Shown: piece after piece, positions 1 to 64,000 of the stretch
Layout: each line of letters starts with the position of its first letter
Position numbering within the stretch: position 1 is the stretch's first letter
DNA from: Croceicoccus sp. Ery15
GTDB taxonomy: Bacteria; Pseudomonadota; Alphaproteobacteria; Sphingomonadales; Sphingomonadaceae
Reading direction: 5' to 3'
Assembly: GCF_020985305.1 (NCBI RefSeq)
Contig: NZ_CP087588.1
Coordinates: 1,116,001-1,180,000 of the forward strand
Length of the DNA: 64,000 nucleotides
Made by a program: the position numbers and the translations under genes
The notes under the pieces: model-generated
Told to the model about the DNA's origin: nothing
The model's input: the letters and a program-made list of their open reading frames with translations, nothing else
Databases searched by the model: none

Positions 1-696
1 CAAGGCTTCGCTCCAGCTTGATGAAATTTCCTGAAAATACGGGTCGCTCGCCATGATCCGCTTTTCGTGCAGCGGTTCGAATCGGTCGCGTTCCAGCACA
101 AGCACGTCGAGGGGCATGCCGACCGACAGATTGGCCGCCAGCGTCGAATCCATCGACACCATCAGCAGTTTGACCCCGTCCTCGAAGCTCATCGTCCGGT
201 CATAGCCGCGGATGATGATGGGGCGCCCGTATTTGGTCTCGCCGATCTGGAAGAACGGCGTGTCGGCGCTCGCCTCGATGAAGTTGCCTTCGGGATAGAT
301 CAGGAACAGGCGCGGTTCCATGCCCGCAATCTGGCCCGCGACGATCATGCTGGCAGTAAAGCGCGGTCCGCCGGACTGGCCGTCGCTGGAAATCTGTCGC
401 TCCTCGATCGTGGCGCGCAGCAATTCCCCGACCTGATTGGCAACCTGAAACATGGTAGTGCATTTCAGGATCGACGGTTCGCGGTCCTCGGGCGCCTTGT
501 TGCGTTCCTCCAGCTTGCTGACCACGGCCTGCGTGGTCGCCAGATTACCCGCCGTCATGATCGCGATGATCCGGTCGTTGTCCGACCAGTGGAACATCTT
601 GCGAAACACCGAGATGTTATCGACGCCCGAATTCGTCCGCGTATCGCTCATCATGACGATACCCTTGTCGAGCATCATGCCGACGCAATAGGTCAC
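1..696 (-). CDS. Anbu / proteasome-type peptidase (3' end outside window)
   Basis: This is a homologue of HslV and proteasome beta subunits of the Anbu family (COG3484 type), a self-compartmentalised N-terminal-threonine hydrolase. I start it at a GTG so that removal of Met exposes Thr1. Asp17 (in MMSDTRTN) and Lys32 (in VFRKMF) then fall at the positions expected for the catalytic set. A purine-rich GGTGGGGGACGG lies just upstream. The 232 codons visible run off the low-coordinate edge in frame, with no damage seen. It is the last gene of a five-gene minus-strand operon and starts 111 bases after the transglutaminase gene. Family identity is strong; the substrate is unknown to me. Confidence 0.88.
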   Translation of the reverse strand, partial: MTYCVGMMLDKGIVMMSDTRTNSGVDNISVFRKMFHWSDNDRIIAIMTAGNLATTQAVVSKLEERNKAPEDREPSILKCTTMFQVANQVGELLRATIEERQISSDGQSGGPRFTASMIVAGQIAGMEPRLFLIYPEGNFIEASADTPFFQIGETKYGRPIIIRGYDRTMSFEDGVKLLMVSMDSTLAANLSVGMPLDVLVLERDRFEPLHEKRIMASDPYFQEISSSWSEAL

Positions 697-807
697 GCCC
701 GTCCCCCACCTTTCATTAACTTCCCGCCCTTCATCAAACCCGCATCGCTGGCAACGGGAAGACCGGCACCATAGGCGTAAATCGTACTATTCACAGCAGG
801 CGGCGTA

Positions 808-1779
808 TCAATCCTGTGGGCCGGGCGCGTTCGGATCGTTCGACTGACCCTGTTGCGACTGAATTTGTTGCGACTGGCTTTGCGATTGCCCGTGCCCGTT
901 CAGGCCTTTCCCGTTCAGGCTCTGGCTCTGTTTTTGCTGCCCCGGTTGCTGGGTTTGGCTCTGCTGCTGGGTTTGGCCCTGCTGCCGCCGGACCGTCAGA
1001 TCGACATCCAGACCCGCATTGCTGCAGCCGATGGAAATGCCCTTGACCGGCGCGGCCTCGGAATAATCCTGACCGCTGGCGACGCGGATATAGCGTTCGT
1101 CGGGACTGATCTGGTTCGAAACGTCGAAGCCGACCCAGCCCAGACCGTCGATATGCGCCTCGGCCCATGCGTGGCCCGCCTTCTGCTCGTCGCTATGCTC
1201 CATTAGCAGATAGCCCGACACATAGCGCGCCGGAATGCCCAGATGCCGCGCGCAGCCGATAAAGATATGCGCATGGTCCTGACACACGCCCTCACCCGCA
1301 TGCAGCGCATCTTCGGCCCGTGTGTCCGTGTCGGTCTTGTCCTTTTCGTATTTCACCGCGTCGAGGACAGCCGCCGACAATGCGTGAAGCATCGGCAGCG
1401 TCTCGCTCTCCCGCTGGAATTTTTCGGCCAGAGCACGCATCTTCGCGCCCGGCCGGGTCAAAGGTGTATGCCCCGAAAAATGCCAGCACGGCAGATGGCC
1501 CGCATGGCGCCCGATAATGCCGTGATTATCCGCCGTATCGATCGTGCCTTCGCAATCGATGATCACTTCGGTCACGCCCGGTTCGATGGCGATCAGCGTG
1601 GTAGTGTTCATATTGTGGTCGTCGAACTGCAACTGCTCGTGCGCGCCTTCATAGCGCATCGTCCAGTCCACAACCTGCTGTCCGCTGGTGGATTTCGGCG
1701 TCAGGTGCAGCCGCTGCAAGGCGTGCACGACAGGTTCGTCGAAGAGATAGCGGGTGCGGTGATGGACGTTAAGGCGCAT
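808..1779 (-). CDS. Transglutaminase-like cysteine protease with Gln-rich C-terminal tail
   Basis: The 323-residue protein has an N-terminal transglutaminase-associated beta domain (about 1-100) and a transglutaminase-like catalytic core. The likely triad is Cys166 (GEGVCQDHA), His203 (GHAWAEAH) and Asp219 (VGFDVSN). I chose the ATG whose product begins MRLNVHHRT, typical of the family; a longer upstream reading would overlap the neighbouring alpha-E gene. Residues from about 265 onward form a low-complexity tail with roughly 23 Gln in the last 60 residues, unusual for this family. No signal peptide is seen, so it is probably cytoplasmic. It lies 19 bases after the alpha-E gene and upstream of the Anbu gene, an association that points to peptide or isopeptide cleavage or transfer in this operon. 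Confidence 0.88.
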   Translation of the reverse strand: MRLNVHHRTRYLFDEPVVHALQRLHLTPKSTSGQQVVDWTMRYEGAHEQLQFDDHNMNTTTLIAIEPGVTEVIIDCEGTIDTADNHGIIGRHAGHLPCWHFSGHTPLTRPGAKMRALAEKFQRESETLPMLHALSAAVLDAVKYEKDKTDTDTRAEDALHAGEGVCQDHAHIFIGCARHLGIPARYVSGYLLMEHSDEQKAGHAWAEAHIDGLGWVGFDVSNQISPDERYIRVASGQDYSEAAPVKGISIGCSNAGLDVDLTVRRQQGQTQQQSQTQQPGQQKQSQSLNGKGLNGHGQSQSQSQQIQSQQGQSNDPNAPGPQD

Positions 1780-1798
1780 GGGACGTCTGTACTCTCCC

Positions 1799-2743
1799 TC
1801 AATCCGAGAAGCGGTAGTCGGTTTCGACGGCGTGCGCGATCTCGTTATTGTCGGAAATGAAATCCGACAGGAATTCGTGCAGCCCCTGATCGAAGATGGA
1901 TTCGATATCGGCATCATGCAAGCGGATGTCCGCCTTGCGCATCAGCTCATGCGCATGCAGTTCCTCGCCATATTGCAGAGCCAGGTTGCCAAGGTTCGAG
2001 CGGATCTTGGAATAGCAGAACGCCAGCGAGCGCGGGAAGCGTCCGTCGAGGATCAGGAAATCGGCGATCCCCTTGGCATCCATCTGGCCCGAATTCAGCC
2101 AGCGATAGGCACGTTCCGCGCCCAGCGAACGCAGGATCGTTTCCCACTGAACATTGTCGAGGCTGGACCCGACATAGGAAAGCGAGGGCAGCAGCACGTA
2201 ATATTTGACGTCGAGAATGCGGGCCGTGTTGTCGGCGCGCTCGATAAAGCTGCCGATGCGCGCGAAATTATAGATGTCGTTGCGCAGCATCGACCCGTCC
2301 ATCGCGCCGCGCACCAGCGTCGCCTCGCGCTTGACCGCCGCGATGGCATCCCCAAGATTGCTTTGGGTCACGGGCCGCGATAGCAGATCGTTGATCTGCA
2401 GATAGCTTTCGTTCACCGCCAGCCATAATTCGGCGGTAATGACGTTGCGCACCGCGCGCGCATTGGTCCGCACCTGCCCGATCAGCGACCGGATCGAATT
2501 GGGATTGTCCTTGTCGCGCAGGATATAGTTCCACACCTGCATGCCGGTGAAGGTGCCGTTCTTTTCCAGATAGGATTCGGTCATTCCCGCGGTTTCGAGG
2601 ACAGAGCTCCATTCCTGTTCCGCCGTGATGGAATCGCTGGTCAGCGCCATGCGGAAGCCGGTGTCGAGCAGGCGGGCGCAATTCTCCGCCCGTTCGAGAT
2701 AGCGGAACATCCAGAATACGCCGTTTGCGCTGCGCCCTAGCAT
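1799..2743 (-). CDS. Alpha-E domain protein (DUF403)
   Basis: The 314-residue all-helical protein begins MLGRSANGVFWMFRYLERAE, the typical opening of the alpha-E (DUF403) family. It has no recognised catalytic site. Its ATG overlaps the TAA stop of the ATP-grasp gene by one base (TAATG), so translation is likely coupled. Family members almost always sit beside circularly permuted ATP-grasp and transglutaminase-like genes, as here, and are thought to act with them. What it binds is not known to me. Confidence 0.87.
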   Translation of the reverse strand: MLGRSANGVFWMFRYLERAENCARLLDTGFRMALTSDSITAEQEWSSVLETAGMTESYLEKNGTFTGMQVWNYILRDKDNPNSIRSLIGQVRTNARAVRNVITAELWLAVNESYLQINDLLSRPVTQSNLGDAIAAVKREATLVRGAMDGSMLRNDIYNFARIGSFIERADNTARILDVKYYVLLPSLSYVGSSLDNVQWETILRSLGAERAYRWLNSGQMDAKGIADFLILDGRFPRSLAFCYSKIRSNLGNLALQYGEELHAHELMRKADIRLHDADIESIFDQGLHEFLSDFISDNNEIAHAVETDYRFSD

Positions 2744-4179
2744 TATTCCTCCAGCACCCAGCTGTCCTTGGTGCCGCCGCCCTGGCTGGAATTCACCACC
2801 AGCGACCCCTGTTTCAATGCCACACGCGTCAGCCCGCCGGGCGTTATGTCGATGCCATTGGGGCTCATCAACACAAAAGGCCGCAGATCGACATGGCGCG
2901 GGCTCAACCCCTTTTTGGCAAGGATCGGCACGGTGGAAAGCGACAGGGTCGGCTGCGCGATATAGTTTTGCGGGTTCGCCTTCAGCTTCTGGACGAATTT
3001 CGCAATCTCGCGCCTGGACGCGGTCGGGCCGATCAGCATGCCATAGCCGCCCGAACCGTGCACTTCCTTCACCACCAGATCGGCAATGTTATCCAGCACA
3101 TATTTCAGCGCATCGGGCTCCATGCAGCGCCATGTTTCCACATTGGGCAGCAGCGGTTTCTCGCCGGTATAGAACTCCACGATATCGGGCATGAAGCTGT
3201 AGAGCGCCTTGTCATCCGAAATGCCGGTGCCGGGCGCGTTGGCAATGGTGATGCCGCCCGAACGATAGACATCCATGATCCCCGGAACGCCCAGCAGGCT
3301 TTCGGGATTGAACGTCAGCGGGTCGAGGTAATCGTCGTCGATCCTGCGATAGATCACGTCCAGCGGCTTGTACCCGCGGGTCGTGCGCATCTGGACACGC
3401 CCGTCGATGACGCGCAGATCGCTCGCCTCCACCAGTTCCGCGCCCATCTGGTCGGCCAGAAAGCTGTGCTCGTAATAGGCGGAATTGAATATTCCCGGCG
3501 TCAGCACCGCAATGGCGGGCTTGCCCTTTCCGTCAAAGGCAGGCGGCGCACATGCGGCAAGGCTGCGCGCCAGCCTCCGAGGATAGTTCGATACCGGCGC
3601 GACTTTTACCCGCGTGAACAGTTCGGGGAACATCGCCATCATCGTTTCGCGGTTTTCCAGCATATAGGAAACACCGCTGGGCGTGCGGGCATTGTCTTCC
3701 AGCACGTGGAAATCGTTCGGACCGGTGCGAACCAGATCGATGCCGGTGATGTGGGTATAGATCCCGCCCGGCGGAGTAAATCCGCACATGTTGGGCAAAA
3801 ACGCGGCATTACCGCGCAGCAGCCATTCGGGCACGCGGCCCGACCGCACGATTTCCTGCCGGTGATAGAGATCGTGGAGAAAGGCGTTGAGCGCCCTCAC
3901 CCGCTGTTCGATTCCCCGCGACAGGCGGCGCCATTCCTGCGCGGTGATGATGCGCGGCACCGGATCGAACGGGATCAGCCGTTCCTCGGCCTCATCCTGA
4001 CCGTATACGTTGAAGGTGATACCGGTGCGGCGGAAGAACGCCTCTGCCTCGCGGTGTTTCTTGCGCAGGGCTTGCGCGTCCTGCTCGTCGAACCAGTCCG
4101 AATAGCCGGCATAAGCGGCCCGTATCGAGCCGTCCTCGCCATGCATTTCGTCAAAGGAAGGTTCCTGGTCCCTGCTCAT
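2743..4179 (-). CDS. Circularly permuted ATP-grasp protein
   Basis: The 478-residue protein belongs to the circularly permuted type 2 ATP-grasp family (DUF404/DUF407 type). Its N-terminal third (AEAFFRRTGITFNVY, RIITAQEWRRLSRG) matches the conserved lead region. A glycine-rich segment KEVHGSGGYGM near residues 365-375 resembles an ATP-binding loop, and the conserved C-terminal half includes STVPIL and RPFVLM. ATP-grasp enzymes form acyl-phosphate intermediates and join carboxylates to amines, so a peptide or amide ligase role is inferred. It starts 10 bases after the upstream hydrolase gene and overlaps the alpha-E gene by one base. Confidence 0.88.
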   Translation of the reverse strand: MSRDQEPSFDEMHGEDGSIRAAYAGYSDWFDEQDAQALRKKHREAEAFFRRTGITFNVYGQDEAEERLIPFDPVPRIITAQEWRRLSRGIEQRVRALNAFLHDLYHRQEIVRSGRVPEWLLRGNAAFLPNMCGFTPPGGIYTHITGIDLVRTGPNDFHVLEDNARTPSGVSYMLENRETMMAMFPELFTRVKVAPVSNYPRRLARSLAACAPPAFDGKGKPAIAVLTPGIFNSAYYEHSFLADQMGAELVEASDLRVIDGRVQMRTTRGYKPLDVIYRRIDDDYLDPLTFNPESLLGVPGIMDVYRSGGITIANAPGTGISDDKALYSFMPDIVEFYTGEKPLLPNVETWRCMEPDALKYVLDNIADLVVKEVHGSGGYGMLIGPTASRREIAKFVQKLKANPQNYIAQPTLSLSTVPILAKKGLSPRHVDLRPFVLMSPNGIDITPGGLTRVALKQGSLVVNSSQGGGTKDSWVLEE

Positions 4180-4189
4180 GCGCTATCGC

Positions 4190-5164
4190 TCATGAGTCGG
4201 GGTTGTCACCGGTTTTTTGCTGCGTTGCAAGATGCGTAAAACTTTCGGGTGATTTTGCCAGCACCCATGACACCGCCTCAATCGAAGCAGGATGCCAGGC
4301 AAAGCCCATATGGGTGCACCGGACATGCAAAGAGAAATCGCGCTCTTCGCGCTTGCCGCAGGCGCAGTGACGATGCACCACCCCGTCCTGCGCGCTCCAC
4401 ATAGCAACCGTCGGCACGGGGGGCTTGGCCGCGAATTCGCCCTTTACCGGCGGTTCGTCGACCGGATGACCCGCGATGGCATGATACAGCCGCCAGCCGT
4501 TATTGCCATGCATGTCCCCCGAAAACGGCGAGCCGAGCGTGATCACCATCTCGACATGATCGGGCAGCCTCTTGGCCGCTTCGCGCGCGAAAACGCCGCC
4601 AAGACTCCACCCTACCAGCGTGATCTTCCGATGCTCGGCGCGGGAAACGCGCCGGATGCGCGACAACAGGCGTTCGAACCGGTCCTCGCTTGCGCCAAGG
4701 TTCCAGCCAAGACCCCAATCGGTAACCGAATGCCCTGCCTCTTCCAGTGCCTTGTGCATGGGGGCCATGCGCCACGGATGCGAACCGAAACCGGGTAGCA
4801 GCATTACCGCACGCGGTTCTTCGGGGATCGTCACATCCATCTTGCCATGCGCTATGCGGAACGCGGCGGGTGCGGCCAGCGATGCCAGCTCTTTCAGCAA
4901 AAGGCGCGAGGACGGCGTCGATACACCTTCCGGTTGCGGGCGCAACGCCAGCGCATGGCGGCGCTGCCATTCGCGATAAAGAACGCCGAATCCCTTGCCC
5001 GGCCTCGGCGCATCGGCAGGCGCGGGATTCGTCCGCTCGACCTGCGGACGAGATGTCTTGATTTTCCCTTTACGAACAACAGTGTCAGCCCATCCCTGCT
5101 GCGGCAGGCGGGTCAGGCGGGCATTGCTGAGGGGGATGCCGGTATGGATGTGATCGGGTTTCAT
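4190..5164 (-). CDS. Alpha/beta-fold hydrolase
   Basis: The 324-residue protein has a C-terminal alpha/beta hydrolase domain (about 115-300) with nucleophile elbow GWSLGG (Ser187), probable acid Asp260 (WSAQDGVV) and His285 (RCTHMGF), and oxyanion region LLPGFGSHP. The N-terminal 110 residues are basic and poorly conserved; no signal peptide is seen. I start at the ATG giving MKPDHIHTG because AAGG lies before it; an in-frame ATG six codons upstream has no ribosome site. It is the promoter-proximal gene of the operon, 10 bases from the ATP-grasp gene. Esterase, lipase or amidase activity is possible; the operon context is the only functional clue. Confidence 0.8.
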   Translation of the reverse strand: MKPDHIHTGIPLSNARLTRLPQQGWADTVVRKGKIKTSRPQVERTNPAPADAPRPGKGFGVLYREWQRRHALALRPQPEGVSTPSSRLLLKELASLAAPAAFRIAHGKMDVTIPEEPRAVMLLPGFGSHPWRMAPMHKALEEAGHSVTDWGLGWNLGASEDRFERLLSRIRRVSRAEHRKITLVGWSLGGVFAREAAKRLPDHVEMVITLGSPFSGDMHGNNGWRLYHAIAGHPVDEPPVKGEFAAKPPVPTVAMWSAQDGVVHRHCACGKREERDFSLHVRCTHMGFAWHPASIEAVSWVLAKSPESFTHLATQQKTGDNPDS

Positions 5165-5206
5165 GTAACCTTGTTGTAACATTTTTTACCACATTCAACC
5201 AATGCG

Positions 5207-5240
5207 AAAACGGCCCCGCAGTTTCCCGCAGGGCCGTTTT
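5207..5240 (-). terminator. Rho-independent-type hairpin after the DUF3617 lipoprotein gene
   Basis: AAAACGGCCC pairs with GGGCCGTTTT around a 14-base loop. It lies 21 bases after the stop of the lipoprotein gene on the minus strand and separates it from the operon that follows. The T run is short and partly inside the stem. Confidence 0.65.
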
Positions 5241-5261
5241 GCGTTGGTGCCAAAAGCGGGT

Positions 5262-5807
5262 TCAGGCGGCGCAGTCGCCCGTGCGGGTCTGCTTCATCCG
5301 CATGGTCATCGTCATTTCCTGCCCCTGCGCCGTCATCTTGGCATCGGCCACAACGTCGGAGCCGGTTTTGCCGACGGTGCCGTTCATCGTCATCTCCATC
5401 GTTCCCCCGTCGAGCGCGCAAAGGGCCTTGGCGTCAAGCTTGCCGCCATCGACGCTCAGCCGGTTAAAGTCGCATTGGCCGTCTTGCGCGACTTGACCCA
5501 ACTGCTCCTTGAAACCCTTGGCGGCATCCTCTGCCGTCAGGCAAAAACTGTCGGCATAGGCGCTTTCCATCATGCCCTTCATCTGGTCCAGCATGTTGTC
5601 GGGCGCGCCAGGCAGATCAAAGCGGGTCACTTCTACCTCAAGCTTGTATTGCCCCGGCTCGGGTTGATCGAGCTTGCCGAATTCCTCTGCCGCCTCGTCA
5701 AGATTCATCGGTCTTGCGGCTTCGGGCTCTTCCGGCTCGGTTGAACAGGCAGCAAGCGCCATGGCGGCAATCGCGATCAGGCCTGTATATTTCCATTGAT
5801 TTCGCAC
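5262..5807 (-). CDS. DUF3617 family lipoprotein
   Basis: The 181-residue protein has a lipoprotein signal peptide ending in the lipobox LAAC (Cys21), so it is predicted to be acylated and anchored to a membrane. The mature part contains the DUF3617 pattern: [13 protein letters not shown], a central [12 protein letters not shown] with a conserved Cys, [11 protein letters not shown], and a final TRTGDC. The two central Cys and the terminal Cys may form disulfides. It is transcribed alone, divergent from uvrB, with a hairpin terminator behind it. Function unknown. Confidence 0.82.
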
Positions 5808-5905
5808 TGAAACTGCTCCCCCTCCTTATTCAGGAGAAGATGCATTGCAGATGGGATGTGGCTTGGCAATTGCGCCGCCAGCCTATTGCACCCATATCCC
5901 GTTCC

Positions 5906-8092
<2,187 letters not shown>

Positions 8093-8168
8093 CGCCCGCA
8101 ACCGGTTTTTGCGGCAAATCGGGGGGATAACGCGGTGACCCAAATTGCGTTACCCCCGCGATCGCCGC

Positions 8169-9707
8169 ATGTATGCCGCCATGATCATCCGCAATCGCAT
8201 CCGGCGCGCCCTTGCCATCGCGCTTATCGGTTCCGCCCTTTCTGCCAGCCTTGCCGCCCCTGCAATCGCCCTTGCCGCCCCTGCGGACGAAGCAGAGGCA
8301 AAGCCTGTCACCAGCTATCAGGCGAACTCGGCATCGAAGAAGCTGAGCGGCACATTTGGCGGCAAGCGCATCACCTATACCGCCACGGTTCAGGAGCAGG
8401 TGCTGAAAGGCGACGACGGAACGCCCAAGGCCGCGATCGTTACCATGTCCTATATCGCCGAACCGCGCGACACATCGCGGCCCGTCACCTTCCTGTACAA
8501 TGGGGGGCCGGGTTCGGGCTCTGTCTGGTTGCAGATGGGTGCATTCGGCCCCAAACGCGTCGCGATCCCATCGGAAGCGCAGGACGATGGCGGGCCGCCC
8601 TATCCCATTCTCGACAATCCGGATTCGCTGCTGGATGTGACCGATATCGTGTTCATCGATCCGGTCGGCACGGGTTTCAGCCACGCCATCGGCGATACCG
8701 ACCCGAACGATTACTGGGGCGTCACTGCCGATGCCAAGTCGGTCGCGGCGGTCATTCGCAAATGGCTGGGCGACAACGGCCGCTGGAACAGCCCCAAGTT
8801 CCTTGGCGGCGAAAGCTATGGCACCACCCGCAGCGCCGCCGTGGTGCGCGAGCTTGAGGGCGGGTATAACGATGTCGGTCTGAACGGCGTGATCCTTATC
8901 TCGACCATCCTCGATTTCGCGGCCGGCGCGGATACCGAGGGGAACGAGCTTTCCTATATCACCAACCTGCCCACCATGACCGCGACCGCGCATTATCACG
9001 GCAAGGTGCAAGGCACCTCGGTCGAGGCGCTGGTCGAGGAAGCGCGCCAGTTCGCCATCGGCCCCTATGCCGCTGCCTTGCTGAAAGGGCAGGCCCTGCC
9101 CGATGCCGAACGTGCCAGCGTGCGCGCGGAATTGGCCCGCCTGACGGGCCTGTCCGAAGCCTATCTCGACCATGCGGACCTGCGCGTAACGCCGGGCCGG
9201 TACTATAAGGAATTGCTGCGCGATCGCGGGCTGACCGTCGGACGGCTCGACAGCCGCTATACGGGCGTCGATTACGACAGCGCAGGCGAATATCCCGACA
9301 ACGACCCCAGCTTCTATGGCATCGATGCGGGCTATGCCGCCGCGATCAACAGCTGGCTACGCGACGACATCGGGTACGAGACCGAGCGCCAGTATGTCAC
9401 CATCGGCGGCGTGGGCGACTGGGACTGGAAGTTGCAGGGCGGGCGCGACACCAATGCCTATCTGTCGGTCGCCCCTTTTCTGGGCAAGGCACTGCGCGAA
9501 AATTCGGACATGCGCATCTTTGTCGGCCAGGGCTGGTACGATTTCGCCACGCCTTTCTTCGCCGCCGAATATTCGCTGTCGCGCACCGGTTTCGACCCCG
9601 CGCGTATCAAGTTTCAATATTACGATTCAGGACATATGATGTATATCCGCGATCAGGACCGCGCCAAGCTTTCCCGTGATGTCAGGGCGTTCATCAATGC
9701 GCGATAA
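8169..9707 (+). CDS. S10 family serine carboxypeptidase-like protein
   Basis: This secreted serine peptidase of the S10 family is about 512 residues. An N-terminal signal peptide (ALAIALIGSALSASLAAPAIALAA) targets it to the periplasm. The core has YNGGPGSGS (oxyanion region), the catalytic serine in GGESYGTT (Ser216), Asp in GQGWYDFATP and His in DSGHMMYI. S10 enzymes remove C-terminal residues from peptides, often at acidic pH. I start at the first ATG of a pair (8169 or 8181); a TTG at 8145 is possible. The last codons overlap the next gene's ATG by 11 bases, suggesting translational coupling. Confidence 0.88.
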   Translation: MYAAMIIRNRIRRALAIALIGSALSASLAAPAIALAAPADEAEAKPVTSYQANSASKKLSGTFGGKRITYTATVQEQVLKGDDGTPKAAIVTMSYIAEPRDTSRPVTFLYNGGPGSGSVWLQMGAFGPKRVAIPSEAQDDGGPPYPILDNPDSLLDVTDIVFIDPVGTGFSHAIGDTDPNDYWGVTADAKSVAAVIRKWLGDNGRWNSPKFLGGESYGTTRSAAVVRELEGGYNDVGLNGVILISTILDFAAGADTEGNELSYITNLPTMTATAHYHGKVQGTSVEALVEEARQFAIGPYAAALLKGQALPDAERASVRAELARLTGLSEAYLDHADLRVTPGRYYKELLRDRGLTVGRLDSRYTGVDYDSAGEYPDNDPSFYGIDAGYAAAINSWLRDDIGYETERQYVTIGGVGDWDWKLQGGRDTNAYLSVAPFLGKALRENSDMRIFVGQGWYDFATPFFAAEYSLSRTGFDPARIKFQYYDSGHMMYIRDQDRAKLSRDVRAFINAR

Positions 9708-10239
9708 GGCTGGCTGGATCGGCGCGAGCCTGCTGCTCGCCGCCCTGGCGCTGACGGGGTGTTCGGGCGATGACGAGCAGGCTGCGGCCGCCGCGCCCAT
9801 ACGTTTGCAACTGACCGGAACGGCCCATGCCGCATCGGGCCATGCCATGCCCGGCAAGATCGATCCGCAAGACGGTCGCTGGCAGCGCAAGGGCCAGACC
9901 GCGCTTTACGGCGAACCCGGCCAACCTGCCCTGCTGAAAATCGCGTGCCGGAAGGGCATGGTAGAGGCAGTGCGCAATGTCCCGTCCGACAAGGGGGCGA
10001 AAGCGATGCTCTCCTTCGTCGGCTATCGCGGCGTTTTGAGGCTGCCGGTCGACAATAATGGCGCGCGCTGGGCGGGGGCGCTTCCCGCCGATGACAGGAA
10101 CTGGATCGCGCTGACCGGCGGGCCGTTCTATGCCACGGTCGCGGGCGGCGGAAAGGTCATCTTTCCCGCATCGTCCATTCTGGGCGATCTGGTGGAGGGC
10201 TGCAGGCCGCAAGCCCCCCAAACGCCGGTAGCCGTATAA
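9697..10239 (+). CDS. Predicted lipoprotein, coupled to the S10 peptidase gene
   Basis: The 180-residue protein has a lipoprotein signal peptide with lipobox LTGC (Cys22), followed by an Asp/Glu/Ala-rich tether. The remaining globular part (LYGEPGQPALLKIACR, ARWAGALPADDRNWIALTGG) matches no family I recognise; two further Cys could pair. The ATG at 9697 overlaps the end of the S10 gene. A GTG 21 bases earlier is an alternative but would lengthen the region before the signal peptide. It is probably expressed with the peptidase. Confidence 0.72.
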   Translation: MRDKAGWIGASLLLAALALTGCSGDDEQAAAAAPIRLQLTGTAHAASGHAMPGKIDPQDGRWQRKGQTALYGEPGQPALLKIACRKGMVEAVRNVPSDKGAKAMLSFVGYRGVLRLPVDNNGARWAGALPADDRNWIALTGGPFYATVAGGGKVIFPASSILGDLVEGCRPQAPQTPVAV

Positions 10240-10249
10240 AAACTGCCGC

Positions 10250-10885
10250 CTAAAGCTTGCCGAATTTTTCTTCGTAACCGGCGGTATCCCCGCTGGCGAG
10301 GTAACGCGCCTGCGTCCGCCAGTCGTCACGTTCGATCCGGCCGGAAAAGCGCCCCATCTTCGCGTCGATTTCCTGAACGTCGGCATCGCTCCACGCCGCG
10401 ATCTGGTCATAACGCGAAATACCCATGGACGAGAGCAGTTCGGCCAGTTTCGGCCCCACGCCCTTGATCCGCGTCATATCGTCGGTCGCGCCGTTATCGT
10501 GCAGCTTGATCGCGGCGGCCACGGCCTGCGCATCCTCGGCAGTGTCGGGCATCCGGTCTTGCGGTGCCGCCTTGGCTGCCTCGGCTGCCTCATGCTCTTC
10601 TTCGGCCATCAGCGCGGCGGCGGCGACGGCCACCCCTGCACCGCCCAGCGTTTCGGGCACGGCGGGCGGCTCGTGCTCGTGCAGCGGCTTGCCCGCGCTG
10701 GCGGGCGGTGCATCGATAAAGGCCTGATTGCGCTGCGCGGGCGCGACGCCCTCGTCCAGCACATCGGGTCGAAAACTGCGATCACGCGTTTTCTTGGGCC
10801 TTGCGATCAACCAGACGGCGATCAGTACGGCCACGATCACGACCAGCAGGAACGCCAGCCAGTTCGACTGGATCATCTCAACCAT
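10250..10885 (-). CDS. Membrane-anchored helix-hairpin-helix protein
   Basis: The 211-residue protein has one N-terminal membrane helix (LAFLLVVIVAVLIAVWLIA, about 9-28), a long Ala/Glu/Pro-rich linker and a C-terminal helix-hairpin-helix domain: DDMTRIKGVGPKLAELLSSMGI, then ISRYDQIAAWSDADV, like the domain called flap-endonuclease-like (COG3743). The IKGVGPKLA hairpin usually contacts nucleic acid or mediates protein binding; no nuclease active site is visible. It begins on the base immediately after the stop of the 65-residue membrane protein gene. The role is unknown. Confidence 0.78.
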   Translation of the reverse strand: MVEMIQSNWLAFLLVVIVAVLIAVWLIARPKKTRDRSFRPDVLDEGVAPAQRNQAFIDAPPASAGKPLHEHEPPAVPETLGGAGVAVAAAALMAEEEHEAAEAAKAAPQDRMPDTAEDAQAVAAAIKLHDNGATDDMTRIKGVGPKLAELLSSMGISRYDQIAAWSDADVQEIDAKMGRFSGRIERDDWRTQARYLASGDTAGYEEKFGKL

Positions 10886-11083
10886 TTAGCTTTCCTCGCT
10901 CTTCCCTATATCGCCGCCCACCGGTTGCCCCCGATAGATCCGGCCTTTCGACACCTGCCTCTTGGCACGCTCTTGCGTCAATCGCGCCAGACGGGCGCGG
11001 CGTTGCAGCCAGCTCATCATCAGCGCAAGCACCGCGCCATAGACGATGAGCATAAAGACCATCAGTTCAACCCAAAGCGGCAT
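10886..11083 (-). CDS. Small single-pass membrane protein (65 aa)
   Basis: The short protein begins MPLWVELMVFMLIVYGAVLA, a clear membrane helix over about residues 5-26, followed by a strongly basic region (QRRARLARLTQERAKRQ). Its stop is directly adjacent to the start of the helix-hairpin-helix gene, so the two are almost certainly co-translated. Family not recognised. Its conservation as a separate gene is inferred from the tight packing. Confidence 0.65.
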   Translation of the reverse strand: MPLWVELMVFMLIVYGAVLALMMSWLQRRARLARLTQERAKRQVSKGRIYRGQPVGGDIGKSEES

Positions 11084-11108
11084 AGACTGGCTCTAACCCT
11101 TTTCTCGT

Positions 11109-11867
11109 TCAACCGGCATCGGGAATATCGATGGGCGTCGGCTTTAACGGTGCGACTTCGATCACCGAAAACTCGATGCGGCGGTTGGCGGGGTCCTCGG
11201 GCTCCAGCCCCTCGATCGGCTGTGCCGACCCCACGCCTGCGGCACGCAGCGAATCGCGGGGCAACCCGCGCTGCACCAAAGCGCTGCGAACCGCCGCGGC
11301 ACGCTCGCGCGACAGGCGCAGATTGACCGATGCATCGCCCACCGCGTCCGAATGGCCGGTGATCGCGATAATGCTGCCCCTGCACGGTTTCAGCGCGCCC
11401 GCAACCTCGTCCAGCAAAACCTCGCTCGCCGGATCGATCTCGGCGCTGCTCTGGCTGAAACGGATCACGCGCACGGCCAGCAATGTCTCAACATCGCGCT
11501 GGCAGTGATAGGGACCGGCCTCGATCACAGGTTCAGGCACGGCGGAGCTGCGCGATCGGCGGTCCCAATGCGCACCTCCGACGCCGGGCAGATTGGCCAC
11601 GGCACGCGCCACGCGGGCGCGGACATCGTCGGGCAAATCCTCTCCGCCACGCAGTACCGGATGGCGCGTGGGCCAGCCATTGGTGGTGGTGAAATCGGCG
11701 ATGATGCCCGTGCCGCCATGGGCCGCGATCGCCTTTTGCGCCCGCGCCTCCAGCCGCCCGATCATATTCTCGCCGGTCTGCGCATTGGCGATCAGCGCGA
11801 TGCATGCGGTTATGATCGCACCGGTCAGAATGCGCAGCCAGGTCGGTATGGCAAGAATAAGCCTCAT
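11109..11867 (-). CDS. OmpA-family protein
   Basis: The 252-residue protein has an N-terminal hydrophobic signal or anchor segment (about 9-28), a central region that does not match a known family, and a C-terminal OmpA-like peptidoglycan-binding domain: ITGHSDAVGDASVNLRLSRERA and NRRIEFSVIEV. Such domains bind meso-diaminopimelate in the cell wall. It heads a possible three-gene minus-strand group with the 65-residue membrane protein and the helix-hairpin-helix protein. Confidence 0.84.
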   Translation of the reverse strand: MRLILAIPTWLRILTGAIITACIALIANAQTGENMIGRLEARAQKAIAAHGGTGIIADFTTTNGWPTRHPVLRGGEDLPDDVRARVARAVANLPGVGGAHWDRRSRSSAVPEPVIEAGPYHCQRDVETLLAVRVIRFSQSSAEIDPASEVLLDEVAGALKPCRGSIIAITGHSDAVGDASVNLRLSRERAAAVRSALVQRGLPRDSLRAAGVGSAQPIEGLEPEDPANRRIEFSVIEVAPLKPTPIDIPDAG

Positions 11868-11907
11868 GCCCCTTCCCTAGCGAAGCATTCCGGTCGGTGA
11901 AAGCATG

Positions 11908-13458
11908 TCACCCTTCCGCGCTCGCCCCGGCCTTGTTGCCCGATTTGAACAATACCCGATCTTCTGGTCCAAAGCCGCGTTTCCATATGACATAGCCATA
12001 AGTTGCAAGGATCGCGGGCGCGCCGATGGCAAGCTCGATCCACTCCGGCGTCAGCGTGAACAGATAGCCGACCACCACAGCCGGCGCGATGGCCCAGATC
12101 AGCGGCCAGCGGAAATTATTGATCGACTGGCCCAGCATGCGGCCCAGCATTCTGGACTTGGTGATCGATGCGAATGCTAGTGCCAGCCCCAAGGCCAGCG
12201 CGACCGAAGCCGCCTGAAACGGCTCTGCCAGGTCGAAATGCTGCGCCAGCATGATCAGCGCTACGGTCAGCACGCCCTGCAGCGCCAGTGTCATGACCGA
12301 AACCGCCAGATTGCGGATGCGCGCCAGATAGATCAGCGCCGCTTCGGATACGACTGCCGTCGCCGCCACGACTTCGGCCCCCAGCAGAAAGGCCAGCGCG
12401 CCCGTGCCGCCGACGAACCCCGGCCCGACAAGACCCATCACTGCCTCACCCGGAATGCCCAGCGCCAGCGCGACGCCGGTTTGCGCGGCAATGATCCAGA
12501 ACCCCGCCTGACAGACCTGACGCGCGATGGCGGCATAATCCTTATCGTTCAGCTTGCGCACGATGACGGGGCCAAGGATCGGCTCGAAACTAGTCTTCAG
12601 CTTTTGCGGCAGGCTGGCGACCTGCACCGCGACATAATACACGCCGACGGTCGCCGGGCTGACGAATATGCCAAGGATTGCGATATCCAACCGCCGCGTG
12701 CCCCATTCGATCGCATCGGCCAGTGCCAGCGGCAGGTTCTCGCGCGCGATTTGCAGCAAGCGGATTGTCTGCGGTTTCCACCCGTGCGGAATGCCATACA
12801 TGCGCAGCATAGGGATAAAGGCCGTCACCGCCGCCGCCACGACCGACAAAAGATAGCTGATCGCCAGCCCGCCCTCTGCCAGCGCGGGCACGAACAGCAG
12901 CGCACCTGCCGCGATGGACAGCACCCATGGTTCGACCACGGCGCGGCTTCGCACGGTGGCCGCGATATTGAACCGGAACGCCAACGCCGCCAGCATCACT
13001 TCGGTGACCGACAGAAACACCAGCGCAAAGGGCAACAGCAAATCCCACCGACTGTTCATGCCATTGGGAAACATCGGATCGGGAAAGATGAACAGTATCC
13101 CCGCCAACAGCGAGGAGAATAGCAGCGACAGCAGCAGCCCGTCTGCGATGACGGCGGATTCCTCGCGGTCACTTTGCCCCAGCTCTTTCGCAAGGCCGCG
13201 CTTCAGCCCCAAAGTCGCGAGTTGTCCGCCAATCTCGATAATGATCAGTGCAGAGGCAAAGCGCCCCAGCTGGTCCGCGCCGTAAAACCGGCCCGCGATA
13301 AACAGAAACGGCAAGCGGGCGACAAGGCGCAGCAGAAAGCCGAAGAAATTGGTGCGCCCGCCCTTGGCCAGCGTGGCCAGATCGTTCGATGCGCCATCTT
13401 TGTCCTGTTCGCCCTGCGGACCCTGCGCCGTATCGGGCGCGCCGTTCTGGCCGGTCAC
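11908..13458 (-). CDS. Polysaccharide flippase-like membrane protein
   Basis: The 516-residue protein has about 12-14 membrane helices and looks like a Wzx-type member of the MOP/MVF superfamily, which moves lipid-linked sugars across the inner membrane. Support comes from the N-terminal GRTNFFGFLLRLVARLPFLF, GVYYVAVQVASLPQKLKTSFEP and repeated aliphatic helices. A charged 30-residue N-terminus precedes helix 1. Translation starts at a GTG overlapping the gpsA stop (GTGA), so the gene is coupled to gpsA. The substrate cannot be told from the sequence. Confidence 0.8.
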   Translation of the reverse strand: MTGQNGAPDTAQGPQGEQDKDGASNDLATLAKGGRTNFFGFLLRLVARLPFLFIAGRFYGADQLGRFASALIIIEIGGQLATLGLKRGLAKELGQSDREESAVIADGLLLSLLFSSLLAGILFIFPDPMFPNGMNSRWDLLLPFALVFLSVTEVMLAALAFRFNIAATVRSRAVVEPWVLSIAAGALLFVPALAEGGLAISYLLSVVAAAVTAFIPMLRMYGIPHGWKPQTIRLLQIARENLPLALADAIEWGTRRLDIAILGIFVSPATVGVYYVAVQVASLPQKLKTSFEPILGPVIVRKLNDKDYAAIARQVCQAGFWIIAAQTGVALALGIPGEAVMGLVGPGFVGGTGALAFLLGAEVVAATAVVSEAALIYLARIRNLAVSVMTLALQGVLTVALIMLAQHFDLAEPFQAASVALALGLALAFASITKSRMLGRMLGQSINNFRWPLIWAIAPAVVVGYLFTLTPEWIELAIGAPAILATYGYVIWKRGFGPEDRVLFKSGNKAGASAEG

Positions 13459-14459
13459 GGCGTTTCCATCTCGGGCCGCAGCGGACGCGCCAGAATGCCG
13501 CGCACCATGTCATTCGCGGTCGTTTCGCCCGCCAGCAGGGCGCAAACCGCCTGCGTTATGGGCATGGCGATGCCCAGATCATCGGCCAGCGCGTTGAGAA
13601 CAGGGGCGGTAAATGCCCCTTCGGCAACGGTACGGCGATTGGCCATCAATTCGGCAGCGGGCGTCCCTGCGGCCAAAGCGCGGCCCAGCGAGAAATTGCG
13701 GCTGGAGGTCGACGAACAGGTCAGCACCAGATCGCCCAGCCCGCACAGGCCCGACAGGGTTTCCGCCTGCGCCCCGCGCGCAAGGCCAAAGCGCAACATC
13801 TCGGCATAACCGCGCGCGATGGTGGCCGCCCGCGCGTTCTGGCCCAGTGCCAGCCCGTCGACCACACCGCATGCGATGGCGAGTACGTTTTTTACCGCGC
13901 CCCCGATCTCGGCACCGGTCATGTCGTCAGAGTAATAGGGCCGGAAGCTCGGCCTGGCGATCTGTGCCGACAGGCGCTGCCATTGCGCATCGCCGCCAGT
14001 GCACGCCAGCGTGACTGCGGTGGGCAATCCGGCTGCCACTTCATGCGCAAAAGTGGGGCCCGACAGTACCGCAAGCTGCGCATCGGGCGCCGCATCATGC
14101 GCAACATCGGCCATCAAACGGCCCGATCCGGCTTCGATCCCCTTGGCGCACAGCACGGCGTCGCCTGCAAATTCCGCCAGCGCACCGCCCATGACCGAAC
14201 CCAGATGCTGTGCAGGCGTTACGATCAGCAAGGTGTCGAAACCGGCCATCGCCTCCAGATCGCTGCTCGCCACAATAGAGGGGCTGAGCGGCGCATCGGG
14301 CAGATAGAGCGCGTTGCGGCGGGCGCTGTTGATGCCCTGCACCACCTCTTCCTCGCGCGCCCATAATGTCACCGGCGCGCCATCGGCGGCCAGCATCTGC
14401 GCCAGTGCCGTGCCCCATGCGCCGGCGCCGATCACGCCGATCCGCGCTGCGTCGTTCAT
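13455..14459 (-). CDS. gpsA: Glycerol-3-phosphate dehydrogenase [NAD(P)+]
   Basis: GpsA reduces dihydroxyacetone phosphate to sn-glycerol-3-phosphate for phospholipid synthesis. The 334-residue protein starts with the nucleotide-binding loop [15 protein letters not shown]. It also has [22 protein letters not shown] with the conserved Lys, and [12 protein letters not shown]. The ATG overlaps the tsaD stop as ATGA, and the gpsA stop overlaps the flippase GTG, so tsaD-gpsA-flippase is a translationally coupled string. Confidence 0.96.
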
Positions 14460-15577
14460 GCCTTCACTCCCGCTCCCCGTACAGCCTCTGCATCGGGATC
14501 GAGCGGCCAGCGCGGACGTGCGGCGACCGACAGCGGATCTCCGCCCGGTTCCGCCAGCCCGGCGTTCAGCCGCTCTTGCCCGGCCCATGCGATCATCGCC
14601 GCATTATCGGTGCAAAGTTTCATCGGCGGGGCGGCGAAATCAAGCCCGCGCCTGCCCGCCAGATCTTCCAGCGCGCCGCGCAGCGACGCATTCGCCGCAA
14701 CCCCGCCCGCCACGACCAGTGCAGTCATGCCGTCGGCCTGCTCCAGCGCGCGGGTCGTCCGGTCGATCACGCAGTCCATGGCTGCCTGCTGAAAGCTCGC
14801 CGCCAGATCGGCAGGATCGTAAAGACCGCTTTCATGCGCCCGCAGAACTGCGCTTTTCAGTCCCGCGAAAGAGAAATGCGGTTCCGCCGATCCCTTCAGC
14901 GGACGGGGCAAAGGCACTGCCTTTGGATCGCCATCCCGCGCCAGACGCTCTACCGCGGGGCCACCCGGAAAGCCCAGGCCCAGTATCTTGGCAGTCTTGT
15001 CGAAAGCCTCGCCCAGCGCATCGTCGATGGTCGTGGCAAGGCGGCGATAGTCACCCACGCCGCGCACTTCCAATATCTGGCAATGGCCGCCCGATGCCAG
15101 CAGCAGCAGATAGGGAAACGCCAGCCCCGCATCGGCCAGACGCGGGCTTAGCGCGTGCCCTTCCAGATGGTTGATGGCCAGCAGCGGCTTGTCCCCCGCC
15201 AAAGCAAGCGCCTTCGCCGTGACGAGCCCCACCATGACCCCGCCGATCAGGCCGGGGCCGGCAGTGGCCGCGATCGCATCCACATCACCCAGCGCCATCC
15301 CGCCTTCGTCCAGCACGCGTTCGACCATCGGGGCCAGCACTTCGACATGGGCGCGGGCCGCGATTTCGGGCACGACCCCGCCAAAGGGAGCGTGATGCGC
15401 GTCCTGCGATGCGATGGCCTGCGCGATGATCGTGCGATCGCCAGCAACCAGCGCCACGGCGGTTTCGTCGCAACTCGATTCGATACCCAATACGACACGG
15501 CGACGCGTTGCATCGCTGTCCTGTCCGGGGTGAACCGGTGCGGTCGGGTGGGGCCAATCGGGGGATGGGCTGCTCAT
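14456..15577 (-). CDS. tsaD: tRNA N6-adenosine threonylcarbamoyltransferase
   Basis: TsaD transfers the threonylcarbamoyl group from TsaC/SUA5-made threonylcarbamoyl-AMP to A37 of ANN-decoding tRNAs. The 373-residue protein has an ASKHA-fold start [14 protein letters not shown], metal-binding HAHHAPFGG...EIAARAHVE, and NHLEGHALS and [11 protein letters not shown]. The ATG giving MSSPSPDW adds about 25 residues before the conserved core. It is divergent from hemC across a 45-base gap, an arrangement common in alphaproteobacteria. Confidence 0.96.
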
Positions 15578-15622
15578 GGCAACTTCCCCTGAACGCTTTG
15601 CCCCGCTAGCACAAGCCGCTGC

Positions 15623-16585
15623 ATGACAAGTCCCGCCAAACCCTCGCCGCCCGCCGTCCCCTGCCCTCAACGCATACTCAGGCTGGGCACAAGACGTTCG
15701 CCACTCGCCATGGCACAAGCGTATGAGGCGCGCGACCGGCTGATCGCCGCGCATGGCTGGTCGCCCGATGCGGTCGAAATCGTGCCCGTTCTGGCCAGCG
15801 GGGACCGGATACAGGACCGCCCGCTGGCCGAAATCGGCGGCAAGGCGCTGTGGACCAAGGAACTGGACGCGGCTCTGGCCGAAGGGGCAATCGATTTCGC
15901 CGTCCACTCGATGAAGGATGTCGAGACGATCCGCCCCGATGCGCTGACCATCGCGGCTCTGCTGCCGCGCGCCGATGTGCGCGATGTGCTGATCGGCGCG
16001 TCCTCCGTTGCCGCCATCCCGCAGGGCGCAACGCTCGGCACTAGTGCGCCGCGCCGTGCCGCGCAAATGCTGAACCTGCGGCCCGATCTGACGATTACCG
16101 GCTTTCGCGGCAATGTCGCGACGCGGCTTGCCAAGCTTCAGGCAGGCGATGCCGATGTGACATTGCTGGCCGCCGCGGGGCTGGACCGGCTGGAACAGAC
16201 CGGCGTGGGGCACCGGCTGGACGTGGCCGACTGGCTGCCCGCCCCCGCGCAAGGCGCCATCGGCATAGAATGCCGCACCGATGATGCGGACATGCTCGCA
16301 TGGCTTGCCGCCATCGATCACGCCCCTACCGCCGCGCAAGTGATGGCGGAACGCGCGTTGCTGCTGGCGCTGGGCGGCAATTGCCACAGCCCCGTCGCGG
16401 TGCTGACCACGGGAAGCCAGAAGCTGGCAATGCGCGCTGCGATTTTCAGCCCCGATGGTGCATTGCGGGTCGACAAACAGGCCGAATTCGCCGCAGACGA
16501 CGCAGACGCGCCCGCCCGTCTGGCCAAGGCGCTGCTGACCGGCGCACCCGCCGCGATTACCGTGCATTTCAGCGGCGCGGCGTGA
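15623..16585 (+). CDS. hemC: Hydroxymethylbilane synthase (porphobilinogen deaminase)
   Basis: HemC joins four porphobilinogens into hydroxymethylbilane in haem synthesis. The 320-residue protein has [13 protein letters not shown], the catalytic Asp in HSMKDVET (Asp99), RRAAQML, and the dipyrromethane-cofactor cysteine Cys254 in LGGNCHSPV. The stop overlaps the hemD GTG (GTGA), so HemC and HemD are co-translated. Confidence 0.96.
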
Positions 16586-17283
16586 TCCCGATCATCACGA
16601 TCCGCCCCGCGCCGGGCGATGCCGCGACCGTCGATCGCGGCGCGCACCACGGGATGGCAATCGAAAGCCATCCCTTGTTCGAGACGCAGCCGGTGCCATG
16701 GCCGGTTCCCGATACCGGTGCGTTCGACGCGGTCCTGCTGGGCAGTGCCAATGCCTTGCGCCATGGCGGGACCGGCTTGCAATCGCTGACCCCGCTTCCT
16801 GCTTTATGCGTCGGGGAAACGACGGCAGAGGCTGCGCGGCAGGCAGGTTTTGGCGTCATCGCCACTGGTGCGCGCGGCATGCAGAACCTGTTGCCCCATG
16901 CCACGGCGCGAGGGTTTTCCCGCCTGTTGCGCCTTTCGGGGGAGGCGCATGTCCCTCTCGACATACCGGCCGGTATCACGATCGAAACACGCATCCTCTA
17001 TCGCGTCGTGCCATTACCTATGCCTGAGGATCTGGCGGGCCTGCTGGCTGGCGGGGCACTGGTATTGCTGCATTCGGGCGAAGGGGCGGCCCATTTCGCG
17101 CATGAAAGCGACCGGCTGGAAATTGCGCGCGGCAGAATCGCATTGGCCTGCCTTGCCCCGCGCATTGCCGAAAGGGCGGGCACAGGCTGGGCCGACTGCC
17201 GCCATGCCCCATCACCCGACGATGCCGCACTGCTGGCCTTGGCGAAACAAATGTGCCAAAGCGGCACCACAGGAATGATATAG
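16582..17283 (+). CDS. hemD: Uroporphyrinogen-III synthase
   Basis: HemD cyclises hydroxymethylbilane to uroporphyrinogen III with inversion of ring D. The family is poorly conserved. Support comes from position right after hemC, the length (233 residues), and local motifs: [40 protein letters not shown] and [12 protein letters not shown]. It starts at a GTG overlapping the hemC stop. The next gene begins 7 bases after its stop. Confidence 0.9.
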
Positions 17284-17289
17284 AACACG

Positions 17290-18261
17290 ATGGACTCCAG
17301 CGCCCCCAACGCCTCAGTGCCCTATGGCCAATCCCGAAGCAGCAACCGTTTCCGCAAGATTGCGGCAAGCGTTCTGCTGGCATTCATCCTTGGTCTTGCC
17401 GCCGCCTTTTACCTTGCGTGGAGCACCGGCTGGCTAACCGATCCCACGGCCGAACCCGCCAAGGTCGCAGCACCGGTCGAGGCAACGCCTCGCGCAGAGG
17501 CGGAACTGACTGCCGCCGCGCCGCTGCCCGCTTTGCCCGAGGGTGAGATGACGGTGGGCCAGCGGGTCGGCGATCTGGAACGCCGCCTCAACCGGCTCGA
17601 CATGCAGGCCGAAGCCGCGTCGGGCAATGCCGCCCGCGCCGAAGGGCTGCTGGTCGCCTTTGCCGCGCGCCGCCTGGTCGAACGCGGCGCGCCGCTGGGC
17701 TATCTGGAAAACCAGCTGCAATTACGCTTTGGCAATGCGCAGCCCAATGCAGTGCGCACCATTATCAACAGCGCGCGCAATCCGGTCACGCTCGACCAGT
17801 TGCGGCAGGGTCTGCAAAGCCTGCCCGAAACGGCCGTGGCAGAGCCCGACGATCTGACCGGCTGGGCGCGTATCCGTTCAGAGATCGCGGGGCTGTTCGT
17901 GCTGCGAAAGGCCGATGTGCCGTCGCCGCAACCGGTCGTGCGGCTGGAACGGGCACAACAATTGCTGAACGACGGGCGTGTAGAGGCTGCCGCCGCGCTG
18001 GTGGCGCGCCTGCCCAATCGCGACGCAACCAAGGAATGGCTGGAAAACGCCCAGCGATATGTGGCGACACAACAGGCACTGGACCTGATCGAAACCGCGG
18101 CGCTGCTTGAACCGCGCAATCTGTCGGATTCGCAGGGACAGCCGGTGCGCCAACCCAGCCCTGCGCAACCTAACCCCGCCCAACCCAGCCCTGCCTCTGC
18201 TGGCGACGATGGCGGGACTGCCACAAACGGTAGCAACCAGACCGTCAGTTCGGCCCGGTAA
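17290..18261 (+). CDS. Mitofilin-like membrane protein downstream of hemCD
   Basis: The 323-residue protein has one membrane helix near the N-terminus (IAASVLLAFILGLAAAFYLAW, about 24-45), a probable coiled coil (VGDLERRLNRLDMQAEA) and a helical domain of the COG4223/mitofilin-like type that often follows hemD in alphaproteobacteria. The last 50 residues are Pro/Gln-rich with a repeated QPSPAQPNPAQPSPA. At DNA level CAACCCAGCCCTGC recurs exactly 30 bases apart (18151 and 18181). Its place in the operon suggests co-expression with haem synthesis; the role is not established. Confidence 0.75.
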   Translation: MDSSAPNASVPYGQSRSSNRFRKIAASVLLAFILGLAAAFYLAWSTGWLTDPTAEPAKVAAPVEATPRAEAELTAAAPLPALPEGEMTVGQRVGDLERRLNRLDMQAEAASGNAARAEGLLVAFAARRLVERGAPLGYLENQLQLRFGNAQPNAVRTIINSARNPVTLDQLRQGLQSLPETAVAEPDDLTGWARIRSEIAGLFVLRKADVPSPQPVVRLERAQQLLNDGRVEAAAALVARLPNRDATKEWLENAQRYVATQQALDLIETAALLEPRNLSDSQGQPVRQPSPAQPNPAQPSPASAGDDGGTATNGSNQTVSSAR

Positions 18262-18279
18262 GGCGCCGGACGGCCTTCG

Positions 18280-19503
18280 CTAGGCGTCTTGCAACAGTTC
18301 GGGCAGCTTACCCGATACGCCGCGCGCCTCGTCCATGAACCAGCGTTTCAACGGATTGGTCCGCTCGATCGCGCTCATGCCCAAGCGGCGGATGGCGCTT
18401 GCCGTCTTGCCCGGCACGCCGAAAATCCACGTCAGTCCGTCGGTAGCAGCGGCGACCATGAAATCGTCCAGCCCGCGCCAGTCCTGATACCGCTTCAACA
18501 ATTGCGCATCGCCAAGGTCGAGACCCAGACGTACCCCTTCGCCCAGCACTTCGGTCAGCGCCGCCGCATCGCGCAGGCCAAGGTTCAGACCCTGCCCCGC
18601 GATCGGGTGAATGCCATGTGCCGCATCGCCGACCAGCGCCAGCCGGTCAGCGATGATCGTGGGCGCATGGTGAAATCCCAGCGGAAACGACGAACGCGGG
18701 CTGGCAAGCTCCAGCCTGCCCAGCAATCCGCCCATGCGCTTTTCAGCCTCCGCCACGAAGGCTTTCTCGCCCAGTTTCAGCCACGCGGCGGCGTCATCCT
18801 CTGCCACGGTCCAGACCAGTGCGGTGCGGTGGCGACCCATCTCGTCATCGTTCATCGGCAGCAAGGCAAAGGGTCCGGCGGGATAGAAAATCTCCCACGC
18901 GATCCCGTCATTCGGCTTTTCATGTGCCAGCCCGCAGATGATTGCACGGTGCCCGTAATTCCATTTTGCCACGACCAGCCCCGCCTCTTCCCGCGTGGGA
19001 GAGCCGCGCCCTTCGGCGCCGACCAGCAGGCTTCCCTCGAACCGCGTGCCGTCGGCCAGCACCGCCGCCACGCCATGCGCGCCGCGCTGCCGCTCCACGA
19101 CACGGCTGTTGGGGTGATAGGCGATTTCGGTCACGCCTTTCACCGCTTCGAAAAGGGCCATACGCAAGCGGCGGTTTTCGAACATGCGGCCCAAGGAGCC
19201 CTCACCCTCGGCCGGTTTGAATCGCAATTCGCCCGGCTTCAGCTGGTCGCTGACCGCAATCTCGGTAATCGGACTGGCAAAGGGTTCGAGGAACGGTCGC
19301 ACACCGATATTGCCAAACAGGTTCCAGCTGGCAGTCGAAATGGCCGAGGCGCGGCCGTCGAAACCCTCGGCCGTTTGCGCGCCGGGATCGCCTGCGTCGA
19401 TGACATGGCTGGTGATGCCCTGCCGCGCCAGCGCCAGCGCAAGCGTCAGCCCGACAAGCCCGCCGCCCAGTATCACGACATCGCGCCGGTCCGTCTCTGC
19501 CAT
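18280..19503 (-). CDS. UbiH/UbiF/COQ6-family FAD-dependent hydroxylase
   Basis: This flavin monooxygenase of the ubiquinone-ring hydroxylase family is 407 residues. It has the dinucleotide-binding loop VVILGGGLVGLTLALALA at the N-terminus and the second FAD motif GDAAHGIHPIAGQGLNLGLRD typical of UbiH/UbiF/UbiI/COQ6. Such enzymes hydroxylate the ubiquinone precursor ring. Which carbon is modified cannot be told. I start at the second of two ATGs (19503) because GGAAGGA sits 5-8 bases before it. It is convergent with the mitofilin-like gene. Confidence 0.88.
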   Translation of the reverse strand: MAETDRRDVVILGGGLVGLTLALALARQGITSHVIDAGDPGAQTAEGFDGRASAISTASWNLFGNIGVRPFLEPFASPITEIAVSDQLKPGELRFKPAEGEGSLGRMFENRRLRMALFEAVKGVTEIAYHPNSRVVERQRGAHGVAAVLADGTRFEGSLLVGAEGRGSPTREEAGLVVAKWNYGHRAIICGLAHEKPNDGIAWEIFYPAGPFALLPMNDDEMGRHRTALVWTVAEDDAAAWLKLGEKAFVAEAEKRMGGLLGRLELASPRSSFPLGFHHAPTIIADRLALVGDAAHGIHPIAGQGLNLGLRDAAALTEVLGEGVRLGLDLGDAQLLKRYQDWRGLDDFMVAAATDGLTWIFGVPGKTASAIRRLGMSAIERTNPLKRWFMDEARGVSGKLPELLQDA

Positions 19504-19692
19504 CGTCATTCCTTCCGCCTTCCAAACCCGCGCAATATGGACATAGGGCACTGCGATGCCTAAGTCCCGGCACGAGTTTCGATAAGTCCTGCCCAGATGG
19601 CCGCCTGCCCGCCATGGCGCAAGCCCCATCGCGGCGGATCGGCGATTTCGGCCAACGAATTCAGCCAACGAATGCAGAGTGCACGCCCCCGC

Positions 19693-21804
19693 ATGACCAG
19701 CCCGTCCCAGCCTAGCATTCGACCGTCCCGACCGGCGCATCCGGCGCTGCGACTGTTCATGGCGATCTTGATGGTGCTGCTCGGCTTCATAGCCTTGCCC
19801 GCTGCGGCCCAGACCAATCATATCGCCGCCCAACTGGTCCCCGAACGCGCCGCCAATCCGGGCGAAACCATCCAAATCGCCATCGCCATGAAGCCTGAAG
19901 ACGGCTGGCACGGTTATTGGCTGAACCCCGGGGATGCTGGCTTTGGCATGGGGCTGGACTGGCAATTGCCCAACGGGGCTATGACCGGCGCACCACTCTA
20001 TCCCACGCCCGAGCCTTTGCTGATCGGCTCGCTGATGAACCATGTCTACGAAGGGCCCTATGCGGTGCTGGTACCCTTTACCGTGCCCGTTGATGCAGCG
20101 GCGGGAGACACGCTGCCTGTGCGGCTGCGAGCAGACTGGCTGGCCTGCACCGACCGTATCTGCGTGCCCGAACAGGCCGAGCTTACGGCAGTGGTTACCG
20201 TCGCCGCAAAAGATGCCAACCCTTCCGCCGCGACAGTTTCCGATCCGCGCTTTGCGACATGGCGGCAAGCACTACCCGCACCGGTTCTGGCCAAGGGCCG
20301 CTATCAGATCGATGGCGCGAATATCCGGATTGCCGTCCCGCTTGCTGCCGGTGCGCAAGAGGATCAGCCGCATCTGTTCTTCGCAGACGACGGCATCGTC
20401 GATTACGCCGCCCCGCAGAACTTCGAACGGCAAGGCGACTGGCTGATCGTAGCGACCAAGGCGCGTGAGAACGCCAGGGCGGGCGGGCCGCTGGAAATGG
20501 TGCTGCGGCTCGACACGACAGGCGCAGGGATCGGATTTACCGCCGAAGCAGGCAAGGTTCCTGCCATATCGGGCGTGGGCAACAGGCCGGACAGCCTGTT
20601 CGGCAGCACGGGCCTTGCGCTGATCGCAGCGGCCTTCGCGGGTGGGTTGCTGCTGAATATCATGCCCTGCGTCTTCCCGATTCTCAGCCTGAAAGCGTTG
20701 CATCTGGCGCGCGCGGGCGGCGACGGACACACAGCCCGGCGCGAGGCGCTTGCCTATACCGCCGGTGTGGTGCTGGCGGTGCTGGCACTGGGCGGAGTAA
20801 TGCTGGCACTGCGCGCTGCGGGGAGCGGGATCGGCTGGGCCTTTCAATTGCAGGAACCCGCGACAATCGTGCTTTTGCTGGCGCTGGTGGTGGCGATCAC
20901 CGCCAATCTGGCGGGACTGTTCGAATTCACCCTACCCGTCGGCGTTGAAAACAACGGCGGCGGCGCATTCATGACCGGTTTGCTGGCGGCCGTTGCGGCC
21001 ACGCCATGCACCGCGCCTTTCATGGCGGCGGCAATGGGCGCAGCCCTGCTCTTGCCGCCGCTAAAGGCCTTGCTGCTGTTCGGCGCTCTGGGTCTTGGCC
21101 TTGCCGCGCCATTTCTTGCGATCGGCTTTATTCCCGCCCTGCGACGCCTGCTGCCACGCCCCGGCCCTTGGATGGAGCGGTTTCGTCGCATCATGGCAAT
21201 TCCGATGGCGCTGACGGGCATGGCGCTTTTGTGGCTGGGGTGGCGATTGGGGGGAACCGCACTGCTGGCAGGTGGTGTGCTGCTCACGCTGCTCGTGCTG
21301 GCCTTGTGCTGGCTGGTGCGCAGACGCCAGCGCCGCGGTTTGTCGGCCATGTTGCCCGCCGTGGCCGCCTGCCTTGTCGCGCTTGCAGGCGCGGGCGCGG
21401 CCAGTGCCTTTGTCGATCCGCAAGACAATCGCCCCCCCGAAAGCGCGATACCCGGTACCCTGCCATTCAGCGAGGATGCCCTGGCACAGGCACGCGCAAA
21501 GGGACCGGTGTTCCTCTATTTCACTGCCGACTGGTGCGTCACCTGCAAGGTCAACGAACAGGTCGCCATCGCCCGCGATCCGGTGATCAAGGCGTTCGGC
21601 GACAATGGCGTCACCGTCATGGCGGGTGACTGGACGCGCCGCGATCCCGCGATCACCCGGTTCCTGTCCGCCCAAGGGGCGGCGGGAGTGCCGCTTTATC
21701 TATGGTATCGGCCCGGGCAGGAGGCGGAGCAGCTTCCGCAAGTTTTGCACAGCCAGTTGCTGATCGACAGGGCGGTCTTGTCGAACGGAAAGCCCGAACG
21801 GTAA
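19693..21804 (+). CDS. DsbD/ScsB-like thiol:disulfide interchange protein
   Basis: The roughly 703-residue protein moves reducing power from cytoplasmic thioredoxin to the periplasm. In order it has a signal peptide (ending LPAAAQ), an N-terminal periplasmic beta domain with a Cys pair (LACTDRICVPE), a central block of about eight helices with two membrane cysteines (NIMPCVFPILSL and AATPCTAPFMAA), and a C-terminal thioredoxin domain with active site ADWCVTCK. The long periplasmic domain resembles ScsB-type proteins more than E. coli DsbD. The start is uncertain: ATGs at 19672, 19693 and 19759 are all in frame; I chose the one giving a plausible signal peptide. Confidence 0.9.
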   Translation: MTSPSQPSIRPSRPAHPALRLFMAILMVLLGFIALPAAAQTNHIAAQLVPERAANPGETIQIAIAMKPEDGWHGYWLNPGDAGFGMGLDWQLPNGAMTGAPLYPTPEPLLIGSLMNHVYEGPYAVLVPFTVPVDAAAGDTLPVRLRADWLACTDRICVPEQAELTAVVTVAAKDANPSAATVSDPRFATWRQALPAPVLAKGRYQIDGANIRIAVPLAAGAQEDQPHLFFADDGIVDYAAPQNFERQGDWLIVATKARENARAGGPLEMVLRLDTTGAGIGFTAEAGKVPAISGVGNRPDSLFGSTGLALIAAAFAGGLLLNIMPCVFPILSLKALHLARAGGDGHTARREALAYTAGVVLAVLALGGVMLALRAAGSGIGWAFQLQEPATIVLLLALVVAITANLAGLFEFTLPVGVENNGGGAFMTGLLAAVAATPCTAPFMAAAMGAALLLPPLKALLLFGALGLGLAAPFLAIGFIPALRRLLPRPGPWMERFRRIMAIPMALTGMALLWLGWRLGGTALLAGGVLLTLLVLALCWLVRRRQRRGLSAMLPAVAACLVALAGAGAASAFVDPQDNRPPESAIPGTLPFSEDALAQARAKGPVFLYFTADWCVTCKVNEQVAIARDPVIKAFGDNGVTVMAGDWTRRDPAITRFLSAQGAAGVPLYLWYRPGQEAEQLPQVLHSQLLIDRAVLSNGKPER

Positions 21805-21829
21805 GAATCCATCCAATCGAACCCCATGC

Positions 21830-21854
21830 GGAACCGCGCAACCGGAACCGCGTT
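21830..21854 (+). promoter_or_regulatory. Candidate EcfG (general stress sigma factor) promoter
   Basis: GGAAC at 21830-21834, a 16-base spacer, then CGTT at 21851-21854 exactly match the alphaproteobacterial EcfG consensus GGAAC-N16/17-CGTT. It lies 81 bases before the response-regulator start, in the gap after the DsbD-like gene. The whole 64 kb on both strands would hold about one chance match, so position is what makes this credible. Confidence 0.55.
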
Positions 21855-21934
21855 TCCCTTTCGTCGGCCCCGTTTGCGCGGGACCAACACAAGGGGTCCG
21901 AAAATATCGAACGGCATCAGGCGGTTCGGACAAG

Positions 21935-22348
21935 ATGGGCAGACAAGGAATGACTGCTGTTGGACCTGTTGAACGCAAGGAATGCAGAGAAAGACCAGTG
22001 ATTCTTCTTGTTGAAGACGAAATGATCATCGCATTCGATCTGCACGACCGGCTGGCCGATTGCGGGTACGAAGTCGATGGCCCCTACCCCAGCGTGGCCC
22101 GCGCGATGAGCGCGATTGGCGAAGTGCGTCCCGAAGCAGCCATTCTGGACGTGCAGCTGACCGACGGTGATGTGATGCCGCTGGCCGACCGCCTTGCCGA
22201 AATGAATGTGCCGATCATCTTTCACTCGGGCCATGCGAAGCCCGAGTTTCTGAAACAGCGCTATCCCGATGCCGCCATTTGCGCCAAACCCTGCTCGGTC
22301 GGTACGCTGGAGGATTCGCTGCGCAACATGCTCGTCCACAGCCGCTAA
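21935..22348 (+). CDS. Stand-alone response regulator receiver protein
   Basis: The 137-residue protein is a single CheY-like receiver domain with no output domain. It has the acidic pair in LLVEDEM (Glu27/Asp28), phospho-acceptor Asp72 in AILDVQLTDG, the Ser98 switch position (IFHSGHA) and Lys118 in CAKP. Such proteins relay phosphate or act through protein binding. The start is uncertain: ATGs at 21935 and 21950 and a GTG at 21998 are all in frame. An EcfG-like promoter upstream suggests a place in the general stress response. Confidence 0.82.
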   Translation: MGRQGMTAVGPVERKECRERPVILLVEDEMIIAFDLHDRLADCGYEVDGPYPSVARAMSAIGEVRPEAAILDVQLTDGDVMPLADRLAEMNVPIIFHSGHAKPEFLKQRYPDAAICAKPCSVGTLEDSLRNMLVHSR

Positions 22349-22426
22349 CCGCCTGCTTGCGCCGCGCTTGGGCGTTACCTAAGCCATAAGGGCACGGGCT
22401 GGCCGTGCGCAACGACGGGGCGGGCC

Positions 22427-22867
22427 ATGGGGCTGATCTGCGTATTCAACGGACCCAATCTCAACCTGCTCGGCACGCGCGAGCCGGAGATATACGGGCA
22501 TGACACGCTGGACGATGTGGAAAGCCTTTGTGCCGAAAAATGCCGCATTCTTGGTCATGCGATGCGCTTTACCCAATCCAATTCGGAAGGCGATCTCGTA
22601 ACCTGGATACAGGAAGCGCGCGGAAAGGCGGACGGCATCGTCATCAACCCCGCGGCCTTTACCCACACTTCGATCGCGATCCGCGACGCACTGGCTGCGT
22701 TCGACGGACCCTTCGTCGAAATCCATATTTCCAACGTCCATGCGCGAGAGAGTTTTCGCCATCACAGCTATCTCTCCGACATTGCGGCGGGCGTGATCGT
22801 GGGCTGCGGCGTGGCGGGTTACGGCTATGCCATTGATGCGGTTTCGCGGCTGATCGATAAGGGCTGA
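22427..22867 (+). CDS. aroQ: Type II 3-dehydroquinate dehydratase
   Basis: AroQ dehydrates 3-dehydroquinate to 3-dehydroshikimate in the shikimate pathway. The 146-residue length is typical. Motifs are [17 protein letters not shown] (with the active-site Tyr), [20 protein letters not shown] and [11 protein letters not shown], then the C-terminal [20 protein letters not shown] precedes the ATG. A strong terminator hairpin follows 20 bases after the stop. Confidence 0.97.
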
Positions 22868-22886
22868 CCGAAAGGCAACGGGTGCG

Positions 22887-22925
22887 AAAAAAGGCCCCGC
22901 GCGAACCGGCGCGCGGGGCTTTTTT
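22887..22925. terminator. Bidirectional terminator between aroQ and cysQ
   Basis: An A6 run, the stem GGCCCCGCGCG/CGCGCGGGGC and a T6 run lie between the convergent aroQ and cysQ stops. The T-tract exists on both strands, so it can end both transcripts. Confidence 0.88.
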
Positions 22926-22943
22926 CATGTCTATCAGCCGCGA

Positions 22944-23693
22944 TCAGGCCAGTTCGGAAACCAGGTTTAGCACCCTGTCCGCATGTTCCTTGCGGCAGAT
23001 CAGCAGATCGGGCAGCGACACATCCTCGCGGTTATAGCGCAGCGGCGAACCGTCGATCCGCGAGGCGTGGAGCCCATGCGCCAGTGCCACCGCGGCAGGG
23101 GCGCAATTGTCCCATTCGTACTGCCCGCCCGAATGAAGATAAATATCGGCCTCTCCGCGAATAATTGCCATGGCCTTGGCCCCTGCGCTGCCCATCGGGA
23201 CCAGTTCGGCGCCGATCGCCTCGGCAACGGCCTCGCTGTCCTTGCCGGGGCGCGTGCGGCTGACGACCATGCGCAGCCGTTCAGGCGCGGGCGGAAGTTC
23301 CGTCACCTGATCGGTGCGCAGCACGGTGGGAACGCCCGGCAGCGCGACAGCGCCGATCACCGGCTCGCCCTTGATCGCAAGGCCGACATGCACGGCCCAG
23401 TCGGTCCGTCGCTCGCCATATTCGCGAGTGCCGTCGACCGGATCGATGATCCACACGCGGTCCTTGCCCAGCCGTTCCATCGTGTCACGGCTTTCTTCGG
23501 ACAAGACCCCATCGTCGGGACGCTGGGCAGCGATCGCGCGCATCAGAAAGGCATTGGCGGTATTGTCGCCCGCACTGCCCAAAGGCTTGCCCTCGATCAG
23601 CCCGCTGTCGCGCACCTCGACCGCGATGCGCCCTGCGACCTCGGCTAGCCGTGCAGCCAGTTCGGCATCGTCCCTGATTATCGTGTCCGTCAT
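22944..23693 (-). CDS. cysQ: 3'(2'),5'-bisphosphate nucleotidase CysQ
   Basis: CysQ removes the 3'-phosphate of PAP (and PAPS), the by-product of sulfate assimilation. The 249-residue protein is of the inositol-monophosphatase fold: metal ligands in LSEESRD and the signature IDPVDGTREYGE, and the second motif YEWDNCAPAA. The ATG at 23693 follows the cysNC stop by 2 bases, with GGGGTGG from the cysNC end serving as ribosome site. It completes a cysD-cysNC-cysQ operon. Confidence 0.93.
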   Translation of the reverse strand: MTDTIIRDDAELAARLAEVAGRIAVEVRDSGLIEGKPLGSAGDNTANAFLMRAIAAQRPDDGVLSEESRDTMERLGKDRVWIIDPVDGTREYGERRTDWAVHVGLAIKGEPVIGAVALPGVPTVLRTDQVTELPPAPERLRMVVSRTRPGKDSEAVAEAIGAELVPMGSAGAKAMAIIRGEADIYLHSGGQYEWDNCAPAAVALAHGLHASRIDGSPLRYNREDVSLPDLLICRKEHADRVLNLVSELA

Positions 23694-23695
23694 CG

Positions 23696-25627
23696 TCACC
23701 ACCCCAGCACATATTCGACGATGCGGTCGGCCGCTTCCTCGGCCGTCATGCTCGTCGTGTCGATACGGATTTCCGGATTGGCCGGCGCTTCATAGGGGCT
23801 GTCGATCCCCGTGAAGTTCTTGAGTTCACCCGAACGTGCCTTTTTATACAGGCCCTTCACATCGCGAGACTCCGCAACGCTGAGCGGCGTATCGATAAAG
23901 ACCTCGACGAATTCGCCTTCTTCCATCATCGCGCGCACCATGTCGCGTTCGGCCCTGAACGGGCTGATAAACGCAGTGACGACGATCAGGCCCGCGTCGG
24001 TCATCAGGCGCGACACCTCACCCACGCGGCGGATATTCTCGATCCGGTCCGCATCGGTAAAGCCAAGGTCCTTGTTCAACCCGTGGCGCACATTGTCGCC
24101 GTCGAGCAGGAAGGAATGGCGGTTCATCCGGTGCAGGCGCTTTTCGACCAGATTGGCGATGGTCGACTTGCCCGAACCCGACAGGCCGGTGAACCAGAGC
24201 ACCTTGGCCGTCTGGTTTTTAAGGTCGGCCCTCGCCTCGCGGGTGATATCCATCGCCTGCCAATGCACGTTCTGCGAACGGCGCAGCGCGAAATGGATCA
24301 TGCCCGCCGCCACGGTCTGGTTCGTGATCTTGTCGATCAGGATAAACCCGCCCAGCGCCTTGTTCAGCCGTCCCTGATCGTCGCGATAGGGCAGGAATGT
24401 CAGCGGCTTGTCCGTTACCATTTCGGCAACGCCAATGGCGTTCAGTTCCAGCGTCTTGGCGGCCAGATGGTCCAGCGTGTTGACGTCGATCTGGTATTTC
24501 GGCTGCTGAAGGCTGCACGACACGGTCTGGCTGGCGCATTTCAGCCAGTATGACCGGCCGGGCAGCATCGCCTCGTCCGACATCCATACGATGGTGGATT
24601 CGAACTGGTCCGCGCTTTCGGGCGGATTATCGGCGGCCGCGATCACGCTGCCACGCGATACGTCGACTTCATCCTCCAGAGTGATGGTTACCGACTGGCC
24701 CGCTTGCGCCTCTTCCAGATCGCCATCGAAAGTGACGATACTTTTGACGATGCTCGACTTACCCGAAGGCACGATGCGTACCGGATCGCCGGGCTTGACC
24801 GTGCCGCCGGTAATCTGTCCCGAAAAACCCCGGAAATCGAGGTTCGGGCGGTTCACCCATTGCACCGGCATGCGGAAAGGCTTTGCCAGATCCTCATCCA
24901 AGGACAGTTCGACCGTCTCCAGATGCTCCATCAGCGTGGGGCCGGTGTACCACGGCGTCTTGTTCGAAAGCTCGGTGATATTGTCGCCCTTGAAGCCCGA
25001 GATCGGAATGGCCGTGAACGCCTCGATCCCCACTTCCTCTGCGAACTCGCGGTAATCCTGTACGATGTCGAGAAACGCCGAACGGTCGTAATCGACAAGG
25101 TCCATCTTGTTGACCGCCAGCACGACGTGCTTGATCCCGACCAGATGGGCAAGGAAGCTGTGGCGGCGCGTCTGCACCAGCACGCCCTTGCGCGCATCGA
25201 CAAGGATCACGGCGAGATCGGCGGTGGATGCCCCCGTCACCATATTGCGCGTATATTGTTCGTGTCCCGGCGTATCGGCGACGATGAACTTGCGCTTTTC
25301 GGTCGCGAAGAAGCGATAGGCGACATCGATGGTGATGCCCTGTTCGCGTTCGGCGGCAAGACCGTCGACCAGCAGGGCGAAATCGATCTCCTGCCCCTGT
25401 GTGCCGACGCGCTTGGAATCGGCCTGCAGATCCGCAAGCTGGTCTTCAAAGATCATCTTCGAATCGTACAGCAGGCGCCCGATCAGCGTCGATTTACCGT
25501 CATCCACGCTACCGCAGGTGATAAAGCGCAGCATCGTCTTGTGCTGATGCTTTTCGAGATAGGCGTCGATGTCCTGCTCGATCAGCGCATCGGTCTTATA
25601 GACGGGCTCGTCCTGGATATTCGACAT
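23696..25627 (-). CDS. cysNC: Bifunctional sulfate adenylyltransferase subunit 1 / APS kinase
   Basis: The 643-residue fusion protein activates sulfate. Residues 1-450 are the CysN GTPase (P-loop GSVDDGKST 39-47, DTPGHEQ 118-124, NKMD 173-176), which drives APS formation by CysD. Residues from about 470 are APS kinase (P-loop GLSGSGKST 481-489), making PAPS. The fusion is complete with no frameshift. The ATG overlaps the cysD stop as TGATG. The next gene, cysQ, starts 2 bases after the stop. Confidence 0.96.
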
Positions 25628-26532
25628 CAGAAATAGCCCTCCTGCTTCTTCTTCTCCATGCCGGCACCGCCCGCATCCTTGTCGATGGCGCGGCCCTGCC
25701 GCTCGCTGGTGGTGGTCAGCAGCATTTCCTGAATGACTTCGGACAGGTTCGCCGCCTCGCTCTCGACCGCGCCGGTCAGCGGATAGCAACCCAATGTGCG
25801 GAACCGGATCGAACGCATGACCGGCTCCTCACCCTCTTTCAGGGGGAAGCGGTCGTCGTCGACCATCAGCAGCAATCCGTCACGCTCCACCGTGGGACGC
25901 GGAGCGCTGAAATAGAGGGGGACGATCTCGATCCCCTCAAGCTGGATATATTGCCAGATGTCCAGCTCGGTCCAGTTGGAGATCGGGAAGACGCGGATGC
26001 TCTCACCTTTGGCCTTCTTCGCATTATAGAGGTTCCACAATTCGGGCCGCTGGTTCTTGGGATCCCAGCCATGGCTGGCTGTGCGGAAGCTGAAAATGCG
26101 CTCTTTCGCACGGCTCTTTTCCTCGTCACGCCGCGCGCCGCCAAAGGCCGCGTCGAAACCGTGAATGTCCAGCGCCTGCTTCAGCCCTTCGGTCTTCCAC
26201 ATGTCGGTGTGGAGCGGGCCGTGGTCGAACGGGTTGATCCCGCGTTCCTTCGCCTCGGGATTTTGGTGCACGATCAGTTCCATGCCCGCGTCGCTGGCCG
26301 CACGGTCGCGCAATTCGTACATTGCCTGAAACTTCCAGGTCGTATCGACATGCATCAGCGGAAACGGCGGCGGGCTGGGATAGAACGCCTTTTTCGCAAG
26401 GTGCAGCATCACCGCGCTGTCCTTGCCCACAGAGTAGAGCATGACCGGATTCTCGGTCTCTGCCACGACTTCGCGGATGATGTGGATACTCTCGGCCTCA
26501 AGCCGTTCGAGATGGGTCAATGCACGTGGCAA
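25627..26532 (-). CDS. cysD: Sulfate adenylyltransferase subunit 2
   Basis: CysD makes adenylylsulfate from ATP and sulfate, with CysN coupling GTP hydrolysis. The 301-residue protein has the PP-loop SVGKDSAVM (34-41), [29 protein letters not shown] and [10 protein letters not shown] start at a TTG because AAGGGAG lies 6 bases before it and the product aligns with the usual [13 protein letters not shown] start; no ATG lies nearby. It is first in the cysD-cysNC-cysQ operon. Confidence 0.95.
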
Positions 26533-26611
26533 AACTCACTCCCTTTGTCGGGTCGCTCAGGAAATTGGCGGTGTCCGGCAATGGGATAACGAGGAAATTT
26601 TCAGGGGGTAG

Positions 26612-26645
26612 AAAAAATCTCTTTAAACGCCTCAAGCGATTTTTT
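26612..26645 (-). terminator. Weak hairpin between tspO and cysD
   Basis: AAAAAATC and GATTTTTT pair around an 18-base loop in the 140-base gap between the tspO stop and the cysD start. It may end the tspO transcript, though the stem has only one or two GC pairs. The rest of the gap should hold the cysD promoter; I see no clear boxes. Confidence 0.3.
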
Positions 26646-26672
26646 AGCGGCTTTTCGCCAGATGCGTACTAT

Positions 26673-27206
26673 TCAATTGAGCTGCCAGAACTGCAGGTTC
26701 AGAACCGAGGCAAAGGCGATCCACGCCAGATAGGGCAACAGCAATGCCGCCGCCAAACGGCTGACTCGCGCGGCATAAGCAATGGTCGCGAGCACCAGAA
26801 TCACCAGAAGGACGATCAAGAAAAACCCGAATGTCAGCATGTGCATTCCAAAGAAGATCGGCGACCACAAAAGGTTCACCACCATCTGGATGCCGAATAT
26901 CGCCAGTGCGGATTGCTTATGCGTCTTGCGGTCGCTGGCCAGCACCAGCGCCAGCGCAAATCCCATCATCGCATAAAGAATCGTCCAGACCACGCCGAAC
27001 AGCCAGCCCGGCGGGAAGATATCGGGCTTTACCAGCGCATCGAACCACGGATCGCCAACGCCCGACCCTGAAAGGCGCCCCGACGCCAGTCCCAGTATCA
27101 CCACTGTGGGCACGCAGATCATCGCCCACCAGAGCGTCGATTTCTGGCGATAGGACGGAATGTGAAGCGGCGGTTCGGTCGCTGTGCGGTCTTCGGGCGT
27201 GTTCAT
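26673..27206 (-). CDS. TspO/MBR family membrane protein
   Basis: The 177-residue protein has five predicted membrane helices and the Trp/Pro-rich TspO signature: PDIFPPGWLFGVVWTILYAMMG, then NLLWSPIFFG and a final ASVLNLQFWQLN. TspO proteins bind porphyrins and cholesterol-like ligands and affect tetrapyrrole balance and stress in alphaproteobacteria. It carries about 28 polar residues before helix 1. It starts 17 bases after the tlyA stop on the same strand, so the two may be co-transcribed. Confidence 0.92.
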   Translation of the reverse strand: MNTPEDRTATEPPLHIPSYRQKSTLWWAMICVPTVVILGLASGRLSGSGVGDPWFDALVKPDIFPPGWLFGVVWTILYAMMGFALALVLASDRKTHKQSALAIFGIQMVVNLLWSPIFFGMHMLTFGFFLIVLLVILVLATIAYAARVSRLAAALLLPYLAWIAFASVLNLQFWQLN

Positions 27207-27223
27207 GCCGTTTCCAACTCCCC

Positions 27224-28018
27224 TCAGGCCGCGCGTGTTCCCCGCCCTGCCCAGATCAGGAATTCTATATTGCCTTCGGGCCCCTTGATAGGGCTTTCGG
27301 TCAGGCCGCGCACAGTCCAGCCTTGGGATCGCAGCCAGCCCGCCACTTCCTCGCAAACCCGTTCGTGCAAGGCCGTATCACGCACCACCCCGCCCTTGCC
27401 CACTTCCTCGCGCCCCACTTCGAATTGCGGCTTGATCAACGCAACCAATGTCGCATCGGGCGCGGCAAGCGAGAGCGGCACGGCCAGCACCTTTGCCAGC
27501 GAGATGAAGCTGGCATCGCAGACCACCCAGTCGCAGGGGCGGTCGATCTGGTCTGCCGTCAGGATCCGGGCGCTGGTCTGTTCCAGCACGGTAACCCGCG
27601 GATCGCTCCGCAATTTCCAGGCCAGCTGGTTCGTGCCCGAATCGACGGCGAAAACATGGCTTGCCCCGTTTGTCAGCAGCACATCGGTAAATCCGCCGGT
27701 CGAACTGCCGATATCCATCGCCGTCGCACCATCCGGGTTCAGTGCGAAATGGTCGAGCGCATGGGCCAGCTTGATCCCGCCGCGCGACACCCATGGATGA
27801 TCGCGCCCGCGCACCTCTATGGAGGCATCGGACAGTAATTGCTGTCCGGGCTTGGCGATCTTCACCTCGCCCGCGAACACCAGCCCCGCCATCACCAGCG
27901 CCTGTGCGCGGCTGCGGCTTTCGGCCAATTCGCGCTCAACCAGCATTTGGTCCACCCGCATCTTGCGCGGTTTCTGCTTCTTGTCGGTTGAGGGGCTGTT
28001 TTTTGGGGATTCTGTCAT
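27224..28018 (-). CDS. tlyA: TlyA-family rRNA methyltransferase
   Basis: The 264-residue protein has an S4 RNA-binding domain (about 20-80: MRVDQMLVERELAESRSRAQ) joined to an FtsJ-like methyltransferase domain with the AdoMet loop DIGSSTGGFTD (102-112), CDASFISL and IKPQFEVG. TlyA proteins 2'-O-methylate rRNA cytidines; some are called haemolysin A. The N-terminal 19 residues are lysine-rich. The ATG giving MTESPKN was chosen over longer in-frame readings because the conserved S4 domain starts soon after. Confidence 0.93.
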   Translation of the reverse strand: MTESPKNSPSTDKKQKPRKMRVDQMLVERELAESRSRAQALVMAGLVFAGEVKIAKPGQQLLSDASIEVRGRDHPWVSRGGIKLAHALDHFALNPDGATAMDIGSSTGGFTDVLLTNGASHVFAVDSGTNQLAWKLRSDPRVTVLEQTSARILTADQIDRPCDWVVCDASFISLAKVLAVPLSLAAPDATLVALIKPQFEVGREEVGKGGVVRDTALHERVCEEVAGWLRSQGWTVRGLTESPIKGPEGNIEFLIWAGRGTRAA

Positions 28019-28170
28019 GGTCGGTCGGCTGGAAAAACCGCTTTGGCCGATTGGCGCTTGAGCGAACGGTGAAGGCTTCGCATAAGCAGACCATGACGCC
28101 AAGCCGCAATTCCCATTCGCCCGTTTCCGCAATCCCCGAAACCGCGCGCTGCAAGACCGCCACCGCAGCC

Positions 28171-28725
28171 ATGCGGCGTTGCTGGACATTGACGGGTACA
28201 ATGATCGCCGCGACGGGGTTGGCGCTGGCGGCCGCATGTGCCCCGACGCCGCCCCCGCCCGCCCCCGCTCCGGCGCCTGCGCCCGCTCCGGCACCGGTGC
28301 CCGAACCGGTCCAGCGGACGATTGCCGATTGGCAGGATACGCCGGTGACGCCCGGGACCTGGGCCTATCGCGCGGACGGCAATGTTACCCGCGCCTTGTT
28401 CGGTACCACCCAGTCAGGTGCGCAGTTCACCATGGCTTGCGAAAAGCCGAGCCGCCAGATCCGCCTGTGGCGCTCGGGCAGCCCCGCGAATGCCGCCGAA
28501 ACCGGCATGACAGTAGCGACGACCTCTACCACCCGTACCGTGCCCGCCGCCGTTCAGTCGGGCGCTTCGCCGCAACTGGTCGCCAGCCTGTCCCCCAACG
28601 ATTCGCTGGTTGATGCCATCGTATTTTCGCGTGGAAAGTTCGCCGTGTCGGTATCGGGCCAGACATTGCTGGTCATGCCGAGTTGGGCGGAAGTTGCGCG
28701 GGTGGTGCAGGATTGCCGTCAATAG
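28171..28725 (+). CDS. Predicted lipoprotein with Pro/Ala linker
   Basis: The product is about 184 residues with a lipoprotein signal ending in a LAAAC lipobox, then a (Pro-Ala)n linker that reads as a periplasmic spacer. The C-terminal domain (GTWAYRADGNVTRALFG, FTMACEKPSRQIRLWR, GQTLLVMPSWAEVARVVQDCR) matches no named family I recognise. I start at the ATG directly before the signal peptide. An upstream in-frame ATG at 28093 would add 26 residues that spoil the signal. It is divergent from tlyA. Confidence 0.7.
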   Translation: MRRCWTLTGTMIAATGLALAAACAPTPPPPAPAPAPAPAPAPVPEPVQRTIADWQDTPVTPGTWAYRADGNVTRALFGTTQSGAQFTMACEKPSRQIRLWRSGSPANAAETGMTVATTSTTRTVPAAVQSGASPQLVASLSPNDSLVDAIVFSRGKFAVSVSGQTLLVMPSWAEVARVVQDCRQ

Positions 28726-29011
28726 CGCGCCGAACGGGCAGAAATCCGGCAATTCGCCCTGTGTATTGAGGGGCTTGGCCTGATTTACGACAACCCGTCC
28801 ATTCTGACAGTGAATAAAACAATTTCAAGCCTTGTCGTTGCAGCGCAAAAACTGCAGCCTGCGAATCAAGGACGGGGCGACGGGTCGCCGCAGACTGCCA
28901 GGAAGCGGTCAGCGAAGGCCCGGATCCCGCCCCGGCCCGGCCGCACGCAAGGCACCAGGGGGCTTGCGAATGCGCGGCAATCTTGGCCCCGGCGCGAAAG
29001 GAGGTGATCCG
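28726..29011 (+). other. Gene-free stretch, possible structured leader
   Basis: No credible protein gene lies here. It contains small hairpins (GCGAC/GTCGC near 28875; CGCAAG/CTTGCG near 28958-28980) and ends in the perfect Shine-Dalgarno sequence AAAGGAGGTGATCC at 28997-29010. A reading frame continuous with the downstream mini-ORF extends back to about 28832 but is Arg/Gly/Pro-rich and looks like chance coding in GC-rich RNA. A structured 5' leader or small RNA is an inference. Confidence 0.35.
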
Positions 29012-29068
29012 ATGTCTCATGGTCCAGCAGAGAGGTCGGTGAAGTCCACTACGAGGCATTATCGCTAA
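29012..29068 (+). CDS. Mini-ORF, 18 codons, behind a perfect Shine-Dalgarno sequence
   Basis: ATG at 29012 opens an 18-residue frame, MSHGPAERSVKSTTRHYR, ending in TAA. Upstream, AAAGGAGGTGATCC is complementary to the 3' end of 16S rRNA over 14 bases, with 7 bases between GGAGG and ATG, which is near-ideal spacing. The peptide is basic, with no signal or membrane segment. It could be a real small protein, a leader peptide or a ribosome-binding decoy RNA. I do not recognise a family. Confidence 0.45.
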   Translation: MSHGPAERSVKSTTRHYR

Positions 29069-29406
29069 GTCGTTTTCGCTGCCTGCGCCATTTCTCGAAA
29101 AGCAATTTTCCTGATCGGCAAGCGGGCGCGGAAGAGCGATAGAGGCTTCGTCAGGGCGGCACTTCCTGGCCGCTGACCATGCGAAACCCCGTGGCGAGCC
29201 AGCTCGCTGCGGGGTTTCTCATATGGGTATTATTTAGTCGGGCGGTTCGCAATCGCAGCAGGAAGTTCGGCAAACTATCCGAACACTCGCAGCTCTCCAT
29301 GAATTTCGGCCTGCCGCATCGCACACCTCCATTCATCGCATTTGCGAGAACTTTTTGATCGCCAGCCGGTTTGGGCATTGACGGGCATGAAAAAGGAACT
29401 TGCAGC
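29069..29406 (+). other. Intergenic region with terminator and inverted repeat
   Basis: No gene is seen between the mini-ORF and the first mini-membrane protein. It holds a strong hairpin (29183-29218) and GTTCGG-N8-CCGAAC (29265-29284), a possible operator. The promoter of the next gene probably lies after the hairpin; no clear consensus boxes were found. Confidence 0.4.
29183..29218 (+). terminator. Strong two-part hairpin terminator
   Basis: GAAACCCCG pairs with CGGGGTTTC, and inside it GCGAGC pairs with GCTCGC around a two-base loop, followed by a short pyrimidine run (TTTCTC). It would end a transcript carrying the 18-codon ORF about 150 bases after its stop. Confidence 0.65.
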
Positions 29407-29625
29407 ATGTGGAAGAAAATTATCTGCGGTTTAGCAGCAATGGGGGTTGCCACCGCTCCGGTATTGGCCAGCGCCAACGGGGTAGAGCGTGCATCACAGC
29501 CTGCGAGCGAAAGCAGCGAACTTGGCGGCGCCAGCCTGCTGTCGCTCGTCGTCATGGCTGCAGTTATTGGTGGCGGCATCTGGCTCGCTGTGGACGACGA
29601 TGACGACGAGCCAGTCAGCGCCTGA
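29407..29625 (+). CDS. Mini-membrane protein with acidic tail, paralogue 1 (72 aa)
   Basis: The product has a signal peptide (MWKKIICGLAAMGVATAPVLASA), a short Ser/Glu linker containing SELGG, a membrane helix (SLLSLVVMAAVIGGGIWLAV) and a C-terminal acidic tail DDDDDEPVSA. AAGGAA lies 8 bases before the ATG. It shares this exact plan and the ASELG and DDD...PVS elements with the gene at 29803, so the two are tandem paralogues. Function unknown; the type seems common as small hypothetical proteins in sphingomonads. Confidence 0.7.
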   Translation: MWKKIICGLAAMGVATAPVLASANGVERASQPASESSELGGASLLSLVVMAAVIGGGIWLAVDDDDDEPVSA

Positions 29626-29637
29626 TTATTTTCAAGG

Positions 29638-29660
29638 GTGGAGCGACCGGGATCGCTCCA
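29638..29660 (+). terminator. Hairpin after mini-membrane protein 1
   Basis: GTGGAGCGA and TCGCTCCAC form a perfect 9-base stem with a 5-base loop, 12 bases after the stop. No T run follows, so it may be a factor-dependent terminator or an mRNA stabiliser. Confidence 0.5.
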
Positions 29661-29681
29661 CCTCAATATGCTGTTGGGGCC

Positions 29682-29695
29682 TTTTAGCGCTAAAA
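29682..29695. promoter_or_regulatory. Perfect 14-base palindrome TTTTAGCGCTAAAA
   Basis: This self-complementary 14-mer lies between the two mini-membrane genes, 108 bases before the start of the second. It could be an operator for a dimeric regulator; the regulator is not identifiable here. Confidence 0.4.
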
Positions 29696-29731
29696 AGTCC
29701 CATGCCCGGTCGGGAGGTCAAACTCTTTACC

Positions 29732-29748
29732 ATATTGCATTGCAATAT
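29732..29748. promoter_or_regulatory. 17-base palindrome ATATTGCATTGCAATAT
   Basis: Arms ATATTGCA and TGCAATAT flank a single T. It lies 55 bases before the second mini-membrane gene, where an operator or promoter would be expected, in locally AT-rich DNA. Confidence 0.45.
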
Positions 29749-29802
29749 AGTCCGTTTGTTACTATCATGGGCATGAATAGAACGGATCTATTGCGAGGAA
29801 CG

Positions 29803-30066
29803 ATGCTGCTCAAGAGACTTACGGCCACGATTATCGCCGCAAATGTGGTGATCGCGCCGATCCATGCTCACGCTGCGCCACTCGGCACGGTCGGTTCCAC
29901 CAACGCCCGCATCGCGGCACCCGCTGGCAATGCCAGCGAACTGGGCGACGACGACGATAATGGAACGATTTTCATCCTCCTCGGCCTTTTGCTGATCGCT
30001 GGTGGCGTATATGTTGCGACAAAAGGCGGTGATGACGATGAGGATCTGCCGCCGGTCAGCTTCTGA
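29803..30066 (+). CDS. Mini-membrane protein with acidic segments, paralogue 2 (87 aa)
   Basis: The product has a signal peptide (MLLKRLTATIIAANVVIAPIHAHA), a small linker with ASELGDDDD, a membrane helix (IFILLGLLLIAGGVYVA) and an acidic tail GGDDDEDLPPVSF. The ATG at 29803 follows GAGGAA; an in-frame ATG at 29773 would add 10 residues. It is a tandem paralogue of the gene at 29407. A terminator hairpin follows its stop. Function unknown. Confidence 0.7.
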   Translation: MLLKRLTATIIAANVVIAPIHAHAAPLGTVGSTNARIAAPAGNASELGDDDDNGTIFILLGLLLIAGGVYVATKGGDDDEDLPPVSF

Positions 30067-30084
30067 TCCGCCGCTTTGAATTGG

Positions 30085-30120
30085 AAAAGCCGCTCTGTCC
30101 AAGTGACCGGGCGGCTTTTT
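30085..30120 (+). terminator. Terminator after mini-membrane protein 2
   Basis: AAAAGCCGC pairs with GCGGCTTTT, and the T run extends one base further. It lies 18 bases after the stop. Confidence 0.8.
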
Positions 30121-30296
30121 CGTGCACGCGACTGGCGTGTAGCCCAATCTGAAAGATGCGATTGGGCGCCTGCATGTTTGCCATTGAAGGCGTCCCACGC
30201 CATCCCCTCGACTAAATGCCAGCGGACGATTCGTCCCTTGCTGGCGCACCAGTAAAGCCGGACAATTGCGCACCGGCGACCATCAAGGAGAGCAGA

Positions 30297-32333
30297 ATGG
30301 CAGAGCCCGTCACCGTCGAAGTCGAAAATGGCATCGCGATCGTTACGATCGCAAATCCCCCCGTCAACGCACTGGGCCATGAAGTGCGTAAAGGGCTCGA
30401 CGCCGCGGCTGACCGGATTGCCGCCGATGCCGATATTCTCGCCGCCGTGATCCGCGCCGATGGCGCGACTTTTCCCGCAGGTGCCGATATCGGCGAGTTT
30501 CCCGACATTCCCGCCCCGTTCCATGGCGATGTGTTCGACAAGATAGAGGCTCTGGAAAAGCCGGTCGTTGCGGCCATGCACGGCACTGCGCTTGGTGGCG
30601 GGCTGGAACTGGCGCTGGGCTGCCATTACCGCGTCGCGGCAGAGGGTTCGAAAATGGGTGTGCCAGAGGTGCAACTGGGTCTGCTACCCGGTGCGCGCGG
30701 CACGCAGCGTCTCCCCCGCCTGGTCGGCGCAGAGGCTGCGCTGGGCATGATGCTGACGGGCAAGCCTATCGACGCTGCAAAGGCGCTGAAAGCCGGCCTG
30801 ATCGACAGGATCGTGCCCGCTGGCGAACAGGACAACGCCGCCATCGAAATGGCCACGGCGCTGATGGCACAGGACGGCCCCTTGCCTCGCGCTTCGCAGG
30901 ACAGCAATTGGACCGTGAAAGACCGGGCCGATCCCGCCCTGTTCGACCGAATCAGGGAAACGCACGGCCGCCTGTTCCGCGGCGTCATCGCACCCGACGC
31001 GATCGTGACATGCGTGAAGGCAGCCGTCGAACTGCCTTTTGCGCAAGGGATCGAGGTCGAGACCAGCGAATTCACCCGCCTGCTCGCATCGGACCAGTCG
31101 CGCGCCCTGATCCATGTTTTCTTCGCCATGCGCGACACCGCCAAGGTGCCCGGTATCGGCAAGGAGACCCCGCTGATCGACATCAAAAGCGTAGGCATCA
31201 TCGGCGCGGGCACCATGGGCGGCGGCATTGCGATGTGCTTTGCCAATGCTGGCATTCCGGTCAAGCTGGTCGAGGTAAAGGCTGAAGCGCTGGAGCGCGG
31301 CCTTGGCGTGATCCGCAGGAATTACGAGAATACGGCGAAAAAGGGCCGGCTGACCGACGATCAGGTCGAGAGCCTGACGGGCCTGATCACCGGCACGCTC
31401 GAAATGGACGATCTGGCCGATGTCGATCTGGTAATCGAGGCGGTGTTCGAAAGCATGGAGGTCAAGGAAAAGGTCTTTTCCCGTCTGGACGCGATCGCCA
31501 AGCCCGGCGCTATTCTGGCGTCGAACACCAGCTTCCTCGATATCGACCACATCGCCGCGCTGACCGGGCGGCCCGAAATGGTGCTGGGACTGCATTTCTT
31601 CTCGCCCGCCAATGTCATGCCTCTGCTGGAAGTGGTGCGCGGCGACAAGAGTTCGAACAGCGTGATCGCGACCGGCATGAAACTGGGCAAGACGTTGCGC
31701 AAGACGCCCGTGCTGGCGCGGGTGTGCGACGGTTTCATCGCCAATCGCCTGATGTTGCCCTATCTGGTCGCCAGCCAGAACATGCTGCTACGCGGCACGC
31801 CGATGCAGGAAATCGATGCCGCGATGAAGCAATATGGCTTTGCCATGGGCCCGATCGCTCTGCTTGACCTGATCGGGCTTGATGTCATCACCTTCCCCGG
31901 TGAAGTGACCATGACGGGCGAGCTGGTGAAAGCCGAACGCCGCGGGCAAAAGCTGAATGGCGGTTTCTATGACTATGACGAAAAGCGCCGTGGCACCCCT
32001 GCCCCCGCCGCTCTGGAAATCGTCGAAAAAGTACGCACCGCAAACGGTATCGAGGAAGCGCCGCCGCTGACGGCAGACGAAGTGCTGACTGGCCTCCTTT
32101 ATCCGGTAGTCAACGAAGGCGCGAAAATTCTGGAAGAGGGGATCGCGCTGCGGGCAGGCGATATCGATGTCACCGCGATCCTGGGTTATAACTGGCCGTC
32201 CTATCAGGGTGGCCCCATGTGCTGGGCCGATATCCACGGCCTGCCCAAAATCGTCGAAGGTTTGAAGGCGATGGGCATCGAACCGGCCAAGCTGCTTGCC
32301 GAAAAGGCGGCGTCGGGCGGTTCGTTCACCTGA
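30297..32333 (+). CDS. FadJ/FadB-like bifunctional enoyl-CoA hydratase / 3-hydroxyacyl-CoA dehydrogenase
   Basis: The 678-residue fatty-acid beta-oxidation protein has a crotonase domain (about 1-190: NPPVNALGHEVRKGL, MHGTALGGGLELALGCHYR) and two 3-hydroxyacyl-CoA dehydrogenase domains. The NAD loop GIIGAGTMGGGIAMCFA is near residue 300, and the active-site motif LGLHFFSPANVMPLLEVV follows. AAGGAGAGCAGA directly precedes the ATG at 30297. It stands alone, convergent with glk, with no thiolase beside it. Short- or medium-chain specificity cannot be told. Confidence 0.92.
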   Translation: MAEPVTVEVENGIAIVTIANPPVNALGHEVRKGLDAAADRIAADADILAAVIRADGATFPAGADIGEFPDIPAPFHGDVFDKIEALEKPVVAAMHGTALGGGLELALGCHYRVAAEGSKMGVPEVQLGLLPGARGTQRLPRLVGAEAALGMMLTGKPIDAAKALKAGLIDRIVPAGEQDNAAIEMATALMAQDGPLPRASQDSNWTVKDRADPALFDRIRETHGRLFRGVIAPDAIVTCVKAAVELPFAQGIEVETSEFTRLLASDQSRALIHVFFAMRDTAKVPGIGKETPLIDIKSVGIIGAGTMGGGIAMCFANAGIPVKLVEVKAEALERGLGVIRRNYENTAKKGRLTDDQVESLTGLITGTLEMDDLADVDLVIEAVFESMEVKEKVFSRLDAIAKPGAILASNTSFLDIDHIAALTGRPEMVLGLHFFSPANVMPLLEVVRGDKSSNSVIATGMKLGKTLRKTPVLARVCDGFIANRLMLPYLVASQNMLLRGTPMQEIDAAMKQYGFAMGPIALLDLIGLDVITFPGEVTMTGELVKAERRGQKLNGGFYDYDEKRRGTPAPAALEIVEKVRTANGIEEAPPLTADEVLTGLLYPVVNEGAKILEEGIALRAGDIDVTAILGYNWPSYQGGPMCWADIHGLPKIVEGLKAMGIEPAKLLAEKAASGGSFT

Positions 32334-32350
32334 CCGGTTGGGCGGCGGCC

Positions 32351-33334
32351 CTAAGCAGGTCCATGGGCCTGCGCATAGGCCGCCGCCGCACCGAACAACC
32401 CAGGTTGTGGATGGGTGATCAGCTTGACCGGCAGCTTTTCCATCAGATGCCTGAACCGGCCCTTATAGACGAAGCGGTCGGCAAAGGCGGGTTTCGACAG
32501 CTCATCCTTAAGCCGCAGACCCAATCCGCCGGCGATCACGACCGCATTGGCACCATGGGCCAGTGCCAGATCGCCTGCCGCCGCGCCCAGCATCATGCAA
32601 AAGCGTTCGCATGCCATCACCGCCACGGGATCGCTGCCCGTCAACGCCGACAGCCATAATTCGCGGTCGTCGCCCGATGGCATGGGCAACCCCTCCATCC
32701 TCGCGATGGATTCGGCCAGATAAACGATCGCCGGTCCCGAACACATCCGTTCCACCGACACGCGCGGAAGGGATGCGCGTACATTCGCGAGGATCTGTTC
32801 CTCCACGCGATCTTCGGGCGCGAATCCGATGTGGCCACCCTCGGTCGGTTGCACGCGATAGGATCCATCCGCCCGCCTGATCAGCGCCGCGACCCCAAGG
32901 CCGGTGCCGGGCCCGCAGATCGTGGTGGTGCCATGGGGCGGAAATTCTTCCGGCCCGGCCAGATGTTCGAAATGCGCCGGATCGGCTGCGGCCACCGCAT
33001 GGCCCACTGCCTCGAAGTCGTTGATCAGCACATGGGAATCGACCCCCAGTTCCGATGCGATTTCGGCAGGCCGGATGATCCAGTGCGAATTGGTGAACTT
33101 GATCGTCTCGGCACTGACGGGCCCCGCCACGGCTATCGCCGCGGCGCGGGGAAGCGGCTCGTCCTGAGCATCGGCAAAGCGCTGCCATGCCGCTGCAAGG
33201 CCGGCAACACTGCCCGTGGCGAAGGTAATCGGTTCGGCCAGACGGGTGACGGCTCCGTTTGCGACCTCGGCAATCGCGAAACGGGCATTGGTACCGCCCA
33301 CATCGATGGCGACGAGTTTCTGGTCCATAGTCAT
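32351..33334 (-). CDS. glk: Glucokinase
   Basis: Glk phosphorylates glucose with ATP. The 327-residue protein has the ASKHA phosphate loop VAIDVGGTNARFAIA, the sugar-binding segment NDFEAVGHA, the adenosine loop ICGPGTGLGVAAL, and ACERFCMMLGAAAGDLALAHGA near the C-terminus. Two ATGs lie two codons apart; I use the first. It lies 53 bases after the Ddl-like gene on the same strand and may be read from the same promoter. Confidence 0.93.
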   Translation of the reverse strand: MTMDQKLVAIDVGGTNARFAIAEVANGAVTRLAEPITFATGSVAGLAAAWQRFADAQDEPLPRAAAIAVAGPVSAETIKFTNSHWIIRPAEIASELGVDSHVLINDFEAVGHAVAAADPAHFEHLAGPEEFPPHGTTTICGPGTGLGVAALIRRADGSYRVQPTEGGHIGFAPEDRVEEQILANVRASLPRVSVERMCSGPAIVYLAESIARMEGLPMPSGDDRELWLSALTGSDPVAVMACERFCMMLGAAAGDLALAHGANAVVIAGGLGLRLKDELSKPAFADRFVYKGRFRHLMEKLPVKLITHPQPGLFGAAAAYAQAHGPA

Positions 33335-33387
33335 GGCCCTATGCCTAGCAGCGATGGCCCGATACGAAAGCCCGCAATCGCCTTCTT

Positions 33388-34557
33388 TTAACGCGGCAGC
33401 AGATAGGCACCCTGCGGCACCGGATCGTCGAACCGCTTCACGCTGCCTGCCAGCGCTTCCGATACCAGATGATTGACCAGTTCGGGGAACAACAACGGTT
33501 CCTCCGCAGCTTCCCACAGGAAAAAGCCATAGCTGCCGGGAATGGCGTTGATCTCGTTGAACCAGATTTCGCCTGTTTCGCGGTTCGACATGAAATCGAT
33601 GCGCGGCGCGCCGCGGTGGCCCAGCGCGATAAAGGCGCGGCGGGCATAGTCATGGATCGTCGCCTTCATGTCGGCGGGCAGATCGGGATTGATATCGCGG
33701 GTTAGCGACAACATGCCTTCGGACGGCAGGAAAGACCCCTTGGTCCCACCACCGGACGACAGATATTTTTCCTTGAAATCCAGCAGTTCCGCACCGCTCT
33801 TCGGACGCTCTATCGCCGACAGCTTTACATCCTGCGCATCGCGGTCCCAACGCATGGCGATATTATATTCGACCAGGTTCTGAACCTGCGGCTCGATAAT
33901 CGCCAGATTGTCCTGCGCCAGCACATAGGCGACCAGCGCGGGCAATTCGGCTGCCGTTCTGGCCAGTCCGACCCCGATGGAACTGCCCAGATTGGCGGGC
34001 TTTACGATGGTCGGAAATCCGAATTTGGCTTCGACCTCCGCGATCAGGGCCTGCGTATCGGCCAGTTTCGCCCGGTTCGCGGTCACGTGGTCCAGCACGT
34101 TTACGCCCGCCAGCTTTACCAGCGCCTTGGTCGCGTCCTTGCGCATGGCCATCGCGCTGGAACCGGCGGCAAAGCCCGTTATCGGAATGCCCAGCATTTC
34201 GAAATGGCCTTGCAGGCGCCCGTCCTCTCCGAACGGTCCGTGAAAGACGGGCAGCACGCAATCAATGGGCGTCTGCTCATGCCCGTGAAGTGTTTGCATC
34301 ACCGGGCCGCGCTCGCTCCAGCGGAAAAATACTTCGGGCGCGCCAGAGGGCTTGGGCTTGAACCGCCTGATGTCGCGCAGAAACGGGGCGGAGAAGAAGC
34401 GGTTCTCAAAATCCGTATAGACGGGGATCACCTCGATCTCGCGCACGTCGCAGCCGTCCATCAGCTGATGGGCCGACACGACCGAGACATCGTGTTCCTG
34501 ACTGGCGCCGCCGAACAGCACGGCCACTTTCAACCTGTTGTCATTCGCGACCGACAT
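33388..34557 (-). CDS. D-alanine--D-alanine ligase-like ATP-grasp enzyme
   Basis: The 389-residue Ddl-family ligase has an N-terminal AVLFGGASQEHDVSVVSA, GPFGEDGRLQGHFEMLGIP, ATP-grasp motif VKPANLGSSIGV and metal-binding end NEINAIPGSYGFF. It is longer than usual Ddl (about 300-360). In place of the usual NTxPGFT it reads NAIPGSYGFFLWE, so the second-substrate pocket may differ. It diverges across 89 bases from a hydrolase and a MurF-like ligase, not from the usual murein gene cluster. It is probably a second, specialised Ddl; the product could be D-Ala-D-Ala or another dipeptide. Confidence 0.82.
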   Translation of the reverse strand: MSVANDNRLKVAVLFGGASQEHDVSVVSAHQLMDGCDVREIEVIPVYTDFENRFFSAPFLRDIRRFKPKPSGAPEVFFRWSERGPVMQTLHGHEQTPIDCVLPVFHGPFGEDGRLQGHFEMLGIPITGFAAGSSAMAMRKDATKALVKLAGVNVLDHVTANRAKLADTQALIAEVEAKFGFPTIVKPANLGSSIGVGLARTAAELPALVAYVLAQDNLAIIEPQVQNLVEYNIAMRWDRDAQDVKLSAIERPKSGAELLDFKEKYLSSGGGTKGSFLPSEGMLSLTRDINPDLPADMKATIHDYARRAFIALGHRGAPRIDFMSNRETGEIWFNEINAIPGSYGFFLWEAAEEPLLFPELVNHLVSEALAGSVKRFDDPVPQGAYLLPR

Positions 34558-34646
34558 GTGCGCTATCCCCAGTTCCAACGCAGGCCACCCACAGGGTGAC
34601 GCGTGCTCATCTTGTGCGCCGCATCTGGCGCTGTAAGAAGGGCGGC

Positions 34647-35450
34647 ATGAAGCCTCCCCATCATATTCGGATCGGCACGCCGGGCGCGCCCAAAGTGGCG
34701 TTCGGTCACGGCTGGGATCGTTCGCACCGCGATTTCATCCCTGTTGCCGAGGCGCTTGCGCCGCTTATCGATGCCTACCTGTTCGATCTGCCGGGTTTCG
34801 GCAAGAGCGAGAGGCCGGATGATGCGTGGGGAACGGTGGAATACGCCGATTACATGGCGCGCCACATGGTGGACCAGCTGGGGTTCGACCTGTGCACATG
34901 GGTCGGGCACAGCCTTGGCGGGCGTATAGGCCTGCGGCTCGGCCGCCGGTCGGGCGGATTAATCGAGCGACTGGTGATCGTGGCGGGCGCAGGCGTTCCG
35001 CGCAACCGCACGCGGTGGGAACAGTTCAAGGGCAAGCGCCGCTCTGCCCGGTTCCAGCGCCTGAAGGCACAGGCGAAGGACGAGGCGGCGCTGATCGCGC
35101 TGGAAAAGAAATTCGGCAGCCCCGATTACGTGCACAGCCGCGAAACCGGCATGCGCGATATTTTCACTGCCACGGTGACCGAGGACCAGACCGCCGAATT
35201 GCCGCGCATTACCATGCCGACCACGCTGATCTATGGCGCCGACGATGTCGACACCCCGCCCGAGGTGGGCCGCAAGATCGCTTCGCTGGTGCCGGCTGCC
35301 AGCTATGTCGAAGTGCCGTTCTGCGACCATATCTCGATCCTCGACCGCGGTCGGCACCAGATCGCGCTGGCCATCAAGGAAGGGCTGCCCAAGGGCGCAC
35401 CGACGGCCAGCGATCTGCCAGGGGCCGGAACCTCGGAGCGCGGCCGATGA
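34647..35450 (+). CDS. Alpha/beta hydrolase coupled to MurF-like ligase
   Basis: The 267-residue alpha/beta hydrolase has nucleophile elbow GHSLGG (Ser89), acid in YGADDVDTP (Asp199 or Asp200) and His228 in CDHISIL. The lid region (about 117-165) is rich in Lys and Arg. No signal peptide is seen. AGAAGGG precedes the ATG at 34647; an earlier in-frame start would have no ribosome site. Its stop overlaps the next gene's ATG (ATGA), so it is made together with the membrane Mur-type ligase. A hydrolase or acyltransferase acting on the ligase product is an inference. Confidence 0.78.
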   Translation: MKPPHHIRIGTPGAPKVAFGHGWDRSHRDFIPVAEALAPLIDAYLFDLPGFGKSERPDDAWGTVEYADYMARHMVDQLGFDLCTWVGHSLGGRIGLRLGRRSGGLIERLVIVAGAGVPRNRTRWEQFKGKRRSARFQRLKAQAKDEAALIALEKKFGSPDYVHSRETGMRDIFTATVTEDQTAELPRITMPTTLIYGADDVDTPPEVGRKIASLVPAASYVEVPFCDHISILDRGRHQIALAIKEGLPKGAPTASDLPGAGTSERGR

Positions 35451-37054
35451 TCTATCTGACCGTCATCCTGTTCGCTGCTGCATTCGCATTTCTGCTGTGG
35501 GTGCGACTTCATACGCTGCTCACCTATTTCCAGCAGGAGGAATATAACGCCCGCCGCTTCCCCGCCGCGATCCTGCGCATGCGGCTGTTCGATGTGCGCG
35601 CCAGCATCGTCCTGCTGGTGCTGACGGGCATTGCTGCGCTCGCCATGGCAAAGGGCGAACTGGTCGGGCTGGCGCTGACCTCGATCTTGGCCAGCGCAGC
35701 GCTGCTGGTGGCGATCGCATGGCACGAAAAGCAGTATCGCTACAAAAAGCCGCTCGCCCTGACCGAACGGGCCAGACGCATCCGCAATGTGGCCGCCATC
35801 ATCTGCGTGCTGCTGGTCCTGCTGGCCACGATGGGGCCGATACAGGCGCTGATCGCAATACAACTGCCGCCGCTGGCACTAATCATCGCCAATGCCATTC
35901 TGCAACCCGTACAGGAAAGGGTGAATGAGGGTTTCGTCGCAGAGGCACGCGACAAGCTGGCACGGCTCGATCCCTTGCGCATCGGCATTACCGGCAGTTT
36001 CGGCAAGACCACCACCAAGCATATTTTCGCCGAGGTGCTGGGCGTGTCCGCGCCGGTGTTCTACTCGCGCGGGTCGATCAATACGGTGCTGGGCCTTACC
36101 CGCCATATCCGCGAACGGCTGCAATGGAGCCATCGCTATTTCATCGCGGAAATGGGAGCATACGGTATCGGATCGGTCGCTCGGCTGTGCCGGTTCGTGC
36201 AGCCCGATTACGGCATCGTCACCGCCATCGGCGACGCGCATACCGAACGGTTCGGATCGGTCGAGAATATCGCAAAGGCCAAGTCCGAACTGGTCGAGGC
36301 CGTGTGCGACAAGGGCGGCACGGCCGTCGTCGCGACGCAGGTGATGGATTACGCCCCGTTTCGCGGGCTGGCCGAACGCTTCCCCGGACAGGTCGTGACC
36401 GTCGGACCGGAAGAAAACGCCGATATCCGCATTGTCAGCGCCGCGCTGCAGGATGCCGACTGGGTCATTACGCTGAAGGACAGGCGCAGCGAAGGCATTG
36501 GCACCATCAGCTATGAATTGCCGCTGCTTGGCGAACACAATGTCACCAATTCGGCACTGGCCGTGGCGATGGCCGCGATCATCGATCCCGCCATTGCAAA
36601 GCGCATACCGCTGGTCACCCCTGATGTCGAACAAGTGCCGCACCGTTTGCAAAAGCGGGAAAGCCCCAGCGAGGCGCTGGTGCTGGACGATGCCTATAAT
36701 GCGAACGAGGCAGGGTTCCGCAATGCCGTCGCGGTGGCATCCGAACTGGCGAAACAGCGTGGCGGGCGGGCGATTCTGGTCACCCCCGGCATTGCAGAGC
36801 TGGGGATGGAGCATGACCGCGTCCATGCCAAGCTGGGCGAATATGCGGCGGGGCTGGCCGATGTCATCTATGCGGTCAATCCCTCGCGCATTGCCGGCTT
36901 TACCGGCGCGCTGGCCGCCGCAGGCAAGCCCGCGATCGAAGTCGCCAGCTTTGCCGAGGCGCGCAAGGCTTTGCAGATCGACACAAAGCCCGAAGATGTC
37001 GTGCTGTATGAAAACGACCTGCCTGACCTTCTTGAAGAGAAGCGACTGCTCTGA
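35447..37054 (+). CDS. Membrane-anchored MurF-like Mur ligase
   Basis: The 535-residue protein has an N-terminal membrane part of about four helices (3-25, 53-70, 72-92, 113-150), then a Mur ligase: P-loop GSFGKTTTK (183-191), GDAHTERFGSVENIAKAKSE, GEHNVTNSALAVAMA, and DDAYNANEAGFRNAV, the last close to the MurF hallmark. MurF adds D-Ala-D-Ala to UDP-MurNAc-tripeptide in the cytoplasm; canonical MurF has no membrane helices. Translation is coupled to the upstream hydrolase (ATGA). The divergent Ddl-like gene beside it suggests a dedicated dipeptide supply. Confidence 0.8.
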   Translation: MIYLTVILFAAAFAFLLWVRLHTLLTYFQQEEYNARRFPAAILRMRLFDVRASIVLLVLTGIAALAMAKGELVGLALTSILASAALLVAIAWHEKQYRYKKPLALTERARRIRNVAAIICVLLVLLATMGPIQALIAIQLPPLALIIANAILQPVQERVNEGFVAEARDKLARLDPLRIGITGSFGKTTTKHIFAEVLGVSAPVFYSRGSINTVLGLTRHIRERLQWSHRYFIAEMGAYGIGSVARLCRFVQPDYGIVTAIGDAHTERFGSVENIAKAKSELVEAVCDKGGTAVVATQVMDYAPFRGLAERFPGQVVTVGPEENADIRIVSAALQDADWVITLKDRRSEGIGTISYELPLLGEHNVTNSALAVAMAAIIDPAIAKRIPLVTPDVEQVPHRLQKRESPSEALVLDDAYNANEAGFRNAVAVASELAKQRGGRAILVTPGIAELGMEHDRVHAKLGEYAAGLADVIYAVNPSRIAGFTGALAAAGKPAIEVASFAEARKALQIDTKPEDVVLYENDLPDLLEEKRLL

Positions 37055-37086
37055 CGGGGCGATTTACTTAAAGTTTGAATAATTGC

Positions 37087-37123
37087 CTCCCCCGACGCAT
37101 AGTCGGGTTGGGGGAGTCGTTTT
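37087..37123 (+). terminator. Terminator after MurF-like gene
   Basis: CTCCCCCGAC pairs with GTCGGG-TT-GGGGGAG (two-base bulge) around a 5-base loop, followed by TCGTTTT. It lies 32 bases after the stop. Confidence 0.75.
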
Positions 37124-37202
37124 CGTCAATCAAAGGCCGATACCTGAAACAATCTCTCCCAATGGGTCGCGCATTGTCACGCTCATAAGGGGGGACTGCC
37201 TC

Positions 37203-37637
37203 ATGAATATGTCCACGATCCGCCGCACTGCCATCGCGGCCTGCACCGCTGCCATCGCCCTGACCGCGCAACCCGCCATCGCGCAGTCGCTGGACGATTC
37301 CACCATCATCACGCTCTATAAGATCAAGGGCGACCGGTATATGGACGCGCTGCGCTTTATGGCCATGCGCGAAAAGGTCGCCGCCGAAGCGGGACTGCCT
37401 GCCGATGTGTTCTATTTTCACGAACAGGGCGCGGGCTGGACGATGATCCAGATATCGCAGCCCTGGCCCGACGACGCGATGGAAAAGATGGAAGCGGCCG
37501 GCAAGAAGCTGAACATTCCCAAGCCGGCACCGGGCGCATTCATGGCGATGATCAACGACCACGAGGATGTCATCGTCTCCGGTCCGACCACCGCCACCGC
37601 CAAGCTGGCCGAATGGGAAGAGGCCGGCGCCGAATGA
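37203..37637 (+). CDS. Secreted hypothetical protein (144 aa)
   Basis: The protein has a signal peptide ending AQPAIAQ (cleavage near residue 28) and a mature part of about 115 residues (DSTIITLYKIKGDRYMDALRFMAM, VFYFHEQGAGWTMIQISQPWPD, HEDVIVSGPTTATAKLAEWEE). The family is not recognised; the small alpha/beta character could fit a ferredoxin-like fold, but that is a guess. AGGGGGGA lies 8 bases before the ATG. It is a single-gene unit with the upstream terminator before it. Confidence 0.65.
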   Translation: MNMSTIRRTAIAACTAAIALTAQPAIAQSLDDSTIITLYKIKGDRYMDALRFMAMREKVAAEAGLPADVFYFHEQGAGWTMIQISQPWPDDAMEKMEAAGKKLNIPKPAPGAFMAMINDHEDVIVSGPTTATAKLAEWEEAGAE

Positions 37638-37770
37638 AGATGTGCGCCGGTGCCCGATCAGCGGCACCGGCGCGGCATCGTGGCACGGATTGCGGTGGAT
37701 AATCGGCAGCGTTAACGAATTATTGCACGGCTTGGTGATAGCTTGCGCAGGCACGCAATCCGGAGCCATT

Positions 37771-38109
37771 ATGAACCTGCGCATCGAGGACCGTTCGCGA
37801 GTGACGGTTCATGGACTTTATCGCATCGCCAACGGGCGCGAGCGCGCGGCGATCATCATCGATTTGTCGCCAAAAGGCTGCCGCCTGCTTGAACGCATGT
37901 ACCAGCTGCCGGTCGGCGCGGATATCATGCTGACCATGGGTCATATCTCGGCCTTTCCCGCGCGCATCTGCTGGAACGAAGGCTCTTTCTATGGCGTAGA
38001 GTTCAAGCGCCCGCTTCACCGCGTCGTGCTGGAACATCTCTATCGCGGCGGCGCGCCCATATTGCGCGCGCCGTCGGGAGAGGAAATGGCCGAAACCGGC
38101 GAAGACTAA
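37771..38109 (+). CDS. PilZ domain protein
   Basis: The 112-residue protein begins with the PilZ element EDRSRVTVHGLYR and continues with IIIDLSPKGCRLLE and ARICWNEGSFYGVEFKRPL, the pattern of small PilZ proteins that bind cyclic di-GMP. The classic RxxxR and DxSxxG motifs are present in weakened form (DRSRV; DLSPKGC), so ligand binding is uncertain. GGAG precedes the ATG. It overlaps the convergent mmsB stop by 4 bases. Confidence 0.78.
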   Translation: MNLRIEDRSRVTVHGLYRIANGRERAAIIIDLSPKGCRLLERMYQLPVGADIMLTMGHISAFPARICWNEGSFYGVEFKRPLHRVVLEHLYRGGAPILRAPSGEEMAETGED

Positions 38110-38975
38110 AGCGTTTCGAAAATCGCGCCAAAGTCCTTGCCGCCCAAGCCTGCCGCATTGGCTGCCTCGTATATCTCGGTCGCCTTGGCGCCCAGGTCCA
38201 CCTTGGCCCCGCTGCCTGCTGCCGCATCCATGGCAAGTTTCAGGTCCTTCAGCATCAGCGCCACGGCGAAACCGCCTGCATACCCATTATCGGCCGGGCT
38301 AGCCGCGCCGACACCCGGTGCAGGCGTATAATCGTTGAGCGACCAGCAATAGCCCGTCGACTTCGAACTGATCTCGTGAAATTTCTCCATCGCCAGCCCG
38401 TTGCGTTCGGCCAGTTTCAGCGCCTCGCACGTGCCGATCATGTGGCATGCCAGCAGCATGTTGTTGCACATCTTGGCCACTTGTCCCGCACCGGCATCCC
38501 CGGCGCGGATCACGGCCTTGGCCATCGGATCGAGGACGGGTTCGGCGCGCGCAAAAGCAGCATCGGTCCCGCCCACCATAAAGGTCAGCGTGCCGCCATT
38601 GGCCGCCGCGATGCCGCCCGAAACCGGTGCATCGACCATGTCGTAACCGGCCGCTTGCGCCGCCGAAATCACCTTGCGCGCAGTGGCGACATCGATGGTC
38701 GAACAATCGATCAGCAATGCGCCCTTGGGGGCATGGCCGATGATCTCGTTTCCATAGACCGCATCGACGATCGCGCCATTGGGCAACATCGACACCACCG
38801 CGTCGACACCGGCCACTGCCTCTTTGGCCGAGGCAAAACCGGTACAGCCCGCTTCGACCGCATGGGCCAATGCAACCTCGCTCAGGTCGAAAGCCGATAC
38901 ATCATGCCCGGCCTTGGCCAGATTCGTGGCCATGCCGCCGCCCATATTGCCAAGACCGATGAAGGCGATTTTCAT
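38106..38975 (-). CDS. mmsB: 3-Hydroxyisobutyrate dehydrogenase
   Basis: MmsB oxidises 3-hydroxyisobutyrate to methylmalonate semialdehyde in valine breakdown. The 289-residue protein has NAD loop MKIAFIGLGNMGGGMATNL, the substrate motif DAPVSGGIAAANGGTL, and catalytic Lys in GAGQVAKMCNNMLL. It is last in the minus-strand valine cluster, 39 bases after the enoyl-CoA hydratase stop. Confidence 0.95.
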   Translation of the reverse strand: MKIAFIGLGNMGGGMATNLAKAGHDVSAFDLSEVALAHAVEAGCTGFASAKEAVAGVDAVVSMLPNGAIVDAVYGNEIIGHAPKGALLIDCSTIDVATARKVISAAQAAGYDMVDAPVSGGIAAANGGTLTFMVGGTDAAFARAEPVLDPMAKAVIRAGDAGAGQVAKMCNNMLLACHMIGTCEALKLAERNGLAMEKFHEISSKSTGYCWSLNDYTPAPGVGAASPADNGYAGGFAVALMLKDLKLAMDAAAGSGAKVDLGAKATEIYEAANAAGLGGKDFGAIFETL

Positions 38976-39014
38976 ATTGCTATCCTCTCCGGAAATCCGT
39001 GATGCGGCAGGGCC

Positions 39015-39797
39015 TTAGCGCCCCTTCCATTGTCCTTCGCGCTTATCGACAAACGCGGACATGCCCTCGGCCTTATCCTCGGTGGCCACCAAGATCTGGA
39101 ACATGCGTCGTTCGGCCACCAGCCCCTGATCCAGCGTCGTTTCGAACGCCATGTGCACCATTTCCTTGTTCATCATCGCGGCCATCGGCGGCATGGCGGC
39201 AATCGCCGCCGCGGTTTTCAGCGCATCGTCCAGCAAATCGGCAGCCGGCACGATCCGCGCGACCAGCCCTGCCCGTTCGGCCTCTTCGGCACCCATCATC
39301 CGGCCCGTCAGGCACATTTCCATTGCCTTGGACTTGCCGATCGCCTTGGTCAGCCGCTGCGAACCGCCCATGCCGGGCGCCACGCCAAGCTTAATTTCGG
39401 GCTGGCCGAATTTCGCAGTGTCCGACGCCAGAATGAAATCGGCCATCATGGCAAGCTCGCACCCGCCGCCCAGAGCAAAACCGTTCACGGCAGCGATCCA
39501 CGGCTTGCGAGTTTTCTTCACCAGATCCGATGTCCAACCTACGAAGAAGTCCTCTAGGTAGAAATCCGGTGCCTGCTTCTCGAGCATTTCCTTGATGTCG
39601 GCCCCAGCGGCAAAGGCCTTGTCCCCACTGCCTGTCAGCACCAGACAGCGCTGGCTCGCATCGCGCTCATAATCGGCGAAGGCGGCAACCAGATCGGCCA
39701 GAACCTGCGAATTCAGCGCGTTCAGCGCCTTGGGCCGGTTCAGCGTGACAAGCGTCACCGCCCCCTGCGTTTCGACAAGGATCGTCTCAAAGCTCAT
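39015..39797 (-). CDS. Enoyl-CoA hydratase (valine pathway)
   Basis: The 260-residue crotonase hydrates a short-chain enoyl-CoA, here most likely methacrylyl-CoA. Motifs are LNRPKALNALN, KAFAAGADIKEM, AVNGFALGGGCELAMMADF and the catalytic Glu in GQPEIKLGVAPGMGG. The ATG at 39797 overlaps the previous stop (ATGA), and GGAG lies 6 bases before it. Clustering with the isobutyryl-CoA dehydrogenase and hydrolase gives the pathway role. Confidence 0.92.
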   Translation of the reverse strand: MSFETILVETQGAVTLVTLNRPKALNALNSQVLADLVAAFADYERDASQRCLVLTGSGDKAFAAGADIKEMLEKQAPDFYLEDFFVGWTSDLVKKTRKPWIAAVNGFALGGGCELAMMADFILASDTAKFGQPEIKLGVAPGMGGSQRLTKAIGKSKAMEMCLTGRMMGAEEAERAGLVARIVPAADLLDDALKTAAAIAAMPPMAAMMNKEMVHMAFETTLDQGLVAERRMFQILVATEDKAEGMSAFVDKREGQWKGR

Positions 39798-40849
39798 AAA
39801 GGTCTCCATTCCTCTTCGGGCGGGAGCGGCGCGAACACAGCATCCACCGCCTTGGGGTCGATATCCGCGACATTTGCCGGATTCCATGCCGGATCGCCGG
39901 TCTTGTCGACCAGCAACGCGCGCACACCCTCGGCAAAATCGGGCAGCATGATCGTGCGGCTGGCTGCGCGGAATTCCATCGCCATATTCTCGGCAAAAGT
40001 GCTGGCCCGCACACCCTCGCGCAGCTGGCGAAGCACCAGCGCGCAGGTCATGGGGCTTTTGGTGCGCAATGTGCGCAATTCCTTGCCCGCCCATTCGCCG
40101 CCATCGGCCTCCAGCGCCGCGATAATTTCGGCCAGCGTGTCGCCCGCGAACAGACGGTCGATCTGCGCCATATTGCCGCGCAGGCGCGCTTCGGGCGGCT
40201 CCACCGCCAGAGAGCCGAGGATCATCTCGATCCTGTCGGGATCTTCGGTGATGCGCGCTTTCGCTTCTGCCGTGGCAGCGCTGCTGAGGTAATGCGTGCC
40301 TAGCCCCGCCCACAGGCATTCCGAGCCGTCGAGCCGCGCGCCCGTCAGGCCCAGAAACTTCCCCAATTGACCCGGCAGGCGCGACAGATACCAGCCGCCG
40401 CCAACATCGCAGATCAGGCCGATTCCGGTTTCAGGCATGGCATAGCGCGTATTTTCGGTGACCACGCGATATTGCGCCGGCTGCGCGATACCGACACCGC
40501 CGCCCATGGTGATGCCGTCCATGAAGGCGATCACCGATTTGGGGAACGTGAACAGCAGATGGTTCAGCTGATATTCGCGGTAGAAGAACGCAGCCCCCGT
40601 CTTGCCGCCATCTTCCAACGCCGAATTGCGCAATAGCGTCACATCACCGCCCGCACAGAAACCGCGCCCCTCGGCATGATCGAGGACGACCGCCTTCACC
40701 TCATCATCATCACGCCACTCCAGCAGCGCCGCGATCATCGCCTCGCACATGTCCATTGTCAGCGAATGGATCGCCTTGGACCGGTTTAGCGAGATATGAC
40801 CGATCTTCTTGCCCGGCGTGCCATGCGTGTGGATCAGCACATCGCTCAT
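39794..40849 (-). CDS. 3-Hydroxyisobutyryl-CoA hydrolase
   Basis: The 351-residue crotonase-fold thioesterase releases 3-hydroxyisobutyrate from its CoA ester in valine catabolism. It has GRGFCAGGDVTLL, AFMDGITMGGGVGIAQPAQYRV, ETGIGLICDVGGGWYLSRLPG and the family-specific C-terminal half (RLFAGDTLAEIIAALE). The start overlaps the acyl-CoA dehydrogenase stop (ATGA), and its own stop overlaps the hydratase ATG, so three genes are coupled. Confidence 0.93.
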   Translation of the reverse strand: MSDVLIHTHGTPGKKIGHISLNRSKAIHSLTMDMCEAMIAALLEWRDDDEVKAVVLDHAEGRGFCAGGDVTLLRNSALEDGGKTGAAFFYREYQLNHLLFTFPKSVIAFMDGITMGGGVGIAQPAQYRVVTENTRYAMPETGIGLICDVGGGWYLSRLPGQLGKFLGLTGARLDGSECLWAGLGTHYLSSAATAEAKARITEDPDRIEMILGSLAVEPPEARLRGNMAQIDRLFAGDTLAEIIAALEADGGEWAGKELRTLRTKSPMTCALVLRQLREGVRASTFAENMAMEFRAASRTIMLPDFAEGVRALLVDKTGDPAWNPANVADIDPKAVDAVFAPLPPEEEWRPL

Positions 40850-41988
40850 TTCACCATCTCCCGTCCGACGATCATACGCATGATCTGGTTCGTCCCTTCC
40901 AGGATCGAATGGACGCGCAGGTCGCGCCACAGCTTTTCGACAGGATATTCCTTGAGATAACCGTAACCGCCGAACAATTGCAGAGCGCGGTCGACCACGC
41001 TGCTGCCGGTTTCGGTGGCGATCATCTTGGCCATCGCGGCAAAACGCGTTTTGTCGGGCGAACCTGCGGTCACCTTGGCAGCCGCAAGATAAAGCAAGGC
41101 GCGCGCCGCTTCCAGTTCTGCCGCCATATCGGCCAGCGTGAATTGTGTGTTCTGGAAATCGGCAATGGCACGGCCGAATTGCTGGCGATCCTTCACATAG
41201 GCCAGCGCCTCGTCAATCGCACGCTGCGCACCGCCCAGCGAACAGGCACCGATATTCAGGCGTCCGCCGTCCAGCCCGTTCATGGCTATGGCGAAACCCT
41301 CACCCTCGGCACCGAGGATGTTTTCCTTGGGCACCCTCACCTTGTCGAGGATGAGCGCGGCCGTGGGCTGCGAATTCCAGCCCAGCTTTTTCTCCTGCGC
41401 GCCAAAGGACACGCCTTCCATGTCCTTTTCGATCACCATGCAGGATATGCCCTTGGGGCCATCCTCACCCGTGCGGACCATGGTGACATAGATTTCGTTT
41501 ACACCGCCGCCCGAAATGAACTGCTTCGATCCGGAAACTTCCCAGTGATCGCCCCTGTCGACCGCCTTGGTCTTCAACGCAGCGGCATCCGATCCCGATC
41601 CCGGTTCGGTCAGGCAATAGCTGGCAACCTGATCCAGCGTGACAAGGCTTGGCAGATATTTGGCCTTCACCGCCTCAGCCCCGAACGCATCGATCATCCA
41701 TGTCGACATATTGTGGATCGAGATGAACGCGCTGGTCGAGGGACAGCCAAAGGACAGGGCCTCCATGATCAGCGCCGCTTCCAACCGGCCCAGCCCGATG
41801 CCGCCCGCTTCTTCCGAGACATAGATCGCGCCAAAGCCCAATTCACCCGCCTGCGTCAGCATGTCGCGGGGCAGGATTTTTTCTTCATCCCAATGGGCGG
41901 CATGGGGCGTGATGGCGTCGGCGGCAAAGCGCCGCGCCATCTCCTGTATCGCCTGTTGATCTTCGGTTAGGTCGAACTGGCCTGTCAT
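40846..41988 (-). CDS. Acyl-CoA dehydrogenase, probable isobutyryl-CoA dehydrogenase
   Basis: The 380-residue FAD enzyme oxidises a short branched acyl-CoA. It has the YCLTEPGSGSDAAALKTKA signature, GGRLNIGACSLGGAQ, QLFGGYGYLKEYPVEKLWRD and the C-terminal catalytic-Glu region LEGTNQIMRMIVGRE. Placement with the hydroxyisobutyryl-CoA hydrolase, mmsA and mmsB supports isobutyryl-CoA as the substrate. It lies 33 bases after the I78-like lipoprotein gene on the same strand. Confidence 0.93.
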   Translation of the reverse strand: MTGQFDLTEDQQAIQEMARRFAADAITPHAAHWDEEKILPRDMLTQAGELGFGAIYVSEEAGGIGLGRLEAALIMEALSFGCPSTSAFISIHNMSTWMIDAFGAEAVKAKYLPSLVTLDQVASYCLTEPGSGSDAAALKTKAVDRGDHWEVSGSKQFISGGGVNEIYVTMVRTGEDGPKGISCMVIEKDMEGVSFGAQEKKLGWNSQPTAALILDKVRVPKENILGAEGEGFAIAMNGLDGGRLNIGACSLGGAQRAIDEALAYVKDRQQFGRAIADFQNTQFTLADMAAELEAARALLYLAAAKVTAGSPDKTRFAAMAKMIATETGSSVVDRALQLFGGYGYLKEYPVEKLWRDLRVHSILEGTNQIMRMIVGREMVK

Positions 41989-42021
41989 AGTTCCTCTGTT
42001 CTTTTATCGGGCAGTCGGAAT

Positions 42022-42342
42022 TCAGCCGCAGCTGATACGGTCGATCACCATATTATCGTCATAGGTCACGGTCAGCCGGTCGGGCCGGTAATCCATCGTC
42101 ATGGCGCTGCGCGGCGGCCCCCAGCGGAGCGTTTTCGCGCCAGTCGCTGCCAATAATTCCGCCCCCAGTTCGGGGCTTGCCGTCTGGCCGATCCAGTCCT
42201 GGACACTTGCGGCATCGCACATGGCTACTTCTCCGGTTTCGGCAGGATCACTGTCGGCGGTTGCGGTCGTTGCACATCCGGCAAGGCCGAGTGCAAACGG
42301 AGCCAGAGCGGCAAGGGCAAGGCTGCTTGTTCCACACTTCAT
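42022..42342 (-). CDS. I78-family peptidase-inhibitor-like lipoprotein
   Basis: The 106-residue protein has a lipoprotein signal with lipobox LAGC, a Thr/Asp-rich spacer and an I78-type domain: CDAASVQDWIGQ, then RWGPPRSAMTMDYRPDRLTV and a terminal DRISCG. Two Cys bracket the domain and may pair. I78 proteins inhibit serine peptidases, but many are uncharacterised. AAAGGGGA lies 6 bases before the ATG at 42342. It sits inside the valine gene cluster. Confidence 0.8.
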   Translation of the reverse strand: MKCGTSSLALAALAPFALGLAGCATTATADSDPAETGEVAMCDAASVQDWIGQTASPELGAELLAATGAKTLRWGPPRSAMTMDYRPDRLTVTYDDNMVIDRISCG

Positions 42343-42356
42343 CGAAAATCCCCTTT

Positions 42357-42833
42357 CTAACGACATTTGCGGTATTCAAGGGCACCCCGCATCGCGTCCT
42401 CGCCCATTTCCTGCCGGATCAGGGTCTGACCGTCGTCGCGCGTTTCCATCCGCATTTCGCGGGTCCATTCCATGCCCTCGCCTTCGAACGCGAACACGGC
42501 CTGGATCGCATGGGGTTCAAGCGTGACGTCGTCGCCCAAGGTGCCGACCGACTCATAAAAGGTGAGCGTCGTCCCGTCGATCTCAAGAAGGCCCTTGGCC
42601 GCCGCGCCGCCTTCGCAATCGGCAGCATTGATGCCCCAATTGCCGCGAAATTCGGCCGGAATGGTGCCGGTTTCGGCAGCGACGGTGTCGACGGGGGCTG
42701 CTGTATCGTCTGGAGCAGCGGCAGGATCGTCACCCGCGCCCTCCTCAGGACCCTGAGATCCGCAAGATGCCAGGGCGAGCGCGCCGGCCATAACCAGCAG
42801 CGGCGTGATGAAACGGGTTGTCGGCTTGCGCAT
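42357..42833 (-). CDS. Predicted lipoprotein in valine cluster (158 aa)
   Basis: It has a lipoprotein signal with lipobox LASC (Cys24), an Asp/Ala/Pro-rich spacer (about 25-60), and a compact domain (IPAEFRGNWGINAADCEGG, LLEIDGTTLTFYES, TLIRQEMGEDAMRGALEYRKC) with two Cys. AAAGGAG lies 5 bases before the ATG. The next gene, the I78-like lipoprotein, starts 14 bases after its stop. Family not recognised. Confidence 0.72.
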   Translation of the reverse strand: MRKPTTRFITPLLVMAGALALASCGSQGPEEGAGDDPAAAPDDTAAPVDTVAAETGTIPAEFRGNWGINAADCEGGAAAKGLLEIDGTTLTFYESVGTLGDDVTLEPHAIQAVFAFEGEGMEWTREMRMETRDDGQTLIRQEMGEDAMRGALEYRKCR

Positions 42834-42855
42834 GAATTCTCCTTTGCGAACGCCT

Positions 42856-42913
42856 CGGCACTATCCTTCGGGAACGCGGTCTAGCCTGCCTGTTTCCCGT
42901 AAGGATAGTGCCG
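42856..42913. repeat. Long inverted repeat between mmsA and the lipoprotein gene
   Basis: Arms of 19 and 20 bases (42856-42874 and 42894-42913) are complementary with one bulged base; the core GGCACTATCCTT/AAGGATAGTGCC is perfect. The loop is 19 bases. No T run follows on the minus strand, so it may be a processing or stability hairpin rather than a classical terminator. Confidence 0.65.
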
Positions 42914-42920
42914 GATGCGA

Positions 42921-44414
42921 TCACAAGGTCGGTATCAGGAACGCGTTGCTGCCGTCGCCACCTCCGTCGGGCCAGCGTTGGGTGACAGTCTTGACCTTGG
43001 TCCAAAAGCGCAGGCCTTCCATGCCGTACTGGTTCGTGTCGCCGAATGCGCTGCGCTTCCACCCGCCAAAGCTGTGATAGGAAACCGGCACCGGGATCGG
43101 CACGTTCACGCCGACCATGCCCACATTGACCCGCGACGCGAATTCGCGCGCCGCATGGCCGTTGCGGGTAAAGATCGCCACGCCATTGCCGTACTGGTGC
43201 TTGCTGGGCAGCGCGACCGCTTCCTCGAAATCCTTGGCTCGCACCATCTGCAGCACGGGGCCGAAGATCTCTTCCTTATAGCTCGACATATCGGTCGTCA
43301 CGCGGTCGAGCAGCGTGGGGGCCACGAAAAAGCCCTTCTCATGCCCTTGCAGCGTAAAGCCGCGACCGTCGATGACCAGTTCCGAACCCTCGTCCACCGC
43401 GGTCTGGATCCATTGCTCGATCCGCGCCTTGTGCTCCGGCGTCACGACGGGGCCATAATGCGCGTCGGGATCGGTCGACACGCCCACGCGCAGCGCATTG
43501 ATCGCGGGGATCAGCTTCTCGCGCAGGCGGTCCGCCGTTTCCTCGCCCACCGGCACCACCACGGGCAGCGCCATGCAGCGCTCGCCCGCCGAGCCGAAGG
43601 CCGCGCCGCACAGATCGTTGACCACCATGTCGAGATCGGCATCGGGCATCACAATGCCATGGTTCTTGGCCCCGCCCATCGCCTGCACGCGTTTGCCGGC
43701 AGCGACGCCGCGATTGTAAACGTAATGCGCGATGTCGGACGAACCGACAAAGCTGACCCCCGCGATGTCCGGATGGTCGAGGATCGCATCCACCATCACC
43801 TTGTCGCCATGCACGACCTGCAACAGACCTTCGGGGGCGCCGGCCTCGGTAAACAGTTCGGCCAGACGCACCGGCACGCTGGGATCGCGCTCGCTGGGCT
43901 TCAGGATAAAGGCATTGCCTGCCGCGATCGCCATGCCGAACATCCACATCGGGATCATCGCGGGGAAGTTGAACGGGGTGATCCCCGCGCCGATCCCCAG
44001 CGGCTGGCGCATCGAATAGACATCGATGCCGGTGCCCGCGCCGATGGTATATTCGCCCTTCAGCACTTGCGGGATGCCGCAGGCGAACTCGATCACTTCC
44101 AGACCGCGCTGCACGTCGCCCTTGGCGTCGTCGACCACCTTGCCGTGCTCGCTCGCCAGCAGTTCGGCAAGCTGCTGCATGTTCTGTTCGATCAGCTCCT
44201 TGAAGCGGAACATCACCCGCGCGCGGCGCTGCGGATTGGTCGCCGCCCATTCGGGCTGCACCTTCTTCGCAATCTCCACCGCGCGGTCCAGCAGCGCCGC
44301 ATCGCCCAGCGGCACCTCCGCCTGAACCTCGCCCGTAGAGGGGTTCCACACCTGATGCGTGCGGCCAGTAGAAGCCCCCGCTCCGCCTGCGATGAAATGG
44401 TCTATCGTGCGCAT
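42921..44414 (-). CDS. mmsA: CoA-acylating methylmalonate-semialdehyde dehydrogenase
   Basis: MmsA converts methylmalonate semialdehyde to propionyl-CoA, the last step of valine degradation. The 497-residue aldehyde dehydrogenase has ITPFNFPAMIPMWM, LKPSERDPSVP, GSSDIAHYVYNRG, and the catalytic cysteine in SAGERCMALPVV, with GFFVAPTLLD near the end. It heads the valine cluster and diverges from a LysR-type regulator across 118 bases. Confidence 0.96.
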   Translation of the reverse strand: MRTIDHFIAGGAGASTGRTHQVWNPSTGEVQAEVPLGDAALLDRAVEIAKKVQPEWAATNPQRRARVMFRFKELIEQNMQQLAELLASEHGKVVDDAKGDVQRGLEVIEFACGIPQVLKGEYTIGAGTGIDVYSMRQPLGIGAGITPFNFPAMIPMWMFGMAIAAGNAFILKPSERDPSVPVRLAELFTEAGAPEGLLQVVHGDKVMVDAILDHPDIAGVSFVGSSDIAHYVYNRGVAAGKRVQAMGGAKNHGIVMPDADLDMVVNDLCGAAFGSAGERCMALPVVVPVGEETADRLREKLIPAINALRVGVSTDPDAHYGPVVTPEHKARIEQWIQTAVDEGSELVIDGRGFTLQGHEKGFFVAPTLLDRVTTDMSSYKEEIFGPVLQMVRAKDFEEAVALPSKHQYGNGVAIFTRNGHAAREFASRVNVGMVGVNVPIPVPVSYHSFGGWKRSAFGDTNQYGMEGLRFWTKVKTVTQRWPDGGGDGSNAFLIPTL

Positions 44415-44463
44415 GGCCCTTCACTCTCCGTATTTGTCCGGCGCAAAACCGTGGCGCCTTGGT

Positions 44464-44502
44464 ATTGCCAAACAGCATTGCAGCGCGCACCATTGCATGC
44501 AA
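44464..44502. promoter_or_regulatory. Candidate LysR-type operator region
   Basis: In the mmsA/lysR gap, ATTGCCA (44464), CATTGCA (44476-44482) and CATTGCA (44491-44497) repeat with 12-15 base spacing. The last overlaps a perfect palindrome TTGCATGCAA (44493-44502). Such repeated half-sites are what a divergent LysR-type regulator would bind. Confidence 0.45.
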
Positions 44503-44532
44503 CGATCAATTTTACGGCATGGTGCTGCAAAA

Positions 44533-45429
44533 ATGCAGGATATCGACTGGAGCGATTTTCAGGTGTTTCTGGCCCTCGCCCAATCGGGCCGGACCAGCGA
44601 TGCCGCCAACCTGCTGGGCGTCGACGCAACGACCGTCAGCCGGCGGCTGAAACGTTTGGAAACCGGCCTTGGCGCCGCATTGTTTGAACGCGGACCCGAA
44701 GGGCATCAACTGACCGAAGCGGGCGAGGATCTGTTCGAACAAGTGTCGACCATGGCCCGCGCCGCCGCGAAGATCCGCGACGGCGCCGATGCGGGCGGCG
44801 GCCTGTCGGGCAGCCTGCGTATCAGCGTTTCCGAAGGGTTCGGGACCTGGTTCCTGACCCGCTACATCCCGAAGCTTGCCGACGCGCACCCGTCCCTGAC
44901 CATCGATCTGGTTGCCAGCAGCGGATTTCTGAACCCTTCGCGGCGCGAGGCGGATATTGCGGTTATGCTATCGCGCCCCCGTTCGGGGCAGCTGATCGCG
45001 CGCAAGCTGTCGGATTACGCGCTAGGGCTGTATGCGACACACGCCTATCTGGAGCAGGCTGGAACGCCGCAACGGGCCGAAGATCTGACTGAGGGACACC
45101 GGCTGATCGGCTATGTACCCGAACTGGTCTATGCGCCCGAGCTGGTCTATCTCGACGAAATTCACCCGGGCCTTCGAGCCACGCTACGTTCGTCGAGCAT
45201 CAATGCGCAGCACCGGCTGATCGCGCAAGGGGCCGGTCTTGGCGTGTTGCCGCGCTTTATCGGGAATGCCGATCCGGGCCTGGTGCCGCTTTTGCCGAAC
45301 CGGACCATATTGCGCAGTTTCTGGATCGTGACCCATGCCGACACCAATTCGCTGGCGCGGGTTCGGGCAGGCAAGGACTGGCTGATTGAAACGGTCGCGG
45401 CGCAGCGGTCAGTGCTGTTGCCTCGATAA
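44533..45429 (+). CDS. LysR-family transcriptional regulator, divergent from mmsA
   Basis: The 298-residue protein has an N-terminal winged helix-turn-helix (DFQVFLALAQSGRTSDAANLLG, ATTVSRRLKRLE) and a C-terminal substrate-binding domain (GSLRISVSEGFGTWFLTRY, HRLIAQGAGLGVLPRFIG). Divergence from mmsA suggests it controls valine or branched-chain catabolism, with a CoA or acid intermediate as possible ligand; this is inference. A terminator follows the stop. Confidence 0.9.
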   Translation: MQDIDWSDFQVFLALAQSGRTSDAANLLGVDATTVSRRLKRLETGLGAALFERGPEGHQLTEAGEDLFEQVSTMARAAAKIRDGADAGGGLSGSLRISVSEGFGTWFLTRYIPKLADAHPSLTIDLVASSGFLNPSRREADIAVMLSRPRSGQLIARKLSDYALGLYATHAYLEQAGTPQRAEDLTEGHRLIGYVPELVYAPELVYLDEIHPGLRATLRSSSINAQHRLIAQGAGLGVLPRFIGNADPGLVPLLPNRTILRSFWIVTHADTNSLARVRAGKDWLIETVAAQRSVLLPR

Positions 45430-45431
45430 AA

Positions 45432-45460
45432 ACGGGGCGGAGCATCAGGCCCCGCCCCAT
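45432..45460. terminator. Shared terminator between lysR and lpdA
   Basis: GGGGCGG (45434-45440) pairs with CCGCCCC (45452-45458) between the convergent stops; A-rich and short T-poor flanks make it moderate rather than strong. Confidence 0.6.
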
Positions 45461-45468
45461 TCAAGCCA

Positions 45469-46884
45469 TCAAATATGTAGTGCGCGTCCGTAAGCCGCGA
45501 GCACGCTTTCGTGCATGCTCTCGCTGATGGTCGGGTGCGGAAACACCGTGTTCATCAGCTCCGCCTCGGTCGTTTCCAGCGTCTTGCCGACGACATAGCC
45601 CTGGATCATTTCGGTCACTTCCGCGCCGATCATATGCGCGCCCAGCAATTCGCCGGTCTTGGCGTCGAACACGGTCTTGGTAAAGCCCTCGGGCTCACCC
45701 AGCGCAATCGCCTTGCCGTTCCCGATGAAGGGGAACATGCCGACCTTCACTTCGTAACCGGCTTCCTTCGCCTTTGCCTCGGTCATGCCGACGCTGGCGA
45801 TCTGCGGATGGCAATAGGTGCAGCCCGGGATATTGTTGCGATCAAGTCCGTGCGGATGCACATCCTTGTTCCCCAGTTCCTGTGCAATCGCCTCGGCTGC
45901 GGTCACGCCTTCATGGCTTGCCTTGTGCGCCAGCCACGGGCCGGGCGTGCAATCGCCGATTGCCCACACGCCCTTCACATTGGTGCGTCCGTAATCGTCG
46001 ACCTTGATGTGGAAACGCTGGTCAGGCTCGATCTTCAATTCGTCGAGGCCGATATCTTCGACATTCGGAACAATGCCGATGGCGGTGATCACATGGCTGA
46101 ATTCAACCTCTTCGGCCTTGCCCGCCTTGTCGGTGATCTTCGCCTTCACGCTCTTTGCCGACTTGTCGGTGATTTCGACCTTCGCGCCGGTCTTGATCGT
46201 CATGCCTTGCTTGACCAGGGCCTTTTCAAGGAAGGCGGAGACGTCCTTATCCTCGACAGGAACGACACGATCCATCATTTCCACGACAGTGACGTCGACG
46301 CCCATATCGTTGTAGAAGCTGGCAAATTCGATGCCGATCGCACCCGAACCGATCACCAGCAGCTTGGTCGGCATTTCCTTGGGCGTCATTGCATGGCGAT
46401 AGGTCCAGATGCGGTCGCCATCGGCCGGATTGCCCGGCAGGTCGCGCGCACGCGCGCCGGTGGCGATGATGATATGCTTGGCCGAAAGCTCTTCGGTGCC
46501 CTTTTCGCCCTTCACTTCCAGCTTGCCGGGCGCGGTCAGCTTGCCCGTGCCCATGTGGACGGTGATCTTGTTCTTCTTCATCAGGTGGGTCACACCCGAA
46601 TTCAGCTGCTTCGCCACGCCGCGCGAACGCTTTACCACCGCTTCCAGATCGGCAGTGATTTCCTTGGCGGCAAGGCCATAATCCTTGGCGTGCTGCATAT
46701 AGTGATAGATTTCGGCCGAACGCAGCAGCGCCTTGGTCGGGATGCAGCCCCAGTTGAGGCAGATGCCGCCCAGCAATTCGCGCTCCACGATGGCGGTCTT
46801 CAGGCCAAGCTGTGCGCTGCGGATGGCGGCGACATAGCCCCCCGGCCCCGAACCCAGCACGATCACGTCATAGCTGTCTGCCAC
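45469..46884 (-). CDS. lpdA: Dihydrolipoyl dehydrogenase (E3)
   Basis: E3 reoxidises dihydrolipoamide in 2-oxo-acid dehydrogenase complexes. The 471-residue protein has FAD loop VIVLGSGPGGYVAAI, redox cysteines Cys42/Cys47 (GGICLNWGCIPTKA), the NAD loop VIGSGAIGIEFASF, and C-terminal catalytic FPHPTISESMHE. It ends the pdhC-thioesterase-lpdA string, starting 11 bases after the thioesterase stop. Confidence 0.96.
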   Translation of the reverse strand: MADSYDVIVLGSGPGGYVAAIRSAQLGLKTAIVERELLGGICLNWGCIPTKALLRSAEIYHYMQHAKDYGLAAKEITADLEAVVKRSRGVAKQLNSGVTHLMKKNKITVHMGTGKLTAPGKLEVKGEKGTEELSAKHIIIATGARARDLPGNPADGDRIWTYRHAMTPKEMPTKLLVIGSGAIGIEFASFYNDMGVDVTVVEMMDRVVPVEDKDVSAFLEKALVKQGMTIKTGAKVEITDKSAKSVKAKITDKAGKAEEVEFSHVITAIGIVPNVEDIGLDELKIEPDQRFHIKVDDYGRTNVKGVWAIGDCTPGPWLAHKASHEGVTAAEAIAQELGNKDVHPHGLDRNNIPGCTYCHPQIASVGMTEAKAKEAGYEVKVGMFPFIGNGKAIALGEPEGFTKTVFDAKTGELLGAHMIGAEVTEMIQGYVVGKTLETTEAELMNTVFPHPTISESMHESVLAAYGRALHI

Positions 46885-46895
46885 TTTGCAGTCTC

Positions 46896-47285
46896 CTAAC
46901 CCTCAATCGGGCGCGGACGCCCGTTTTCATCTATCGCCACAAAGGTGAAATCCGCTTCGGTCACCTTTACGGCCGTTTCTTCAAAGCGATGGCGGCGCCA
47001 TGCCTCGACATTGATCGTCATCGACGTGCGTCCGATGCGGGTAATGTCGCCATATACGGACACTTCATCCCCCACCGACACTGGTGCATGGAATAGCATC
47101 TTATCCATCGCCACGGTCACCGCGCGCCCCTTGCCGCGGCGCGAGGCAATCAGCCCCGCCGCATTATCCATCACGCTGACCAGCCACCCGCCGAAAATAT
47201 CACCATAGACATTGGTGTCGGCCGGCATGGCGACCACGCGGATCGCCGGTTCGCCTTCGGGCGGTTGTTCGTCGGCGCTGGCCAT
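46896..47285 (-). CDS. Hotdog-fold acyl-CoA thioesterase (YciA-like)
   Basis: The 129-residue protein matches the YciA/BFIT-type acyl-CoA thioesterase: PADTNVYGDIFGGWLVSVMDNAAGLIA with the catalytic Asp, and VDKMLFH-like AMDKMLFHAPVSVGDEVSVYG. Such enzymes hydrolyse a range of acyl-CoAs. It sits between pdhC and lpdA with gaps of 13 and 11 bases, so it is part of the pyruvate dehydrogenase operon. Confidence 0.9.
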   Translation of the reverse strand: MASADEQPPEGEPAIRVVAMPADTNVYGDIFGGWLVSVMDNAAGLIASRRGKGRAVTVAMDKMLFHAPVSVGDEVSVYGDITRIGRTSMTINVEAWRRHRFEETAVKVTEADFTFVAIDENGRPRPIEG

Positions 47286-47298
47286 GGGCAGTCCGCTA

Positions 47299-48618
47299 TT
47301 ACGCCAGCATGCCCAGCGGGTTTTCGACCAGTTCCTTGAATGCAGCCATCAGGCGCGCACCATCGGCACCGTCGATGGCGCGGTGGTCGAAACTGCCGGT
47401 CGCGCTCATCATCATGGCAGGCACAATCTCGCCGCTTTCGTCCACGATCGCGCGCTTTTCGCCTGCACCGATGGCAAGAATCATACCCTGCGGCGGATTG
47501 ATCACGGCCTCGAACTGCTTGATGCCCATCATGCCCATGTTCGACAGGCTGGCAGTGCCGCCCTGATATTCGTCGGGCTGCAGCTTGCCTTCACGGGCGC
47601 GGCCGGCCAGATCCTTCATGGCCTTGGCGATCGAGCTGACCGAACGGCCATCGGCATCGGAGACGATAGGCGTAATCAGGCCCGCGGGGATCGACACGGC
47701 GACCGAGATATCGGCACGCTCGTACTGGATCAGCTCGTTACCGGCAAAGGCGACATTGCATTCGGGCACGGCGATCAGTGCCTTGCCCAGGGCTTTCACC
47801 AGCAGGTCATTGACCGAAACCTTCACGCCCTGGCTTTCCAGCGCCTTGTTCACCTCTGCCCGCAGCGCCAGCAGCTTGTCGAGCCGCACATCGACGGTGA
47901 GGTAGATATGCGGAACCTGCTGCTTGGATTCGGTCAGGCGGCGCGCGATGGTTTTGCGCATGCCCGAAAGCTTCGACACCTGATGCGGAATACGGGCATC
48001 GAGGATCGCGCGGGTCTCGTCTGCCATCTCGACACTGGAAGCGGGTGCTGCGGCAGCGGGCGCAGGCGATGCTGCGGGGGCAGCTGCCGGTGCGGCAGTG
48101 GCGGTGCCTTCCTTAGCGCCCTCGATATCGGCCTTTACGATCCGGCCATGCGGACCGCTGCCCTGCACCTGACCCAGATCGACCTTCTTTTCCGCAGCGA
48201 GGCGGCGTGCCAGCGGCGATGCGAATACACGTTCGCCCGAAGCCGCGGGCGCTGCCGGAGCGGGTGTTGCGGCCGGTGCCGATGCTGCGGGCGCGGGTGC
48301 GGCATCTGCGGCGGGAGCCGGCGCCGGTGCCGGTGCTGCGCTGCCACCGCTCTTGGCGGCTTCCTCGACATCTTCGCCATCCTCGGCAAGGATCGCGATC
48401 ACGGTGCCGACCTTCACATTCTCAGTCCCTTCTTCGACCGAGATGGCAGCAATCGTGCCTTCGTCAATGGATTCGAATTCCATCGTCGCCTTGTCGGTCT
48501 CGATCTCTGCGATAATGTCGCCGGGTCCGATCCTGTCGCCCGCTTTCACGAGCCACTTGGCCAAGGTGCCCTCTTCCATAGTGGGGGACAGGGCTGGCAT
48601 CTTGAGAGAGATGGGCAT
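47299..48618 (-). CDS. pdhC: Pyruvate dehydrogenase E2, dihydrolipoyllysine acetyltransferase
   Basis: The 439-residue protein has one lipoyl domain (lipoyl-Lys in [13 protein letters not shown]), an Ala/Pro-rich linker, a peripheral-subunit-binding domain ([29 protein letters not shown]), a second Ala/Pro linker and the acetyltransferase core ending in the active-site motif [14 protein letters not shown]. It transfers acetyl from E1 to CoA. The ATG giving [14 protein letters not shown] is the family start. E1 genes are not in the window. Confidence 0.95.
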
Positions 48619-48810
48619 GATCGTCAGCGTTCCTGGTTCGATTGCCGCCCGTGCCGCCGGAATGGGCAGGGCGTTTGAAGAAAGATTTCGTCGCTTATCT
48701 CTAGCCTTAACCGGCAAGGGTCAAGGCCCCAGTTGCCGCAGCGCACTTGCGAAAACCCGCGCCGTGCCGCAGTCTTTGCGTATAGCTCAACTGGCAGGCC
48801 GATAATCGCA

Positions 48811-49266
48811 ATGCGCATATATCTCGTCATCATGGACGAAACCCCCGAATCCCGCACGGCATTGCGCTTTGCCTCTCGCCGCGCGGCGGACACGGGCGGA
48901 TCGGTCCATATCATCGCGGTAGTGCCCAAGCAGCAATTCGTGGCGTTCGGCGGTGTGCAGGCGACAATAGAGGACGAAGCCAAAAGCCGCGCCGAAGTGC
49001 TGGTGATGGCGGCGGCGGGCTCCCTATTCGAGGAAGTGGGCCGCATGCCGTCGATTGCCGTCAAAGTCGGTGATGCGACCAAGGTGGTGCAAGACTATCT
49101 GGCCGAGCACGAAGGCATCGCCGCGCTGGTGCTGGGCGCAGCCGCCGATGGCGCGCCGGGCCCCTTGGTGGCGCATTTCGCCGGTCACCGCGCGGGCCAG
49201 TTGCCCTGCCCGCTGATGATCGTGCCGGGTGGTCTGACCGATGAAGAGATCGACGCGCTGAGCTGA
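48811..49266 (+). CDS. Universal stress protein
   Basis: The 151-residue UspA-like protein begins RIYLVIMDETPESRTALRFASRRA and ends with VLGAAADGAPGPLVAHFAG and PCPLMIVPGG, the usual nucleotide-binding C-terminal region though the GxxG loop is altered. It diverges from pdhC across 192 bases and converges with rnr. Role is stress-related by family only. Confidence 0.82.
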   Translation: MRIYLVIMDETPESRTALRFASRRAADTGGSVHIIAVVPKQQFVAFGGVQATIEDEAKSRAEVLVMAAAGSLFEEVGRMPSIAVKVGDATKVVQDYLAEHEGIAALVLGAAADGAPGPLVAHFAGHRAGQLPCPLMIVPGGLTDEEIDALS

Positions 49267-49271
49267 GCGAA

Positions 49272-51578
49272 CTACTTTTTTCGGCCCTGATGCCGGATAT
49301 TGCCCGGTCTGCCGCGCTTACCCACCATATGCTTGCCCTTGTGCTTCAGCGGCGGACCGCCGCGTTTTTTGCGGGTGGCGGGCCTGCTGCCGCGCGGTTC
49401 GATGCTGCCGGCAAATTCGGGTGGCTCGAACTTCAGCGCGCCCGACAGCGGATTGGCTTCGGCCAGTCGCAGGGTTAGCCGGTCGCCCGCGCGATAGACC
49501 GTCCCGCTTTCCTGCCCGACCAGCACCTGCGCCTTGTCGTCATAGTTGAAACGTTCGTCGCCCAGCACCGAAACAGGCACCAGACCGTCACCGCCGACGC
49601 CCAGAATGGTCGCAAACAGGCCGAATTTCTGCACGCCGGTGACGCGGGTTTCGAATGTTTCGCCCACGCGGCCCGACAGCCATGCCGCGACATAGCGGTC
49701 GATGGTATCGCGCTCCGCCTCCATCGCGCGGCGTTCGGCGCGGCTGATCGCCTCGGTCACGCGGTCGAGCGATTCGCGGTCAAGGTCTGACAAGCCGCTG
49801 CCCGCCGGTATCGCTTTGCCCTGCGGTTTCGGCTGTTCCAGCCGGTACGCATCGACCAGCGCGCGATGCACCAGCAGGTCGGCATAACGGCGAATGGGCG
49901 AAGTGAAATGCGCATAGCTGCCCAATGACAGGCCGAAATGCCCCGCGTTTCGCGGCCCGTAATAGGCCTGCATCTGCGTGCGAAGGACCTGCTCCATGAT
50001 CAGTTCCTTTTCCGCCACATCGGCCACATCCTTGATGAGGCGGTTGAACAGCGAAGGGGTGATCACCTGCCCCAATGACAGACTGCGATCCATGGTCTTC
50101 AGATAATCGCGCAGCGACACCAGCTTCTCGCGGCTCGGCGTCTCGTGCACCCGATAGACGACTGGCGCTGCCTTGGCCTCCAGCGCTTTGGCAGCGGCGA
50201 CATTGGCGGCGATCATGAAATCCTCGACCACGCGATGCGCGTCGAGCCGTTCGCGCACGACGATGGCGTCGATCCGCCCCTTTTCGTCCAGCACCACGCG
50301 CCGTTCGGGCAGGTCGAGATCCAGCGGCTCGCGGTCATCGCGGGCCGCGGCCAGCAATTTCCAGCAACCCCACAGGTTCTTCAGATGCTCGGGCGCCTGA
50401 TCGCTGTCGATCCGTTCCTGCGCATCCTCATAGGCGATCACTTCGTGAATGCGGACGATGGCGCGGGTAAAGCGGAAGTTCTTCACCCGCCCGTCGGCAT
50501 CGATGGTCATATGGCACGCCATCGCCGCGCGGTCTTCCCCCTCGCCCAGCGAACAGACGTCGGCGGACAGGACTTCGGGCAGCATGGGAACGACGCGGTC
50601 GGGGAAATAGACCGAATTGCCGCGCTTGCGTGCCTCGCGGTCGATCTTCATGCCGGGACGCACATAGAAGCTGACATCGGCAATCGCGACCAGCGCCTTC
50701 CATCCGCCCGCGTTGTCGGGATTGTCGTCGGGCGCGGCCCATATCGCATCGTCGTGGTCGCGGGCATCGGCCGGATCGATTGCGACGATGGGCAGCGCGG
50801 TCAGATCCTCGCGCTGCTCTTTCGACAAAGGCAGGCGCGCCGATGTCTCCGCTTCGTCCAGCACCTCGTTGGTAAAGACATGCGGGATTTCATATTTATG
50901 GATCGCGATCAGGCTGAAGCTCCTGGGCGCAAGCGGATCGCCCAGCACCTCGGTCACCTTCACGCCCGAACGCGGCGATTTGCCCGCCGGTTCGGCCAGC
51001 ACAAGCTGCCCTTCCTCGGCATCGGCCAGATCGGCGATAGGGATCGAATTGCGCACCGACTTCTCGGTCGGCGCCAGCCAGCCCTTGCCGCTGCCGTCGA
51101 TCTCCACCACGCCCATCAGCACATCCGCCCTGTCGGGCAGCTTGCGCATCACATGGGCAAGCCAGCCCTTCCCGACCTCTTCTGTACGGGCAAGGACGCG
51201 GTCGCCCTTGCGCAAGGCAGGGCCCGCGCGTTTCGCCTTGCCCTTGGGTTCGACCACGCGCAGCCGCGGCGGCGCCTGCCCGCTGTCGGGGTCCCAGGTC
51301 TCGGGCACGGCGATCGCCTCGCCATCCTCGATCTCCACCACGCGCAGCACCGTTACCTTGGGAACGCCGCCCATGCGGTGATAGGCCGTGCGCTTGCCGT
51401 CGATCAGCCCTTCCTCGGCCATGTCTTTCAACAGAGCCTTGAGCGCGATCTTCTCTTGCCCCTTCAGCTTGAAGTGCCGCGCAATCTCGCGCTTGCCGAC
51501 GGGCGTGTCAGAGCCTTTGATCAACTCCATCACCTGCTCCTTGCTGGGCAGGCCTTCGAATTTTCTTGGATTAGCCAT
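49272..51578 (-). CDS. rnr: Ribonuclease R
   Basis: RNase R is a processive 3'-5' exoribonuclease that digests structured RNA. The 768-residue protein has an N-terminal helix-turn-helix, cold-shock-like domains, an RNB catalytic domain with metal ligands in IDPADARDHDDAIW, AHFTSPIRRYADLLVHR, a C-terminal S1 domain (FETRVTGVQKFGLFA) and a basic tail (ATRKKRGGPPLKHKGKHMVG). All parts are present. Confidence 0.95.
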   Translation of the reverse strand: MANPRKFEGLPSKEQVMELIKGSDTPVGKREIARHFKLKGQEKIALKALLKDMAEEGLIDGKRTAYHRMGGVPKVTVLRVVEIEDGEAIAVPETWDPDSGQAPPRLRVVEPKGKAKRAGPALRKGDRVLARTEEVGKGWLAHVMRKLPDRADVLMGVVEIDGSGKGWLAPTEKSVRNSIPIADLADAEEGQLVLAEPAGKSPRSGVKVTEVLGDPLAPRSFSLIAIHKYEIPHVFTNEVLDEAETSARLPLSKEQREDLTALPIVAIDPADARDHDDAIWAAPDDNPDNAGGWKALVAIADVSFYVRPGMKIDREARKRGNSVYFPDRVVPMLPEVLSADVCSLGEGEDRAAMACHMTIDADGRVKNFRFTRAIVRIHEVIAYEDAQERIDSDQAPEHLKNLWGCWKLLAAARDDREPLDLDLPERRVVLDEKGRIDAIVVRERLDAHRVVEDFMIAANVAAAKALEAKAAPVVYRVHETPSREKLVSLRDYLKTMDRSLSLGQVITPSLFNRLIKDVADVAEKELIMEQVLRTQMQAYYGPRNAGHFGLSLGSYAHFTSPIRRYADLLVHRALVDAYRLEQPKPQGKAIPAGSGLSDLDRESLDRVTEAISRAERRAMEAERDTIDRYVAAWLSGRVGETFETRVTGVQKFGLFATILGVGGDGLVPVSVLGDERFNYDDKAQVLVGQESGTVYRAGDRLTLRLAEANPLSGALKFEPPEFAGSIEPRGSRPATRKKRGGPPLKHKGKHMVGKRGRPGNIRHQGRKK

Positions 51579-51621
51579 CAGCGCCTATGTGGCCCTGACG
51601 ACGGCGCTTGCCAAGCGGTCC

Positions 51622-52989
51622 CTATTCGCTTTCCGGCGCTTCTTCCTTTGGCAGGGGATAAAACGCCCCGCCGGGCACTGCCGCCGCAACGGGGCTTTCC
51701 GCGCCATTGCCCGCGATGGACGATACGCCAATGATCCAGTCGTCGCCGCGCAGGTCCAATGTCGTGCTGGTGGTCGACGCCGGAAGCTCGCGCACGCGCT
51801 GCCACGCGGCATTGTCGGTGCGCCGCCGCCAGACGGCATAGCCGGTCGCACCCTCGGCACTCTCCCACTCGACCAGAGTATCGGTGCGTACGGCGGCATC
51901 GGCCTTTACCCGCGGCGGCATGGGCGAGCGCGCCAGCCTTGCCAGCGCCAGCGTGTTCAGCCGTGTCACCCGCGCCAGATAGGGAAAGTCCATTTCCGCA
52001 GACACGTCGCCATAGAATGTCCCGCCTTCGGTCCGCACATTCTGGTGCTGGTGTTCGTAATCCTCGACCGCGACCGAGATGCGCACGGCGGGAAAACCCT
52101 TGTCCAGCATCGGCAAATGGTCGCCGCCCCGCCCCATGCGATCGGCACGCCAGACCTGCCGCACGCTCAACGCATCGTCGCCGTCATTTTCCGACAATTC
52201 CGCCAGCCAGCGCGAAAGATTGCGCGACGGGGCATCGTTCTCGCCCCTGTTGCGGCGCATATCGGAACGCTCTCCATCGCCTGCATCGGCGCGGACCGCT
52301 TCGGAGAAAACCCGCACATGGGCATCGTCGACAAAGCCGTCCGAACCATGGCTGCCACCGACGATGTCGTTGTTCAGAACGGCCTTGACCACCCAGCCCT
52401 GCTCTTCGGCGTAATCGGCCAGCAGCTTGCCGCCATACAGGCCCTGCTCCTCGCCCGACAGGACGGCATAGACAATGGTGGTCGGAAATTTGAAGCGCGA
52501 CAGATTGCGCGCCGCTTCGAACACCAGAACCGTGCCCGAACCGTCATCATTCGCGCCGGGCGCGTCGGTGGTCGCATCGGTGGGATCGGATGCCATCGAA
52601 TCGATATGGGCCGAAACGATCACTACCTCGTTCGGGCGTTCGGTTCCCGGCTGGATGGCCAATACGTTGACCAGGCGGGTCGGCTGCGCGATGCGGCGGC
52701 CCTGCACCATACGTTCGGGTAAAGCGATTTGCAGGCAATCGCCGCAATCCGCCGAAATGCGGCGGAACTCCGCCTCTGCCCAGCGGCGCGCCGCGCCGAT
52801 ACCGCGTGTGGGGTGATCCTGAACCGACAGCGTGTTGCGCGTTCCGAACCCGACAAGAGTATCGATATCGGCCCGCAGTCGCTCTTCCGATATGGCAATA
52901 TCCGCCTCGCTTTGCGCGAGCGCGGTGGCGGGAAGGACGGGGGCGCACGCCAGCACTGTCAGCGCGGCGGTTATCAGGCGGGTATTCAT
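51622..52989 (-). CDS. Secreted M28-family zinc metallopeptidase
   Basis: The 455-residue protein has a signal peptide (ending PATALAQ) and an M28 catalytic domain with the co-catalytic zinc ligands His in VSAHIDSMA, Asp in GANDDGSGT, Glu pair in SGEEQG, Asp in NNDIVGG and His in GRGGDHLPML. The C-terminal 100 residues form a fibronectin type III-like domain (DTLVEWESAEGATGYAVWRR). It is likely an aminopeptidase or carboxypeptidase in the periplasm or outside. Confidence 0.9.
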   Translation of the reverse strand: MNTRLITAALTVLACAPVLPATALAQSEADIAISEERLRADIDTLVGFGTRNTLSVQDHPTRGIGAARRWAEAEFRRISADCGDCLQIALPERMVQGRRIAQPTRLVNVLAIQPGTERPNEVVIVSAHIDSMASDPTDATTDAPGANDDGSGTVLVFEAARNLSRFKFPTTIVYAVLSGEEQGLYGGKLLADYAEEQGWVVKAVLNNDIVGGSHGSDGFVDDAHVRVFSEAVRADAGDGERSDMRRNRGENDAPSRNLSRWLAELSENDGDDALSVRQVWRADRMGRGGDHLPMLDKGFPAVRISVAVEDYEHQHQNVRTEGGTFYGDVSAEMDFPYLARVTRLNTLALARLARSPMPPRVKADAAVRTDTLVEWESAEGATGYAVWRRRTDNAAWQRVRELPASTTSTTLDLRGDDWIIGVSSIAGNGAESPVAAAVPGGAFYPLPKEEAPESE

Positions 52990-53050
52990 GCCCCGCACTG
53001 TGATCTGCGCCCCTCGCCTTGGCAAGAGGGTCGCCGGAAAAGCGGACCGC

Positions 53051-54625
53051 TTAGTAAGAGCGGGCGATATAGATATATTCGGACGCTTCCTCGCCCGTGA
53101 AGATGCACGGTTCCTCCGGCTTGCCGCCGTCGACAGGGGTGTTGCGCATGGTCAGTTTCAGCGTCTTCAGCTGTTCGACGATCTTGTCCAATGCTGCGCC
53201 GGTGGGGCGCGACCATGCTGCACGGATCCAGCCCGGCTTGACCGCGCCTTCCGCGAAATATCCGGCCACACCGTCCCAGTCGGTAATATCGGTGCGGATC
53301 GACTCGTCGCGGCGGGTTTTGGCCTCGGTGAACAAAGCTTCCTGTATTTCTTCCAGCAGGCCCGCCGCATTGAACAGGAAATCGTCACGGCCTTCGCCAT
53401 TGATGTCGGCCTTGCCATCCTCGCGCCACAGGCGGTCGCGGCGCAGCACCGAAACCTGCTCGCTCGCCATATCGCGCGGGCCGACTTCGACGATGATGGG
53501 CGCACCCTTGCGCACCCAGTCCCACCGCTTTTGCGCGGCCTTGCCGGGCCGCTGGTCCAGCAGCACGCGCACGGGCTCGCGGAATGCGTCCTGCGCGGTC
53601 AGCGTTTTGCGGATTTCCTCGCAATAGGCGATCAGGTCGCTGTCGCCTTCCTTGCCGCGCAGCATGGGCAGCACGATGATCTGATGCGGCGCGATACGCG
53701 GCGGCACGCGCAGCCCGTCATCGTCGCCATGCGTCATGATCACGCCGCCGATCAGCCGCGTCGAAACGCCCCAGCTGGTGGTGTGGCACAGCTGCTCGAC
53801 GCCTTGATCGTCCTGATATTTGATATCGGCCGCTTTGGAAAAGGTCGTGCCCAGATAATGCGAGGTGCCGGCCTGCAAAGCCTTGCCGTCCTGCATCATC
53901 GCCTCGATCGAATAGGTCGCATCAGCGCCCGGAAAACGCTCGTTCTCGGGCTTTTCGCCGGCGATCACCGGCATGGCCAGCACGTCTTCGGCAAAGCTGC
54001 GATAGACTTCGAGCATCAGCAGCGTCTCGTCCATCGCGTCTTCACGGTTGGCATGGGCGGTATGCCCTTCCTGCCACAGGAATTCGCTGGTGCGCAGGAA
54101 CATGCGCGTGCGCATTTCCCAGCGCACGACATTGGCCCACTGGTTCAGTTTCAGCGGAAGATCGCGCCAGCTTTGCACCCAGCGGCCCATCGCCTGCCCG
54201 ATCACCGTTTCCGAAGTGGGGCGCACGACCAGCGGCTCCTCCAGCTTCGCATCGGGATCGACGACCAGCGATCCGTCCTGCGACTTCAGCCGGTGATGGG
54301 TGACGACTGCCATTTCCTTGGCAAAGCCTTCGACATGCTCGGCTTCCTTGGCGAAATAGGACAGCGGAATGAACAGCGGGAAATAGCAATTATCGTGGCC
54401 GGTTTCCTTGATCCGGTCGTCCAGCAGTCGCTGGATACGTTCCCAGATGCCCCAGCCCCACGGCTTGATTACCATGCAGCCGCGCACGCCCGATTCCTCG
54501 GCCATGTCTGCCTGGCTGATCACCGCCTGATACCACGCGGCGAAATCGTCATTGCGCGAAATGTCGAGCGCGTGGCGGATCGTCGCCTTCTGGGGCTGAT
54601 TCTGTTGGGTCGAGGGCGCGTTCAC
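53051..54625 (-). CDS. proS: Prolyl-tRNA synthetase, archaeal/eukaryotic type
   Basis: The roughly 524-residue class II synthetase has RPTSETVIGQAMGRW (motif 2 region), HTTSWGVSTRLIGGVIMTHGDDDG (motif 3), then PPRIAPHQIIVLPML (anticodon-binding domain), and an extra C-terminal domain ending in Tyr (EYIYIARSY). That C-terminal Tyr domain and the absence of a bacterial editing insertion mark the archaeal/eukaryotic class rather than the usual bacterial one. I start at a GTG at 54625; an upstream ATG at 54673 is possible. A start further upstream would lie inside the phaR terminator. Confidence 0.9.
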   Translation of the reverse strand: MNAPSTQQNQPQKATIRHALDISRNDDFAAWYQAVISQADMAEESGVRGCMVIKPWGWGIWERIQRLLDDRIKETGHDNCYFPLFIPLSYFAKEAEHVEGFAKEMAVVTHHRLKSQDGSLVVDPDAKLEEPLVVRPTSETVIGQAMGRWVQSWRDLPLKLNQWANVVRWEMRTRMFLRTSEFLWQEGHTAHANREDAMDETLLMLEVYRSFAEDVLAMPVIAGEKPENERFPGADATYSIEAMMQDGKALQAGTSHYLGTTFSKAADIKYQDDQGVEQLCHTTSWGVSTRLIGGVIMTHGDDDGLRVPPRIAPHQIIVLPMLRGKEGDSDLIAYCEEIRKTLTAQDAFREPVRVLLDQRPGKAAQKRWDWVRKGAPIIVEVGPRDMASEQVSVLRRDRLWREDGKADINGEGRDDFLFNAAGLLEEIQEALFTEAKTRRDESIRTDITDWDGVAGYFAEGAVKPGWIRAAWSRPTGAALDKIVEQLKTLKLTMRNTPVDGGKPEEPCIFTGEEASEYIYIARSY

Positions 54626-54693
54626 GAAGCGGCAAACCTTGGAAAATGGGGCCCTGCGCCTTGGGCGAAACATCGGCGCATCGGACCGGCACG

Positions 54694-54719
54694 AAGAAAG
54701 GGGCCCGAAACGAGCCCCC
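54694..54719 (-). terminator. Terminator after phaR
   Basis: On the minus strand GGGGCTCG and CGGGCCCC form a stem (one G-T pair) with a TTT loop, followed by TTTCTTC. It lies about 97 bases after the phaR stop and upstream of the proS start. Confidence 0.6.
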
Positions 54720-54815
54720 ATATGACCGCGCGACACCCTTGCCAAGGGGCAGCGCACGTGAAGAACCTTTGTTTTCCGCCGCGCACAGCAAGACGCAGGC
54801 GCGGCGGATGGAAAT

Positions 54816-55397
54816 TCAGCTGCTAAGCTTGTCGATCTGCTCTTTCATGGCAGCCATCTGCTTGCGCAATTCGTCCAGCTCGTTACCCGATTGCGCGGCG
54901 GCAGGCTTGTCCTCGCCCTCGGCCTCTTCTTGTTCGCCAAGGCCTTGGGCCGCCCCAGGCATAAAGGCATCGGTCGCCGCCTTGAACATCGCCATATTCT
55001 GCTGCGCCAGCTTGGCCAGCGGATTGCTGCCCATCGAATCCTCGAACGCCTTACGCATCTTCATTTGGTTGTCGCGAAACTGCGACATCGACATTTCCAG
55101 ATAATGCGGGACCATTGCCTGCATCGAATTGCCATACATGCTGATCAGATCGCGCAGAAAAGTGACGGGCAGCATTTGCGAACCTGCCGCTTCCTCGTCC
55201 ATGATGATCTGGGTAAGGATCTGGTGCGTAATATCGGCGCCGCTTTTGGCGTCGATCACCTGAAATTCAACACCCTCGCGAGTCATTTCTGCCAGATGAT
55301 CGAGCGTAATATAGCTCGACGAATCGGTGTTATACAGACGCCGGTTGGCGTATTTCTTGATGATGATCACATCACCGGATTTTTCTTTGTCCGCCAC
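54816..55397 (-). CDS. phaR: Polyhydroxyalkanoate synthesis repressor PhaR
   Basis: The 193-residue protein has the PhaR N-terminal DNA/PHA-binding domain (VIIIKKYANRRLYNTDSSSYITLDHLAEM) and the following PHB-accumulation regulatory domain (FLRDLISMYGNSMQAMVPHYLEMSM). The C-terminal tail is a short coiled coil (ELDELRKQMAAMKEQID). PhaR represses PHA-granule genes until polymer titrates it away. No PHA synthase or phasin gene is in the window. Confidence 0.93.
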   Translation of the reverse strand: MADKEKSGDVIIIKKYANRRLYNTDSSSYITLDHLAEMTREGVEFQVIDAKSGADITHQILTQIIMDEEAAGSQMLPVTFLRDLISMYGNSMQAMVPHYLEMSMSQFRDNQMKMRKAFEDSMGSNPLAKLAQQNMAMFKAATDAFMPGAAQGLGEQEEAEGEDKPAAAQSGNELDELRKQMAAMKEQIDKLSS

Positions 55398-55463
55398 ATA
55401 TCCCCCAAGATAGAATTGCGCCCCAGACTAAAATTGCGGATGCAACCCGAACATCTCTAGCTA

Positions 55464-55489
55464 ATGCTGCGCAAGTTTGCTGCAAATGC
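55464..55489. promoter_or_regulatory. TGC-rich candidate PhaR operator
   Basis: TGCTGC, then GCAAGTT, then TGCTGC and TGC occur within 26 bases upstream of phaR. TGC-rich sites are what PhaR proteins bind in other alphaproteobacteria, so autoregulation is plausible. The match is loose. Confidence 0.35.
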
Positions 55490-55519
55490 TAATAGCACGG
55501 TGTTGCCACACCCCGCAAG

Positions 55520-56587
55520 CTATCCGGCCCGCAGTCTTGGCCCCGCCAGCGTCAGCAGTTCATACTGCGACAATCCGGACATTTCCGCCGCTGCGGGCAG
55601 ATCGTAACCGGCGCGCAGCCAGTCTCCTTCACGCAAATGCGGCGCTGCGGTGATATCGATGGCAGTCAGATCCATCGACACCCTGCCCAGCACCGGCAGA
55701 ACCGCTCCGTCCGTTGCCGTAAATTCCCCCTTGCCCGACCAGCAGCGCAAGAATCCGTCGGCATAGCCCAGCGACAGGATCGCCACGCGCATATCCGACG
55801 CGGCGGTAAAGCTGGCGCCATAACCGATGCTTTCACCGGCAGGCAGCGTGCGGATTTGCACGATGGCCGCTTCGGGCGCGATCACCTGTTGCAGATCTTG
55901 TGCAAGTTCGCTGCGCGGAACGCCGCCATACAGCGCAAGACCCGGGCGGGTCAGATCGAAGTGATACCCCGCGCCCAATGCGATTCCTGCACTATTGGCA
56001 AGGCTGGCGCGGCGATGCTGCAATTGTGGCAAAAGCGAAGCGAAAATACTCTGCTGCCGGTCGTTCAATGCGGACTCTTCATCTGCGCAGGCGAGATGGG
56101 ACAGCACTATATCGATATCGAGCGCAGCGATGGCCGGATCGCCCAGTTCTTCGGGCCGCACGCCCAAACGGTTCATGCCGGTATCGACCATCAGATCGCA
56201 TACGCCCCCGCCCGCCGCCGTCCACCGGCGCGCCTGTTCGATGCTGTTGATCACGGGGCGCACGCCAGTCTCGCGCGCAAATCGCACATCGGCGTCGCCC
56301 ATCGGACCAAGCAGGACCGAAATGGACGAAGAAGGGGCGTAATGGCGCACGGCAGCAACTTCGGACCAGTGCGCGACAAAGAATTCGCGACACCCCGCAT
56401 CCCACAGCACCGGCATCGCCCGGTCGATACCTATGCCATAGGCATCGGCCTTGACCGCCGCGCCGGTCCGCGCCTTGCCCGAAAGCCGGTCCATCGCGCG
56501 CCAGTTCGCCGCAAGTGCCCCGCCGTCGAAGGACAAGCGAAGCGGGGATGGATGGGATCGGGGCAGCTCGCCGGTTTCAGCCGTCAT
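55520..56587 (-). CDS. alr: Alanine racemase
   Basis: Alr interconverts L- and D-alanine with PLP, supplying D-Ala for peptidoglycan. The 355-residue protein has the PLP-binding Lys46 in AVKADAYGIG, MVDTGMNRLGV, the second catalytic Tyr in GYGASF and VSMDLTAIDIT. It follows the MHS transporter gene by 40 bases on the same strand. Confidence 0.94.
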   Translation of the reverse strand: MTAETGELPRSHPSPLRLSFDGGALAANWRAMDRLSGKARTGAAVKADAYGIGIDRAMPVLWDAGCREFFVAHWSEVAAVRHYAPSSSISVLLGPMGDADVRFARETGVRPVINSIEQARRWTAAGGGVCDLMVDTGMNRLGVRPEELGDPAIAALDIDIVLSHLACADEESALNDRQQSIFASLLPQLQHRRASLANSAGIALGAGYHFDLTRPGLALYGGVPRSELAQDLQQVIAPEAAIVQIRTLPAGESIGYGASFTAASDMRVAILSLGYADGFLRCWSGKGEFTATDGAVLPVLGRVSMDLTAIDITAAPHLREGDWLRAGYDLPAAAEMSGLSQYELLTLAGPRLRAG

Positions 56588-56627
56588 TTGCCGCCGTTCG
56601 CATATCCCCGCCCTGCGCACCAGACCC

Positions 56628-58283
56628 CTAAGCGTCGAATTCGCTTTCGTGGAAATCTTTGGGCGGCCCACCCTTTAGCCCGATAACCGCAAAGATCAGG
56701 CCCAACAGCATGAACACCCACGTATACCACAGCCCTGCATAGGCATCGCCCGTGCGCGCAATAATATAGGCCGCGATCAACGGCAGGAATCCGCCGAAAT
56801 AGCCCGCACCGATGTGATAGGGGATCGACATCGAACTATAACGGATGCGCGGCGGAAACATTTCCGCCAGCAAGGCCGCAACCGAACCATAGGTCAGTGC
56901 CGACAACACGGACAAGACGACCAGCGCCCCGAGTATGCCTGCGATGCGCGCCCAACCCGGATATTGGGTGCCGAAATCGTAACCCGCGCGGGCCAGCCGG
57001 TCCTGCAATGCAGCGCGGCGAAGCTGCGGATCGTCTGCCGGATAGGACGGCACGGCGCTGCTTTCGGCGCCGACAGACAGGGTCAGTTGGGGCGCTTCGG
57101 TCAGGCTATAGGGCACGCCGCTGACGGTAAGATCCTCGATCAGACGGCCGCAATCGGTGGCCTGCGCATCAGCAAAGGGATCGTAACTGCAATCGGGGCC
57201 TGCCACCACAACGGGCGCGCTTTCGGCCGATGCGGCCATGCCGGGATTGGCCATCTGCCCCATGAACCAGAACACCGGGAACAGCAGGACCAGCGACAAT
57301 ATCTGGCCGATCACGATCGGTTTCTTGCGCCCGACCCGGTCGGACCATTTGCCGACGATGATATAGAGCGGCATGGCGATGATCCCACCCGCGAACAGCA
57401 TCAGTTCGGTCGTCAGTGCGTCGACCCGCATCGGTCCTTTCAGGAACGAGAGACTTGAGAAAAACGCAGTGTACCAAATCGTCGTCAGCGATCCGGTAAC
57501 CCCGAACAGGGCGACGACAATCCGCCACTTATTGCCGGGATAGGTGAAGCTTTCGACGAAGGGATTTTTCGCCGTTTCTCCCGCTTCCTTCATCGCGCGA
57601 AAGACAGGGCTTTCCGACAGTTTCAGGCGCATCCACAAGGACACCGCCAGCAGCACCAGCGACAGCAGGAACGGCAGGCGCCAGCCCCATGCCGCGAATT
57701 CGTCGGCAGGGATCAGAAACCGGCATGCCAGCACGACCGCGATGGACAGCACAAAGCCGCCCACGACGCTGGCCTGAATGAAAGAGGTATAAAACCCGCG
57801 CTTTTCGGGCGGCGCATGTTCGGCGACATAGATTGCGGCACCGCCATATTCCCCGCCGAGTGCGAGCCCCTGCAAAATGCGGAACAGGATGACGATGATC
57901 GGCGCCGCGATGCCGATTGTCGCGGCAGAAGGGATCAGACCGACGCCTGCCGTCGCCACGCCCATCAGGGTCACGGTGACGAGAAACGTATATTTGCGGC
58001 CCAGCCGGTCGCCCAGAAATCCGAACAGGATCGCGCCCAAGGGACGGAACCCGAACCCTACTGCAAAGCCGGCCCACACCAGCAGCAATTGCAGCGTTTC
58101 ATTGCCCGAAGGAAAGAAGGCTGCCCCGATCAGACCGGCCAGCGTGCCGTAGATGAAGAAATCGTACCATTCGAATATCGTCCCAACCGAGGAAGCCCCG
58201 ATTACCAGCCGAACATCCGATCCGCTTAATTCCTTGTCGAAAGCGGTTTCAGCTCCGCCCCCAGACTGGCCCGCTTGCGCCAT
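56628..58283 (-). CDS. MHS-type major facilitator superfamily transporter
   Basis: The 551-residue, 12-helix transporter has the metabolite:H+ symporter signature: SSVGTIFEWYDFFIYG, GFRPLGAILFGFLGDRLGRKY, RILQGLALGGEYGGAA and a repeat of the loop motif GKWSDRVGRKKP. A non-standard hydrophilic insert of about 100 residues (345-444) with two Cys (365, 378) lies between helices 8 and 9. Substrates of relatives are carboxylates or osmolytes; none can be named here. Confidence 0.87.
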   Translation of the reverse strand: MAQAGQSGGGAETAFDKELSGSDVRLVIGASSVGTIFEWYDFFIYGTLAGLIGAAFFPSGNETLQLLLVWAGFAVGFGFRPLGAILFGFLGDRLGRKYTFLVTVTLMGVATAGVGLIPSAATIGIAAPIIVILFRILQGLALGGEYGGAAIYVAEHAPPEKRGFYTSFIQASVVGGFVLSIAVVLACRFLIPADEFAAWGWRLPFLLSLVLLAVSLWMRLKLSESPVFRAMKEAGETAKNPFVESFTYPGNKWRIVVALFGVTGSLTTIWYTAFFSSLSFLKGPMRVDALTTELMLFAGGIIAMPLYIIVGKWSDRVGRKKPIVIGQILSLVLLFPVFWFMGQMANPGMAASAESAPVVVAGPDCSYDPFADAQATDCGRLIEDLTVSGVPYSLTEAPQLTLSVGAESSAVPSYPADDPQLRRAALQDRLARAGYDFGTQYPGWARIAGILGALVVLSVLSALTYGSVAALLAEMFPPRIRYSSMSIPYHIGAGYFGGFLPLIAAYIIARTGDAYAGLWYTWVFMLLGLIFAVIGLKGGPPKDFHESEFDA

Positions 58284-58364
58284 TCCCGTCTCCCGTTCCC
58301 TTTTGCCGATCACTAGCGCGGGAAAGTGGCGTTTGCCAAGAAGCCTTGGGACTGGCCCTGCAGG

Positions 58365-58778
58365 TCAGGTAAGAGCCTTTTCGGCGGCATCCCATGCCAG
58401 CAGGATCGCGCCGTGTCGGGCAGGATAGGCACGCGCCGGCGCAATCAGCTCCAGCCCGGGCCAATCGGGAAGCGGCGCATCGCCAGCCAGCCAGGCGCGC
58501 AATCCGCTGGCCGCTGTGGCGATCCGCGCGGCCTTCATCCCCACCGCGTGTTCGGCAAAGATCGCCGCCGATGCCTGACCGACCGCGCAGGCCTGCGCGG
58601 CAAGACCGGTGCGCGTAATCACATCGTCACCGTCAGTTGCCAAACCCAGCGTCAAAACGCTGCCGCAACTGGCAGACCGCGCTTCGCCACGCAGCGGAAG
58701 ATCGTCTGCCAGCGGAAACCGCGCCAGCGATACTGCTGCGGCCAGAACTTGCGGCGTGTAAAGACGGGTCGCATTCAT
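58365..58778 (-). CDS. IscU/SufU-like iron-sulfur scaffold, one Cys missing
   Basis: The 137-residue protein matches the IscU/SufU-type scaffold fold: first Cys in SASCGSVLTLGLATDGD, second in AQACAVGQASAAIFAEHA. Where the third Cys is expected near the C-terminus (YPxRxxCxxLPW) the protein has YPARHGAILLAWDA with no Cys. Cluster assembly on it may be impaired or altered. It sits between cvpA and the transporter, not in an isc or suf operon. Confidence 0.75.
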   Translation of the reverse strand: MNATRLYTPQVLAAAVSLARFPLADDLPLRGEARSASCGSVLTLGLATDGDDVITRTGLAAQACAVGQASAAIFAEHAVGMKAARIATAASGLRAWLAGDAPLPDWPGLELIAPARAYPARHGAILLAWDAAEKALT

Positions 58779-58806
58779 CGCCGGTGGAGCCTGGTCAAGC
58801 GGCGCA

Positions 58807-59349
58807 TCAAATCGTGTCAGCCGCTTCCTGCAATTCCTCGCGCCGTTCCGCGATAGTCTCTACCAGCGCATTGCTGGCAGAATTCACAAAGGGATAGCTG
58901 CGCGCGAACTTGATCCAGTCAGGCCTCCCCTCGGCCCCCCAAGCCATGTCGTAACCCAGCGCGAGGATCGAGAAGGACAGCACCACAAGAATCGCGCCCT
59001 TTACCACGCCGAAACCCATGCCCAGCATGCGGTCAATCGGGCCCAGCACCGAATTGCGCGATTTGCCGCCTGCCCAGCGCGCAATCAGCTTCATCACGGC
59101 ATAGGGCACCAGCAACAGCAACACGAATGCCAGCAGCCCTGCATTGGTCTGGTTATCTTTGAAAAACTCGGTGAGCATCGCCGTCAGCGGTTCGTGAAGA
59201 AAATAAATCGCCGCGACTGCGGCAATCCACGCGCCCAGCGCCAACACCTCGTGCACGAAACCACGCAGCAGACCGCCAATGGCGGCCAGCCCCACGATCA
59301 CCAGCACGGCAAGGTCGAAACCGGTAAAATCCATTCCGGAAATTTCCAT
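58807..59349 (-). CDS. CvpA family membrane protein
   Basis: The 180-residue protein has about four membrane helices and the CvpA pattern DLAVLVIVGLAAIGGLLRGFVHEVLALGAWI, GPIDRMLGMGFGVVKG. CvpA proteins affect colicin V production and envelope or purine-linked phenotypes. The ATG at 59349 is used; an alternative at 59334 has a better TTTCCGGA before it. It starts 4 bases after the radA stop. Confidence 0.88.
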   Translation of the reverse strand: MEISGMDFTGFDLAVLVIVGLAAIGGLLRGFVHEVLALGAWIAAVAAIYFLHEPLTAMLTEFFKDNQTNAGLLAFVLLLLVPYAVMKLIARWAGGKSRNSVLGPIDRMLGMGFGVVKGAILVVLSFSILALGYDMAWGAEGRPDWIKFARSYPFVNSASNALVETIAERREELQEAADTI

Positions 59350-59353
59350 GAAA

Positions 59354-60733
59354 TCAATCTGCGCCCACTACCCTGTCGACGAGCCCTATCAGAAGGTCGA
59401 GCGGATCATACAGTCCCGTCCCTTGTTCAGAGCTTAACGAGGCAGAGTTTAGAGCCGGTCCGAACGCCTTGTCAAAGCCGAGCTTGGCCGACTCCCGCAA
59501 CCGCAGGGGTGCGTGGGCCACCGAACGAATCTCGCCCGACAGCGAAACCTCTCCGAACCATACCGATTGCTTGGGCAAAGGTCTGTCTGCCAATGCCGAC
59601 ACCAATGCCGCCGCCACGGCCAGATCGGCGGCGGGATCGGAAAGGCGATAACCGCCCGCCACGTTCAGATAGACCTCTGCCGAAGAAAAATTCAGCCCGC
59701 ACCGCGATTCCAGCACGGCCAACAACATGGCAAGCCGCCCTGAATCCCAACCGACGACAGCCCTGCGCGGTGTTGCGCCGGATTGCAGCCGCACGATCAG
59801 CGCCTGTATTTCGACCAGCACGGGCCGCGTGCCTTCCAGCGCGGGAAAGACCGCACTGCCCGCGACAGGCTCGTCGCGGCTAGAAAGGAACAGGGTCGAG
59901 GGATTGGCCACTTCGGTCAGGCCCGCCCCTTCCATCGCGAACACGCCGATTTCATCGACCGCGCCAAAGCGGTTCTTCAGCGCGCGCAGTACGCGATACT
60001 GGTGCGACCGCTCCCCCTCGAAGCTCATCACCACATCGACCATATGTTCGAGCACGCGGGGACCCGCGATATTGCCATCCTTGGTCACGTGACCGACCAT
60101 CACCAGCACACAGCCCGACTCCTTGGCATAGCGGATCAGTTCCAGCGCGCAGCCGCGCACCTGGCTGACCGTGCCCGGCGCGCCCTCGATCTGGTCGGAA
60201 TGCATGGTCTGGATCGAATCGATCACCAGCAATGCGGGCGCGTCCATCCCGCCCAGAGTCGTCAGAATATCACGCACCGATGTCGCGCTGGCGAGCTGGA
60301 TCGGCGCATCGGCCAGACCCAGACGCCCGGCACGCAGGCGCACCTGCCCCGCCGCTTCCTCGCCGCTGATATAAACCGCCGCCTTGCCCGCCCGCGCCAC
60401 GCTCGCGCTTGCCTGCAGCAGCAGCGTCGATTTGCCGATACCCGGATCGCCGCCCATCAGGATCGCGCTGCCCGGCACCATGCCGCCACCCAAAGCACGG
60501 TCGAACTCCGCCATGCCGGTTGGCTGGCGCACTGGCAAAGGCGTCTCGGCATCAAGCGGCGTGAACGCGATCGGACGCCCGCCGCCCGACAAATCATGCT
60601 TGGCCGCGAACACCGTCGCAGGTGCTTCCTCGACCAGCGTGTTCCATTCTGCGCAATCGGCGCATTGCCCCTGCCAGCGGTGGGCGACGCTGCCACAGGC
60701 CTGGCACACGAATCTGCGTTTGGGTTTCGCCAT
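59354..60733 (-). CDS. radA: DNA repair protein RadA
   Basis: RadA promotes branch migration in recombination. The 459-residue protein has an N-terminal zinc finger (Cys10, Cys13, Cys24, Cys27), Walker A GGDPGIGKST (94-103), the RadA-specific LKNRFG motif and a C-terminal Lon-like domain. The ATG at 60733 is the family start. A GTTC-N7-GTTC box lies 16-30 bases upstream. It leads a minus-strand string: cvpA, the scaffold, transporter and alr. Confidence 0.95.
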   Translation of the reverse strand: MAKPKRRFVCQACGSVAHRWQGQCADCAEWNTLVEEAPATVFAAKHDLSGGGRPIAFTPLDAETPLPVRQPTGMAEFDRALGGGMVPGSAILMGGDPGIGKSTLLLQASASVARAGKAAVYISGEEAAGQVRLRAGRLGLADAPIQLASATSVRDILTTLGGMDAPALLVIDSIQTMHSDQIEGAPGTVSQVRGCALELIRYAKESGCVLVMVGHVTKDGNIAGPRVLEHMVDVVMSFEGERSHQYRVLRALKNRFGAVDEIGVFAMEGAGLTEVANPSTLFLSSRDEPVAGSAVFPALEGTRPVLVEIQALIVRLQSGATPRRAVVGWDSGRLAMLLAVLESRCGLNFSSAEVYLNVAGGYRLSDPAADLAVAAALVSALADRPLPKQSVWFGEVSLSGEIRSVAHAPLRLRESAKLGFDKAFGPALNSASLSSEQGTGLYDPLDLLIGLVDRVVGAD

Positions 60734-60748
60734 GGCCTCGCTTATCCG

Positions 60749-60763
60749 GAACGGATCGGGAAC
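60749..60763 (-). promoter_or_regulatory. Candidate LexA (SOS) box upstream of radA
   Basis: On the minus strand the sequence is GTTCCCGATCCGTTC: GTTC-N7-GTTC, the alphaproteobacterial LexA consensus. It lies 16-30 bases before the radA ATG. About two such matches are expected by chance in the window, so position near a recombination gene is the main support. Confidence 0.5.
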
Positions 60764-60837
60764 GCAATTGCCGATGGGTGTGATTTTCCCGCGCAATTTG
60801 CTTGGCTTTTTGAACCCGCTGCTGTCACAATCATGCG

Positions 60838-63156
60838 ATGCGGGAGAAGGAACTGAGGATCGCGCTGGTTTGCTACGGCGGAGTCAGCCTTGCGGTTTAT
60901 ATGCATGGCGTCACCAAGGAGCTTTGGCATTTCGCCCGCGCCAGCCATGATTTCCGCAGCGGAGAGCCTTCGGGCAATCCGGTCCAGCGCGCCTATCGCG
61001 ATCTGCTGACAGCCATTGCCGATCAGGGCGAAACGCGGCTGCGCGTGATCCCCGACATTCTGACAGGCGCCAGCGCGGGCGGGCTGAACGCGATCTTTCT
61101 GGCCGAGGGGCTGCTGACGGGCCGCTCGCTCGATCCGCTGACCCGACTGTGGCTGGAACGTGCCGACAGCGACGTTCTGGTCGCGCCCGAAGCGCGTCCG
61201 GGCAACCGTTTTTCCAAGCTGTGGGCGCAGCCCATCGTGGAATATGCACTGCGCCGTCCGGGCAATGCCGTATCACGCACCGTGGCTGTCGAAACCCGCG
61301 AGGAAGTGCGCGCGAAACTGTCGCGACTGATCCGTTCGCGCTGGTTCGCGCCGCCCTTTTCGGGGATCGGCATGGCGCGCATGATCGATGACGCTCTGGT
61401 CGCCATGGCCGAGCAGGAGGACGGCCCGCCACTTGTGCCGCCAGGCCATCCGGTCGATCTGTTCGTTACAGCCACCGATTTCCGCGGCAGCCGCGTACCG
61501 CTGCGACTGCATTCCCCCGCGCTTGCGACCGAAACGGAGCATCGCCTGCCCATATCGTTCCGCGCGCATGGCGGCGATACCACGCTGGCGCCGCGGCCCG
61601 AGCTTGTTTTCGCTGCCCGCGCCACCAGCAGCTTTCCCGGTGCATTCCCGCCGCTGACCGTGGCCGAGATCGAAAGTCTGTCCAGCGAGCGCCGGTTGGA
61701 CTGGAACAGCCGCGATGCATTTCTGTCGCGCATCATGCCGCATCATGCCCATGCACATGATCTGGATCAGGTCGCTCTGATCGATGGCGCGGTGCTGGTC
61801 GGTGCGCCCTTCGCCGAGGCAATCGCTGCACTCAGCGGCCGCCCTGCCACGCGAGAGGTGGACCGCCGCTTCATCTATATCGACCCGCGGCCCGACCTGC
61901 GCATTACCGGCGCGGGGAACGACCGGCAGGAACAGAAGGAAGTCGGTTTCTTCTCCTCCATCTTTGGCGCCTTGTCGGCCATTCCGCGCGAACAGCCGAT
62001 CCGTGACGATCTGGAACGCATCGACGCGCACAGCCGCGAGGCGGCCCGCCTGCGCGCGATCGTCGAAGGCTTGCGTCCCGAAGTGGAGGCGACCGTCGAT
62101 CGTCTGCTGGGCCGCACTTTGTTTCTCGATCGCCCGACGCCCGAGCGTTTGACCAAATGGCGCCGCCGCGCACAGCAGGCTGCGGCTGAGCAGGCAGGCT
62201 TTGCCTTTCATTCCTATGCCCGCAGCAAGTTCACCGGCATTGTCGAACATCTGGCAGGGCTGATCCATCGCGCCGTCCCGGGAGAGAAGCCTGCCCGCGA
62301 AAGCGTGATCGGCGCGCTGGCCGGTCATTTCGAGCGTGAGGGACTGGGCAGCCTCTCCGGCGGAAAGCTGGGCGCGAGCGGGGATGCGATCGATTTCTTC
62401 CGCGCACATGATCTGGGCTTTCGCATCCGCCGCCTGCGCCTGTTGGCCCGCCGCCTGTCGCCCAACGACATCGGCGGCACGCTACCCCCGCCCAAGCGCG
62501 AGATTGCACGCAAAGCCGTGTATGACGCATTGTCGATCTATACGCGGCTCGACGGGATCGAGGTACTTGGTGACGAATTTCCCGATCTGGCCGGAAAAGT
62601 GCTGTCGGAGCCGGATGGGGCCATCGCCCATATCGCAAAAACCCGCGATCTGGCGGCGACCGATCCGCTGGTTGATGCGCTGCTGGTCGAAGGGCTGGCG
62701 CAATTGCCGCGCGAGCAGCGGCGGGCAATGTTGCTCGCCTATCTGGGCTTTCCGTTTTACGATATTGCCACGCTGCCCCTGTTGGGCGCGCGCGGCTTTG
62801 ACGAGTTCGAGCCGATCAAGATCGACCGCATATCCCCCGAAGACGCGTCCGCCATCCGGCCCGGCGGCGCCTCCACCTGCCTACGCGGGATCGAGTTCTA
62901 TAATTTCGGGGCCTTCTTCAGCCGCGCCTATCGCGAAAACGATTATCTGTGGGGCAGGTTGCATGGCGCGGACCGGATGATCGACATCGTCGCCTCTACG
63001 CTGGAGCCCGAACAGACCCTGCCCGAAACCACGCTGACCGCCATCAGGCGTAAGGCTTTTCTTGCAATTCTGGACGAAGAGGAAAAGGCCGGACTGTGCC
63101 GCAAATCACTGATCCACACATTGCGGGCCGAGGTCGAGGAAAAGCTCCGCGCCTGA
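60838..63156 (+). CDS. Patatin-like phospholipase-related protein
   Basis: The 772-residue protein has a patatin fold in the N-terminal 330 residues: the oxyanion-like CYGGVSLAVYMHG, nucleophile elbow TGASAGGLNA (Ser79) and Asp in LIDGAVLVG. The long C-terminal region (about 440 residues, rich in helices) belongs to the TIGR03607-type patatin-related family. It has no signal peptide. A lipid acyl hydrolase role is inferred. It diverges from radA and converges with dnaJ. Confidence 0.87.
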   Translation: MREKELRIALVCYGGVSLAVYMHGVTKELWHFARASHDFRSGEPSGNPVQRAYRDLLTAIADQGETRLRVIPDILTGASAGGLNAIFLAEGLLTGRSLDPLTRLWLERADSDVLVAPEARPGNRFSKLWAQPIVEYALRRPGNAVSRTVAVETREEVRAKLSRLIRSRWFAPPFSGIGMARMIDDALVAMAEQEDGPPLVPPGHPVDLFVTATDFRGSRVPLRLHSPALATETEHRLPISFRAHGGDTTLAPRPELVFAARATSSFPGAFPPLTVAEIESLSSERRLDWNSRDAFLSRIMPHHAHAHDLDQVALIDGAVLVGAPFAEAIAALSGRPATREVDRRFIYIDPRPDLRITGAGNDRQEQKEVGFFSSIFGALSAIPREQPIRDDLERIDAHSREAARLRAIVEGLRPEVEATVDRLLGRTLFLDRPTPERLTKWRRRAQQAAAEQAGFAFHSYARSKFTGIVEHLAGLIHRAVPGEKPARESVIGALAGHFEREGLGSLSGGKLGASGDAIDFFRAHDLGFRIRRLRLLARRLSPNDIGGTLPPPKREIARKAVYDALSIYTRLDGIEVLGDEFPDLAGKVLSEPDGAIAHIAKTRDLAATDPLVDALLVEGLAQLPREQRRAMLLAYLGFPFYDIATLPLLGARGFDEFEPIKIDRISPEDASAIRPGGASTCLRGIEFYNFGAFFSRAYRENDYLWGRLHGADRMIDIVASTLEPEQTLPETTLTAIRRKAFLAILDEEEKAGLCRKSLIHTLRAEVEEKLRA

Positions 63157-63168
63157 CCCGCGGTCAGA

Positions 63169-64000
63169 TCAAAGCTTGCTCCAGCCAGACTTGATCCGCT
63201 CGAAAAAACCCATCGCGTCGGGGCACTGGGCCTTGGTCTCGCTCTGCTGGAATTCGCGCAGCAGTTCCTTTTGCTTCGACGACAGCTTTCGCGGGGTTTC
63301 GACCTGAATGTCGACCACCAGATCGCCGCGGCCGCGCCCTTGCAACACGGGCATGCCGTCACCGCGCTTGCGCAATTGCTCGCCCGACTGGACGCCGGCG
63401 GGAATGTTCACCGTAATCCATTCGCCATCCAGCCCCGGCAGGCTGACCGTGCCGCCCAGCGCTGCCTTGGTAAAAGTGATCGGAACCTTGGTGAACAGGT
63501 TGGTCCCGTCGCGTTCGAACACTTGGTGACGGCGAACATGCATGAAAATGTAAAGATCGCCCGCAGGCGCACCTTGCGGTCCCGCCTCACCCTTGCCGGA
63601 CAGCCGGATACGCGTGCCGGTTTCGACGCCGGGCGGTATCGTGATGTCGAGGTTCTGAACCTTGTCCACGCGCCCTTCCCCCCGACAGGCGCTGCACGGC
63701 GTTTCGATAACTTCGCCGCGTCCGTGGCAAGTGGGGCATGGCCGTTCGACCACGAAGAAGCCCTGCTGCGCGCGGACCTTGCCAAAGCCGCCGCAGGTTT
63801 CGCAGCCACGCTTGCCCGTGCCGGGTTCGGCGCCCGAACCGCTGCATGGCTCGCAGGTTTGCGAGACTTCGATCGAAATCTCGGCATCCTTGCCATGGAA
63901 CGCCTCTTCCAGCGTAATTTCCATGTCATAGCGCAGGTCCGCACCGCGACGCGGTCGTCCGCCACCGGCACCGCCGCCAAAGGCAGAACCGAAGATCGTC
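63169..64000 (-). CDS. dnaJ: Molecular chaperone DnaJ (5' end outside window)
   Basis: The part seen is the C-terminal 276 residues of DnaJ: the Gly-rich linker (TIFGSAFGGGAGGG), four CxxCxGxG zinc repeats (CEPCSGSG, CETCGGFG, CPTCHGRG, CSACRGEG), the beta domains and the tail RIKSGWSKL. The J domain lies beyond the window edge. The reading frame is open to base 64000. Confidence 0.95.
   Translation of the reverse strand, partial: TIFGSAFGGGAGGGRPRRGADLRYDMEITLEEAFHGKDAEISIEVSQTCEPCSGSGAEPGTGKRGCETCGGFGKVRAQQGFFVVERPCPTCHGRGEVIETPCSACRGEGRVDKVQNLDITIPPGVETGTRIRLSGKGEAGPQGAPAGDLYIFMHVRRHQVFERDGTNLFTKVPITFTKAALGGTVSLPGLDGEWITVNIPAGVQSGEQLRKRGDGMPVLQGRGRGDLVVDIQVETPRKLSSKQKELLREFQQSETKAQCPDAMGFFERIKSGWSKL

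Follow-up and report, generated by a model that had tools for sequence, protein, structure and literature searches.

The window, i.e., the whole stretch of 64,000 nucleotides analysed from Croceicoccus sp. Ery15, holds a standard, already described Anbu operon, composed of ATP-grasp, alpha-E, a transglutaminase-like protein (TGase), and Anbu, together with a separately kept hydrolase (Table 1). The feature that, judging from sequence comparison, appears to go beyond the published description of this operon is the C-terminal tail of TGase, which tends to end in glutamine: terminal Q is found in 132 of the 175 TGases with alpha-E located 5' and is absent in 43. The partner of this residue would, by inference, be ATP-grasp/alpha-E rather than Anbu. 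The terminal Gln could mark where the Anbu pathway acts and, being kept on a tail that varies in length and sequence, it offers one exact residue to test.

Table 1. Positions of the Anbu operon, the TGase tail, and the neighbouring genes in the window.
Feature	Position	Strand	Evidence and remarks
Anbu, proteasome-like Ntn hydrolase	1..696	-	PF00227 7e-11; truncated at window edge
Transglutaminase-like protein (TGase), 323 aa	808..1779	-	PF01841 1.3e-23 and PF08379 3.9e-16; C166/H203/D219
TGase Q/S-rich C-terminal tail	811..975	-	last 55 residues (cut chosen by analyst), 21 Q, ends PQD
Alpha-E protein	1799..2743	-	PF04168 2e-89
Circularly permuted ATP-grasp ligase (PF14403/PF04174)	2743..4179	-	PF14403 6.8e-162; 3N6X homologue
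Alpha/beta hydrolase	4190..5164 (or 5182)	-	PF00561 1.5e-6; neighbour conserved in one family, separable from core
DUF3617 gene	5262..5807	-	belongs to uvrB-DUF3617-hydrolase neighbourhood

The ORF coordinates agree with the sequence-only reading, which had listed five minus-strand genes with spacings of 10, −1, 19, and 111 bases, and the catalytic residues that it reported as intact indeed stand at their positions in TGase (C166/H203/D219), mature Anbu (T1/D17/K32), and the hydrolase (S187/D260/H285). According to the alignments, the TGase residues C166, H203, and D219 are invariant among 25 diverged TGases, as are Thr1, Asp17, and Lys32 (T2, D18, and K33 counting the start Met) in 27 Anbu sequences. 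The Anbu start codon is GTG, with Thr1 coming next, and the complete gene on the chromosome encodes 252 aa (L003:7938-8696). As for TGase, its mechanical ORF extends to an earlier ATG at 1917, within alpha-E. The ATP-grasp is homologous over its full length to 3N6X (E 5.1e-192), deposited as a putative glutathionylspermidine synthase; homology to this putative amide synthetase was counted as support for the mechanism considered below. The promoter and terminator scan gave no signal above chance level, and the gaps between operon genes are short. Sigma-54 sites (nitrogen control) yielded 42 matches at ≤2 mismatches versus 36.5 expected; the minus-strand interval from the operon to uvrB contains none. 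Families of the PafA/Dop type (glutamine-synthetase-like) are absent from the six window proteins scanned with Pfam.

In the window the four families are adjacent, in this order and on one strand, which is the Anbu operon arrangement; this gene set and order were reportedly described by Valas and Bourne in 2008 and by Iyer et al. in 2009. Across the phylum, 128 distinct cases have TGase directly 5' of Anbu, which is more than chance, and most long loci of the order have all four core genes in order. The statement of the sequence-only reading that the four-gene core recurs across bacteria is borne out, the recurrence itself having already been published (available text of PMC5666114 and PMC6376114). 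The make-and-break peptide or amide pathway that it considered plausible matches a published prediction for the four core genes (as cited in the same two sources) and is still the most fitting frame for these, but not for the hydrolase as a fifth member. The operon has been known since 2008–2009, and the accessible part of the literature still names neither substrate nor product. In comparison with the published operon, the window has the same four families, order, and Thr1/Asp17/Lys32, and differs by the long Q/S-rich TGase tail, the hydrolase neighbour, and a downstream LuxR-type gene, which is located behind Anbu in 24 of the 25 hydrolase-type operons. This LuxR-type gene was out of view of the sequence-only reading, which also makes no mention of the glutamine tail.

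On comparative grounds, the hydrolase does not appear to be a fifth functional member of the pathway, and the originally suggested five-gene pathway is highly improbable. The expected co-occurrence is seen in part: of the order's 57 ATP-grasp loci, 25 have the hydrolase immediately 5', an arrangement widespread within one family (the count covers the first 90 of 106 listed hydrolase matches, 57 of 71 ATP-grasp matches after removal of 14 paralogues, and all 51 Anbu matches). Among loci with ATP-grasp identity of at least 70% the proportion is 25/36, covering many genera of one family, and the gap to ATP-grasp in the window is only 10 bases. However, this spacing is at least 59 bases in 22 of the 25 loci (start codons being approximate), and 6 of the 31 hydrolase places of at least 180 bits do not adjoin the core. 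Hydrolase and core are also not present or absent together, which speaks against a five-gene unit. In the same-genus relative G068, the ATP-grasp-to-Anbu stretch and the LuxR-type gene are missing, whereas the hydrolase, DUF3617, and uvrB remain, and, with the cut-offs applied, searches of the whole genome for ATP-grasp, TGase, and Anbu gave zero matches. L165 and L166 likewise contain the uvrB-DUF3617-hydrolase group but not the core, and in G146 this group is found on a different contig from the Anbu core. A Klebsiella alpha/beta hydrolase at the same position was considered as an equivalent and rejected, since its best E-value to the window hydrolase is an unconvincing 0.005 and its Pfam families are different.

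Regarding the TGase tail, terminal Q is present in 130 of 168 proteins after removing 7 loci with long-ORF or fused alpha-E, and in 106 of 126 when TGase immediately precedes Anbu (2 of the 128 pairs, with low scores of 63 and 70, were dropped). Counting Q at any of the final three positions, the figure for the 175 TGases is 154. The controls on the 175 loci show far lower values for alpha-E, ATP-grasp, and Anbu (8/175, 1/145, and 5/153, respectively). Clustering at 50% identity (n = 37) gives 26 all-Q, 6 Q-free, and 5 mixed clusters, and at 60% identity (n = 71) these numbers are 47, 20, and 4. The tail after the last conserved strand comprises 2–17 residues in 153 of 166 relatives (from 168 rows, after removing 2 whose tail was empty), most of which end in Q. 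The window TGase is an exception, its Q/S-rich tail ending in QD. Terminal Q is also missing in 12 of the 25 TGase-Anbu pairs from a contig scan for further Anbu loci, which covered the 80 best of 582 loci, with betaproteobacterial titles in nearly all; 53 of these 80 loci have no TGase match, 18 of them being stretches shorter than 9,000 bases. The alignment with 3ISR stops short of the 3ISR C-terminus. No mention of a terminal Gln in the Anbu-operon TGase was found in the accessible part of the open-licence literature.

Two explanations relate the terminal Q to the glutamine content of the tail. According to the first, it is a neutral or mutational by-product, in which CAA/CAG codons turn into TAA/TAG, shorten Q-rich tails, and leave Q terminal by default. 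The terminal Gln codons are CAA in 71 and CAG in 61 cases, compared with 315/1238 in the body, and TGA stops amount to only 22/132; this surplus of CAA codons and TAA/TAG stops makes a mutational contribution possible, and many tails are indeed Q-rich. However, 17 of the 19 tails with no Q at positions −2 to −11 nonetheless end in Q, so terminal Q is not mere Q-richness. Among 56 disjoint homologue pairs that are 50–95% identical and differ in tail length, terminal Q is common to both members in 41, restricted to one in 8, and absent from both in 7, and the same residue is shared at −1 in 44/56, at −2 in 25/56, and at −3 in 9/41. Several of these pairs are Q-rich throughout. Together with the rarity of terminal Q in the products of the other core genes, the Q-free tails and the 41 pairs make the by-product explanation very unlikely. 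The second explanation takes tail glutamines as side-chain acyl donors to the TGase's own cysteine, resulting in self-cross-linking or self-deamidation. It agrees with the intact transglutaminase-type triad and with the several Q in many tails; 22 of the 43 tails without terminal Q have one at the final three positions, and the window lineage has lost terminal Q yet keeps 21 Q in 55 residues. The prominence of the last position in the 17 otherwise Q-free tails argues against it, as do the 14 TGases of fused-type ATP-grasp loci described below, and we regard it as unlikely.

As for gene context, within a sample drawn from Pseudomonadota, terminal Q is found in 122 of 153 gene triads with adjacent Anbu versus 9 of 17 without directly following Anbu. 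The latter without Q comprise 6 of the 7 from genus g2 plus L328 and L207, both triads or near-triads without following Anbu (the L207 TGase faces Anbu from the opposite strand); outside g2, 8 of 10 end in Q. In regions L448-L459 (n = 12), all 8 triads, which lack a directly following Anbu, have terminal Q and none of the 4 TGases outside a triad does. Five of these eight triads belong to genomes without an Anbu match (G163, G167, G201, G300, and G318) and three to genomes with Anbu elsewhere, which suggests that Anbu is not required. Genus g2, however, has separate ATP-grasp and alpha-E yet no Q, so these genes are insufficient to explain it. Unlike Anbu-operon TGases, those from eight fused-type ATP-grasp loci (DUF2126 itself being checked in L004 only) end in Q in 0 of 14 cases. 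On plasmids, eight Anbu loci of 27 records were inspected. In 6 of them TGase is directly 5' of Anbu, with terminal Q in 5; of the other two, one lacks TGase, and in the other TGase follows Anbu and does not end in Q.

These data bear on a docking role of the tail, by which it would open or activate Anbu in the way that HslU tails act on HslV. A free C-terminal residue does recur, and its raw rate is higher beside Anbu. Furthermore, the available text of PMC6376114 describes Anbu as inactive on standard substrates and without a known activator, with a groove in the Yersinia protein that, per its authors, could accept an HslU-like tail. However, terminal Q is found in the five Anbu-less genomes, shows no association with adjacent Anbu on the tree, where 4 supported independent pairs are too few to exclude one, and is tracked by no Anbu alignment column. 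Dependence of the terminal Gln on Anbu, initially suggested by the gene context, is set back by the Anbu-less triads and, as far as its few pairs allow, by the tree result, and docking is improbable.

The reading that we tentatively prefer, possible rather than probable, is that an amide make-and-break cycle with ATP-grasp/alpha-E uses the TGase tail as its handle or substrate, along the lines of RimK/RimB and LysW/LysX. Its observed basis is the operon with its catalytic residues intact, a terminal Gln that recurs although tail length changes, and Q in Anbu-less genomes. ATP-grasp, with alpha-E, would activate a carboxylate and form an amide bond; transfer or hydrolysis of such amides would fall to the TGase-like cysteine enzyme and, where present, to Anbu; and the tail, usually with a free terminal Gln, would be the handle for the ligase, as carrier or acceptor. 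The tail would be a flexible substrate and not a docking signal, and Anbu would break the product. A more specific and rather doubtful version makes TGase both enzyme and carrier, with ATP-grasp/alpha-E building amide-linked material on the terminal Gln that is released by Anbu or TGase; if true, a protein C-terminal carrier/tagging system that has so far escaped recognition would be widespread in Pseudomonadota. With respect to a conserved C-terminal residue, as in carriers, Q occupies this position at the frequency given above, and the window copy ends in QD. No alignment column of ATP-grasp, alpha-E, or Anbu tracks terminal Q, which counts against this reading. In the Yersinia experiments, as far as the accessible part of PMC6376114 reports, neither glutamine nor glutamate stimulated phosphate release by ATP-grasp, and the operon proteins showed no specific contact with one another. 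A possible blind spot of the latter test is that TGase carried a C-terminal FLAG tag, which would cover the terminal residue (PMC6376114).

The Ery15 genome also contains a DUF2126 amidoligase/ATP-grasp-alpha-E fusion/TGase system (C1:1370287-1377109). Such a system was reportedly described by Iyer et al.; it shares the ATP-grasp, alpha-E, and TGase families with the Anbu operon and differs in having ATP-grasp and alpha-E fused, an extra amidoligase, and, in L004, no Anbu. Glutathionylspermidine synthetase/amidase combines ATP-grasp amide synthesis with a cysteine amidase. The pairing resembles the operon, and 3N6X is named after it, whereas the substrate there is a small molecule and both activities reside in one bifunctional protein. 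RimK is an ATP-grasp that is not known to be circularly permuted. According to the available text of PMC10092738, it extends the C-terminus of the ribosomal protein RpsF and RimB trims it. The shared features are the ATP-grasp ligase working at a protein C-terminus and the trimming protease; the differences are the ribosomal target and the absence of TGase. LysX, an ATP-grasp enzyme (PMC4431377, in part), attaches its substrate to LysW at the C-terminal Glu (PMC10433800, in part). LysW, however, is a small protein that binds zinc and has Glu as its last residue, whereas TGase is an enzyme with Gln there. The Pup/Dop/PafA/proteasome system combines a C-terminal Gln, ATP-dependent ligation, and a proteasome-type hydrolase. 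The Anbu operon differs from it in ligase fold, tag protein, and hydrolase context, and terminal Q, with no tree association to adjacent Anbu in the 4 pairs, is here also kept in the five genomes without an Anbu match.

According to the ORF coordinates, the five minus-strand genes that the sequence-only reading had assigned to one operon are spaced as described (10, −1, 19 and 111 bases), and the catalytic residues it named are all in place in the window proteins. They belong to the Anbu, transglutaminase-like (TGase), alpha-E, circularly permuted ATP-grasp and alpha/beta hydrolase families; the Anbu gene is truncated by the window edge and is intact on the 3.63-Mb chromosome. In a sequence search of solved structures, the ATP-grasp protein aligns along its entire length with 3N6X, whose deposited name is putative glutathionylspermidine synthase (E 5.1e-192), and the TGase matches 3ISR (E 7.1e-13), while alpha-E has no relative up to E 0.1. 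The four-gene core is the already published Anbu operon. Passages of PMC5666114 and PMC6376114 give its gene order and a predicted role in peptide synthesis or tagging, and report that Anbu peptidase activity was undetected with standard substrates, that proteasome inhibitors bind Pseudomonas Anbu and that the Yersinia ATP-grasp protein releases phosphate. Nitrogen regulation is described for a related set of DUF404/407, DUF403 and TGase genes in Burkholderia cenocepacia (passage of PMC5491218) and, by citation in a passage of PMC5666114, for P. putida Anbu; no sigma-54 site stood out in the present scan.

Relatives of the window TGase have short tails, most of which terminate in glutamine. 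Among 128 distinct TGases encoded directly 5' of Anbu, 126 lie above the score cut, with glutamine as the last residue in 106. For the wider set with alpha-E 5', the terminal residue is glutamine in 132 of 175 TGases, and 154 have one among the last three residues; all of this sampling is from Pseudomonadota. On the same loci, the control values are 8/175 for alpha-E, 1/145 for ATP-grasp and 5/153 for Anbu. Closed stop-to-stop ORFs of at least 250 aa give 194/2107, a background that includes spurious frames and the TGases themselves. The plasmid collection gives 5 of 6 named operons (Klebsiella, Limimaricola, Aeromonas, Caballeronia and Paracoccus with terminal glutamine, Methylobacterium without).

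Tail composition does not explain this end, since 17 of 19 tails lacking glutamine at positions −2 to −11 from the C-terminus still terminate in it. Nor does a fixed inherited end: among 56 disjoint TGase pairs of unequal tail length, both members end in glutamine in 41, one in 8 and none in 7 (53, 12 and 8 of 73 pairs at a 40% identity limit; 21, 2 and 4 of 27 at 60%). Residues are identical within pairs in 44/56 cases at −1, 25/56 at −2, 9/41 at −3 and 13/25 at −6. The tree of 168 TGase rows (130 with glutamine) implies at least 19 changes of state, so the terminal glutamine has been lost and perhaps regained. Mutation bias may contribute, given that across all triad loci (ATP-grasp, alpha-E and TGase) CAA encodes the terminal Gln more commonly than it encodes internal ones, and TGase genes rarely stop with TGA compared with alpha-E genes.

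Dependence of the terminal glutamine on Anbu was suggested by a first set of TGases away from Anbu, with 1/23; 14 of the 23 come from loci with a fused-type ATP-grasp, and a single genus, g2, accounts for 7 of the remaining 9. This dependence was set back by eight triads from other families of the class that lack a directly following Anbu and all end in glutamine; five of their genomes have no Anbu match anywhere. Jointly, the values are 122/153 for triads with Anbu and 9/17 for those without, the latter splitting into 1/7 for g2 (ends mostly GGEE, GGEG, GSDA, GGNA, GGDA or GGDAQ; L318-L325) and 8/10 for the rest (misses at loci L328 and L207). On the tree, terminal glutamine shows no association with adjacent Anbu, although the mere 4 supported independent pairs could hardly show one. 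In alignments of ATP-grasp, alpha-E and Anbu, no column follows the terminal state. What the glutamine-ending sets have in common is that ATP-grasp and alpha-E are separate genes, which is why we prefer the ligase as the putative partner of the tail; genus g2, however, has the separate genes without the glutamine.

We propose that the TGase tail is the centre of a make-and-break cycle, by analogy with known enzymes that build on protein C-termini: RimK, with RimB as the trimming protease (passage of PMC10092738), and LysX, which acts on the C-terminal Glu of LysW (passage of PMC10433800). This proposal does not depend on Anbu. Docking of the tail on Anbu and modification by the TGase of its own tail are possible rivals. 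A passage of PMC6376114 reports no specific contact in a Yersinia pull-down in which the TGase bore a C-terminal FLAG tag, so a tail-dependent contact could have escaped detection. The window TGase itself has a Q/S-rich tail of ~55 residues (window 811-975). Its end and those of some congeners count against the proposal: of 14 members of the genus, four (the window and three congeners) have QD as the last two residues, one has QG and nine end in Q. The long Q/S-rich QD tails (48-60 residues) are unlike those of the rest of the genus. The QD and QG lineages retain glutamines close to the C-terminus, which would also fit a role of glutamine side chains. Also counting against the proposal, a mostly betaproteobacterial scan (pairs from the best 80 of 582 loci) gives terminal glutamine in 13/25 TGases.

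The proposed membership of the hydrolase as a fifth unit was not borne out. A survey covering 147 genomes of the order identified ATP-grasp in 57 (E 1e-60 or better), with Anbu at most 4 kb away in 44 of these loci and the hydrolase directly 5' in 25, which points to a family-level arrangement. In L165 (genome G146) and L166 (G068), hydrolase, DUF3617 and uvrB genes form a cluster that lacks the core. L166 and L131 both come from genus g7, in which the core is present in 7/8 sampled genomes. Relative to L131, everything from ATP-grasp up to and including a LuxR-type gene is missing in L166, and the gene beyond directly adjoins the hydrolase, which suggests loss; the LuxR-type gene is absent from G068 along with the core. 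This gene follows Anbu in 24/25 hydrolase-type operons and in none of 16 other Anbu loci (L146-L161). Within this taxonomic family it is a better candidate operon member than the hydrolase, though also lineage-specific. At the position of the window's hydrolase, the Klebsiella plasmid operon (L469:213-1127) carries another type of alpha/beta hydrolase.

Further features of the window genome (L003, stretch with the complete Anbu gene; L004, second alpha-E locus; C1, chromosome)
Feature	Stretch coordinates	Chromosome coordinates	Remarks
LuxR-type response-regulator gene	L003:7119-7772		same strand as Anbu, downstream; outside window
Second alpha-E locus: TGase-DUF2126 protein, ATP-grasp-alpha-E fusion, further TGase	L004:3287-10109	C1:1370287-1377109	

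Betaproteobacterial Anbu (L343-L417) is often apart from the core: 53 of the best 80 of 582 loci have no TGase match in the stretch covered, 18 of these stretches being short, and a few of the TGase-less loci retain ATP-grasp and alpha-E. Divergent Anbu genes (L460-L467, scores 128-137) have no ATP-grasp, alpha-E or TGase match within 12-13 kb. On an Azospirillum brasilense plasmid (L468), a lone Anbu lies amid genes for ABC transporters, and the 9.7 kb covered hold no core partner. On an Acidithiobacillus caldus plasmid (L471), two Anbu-like ORFs lie close to glnL and to genes for a dCache sensor and a TGase-family protein.
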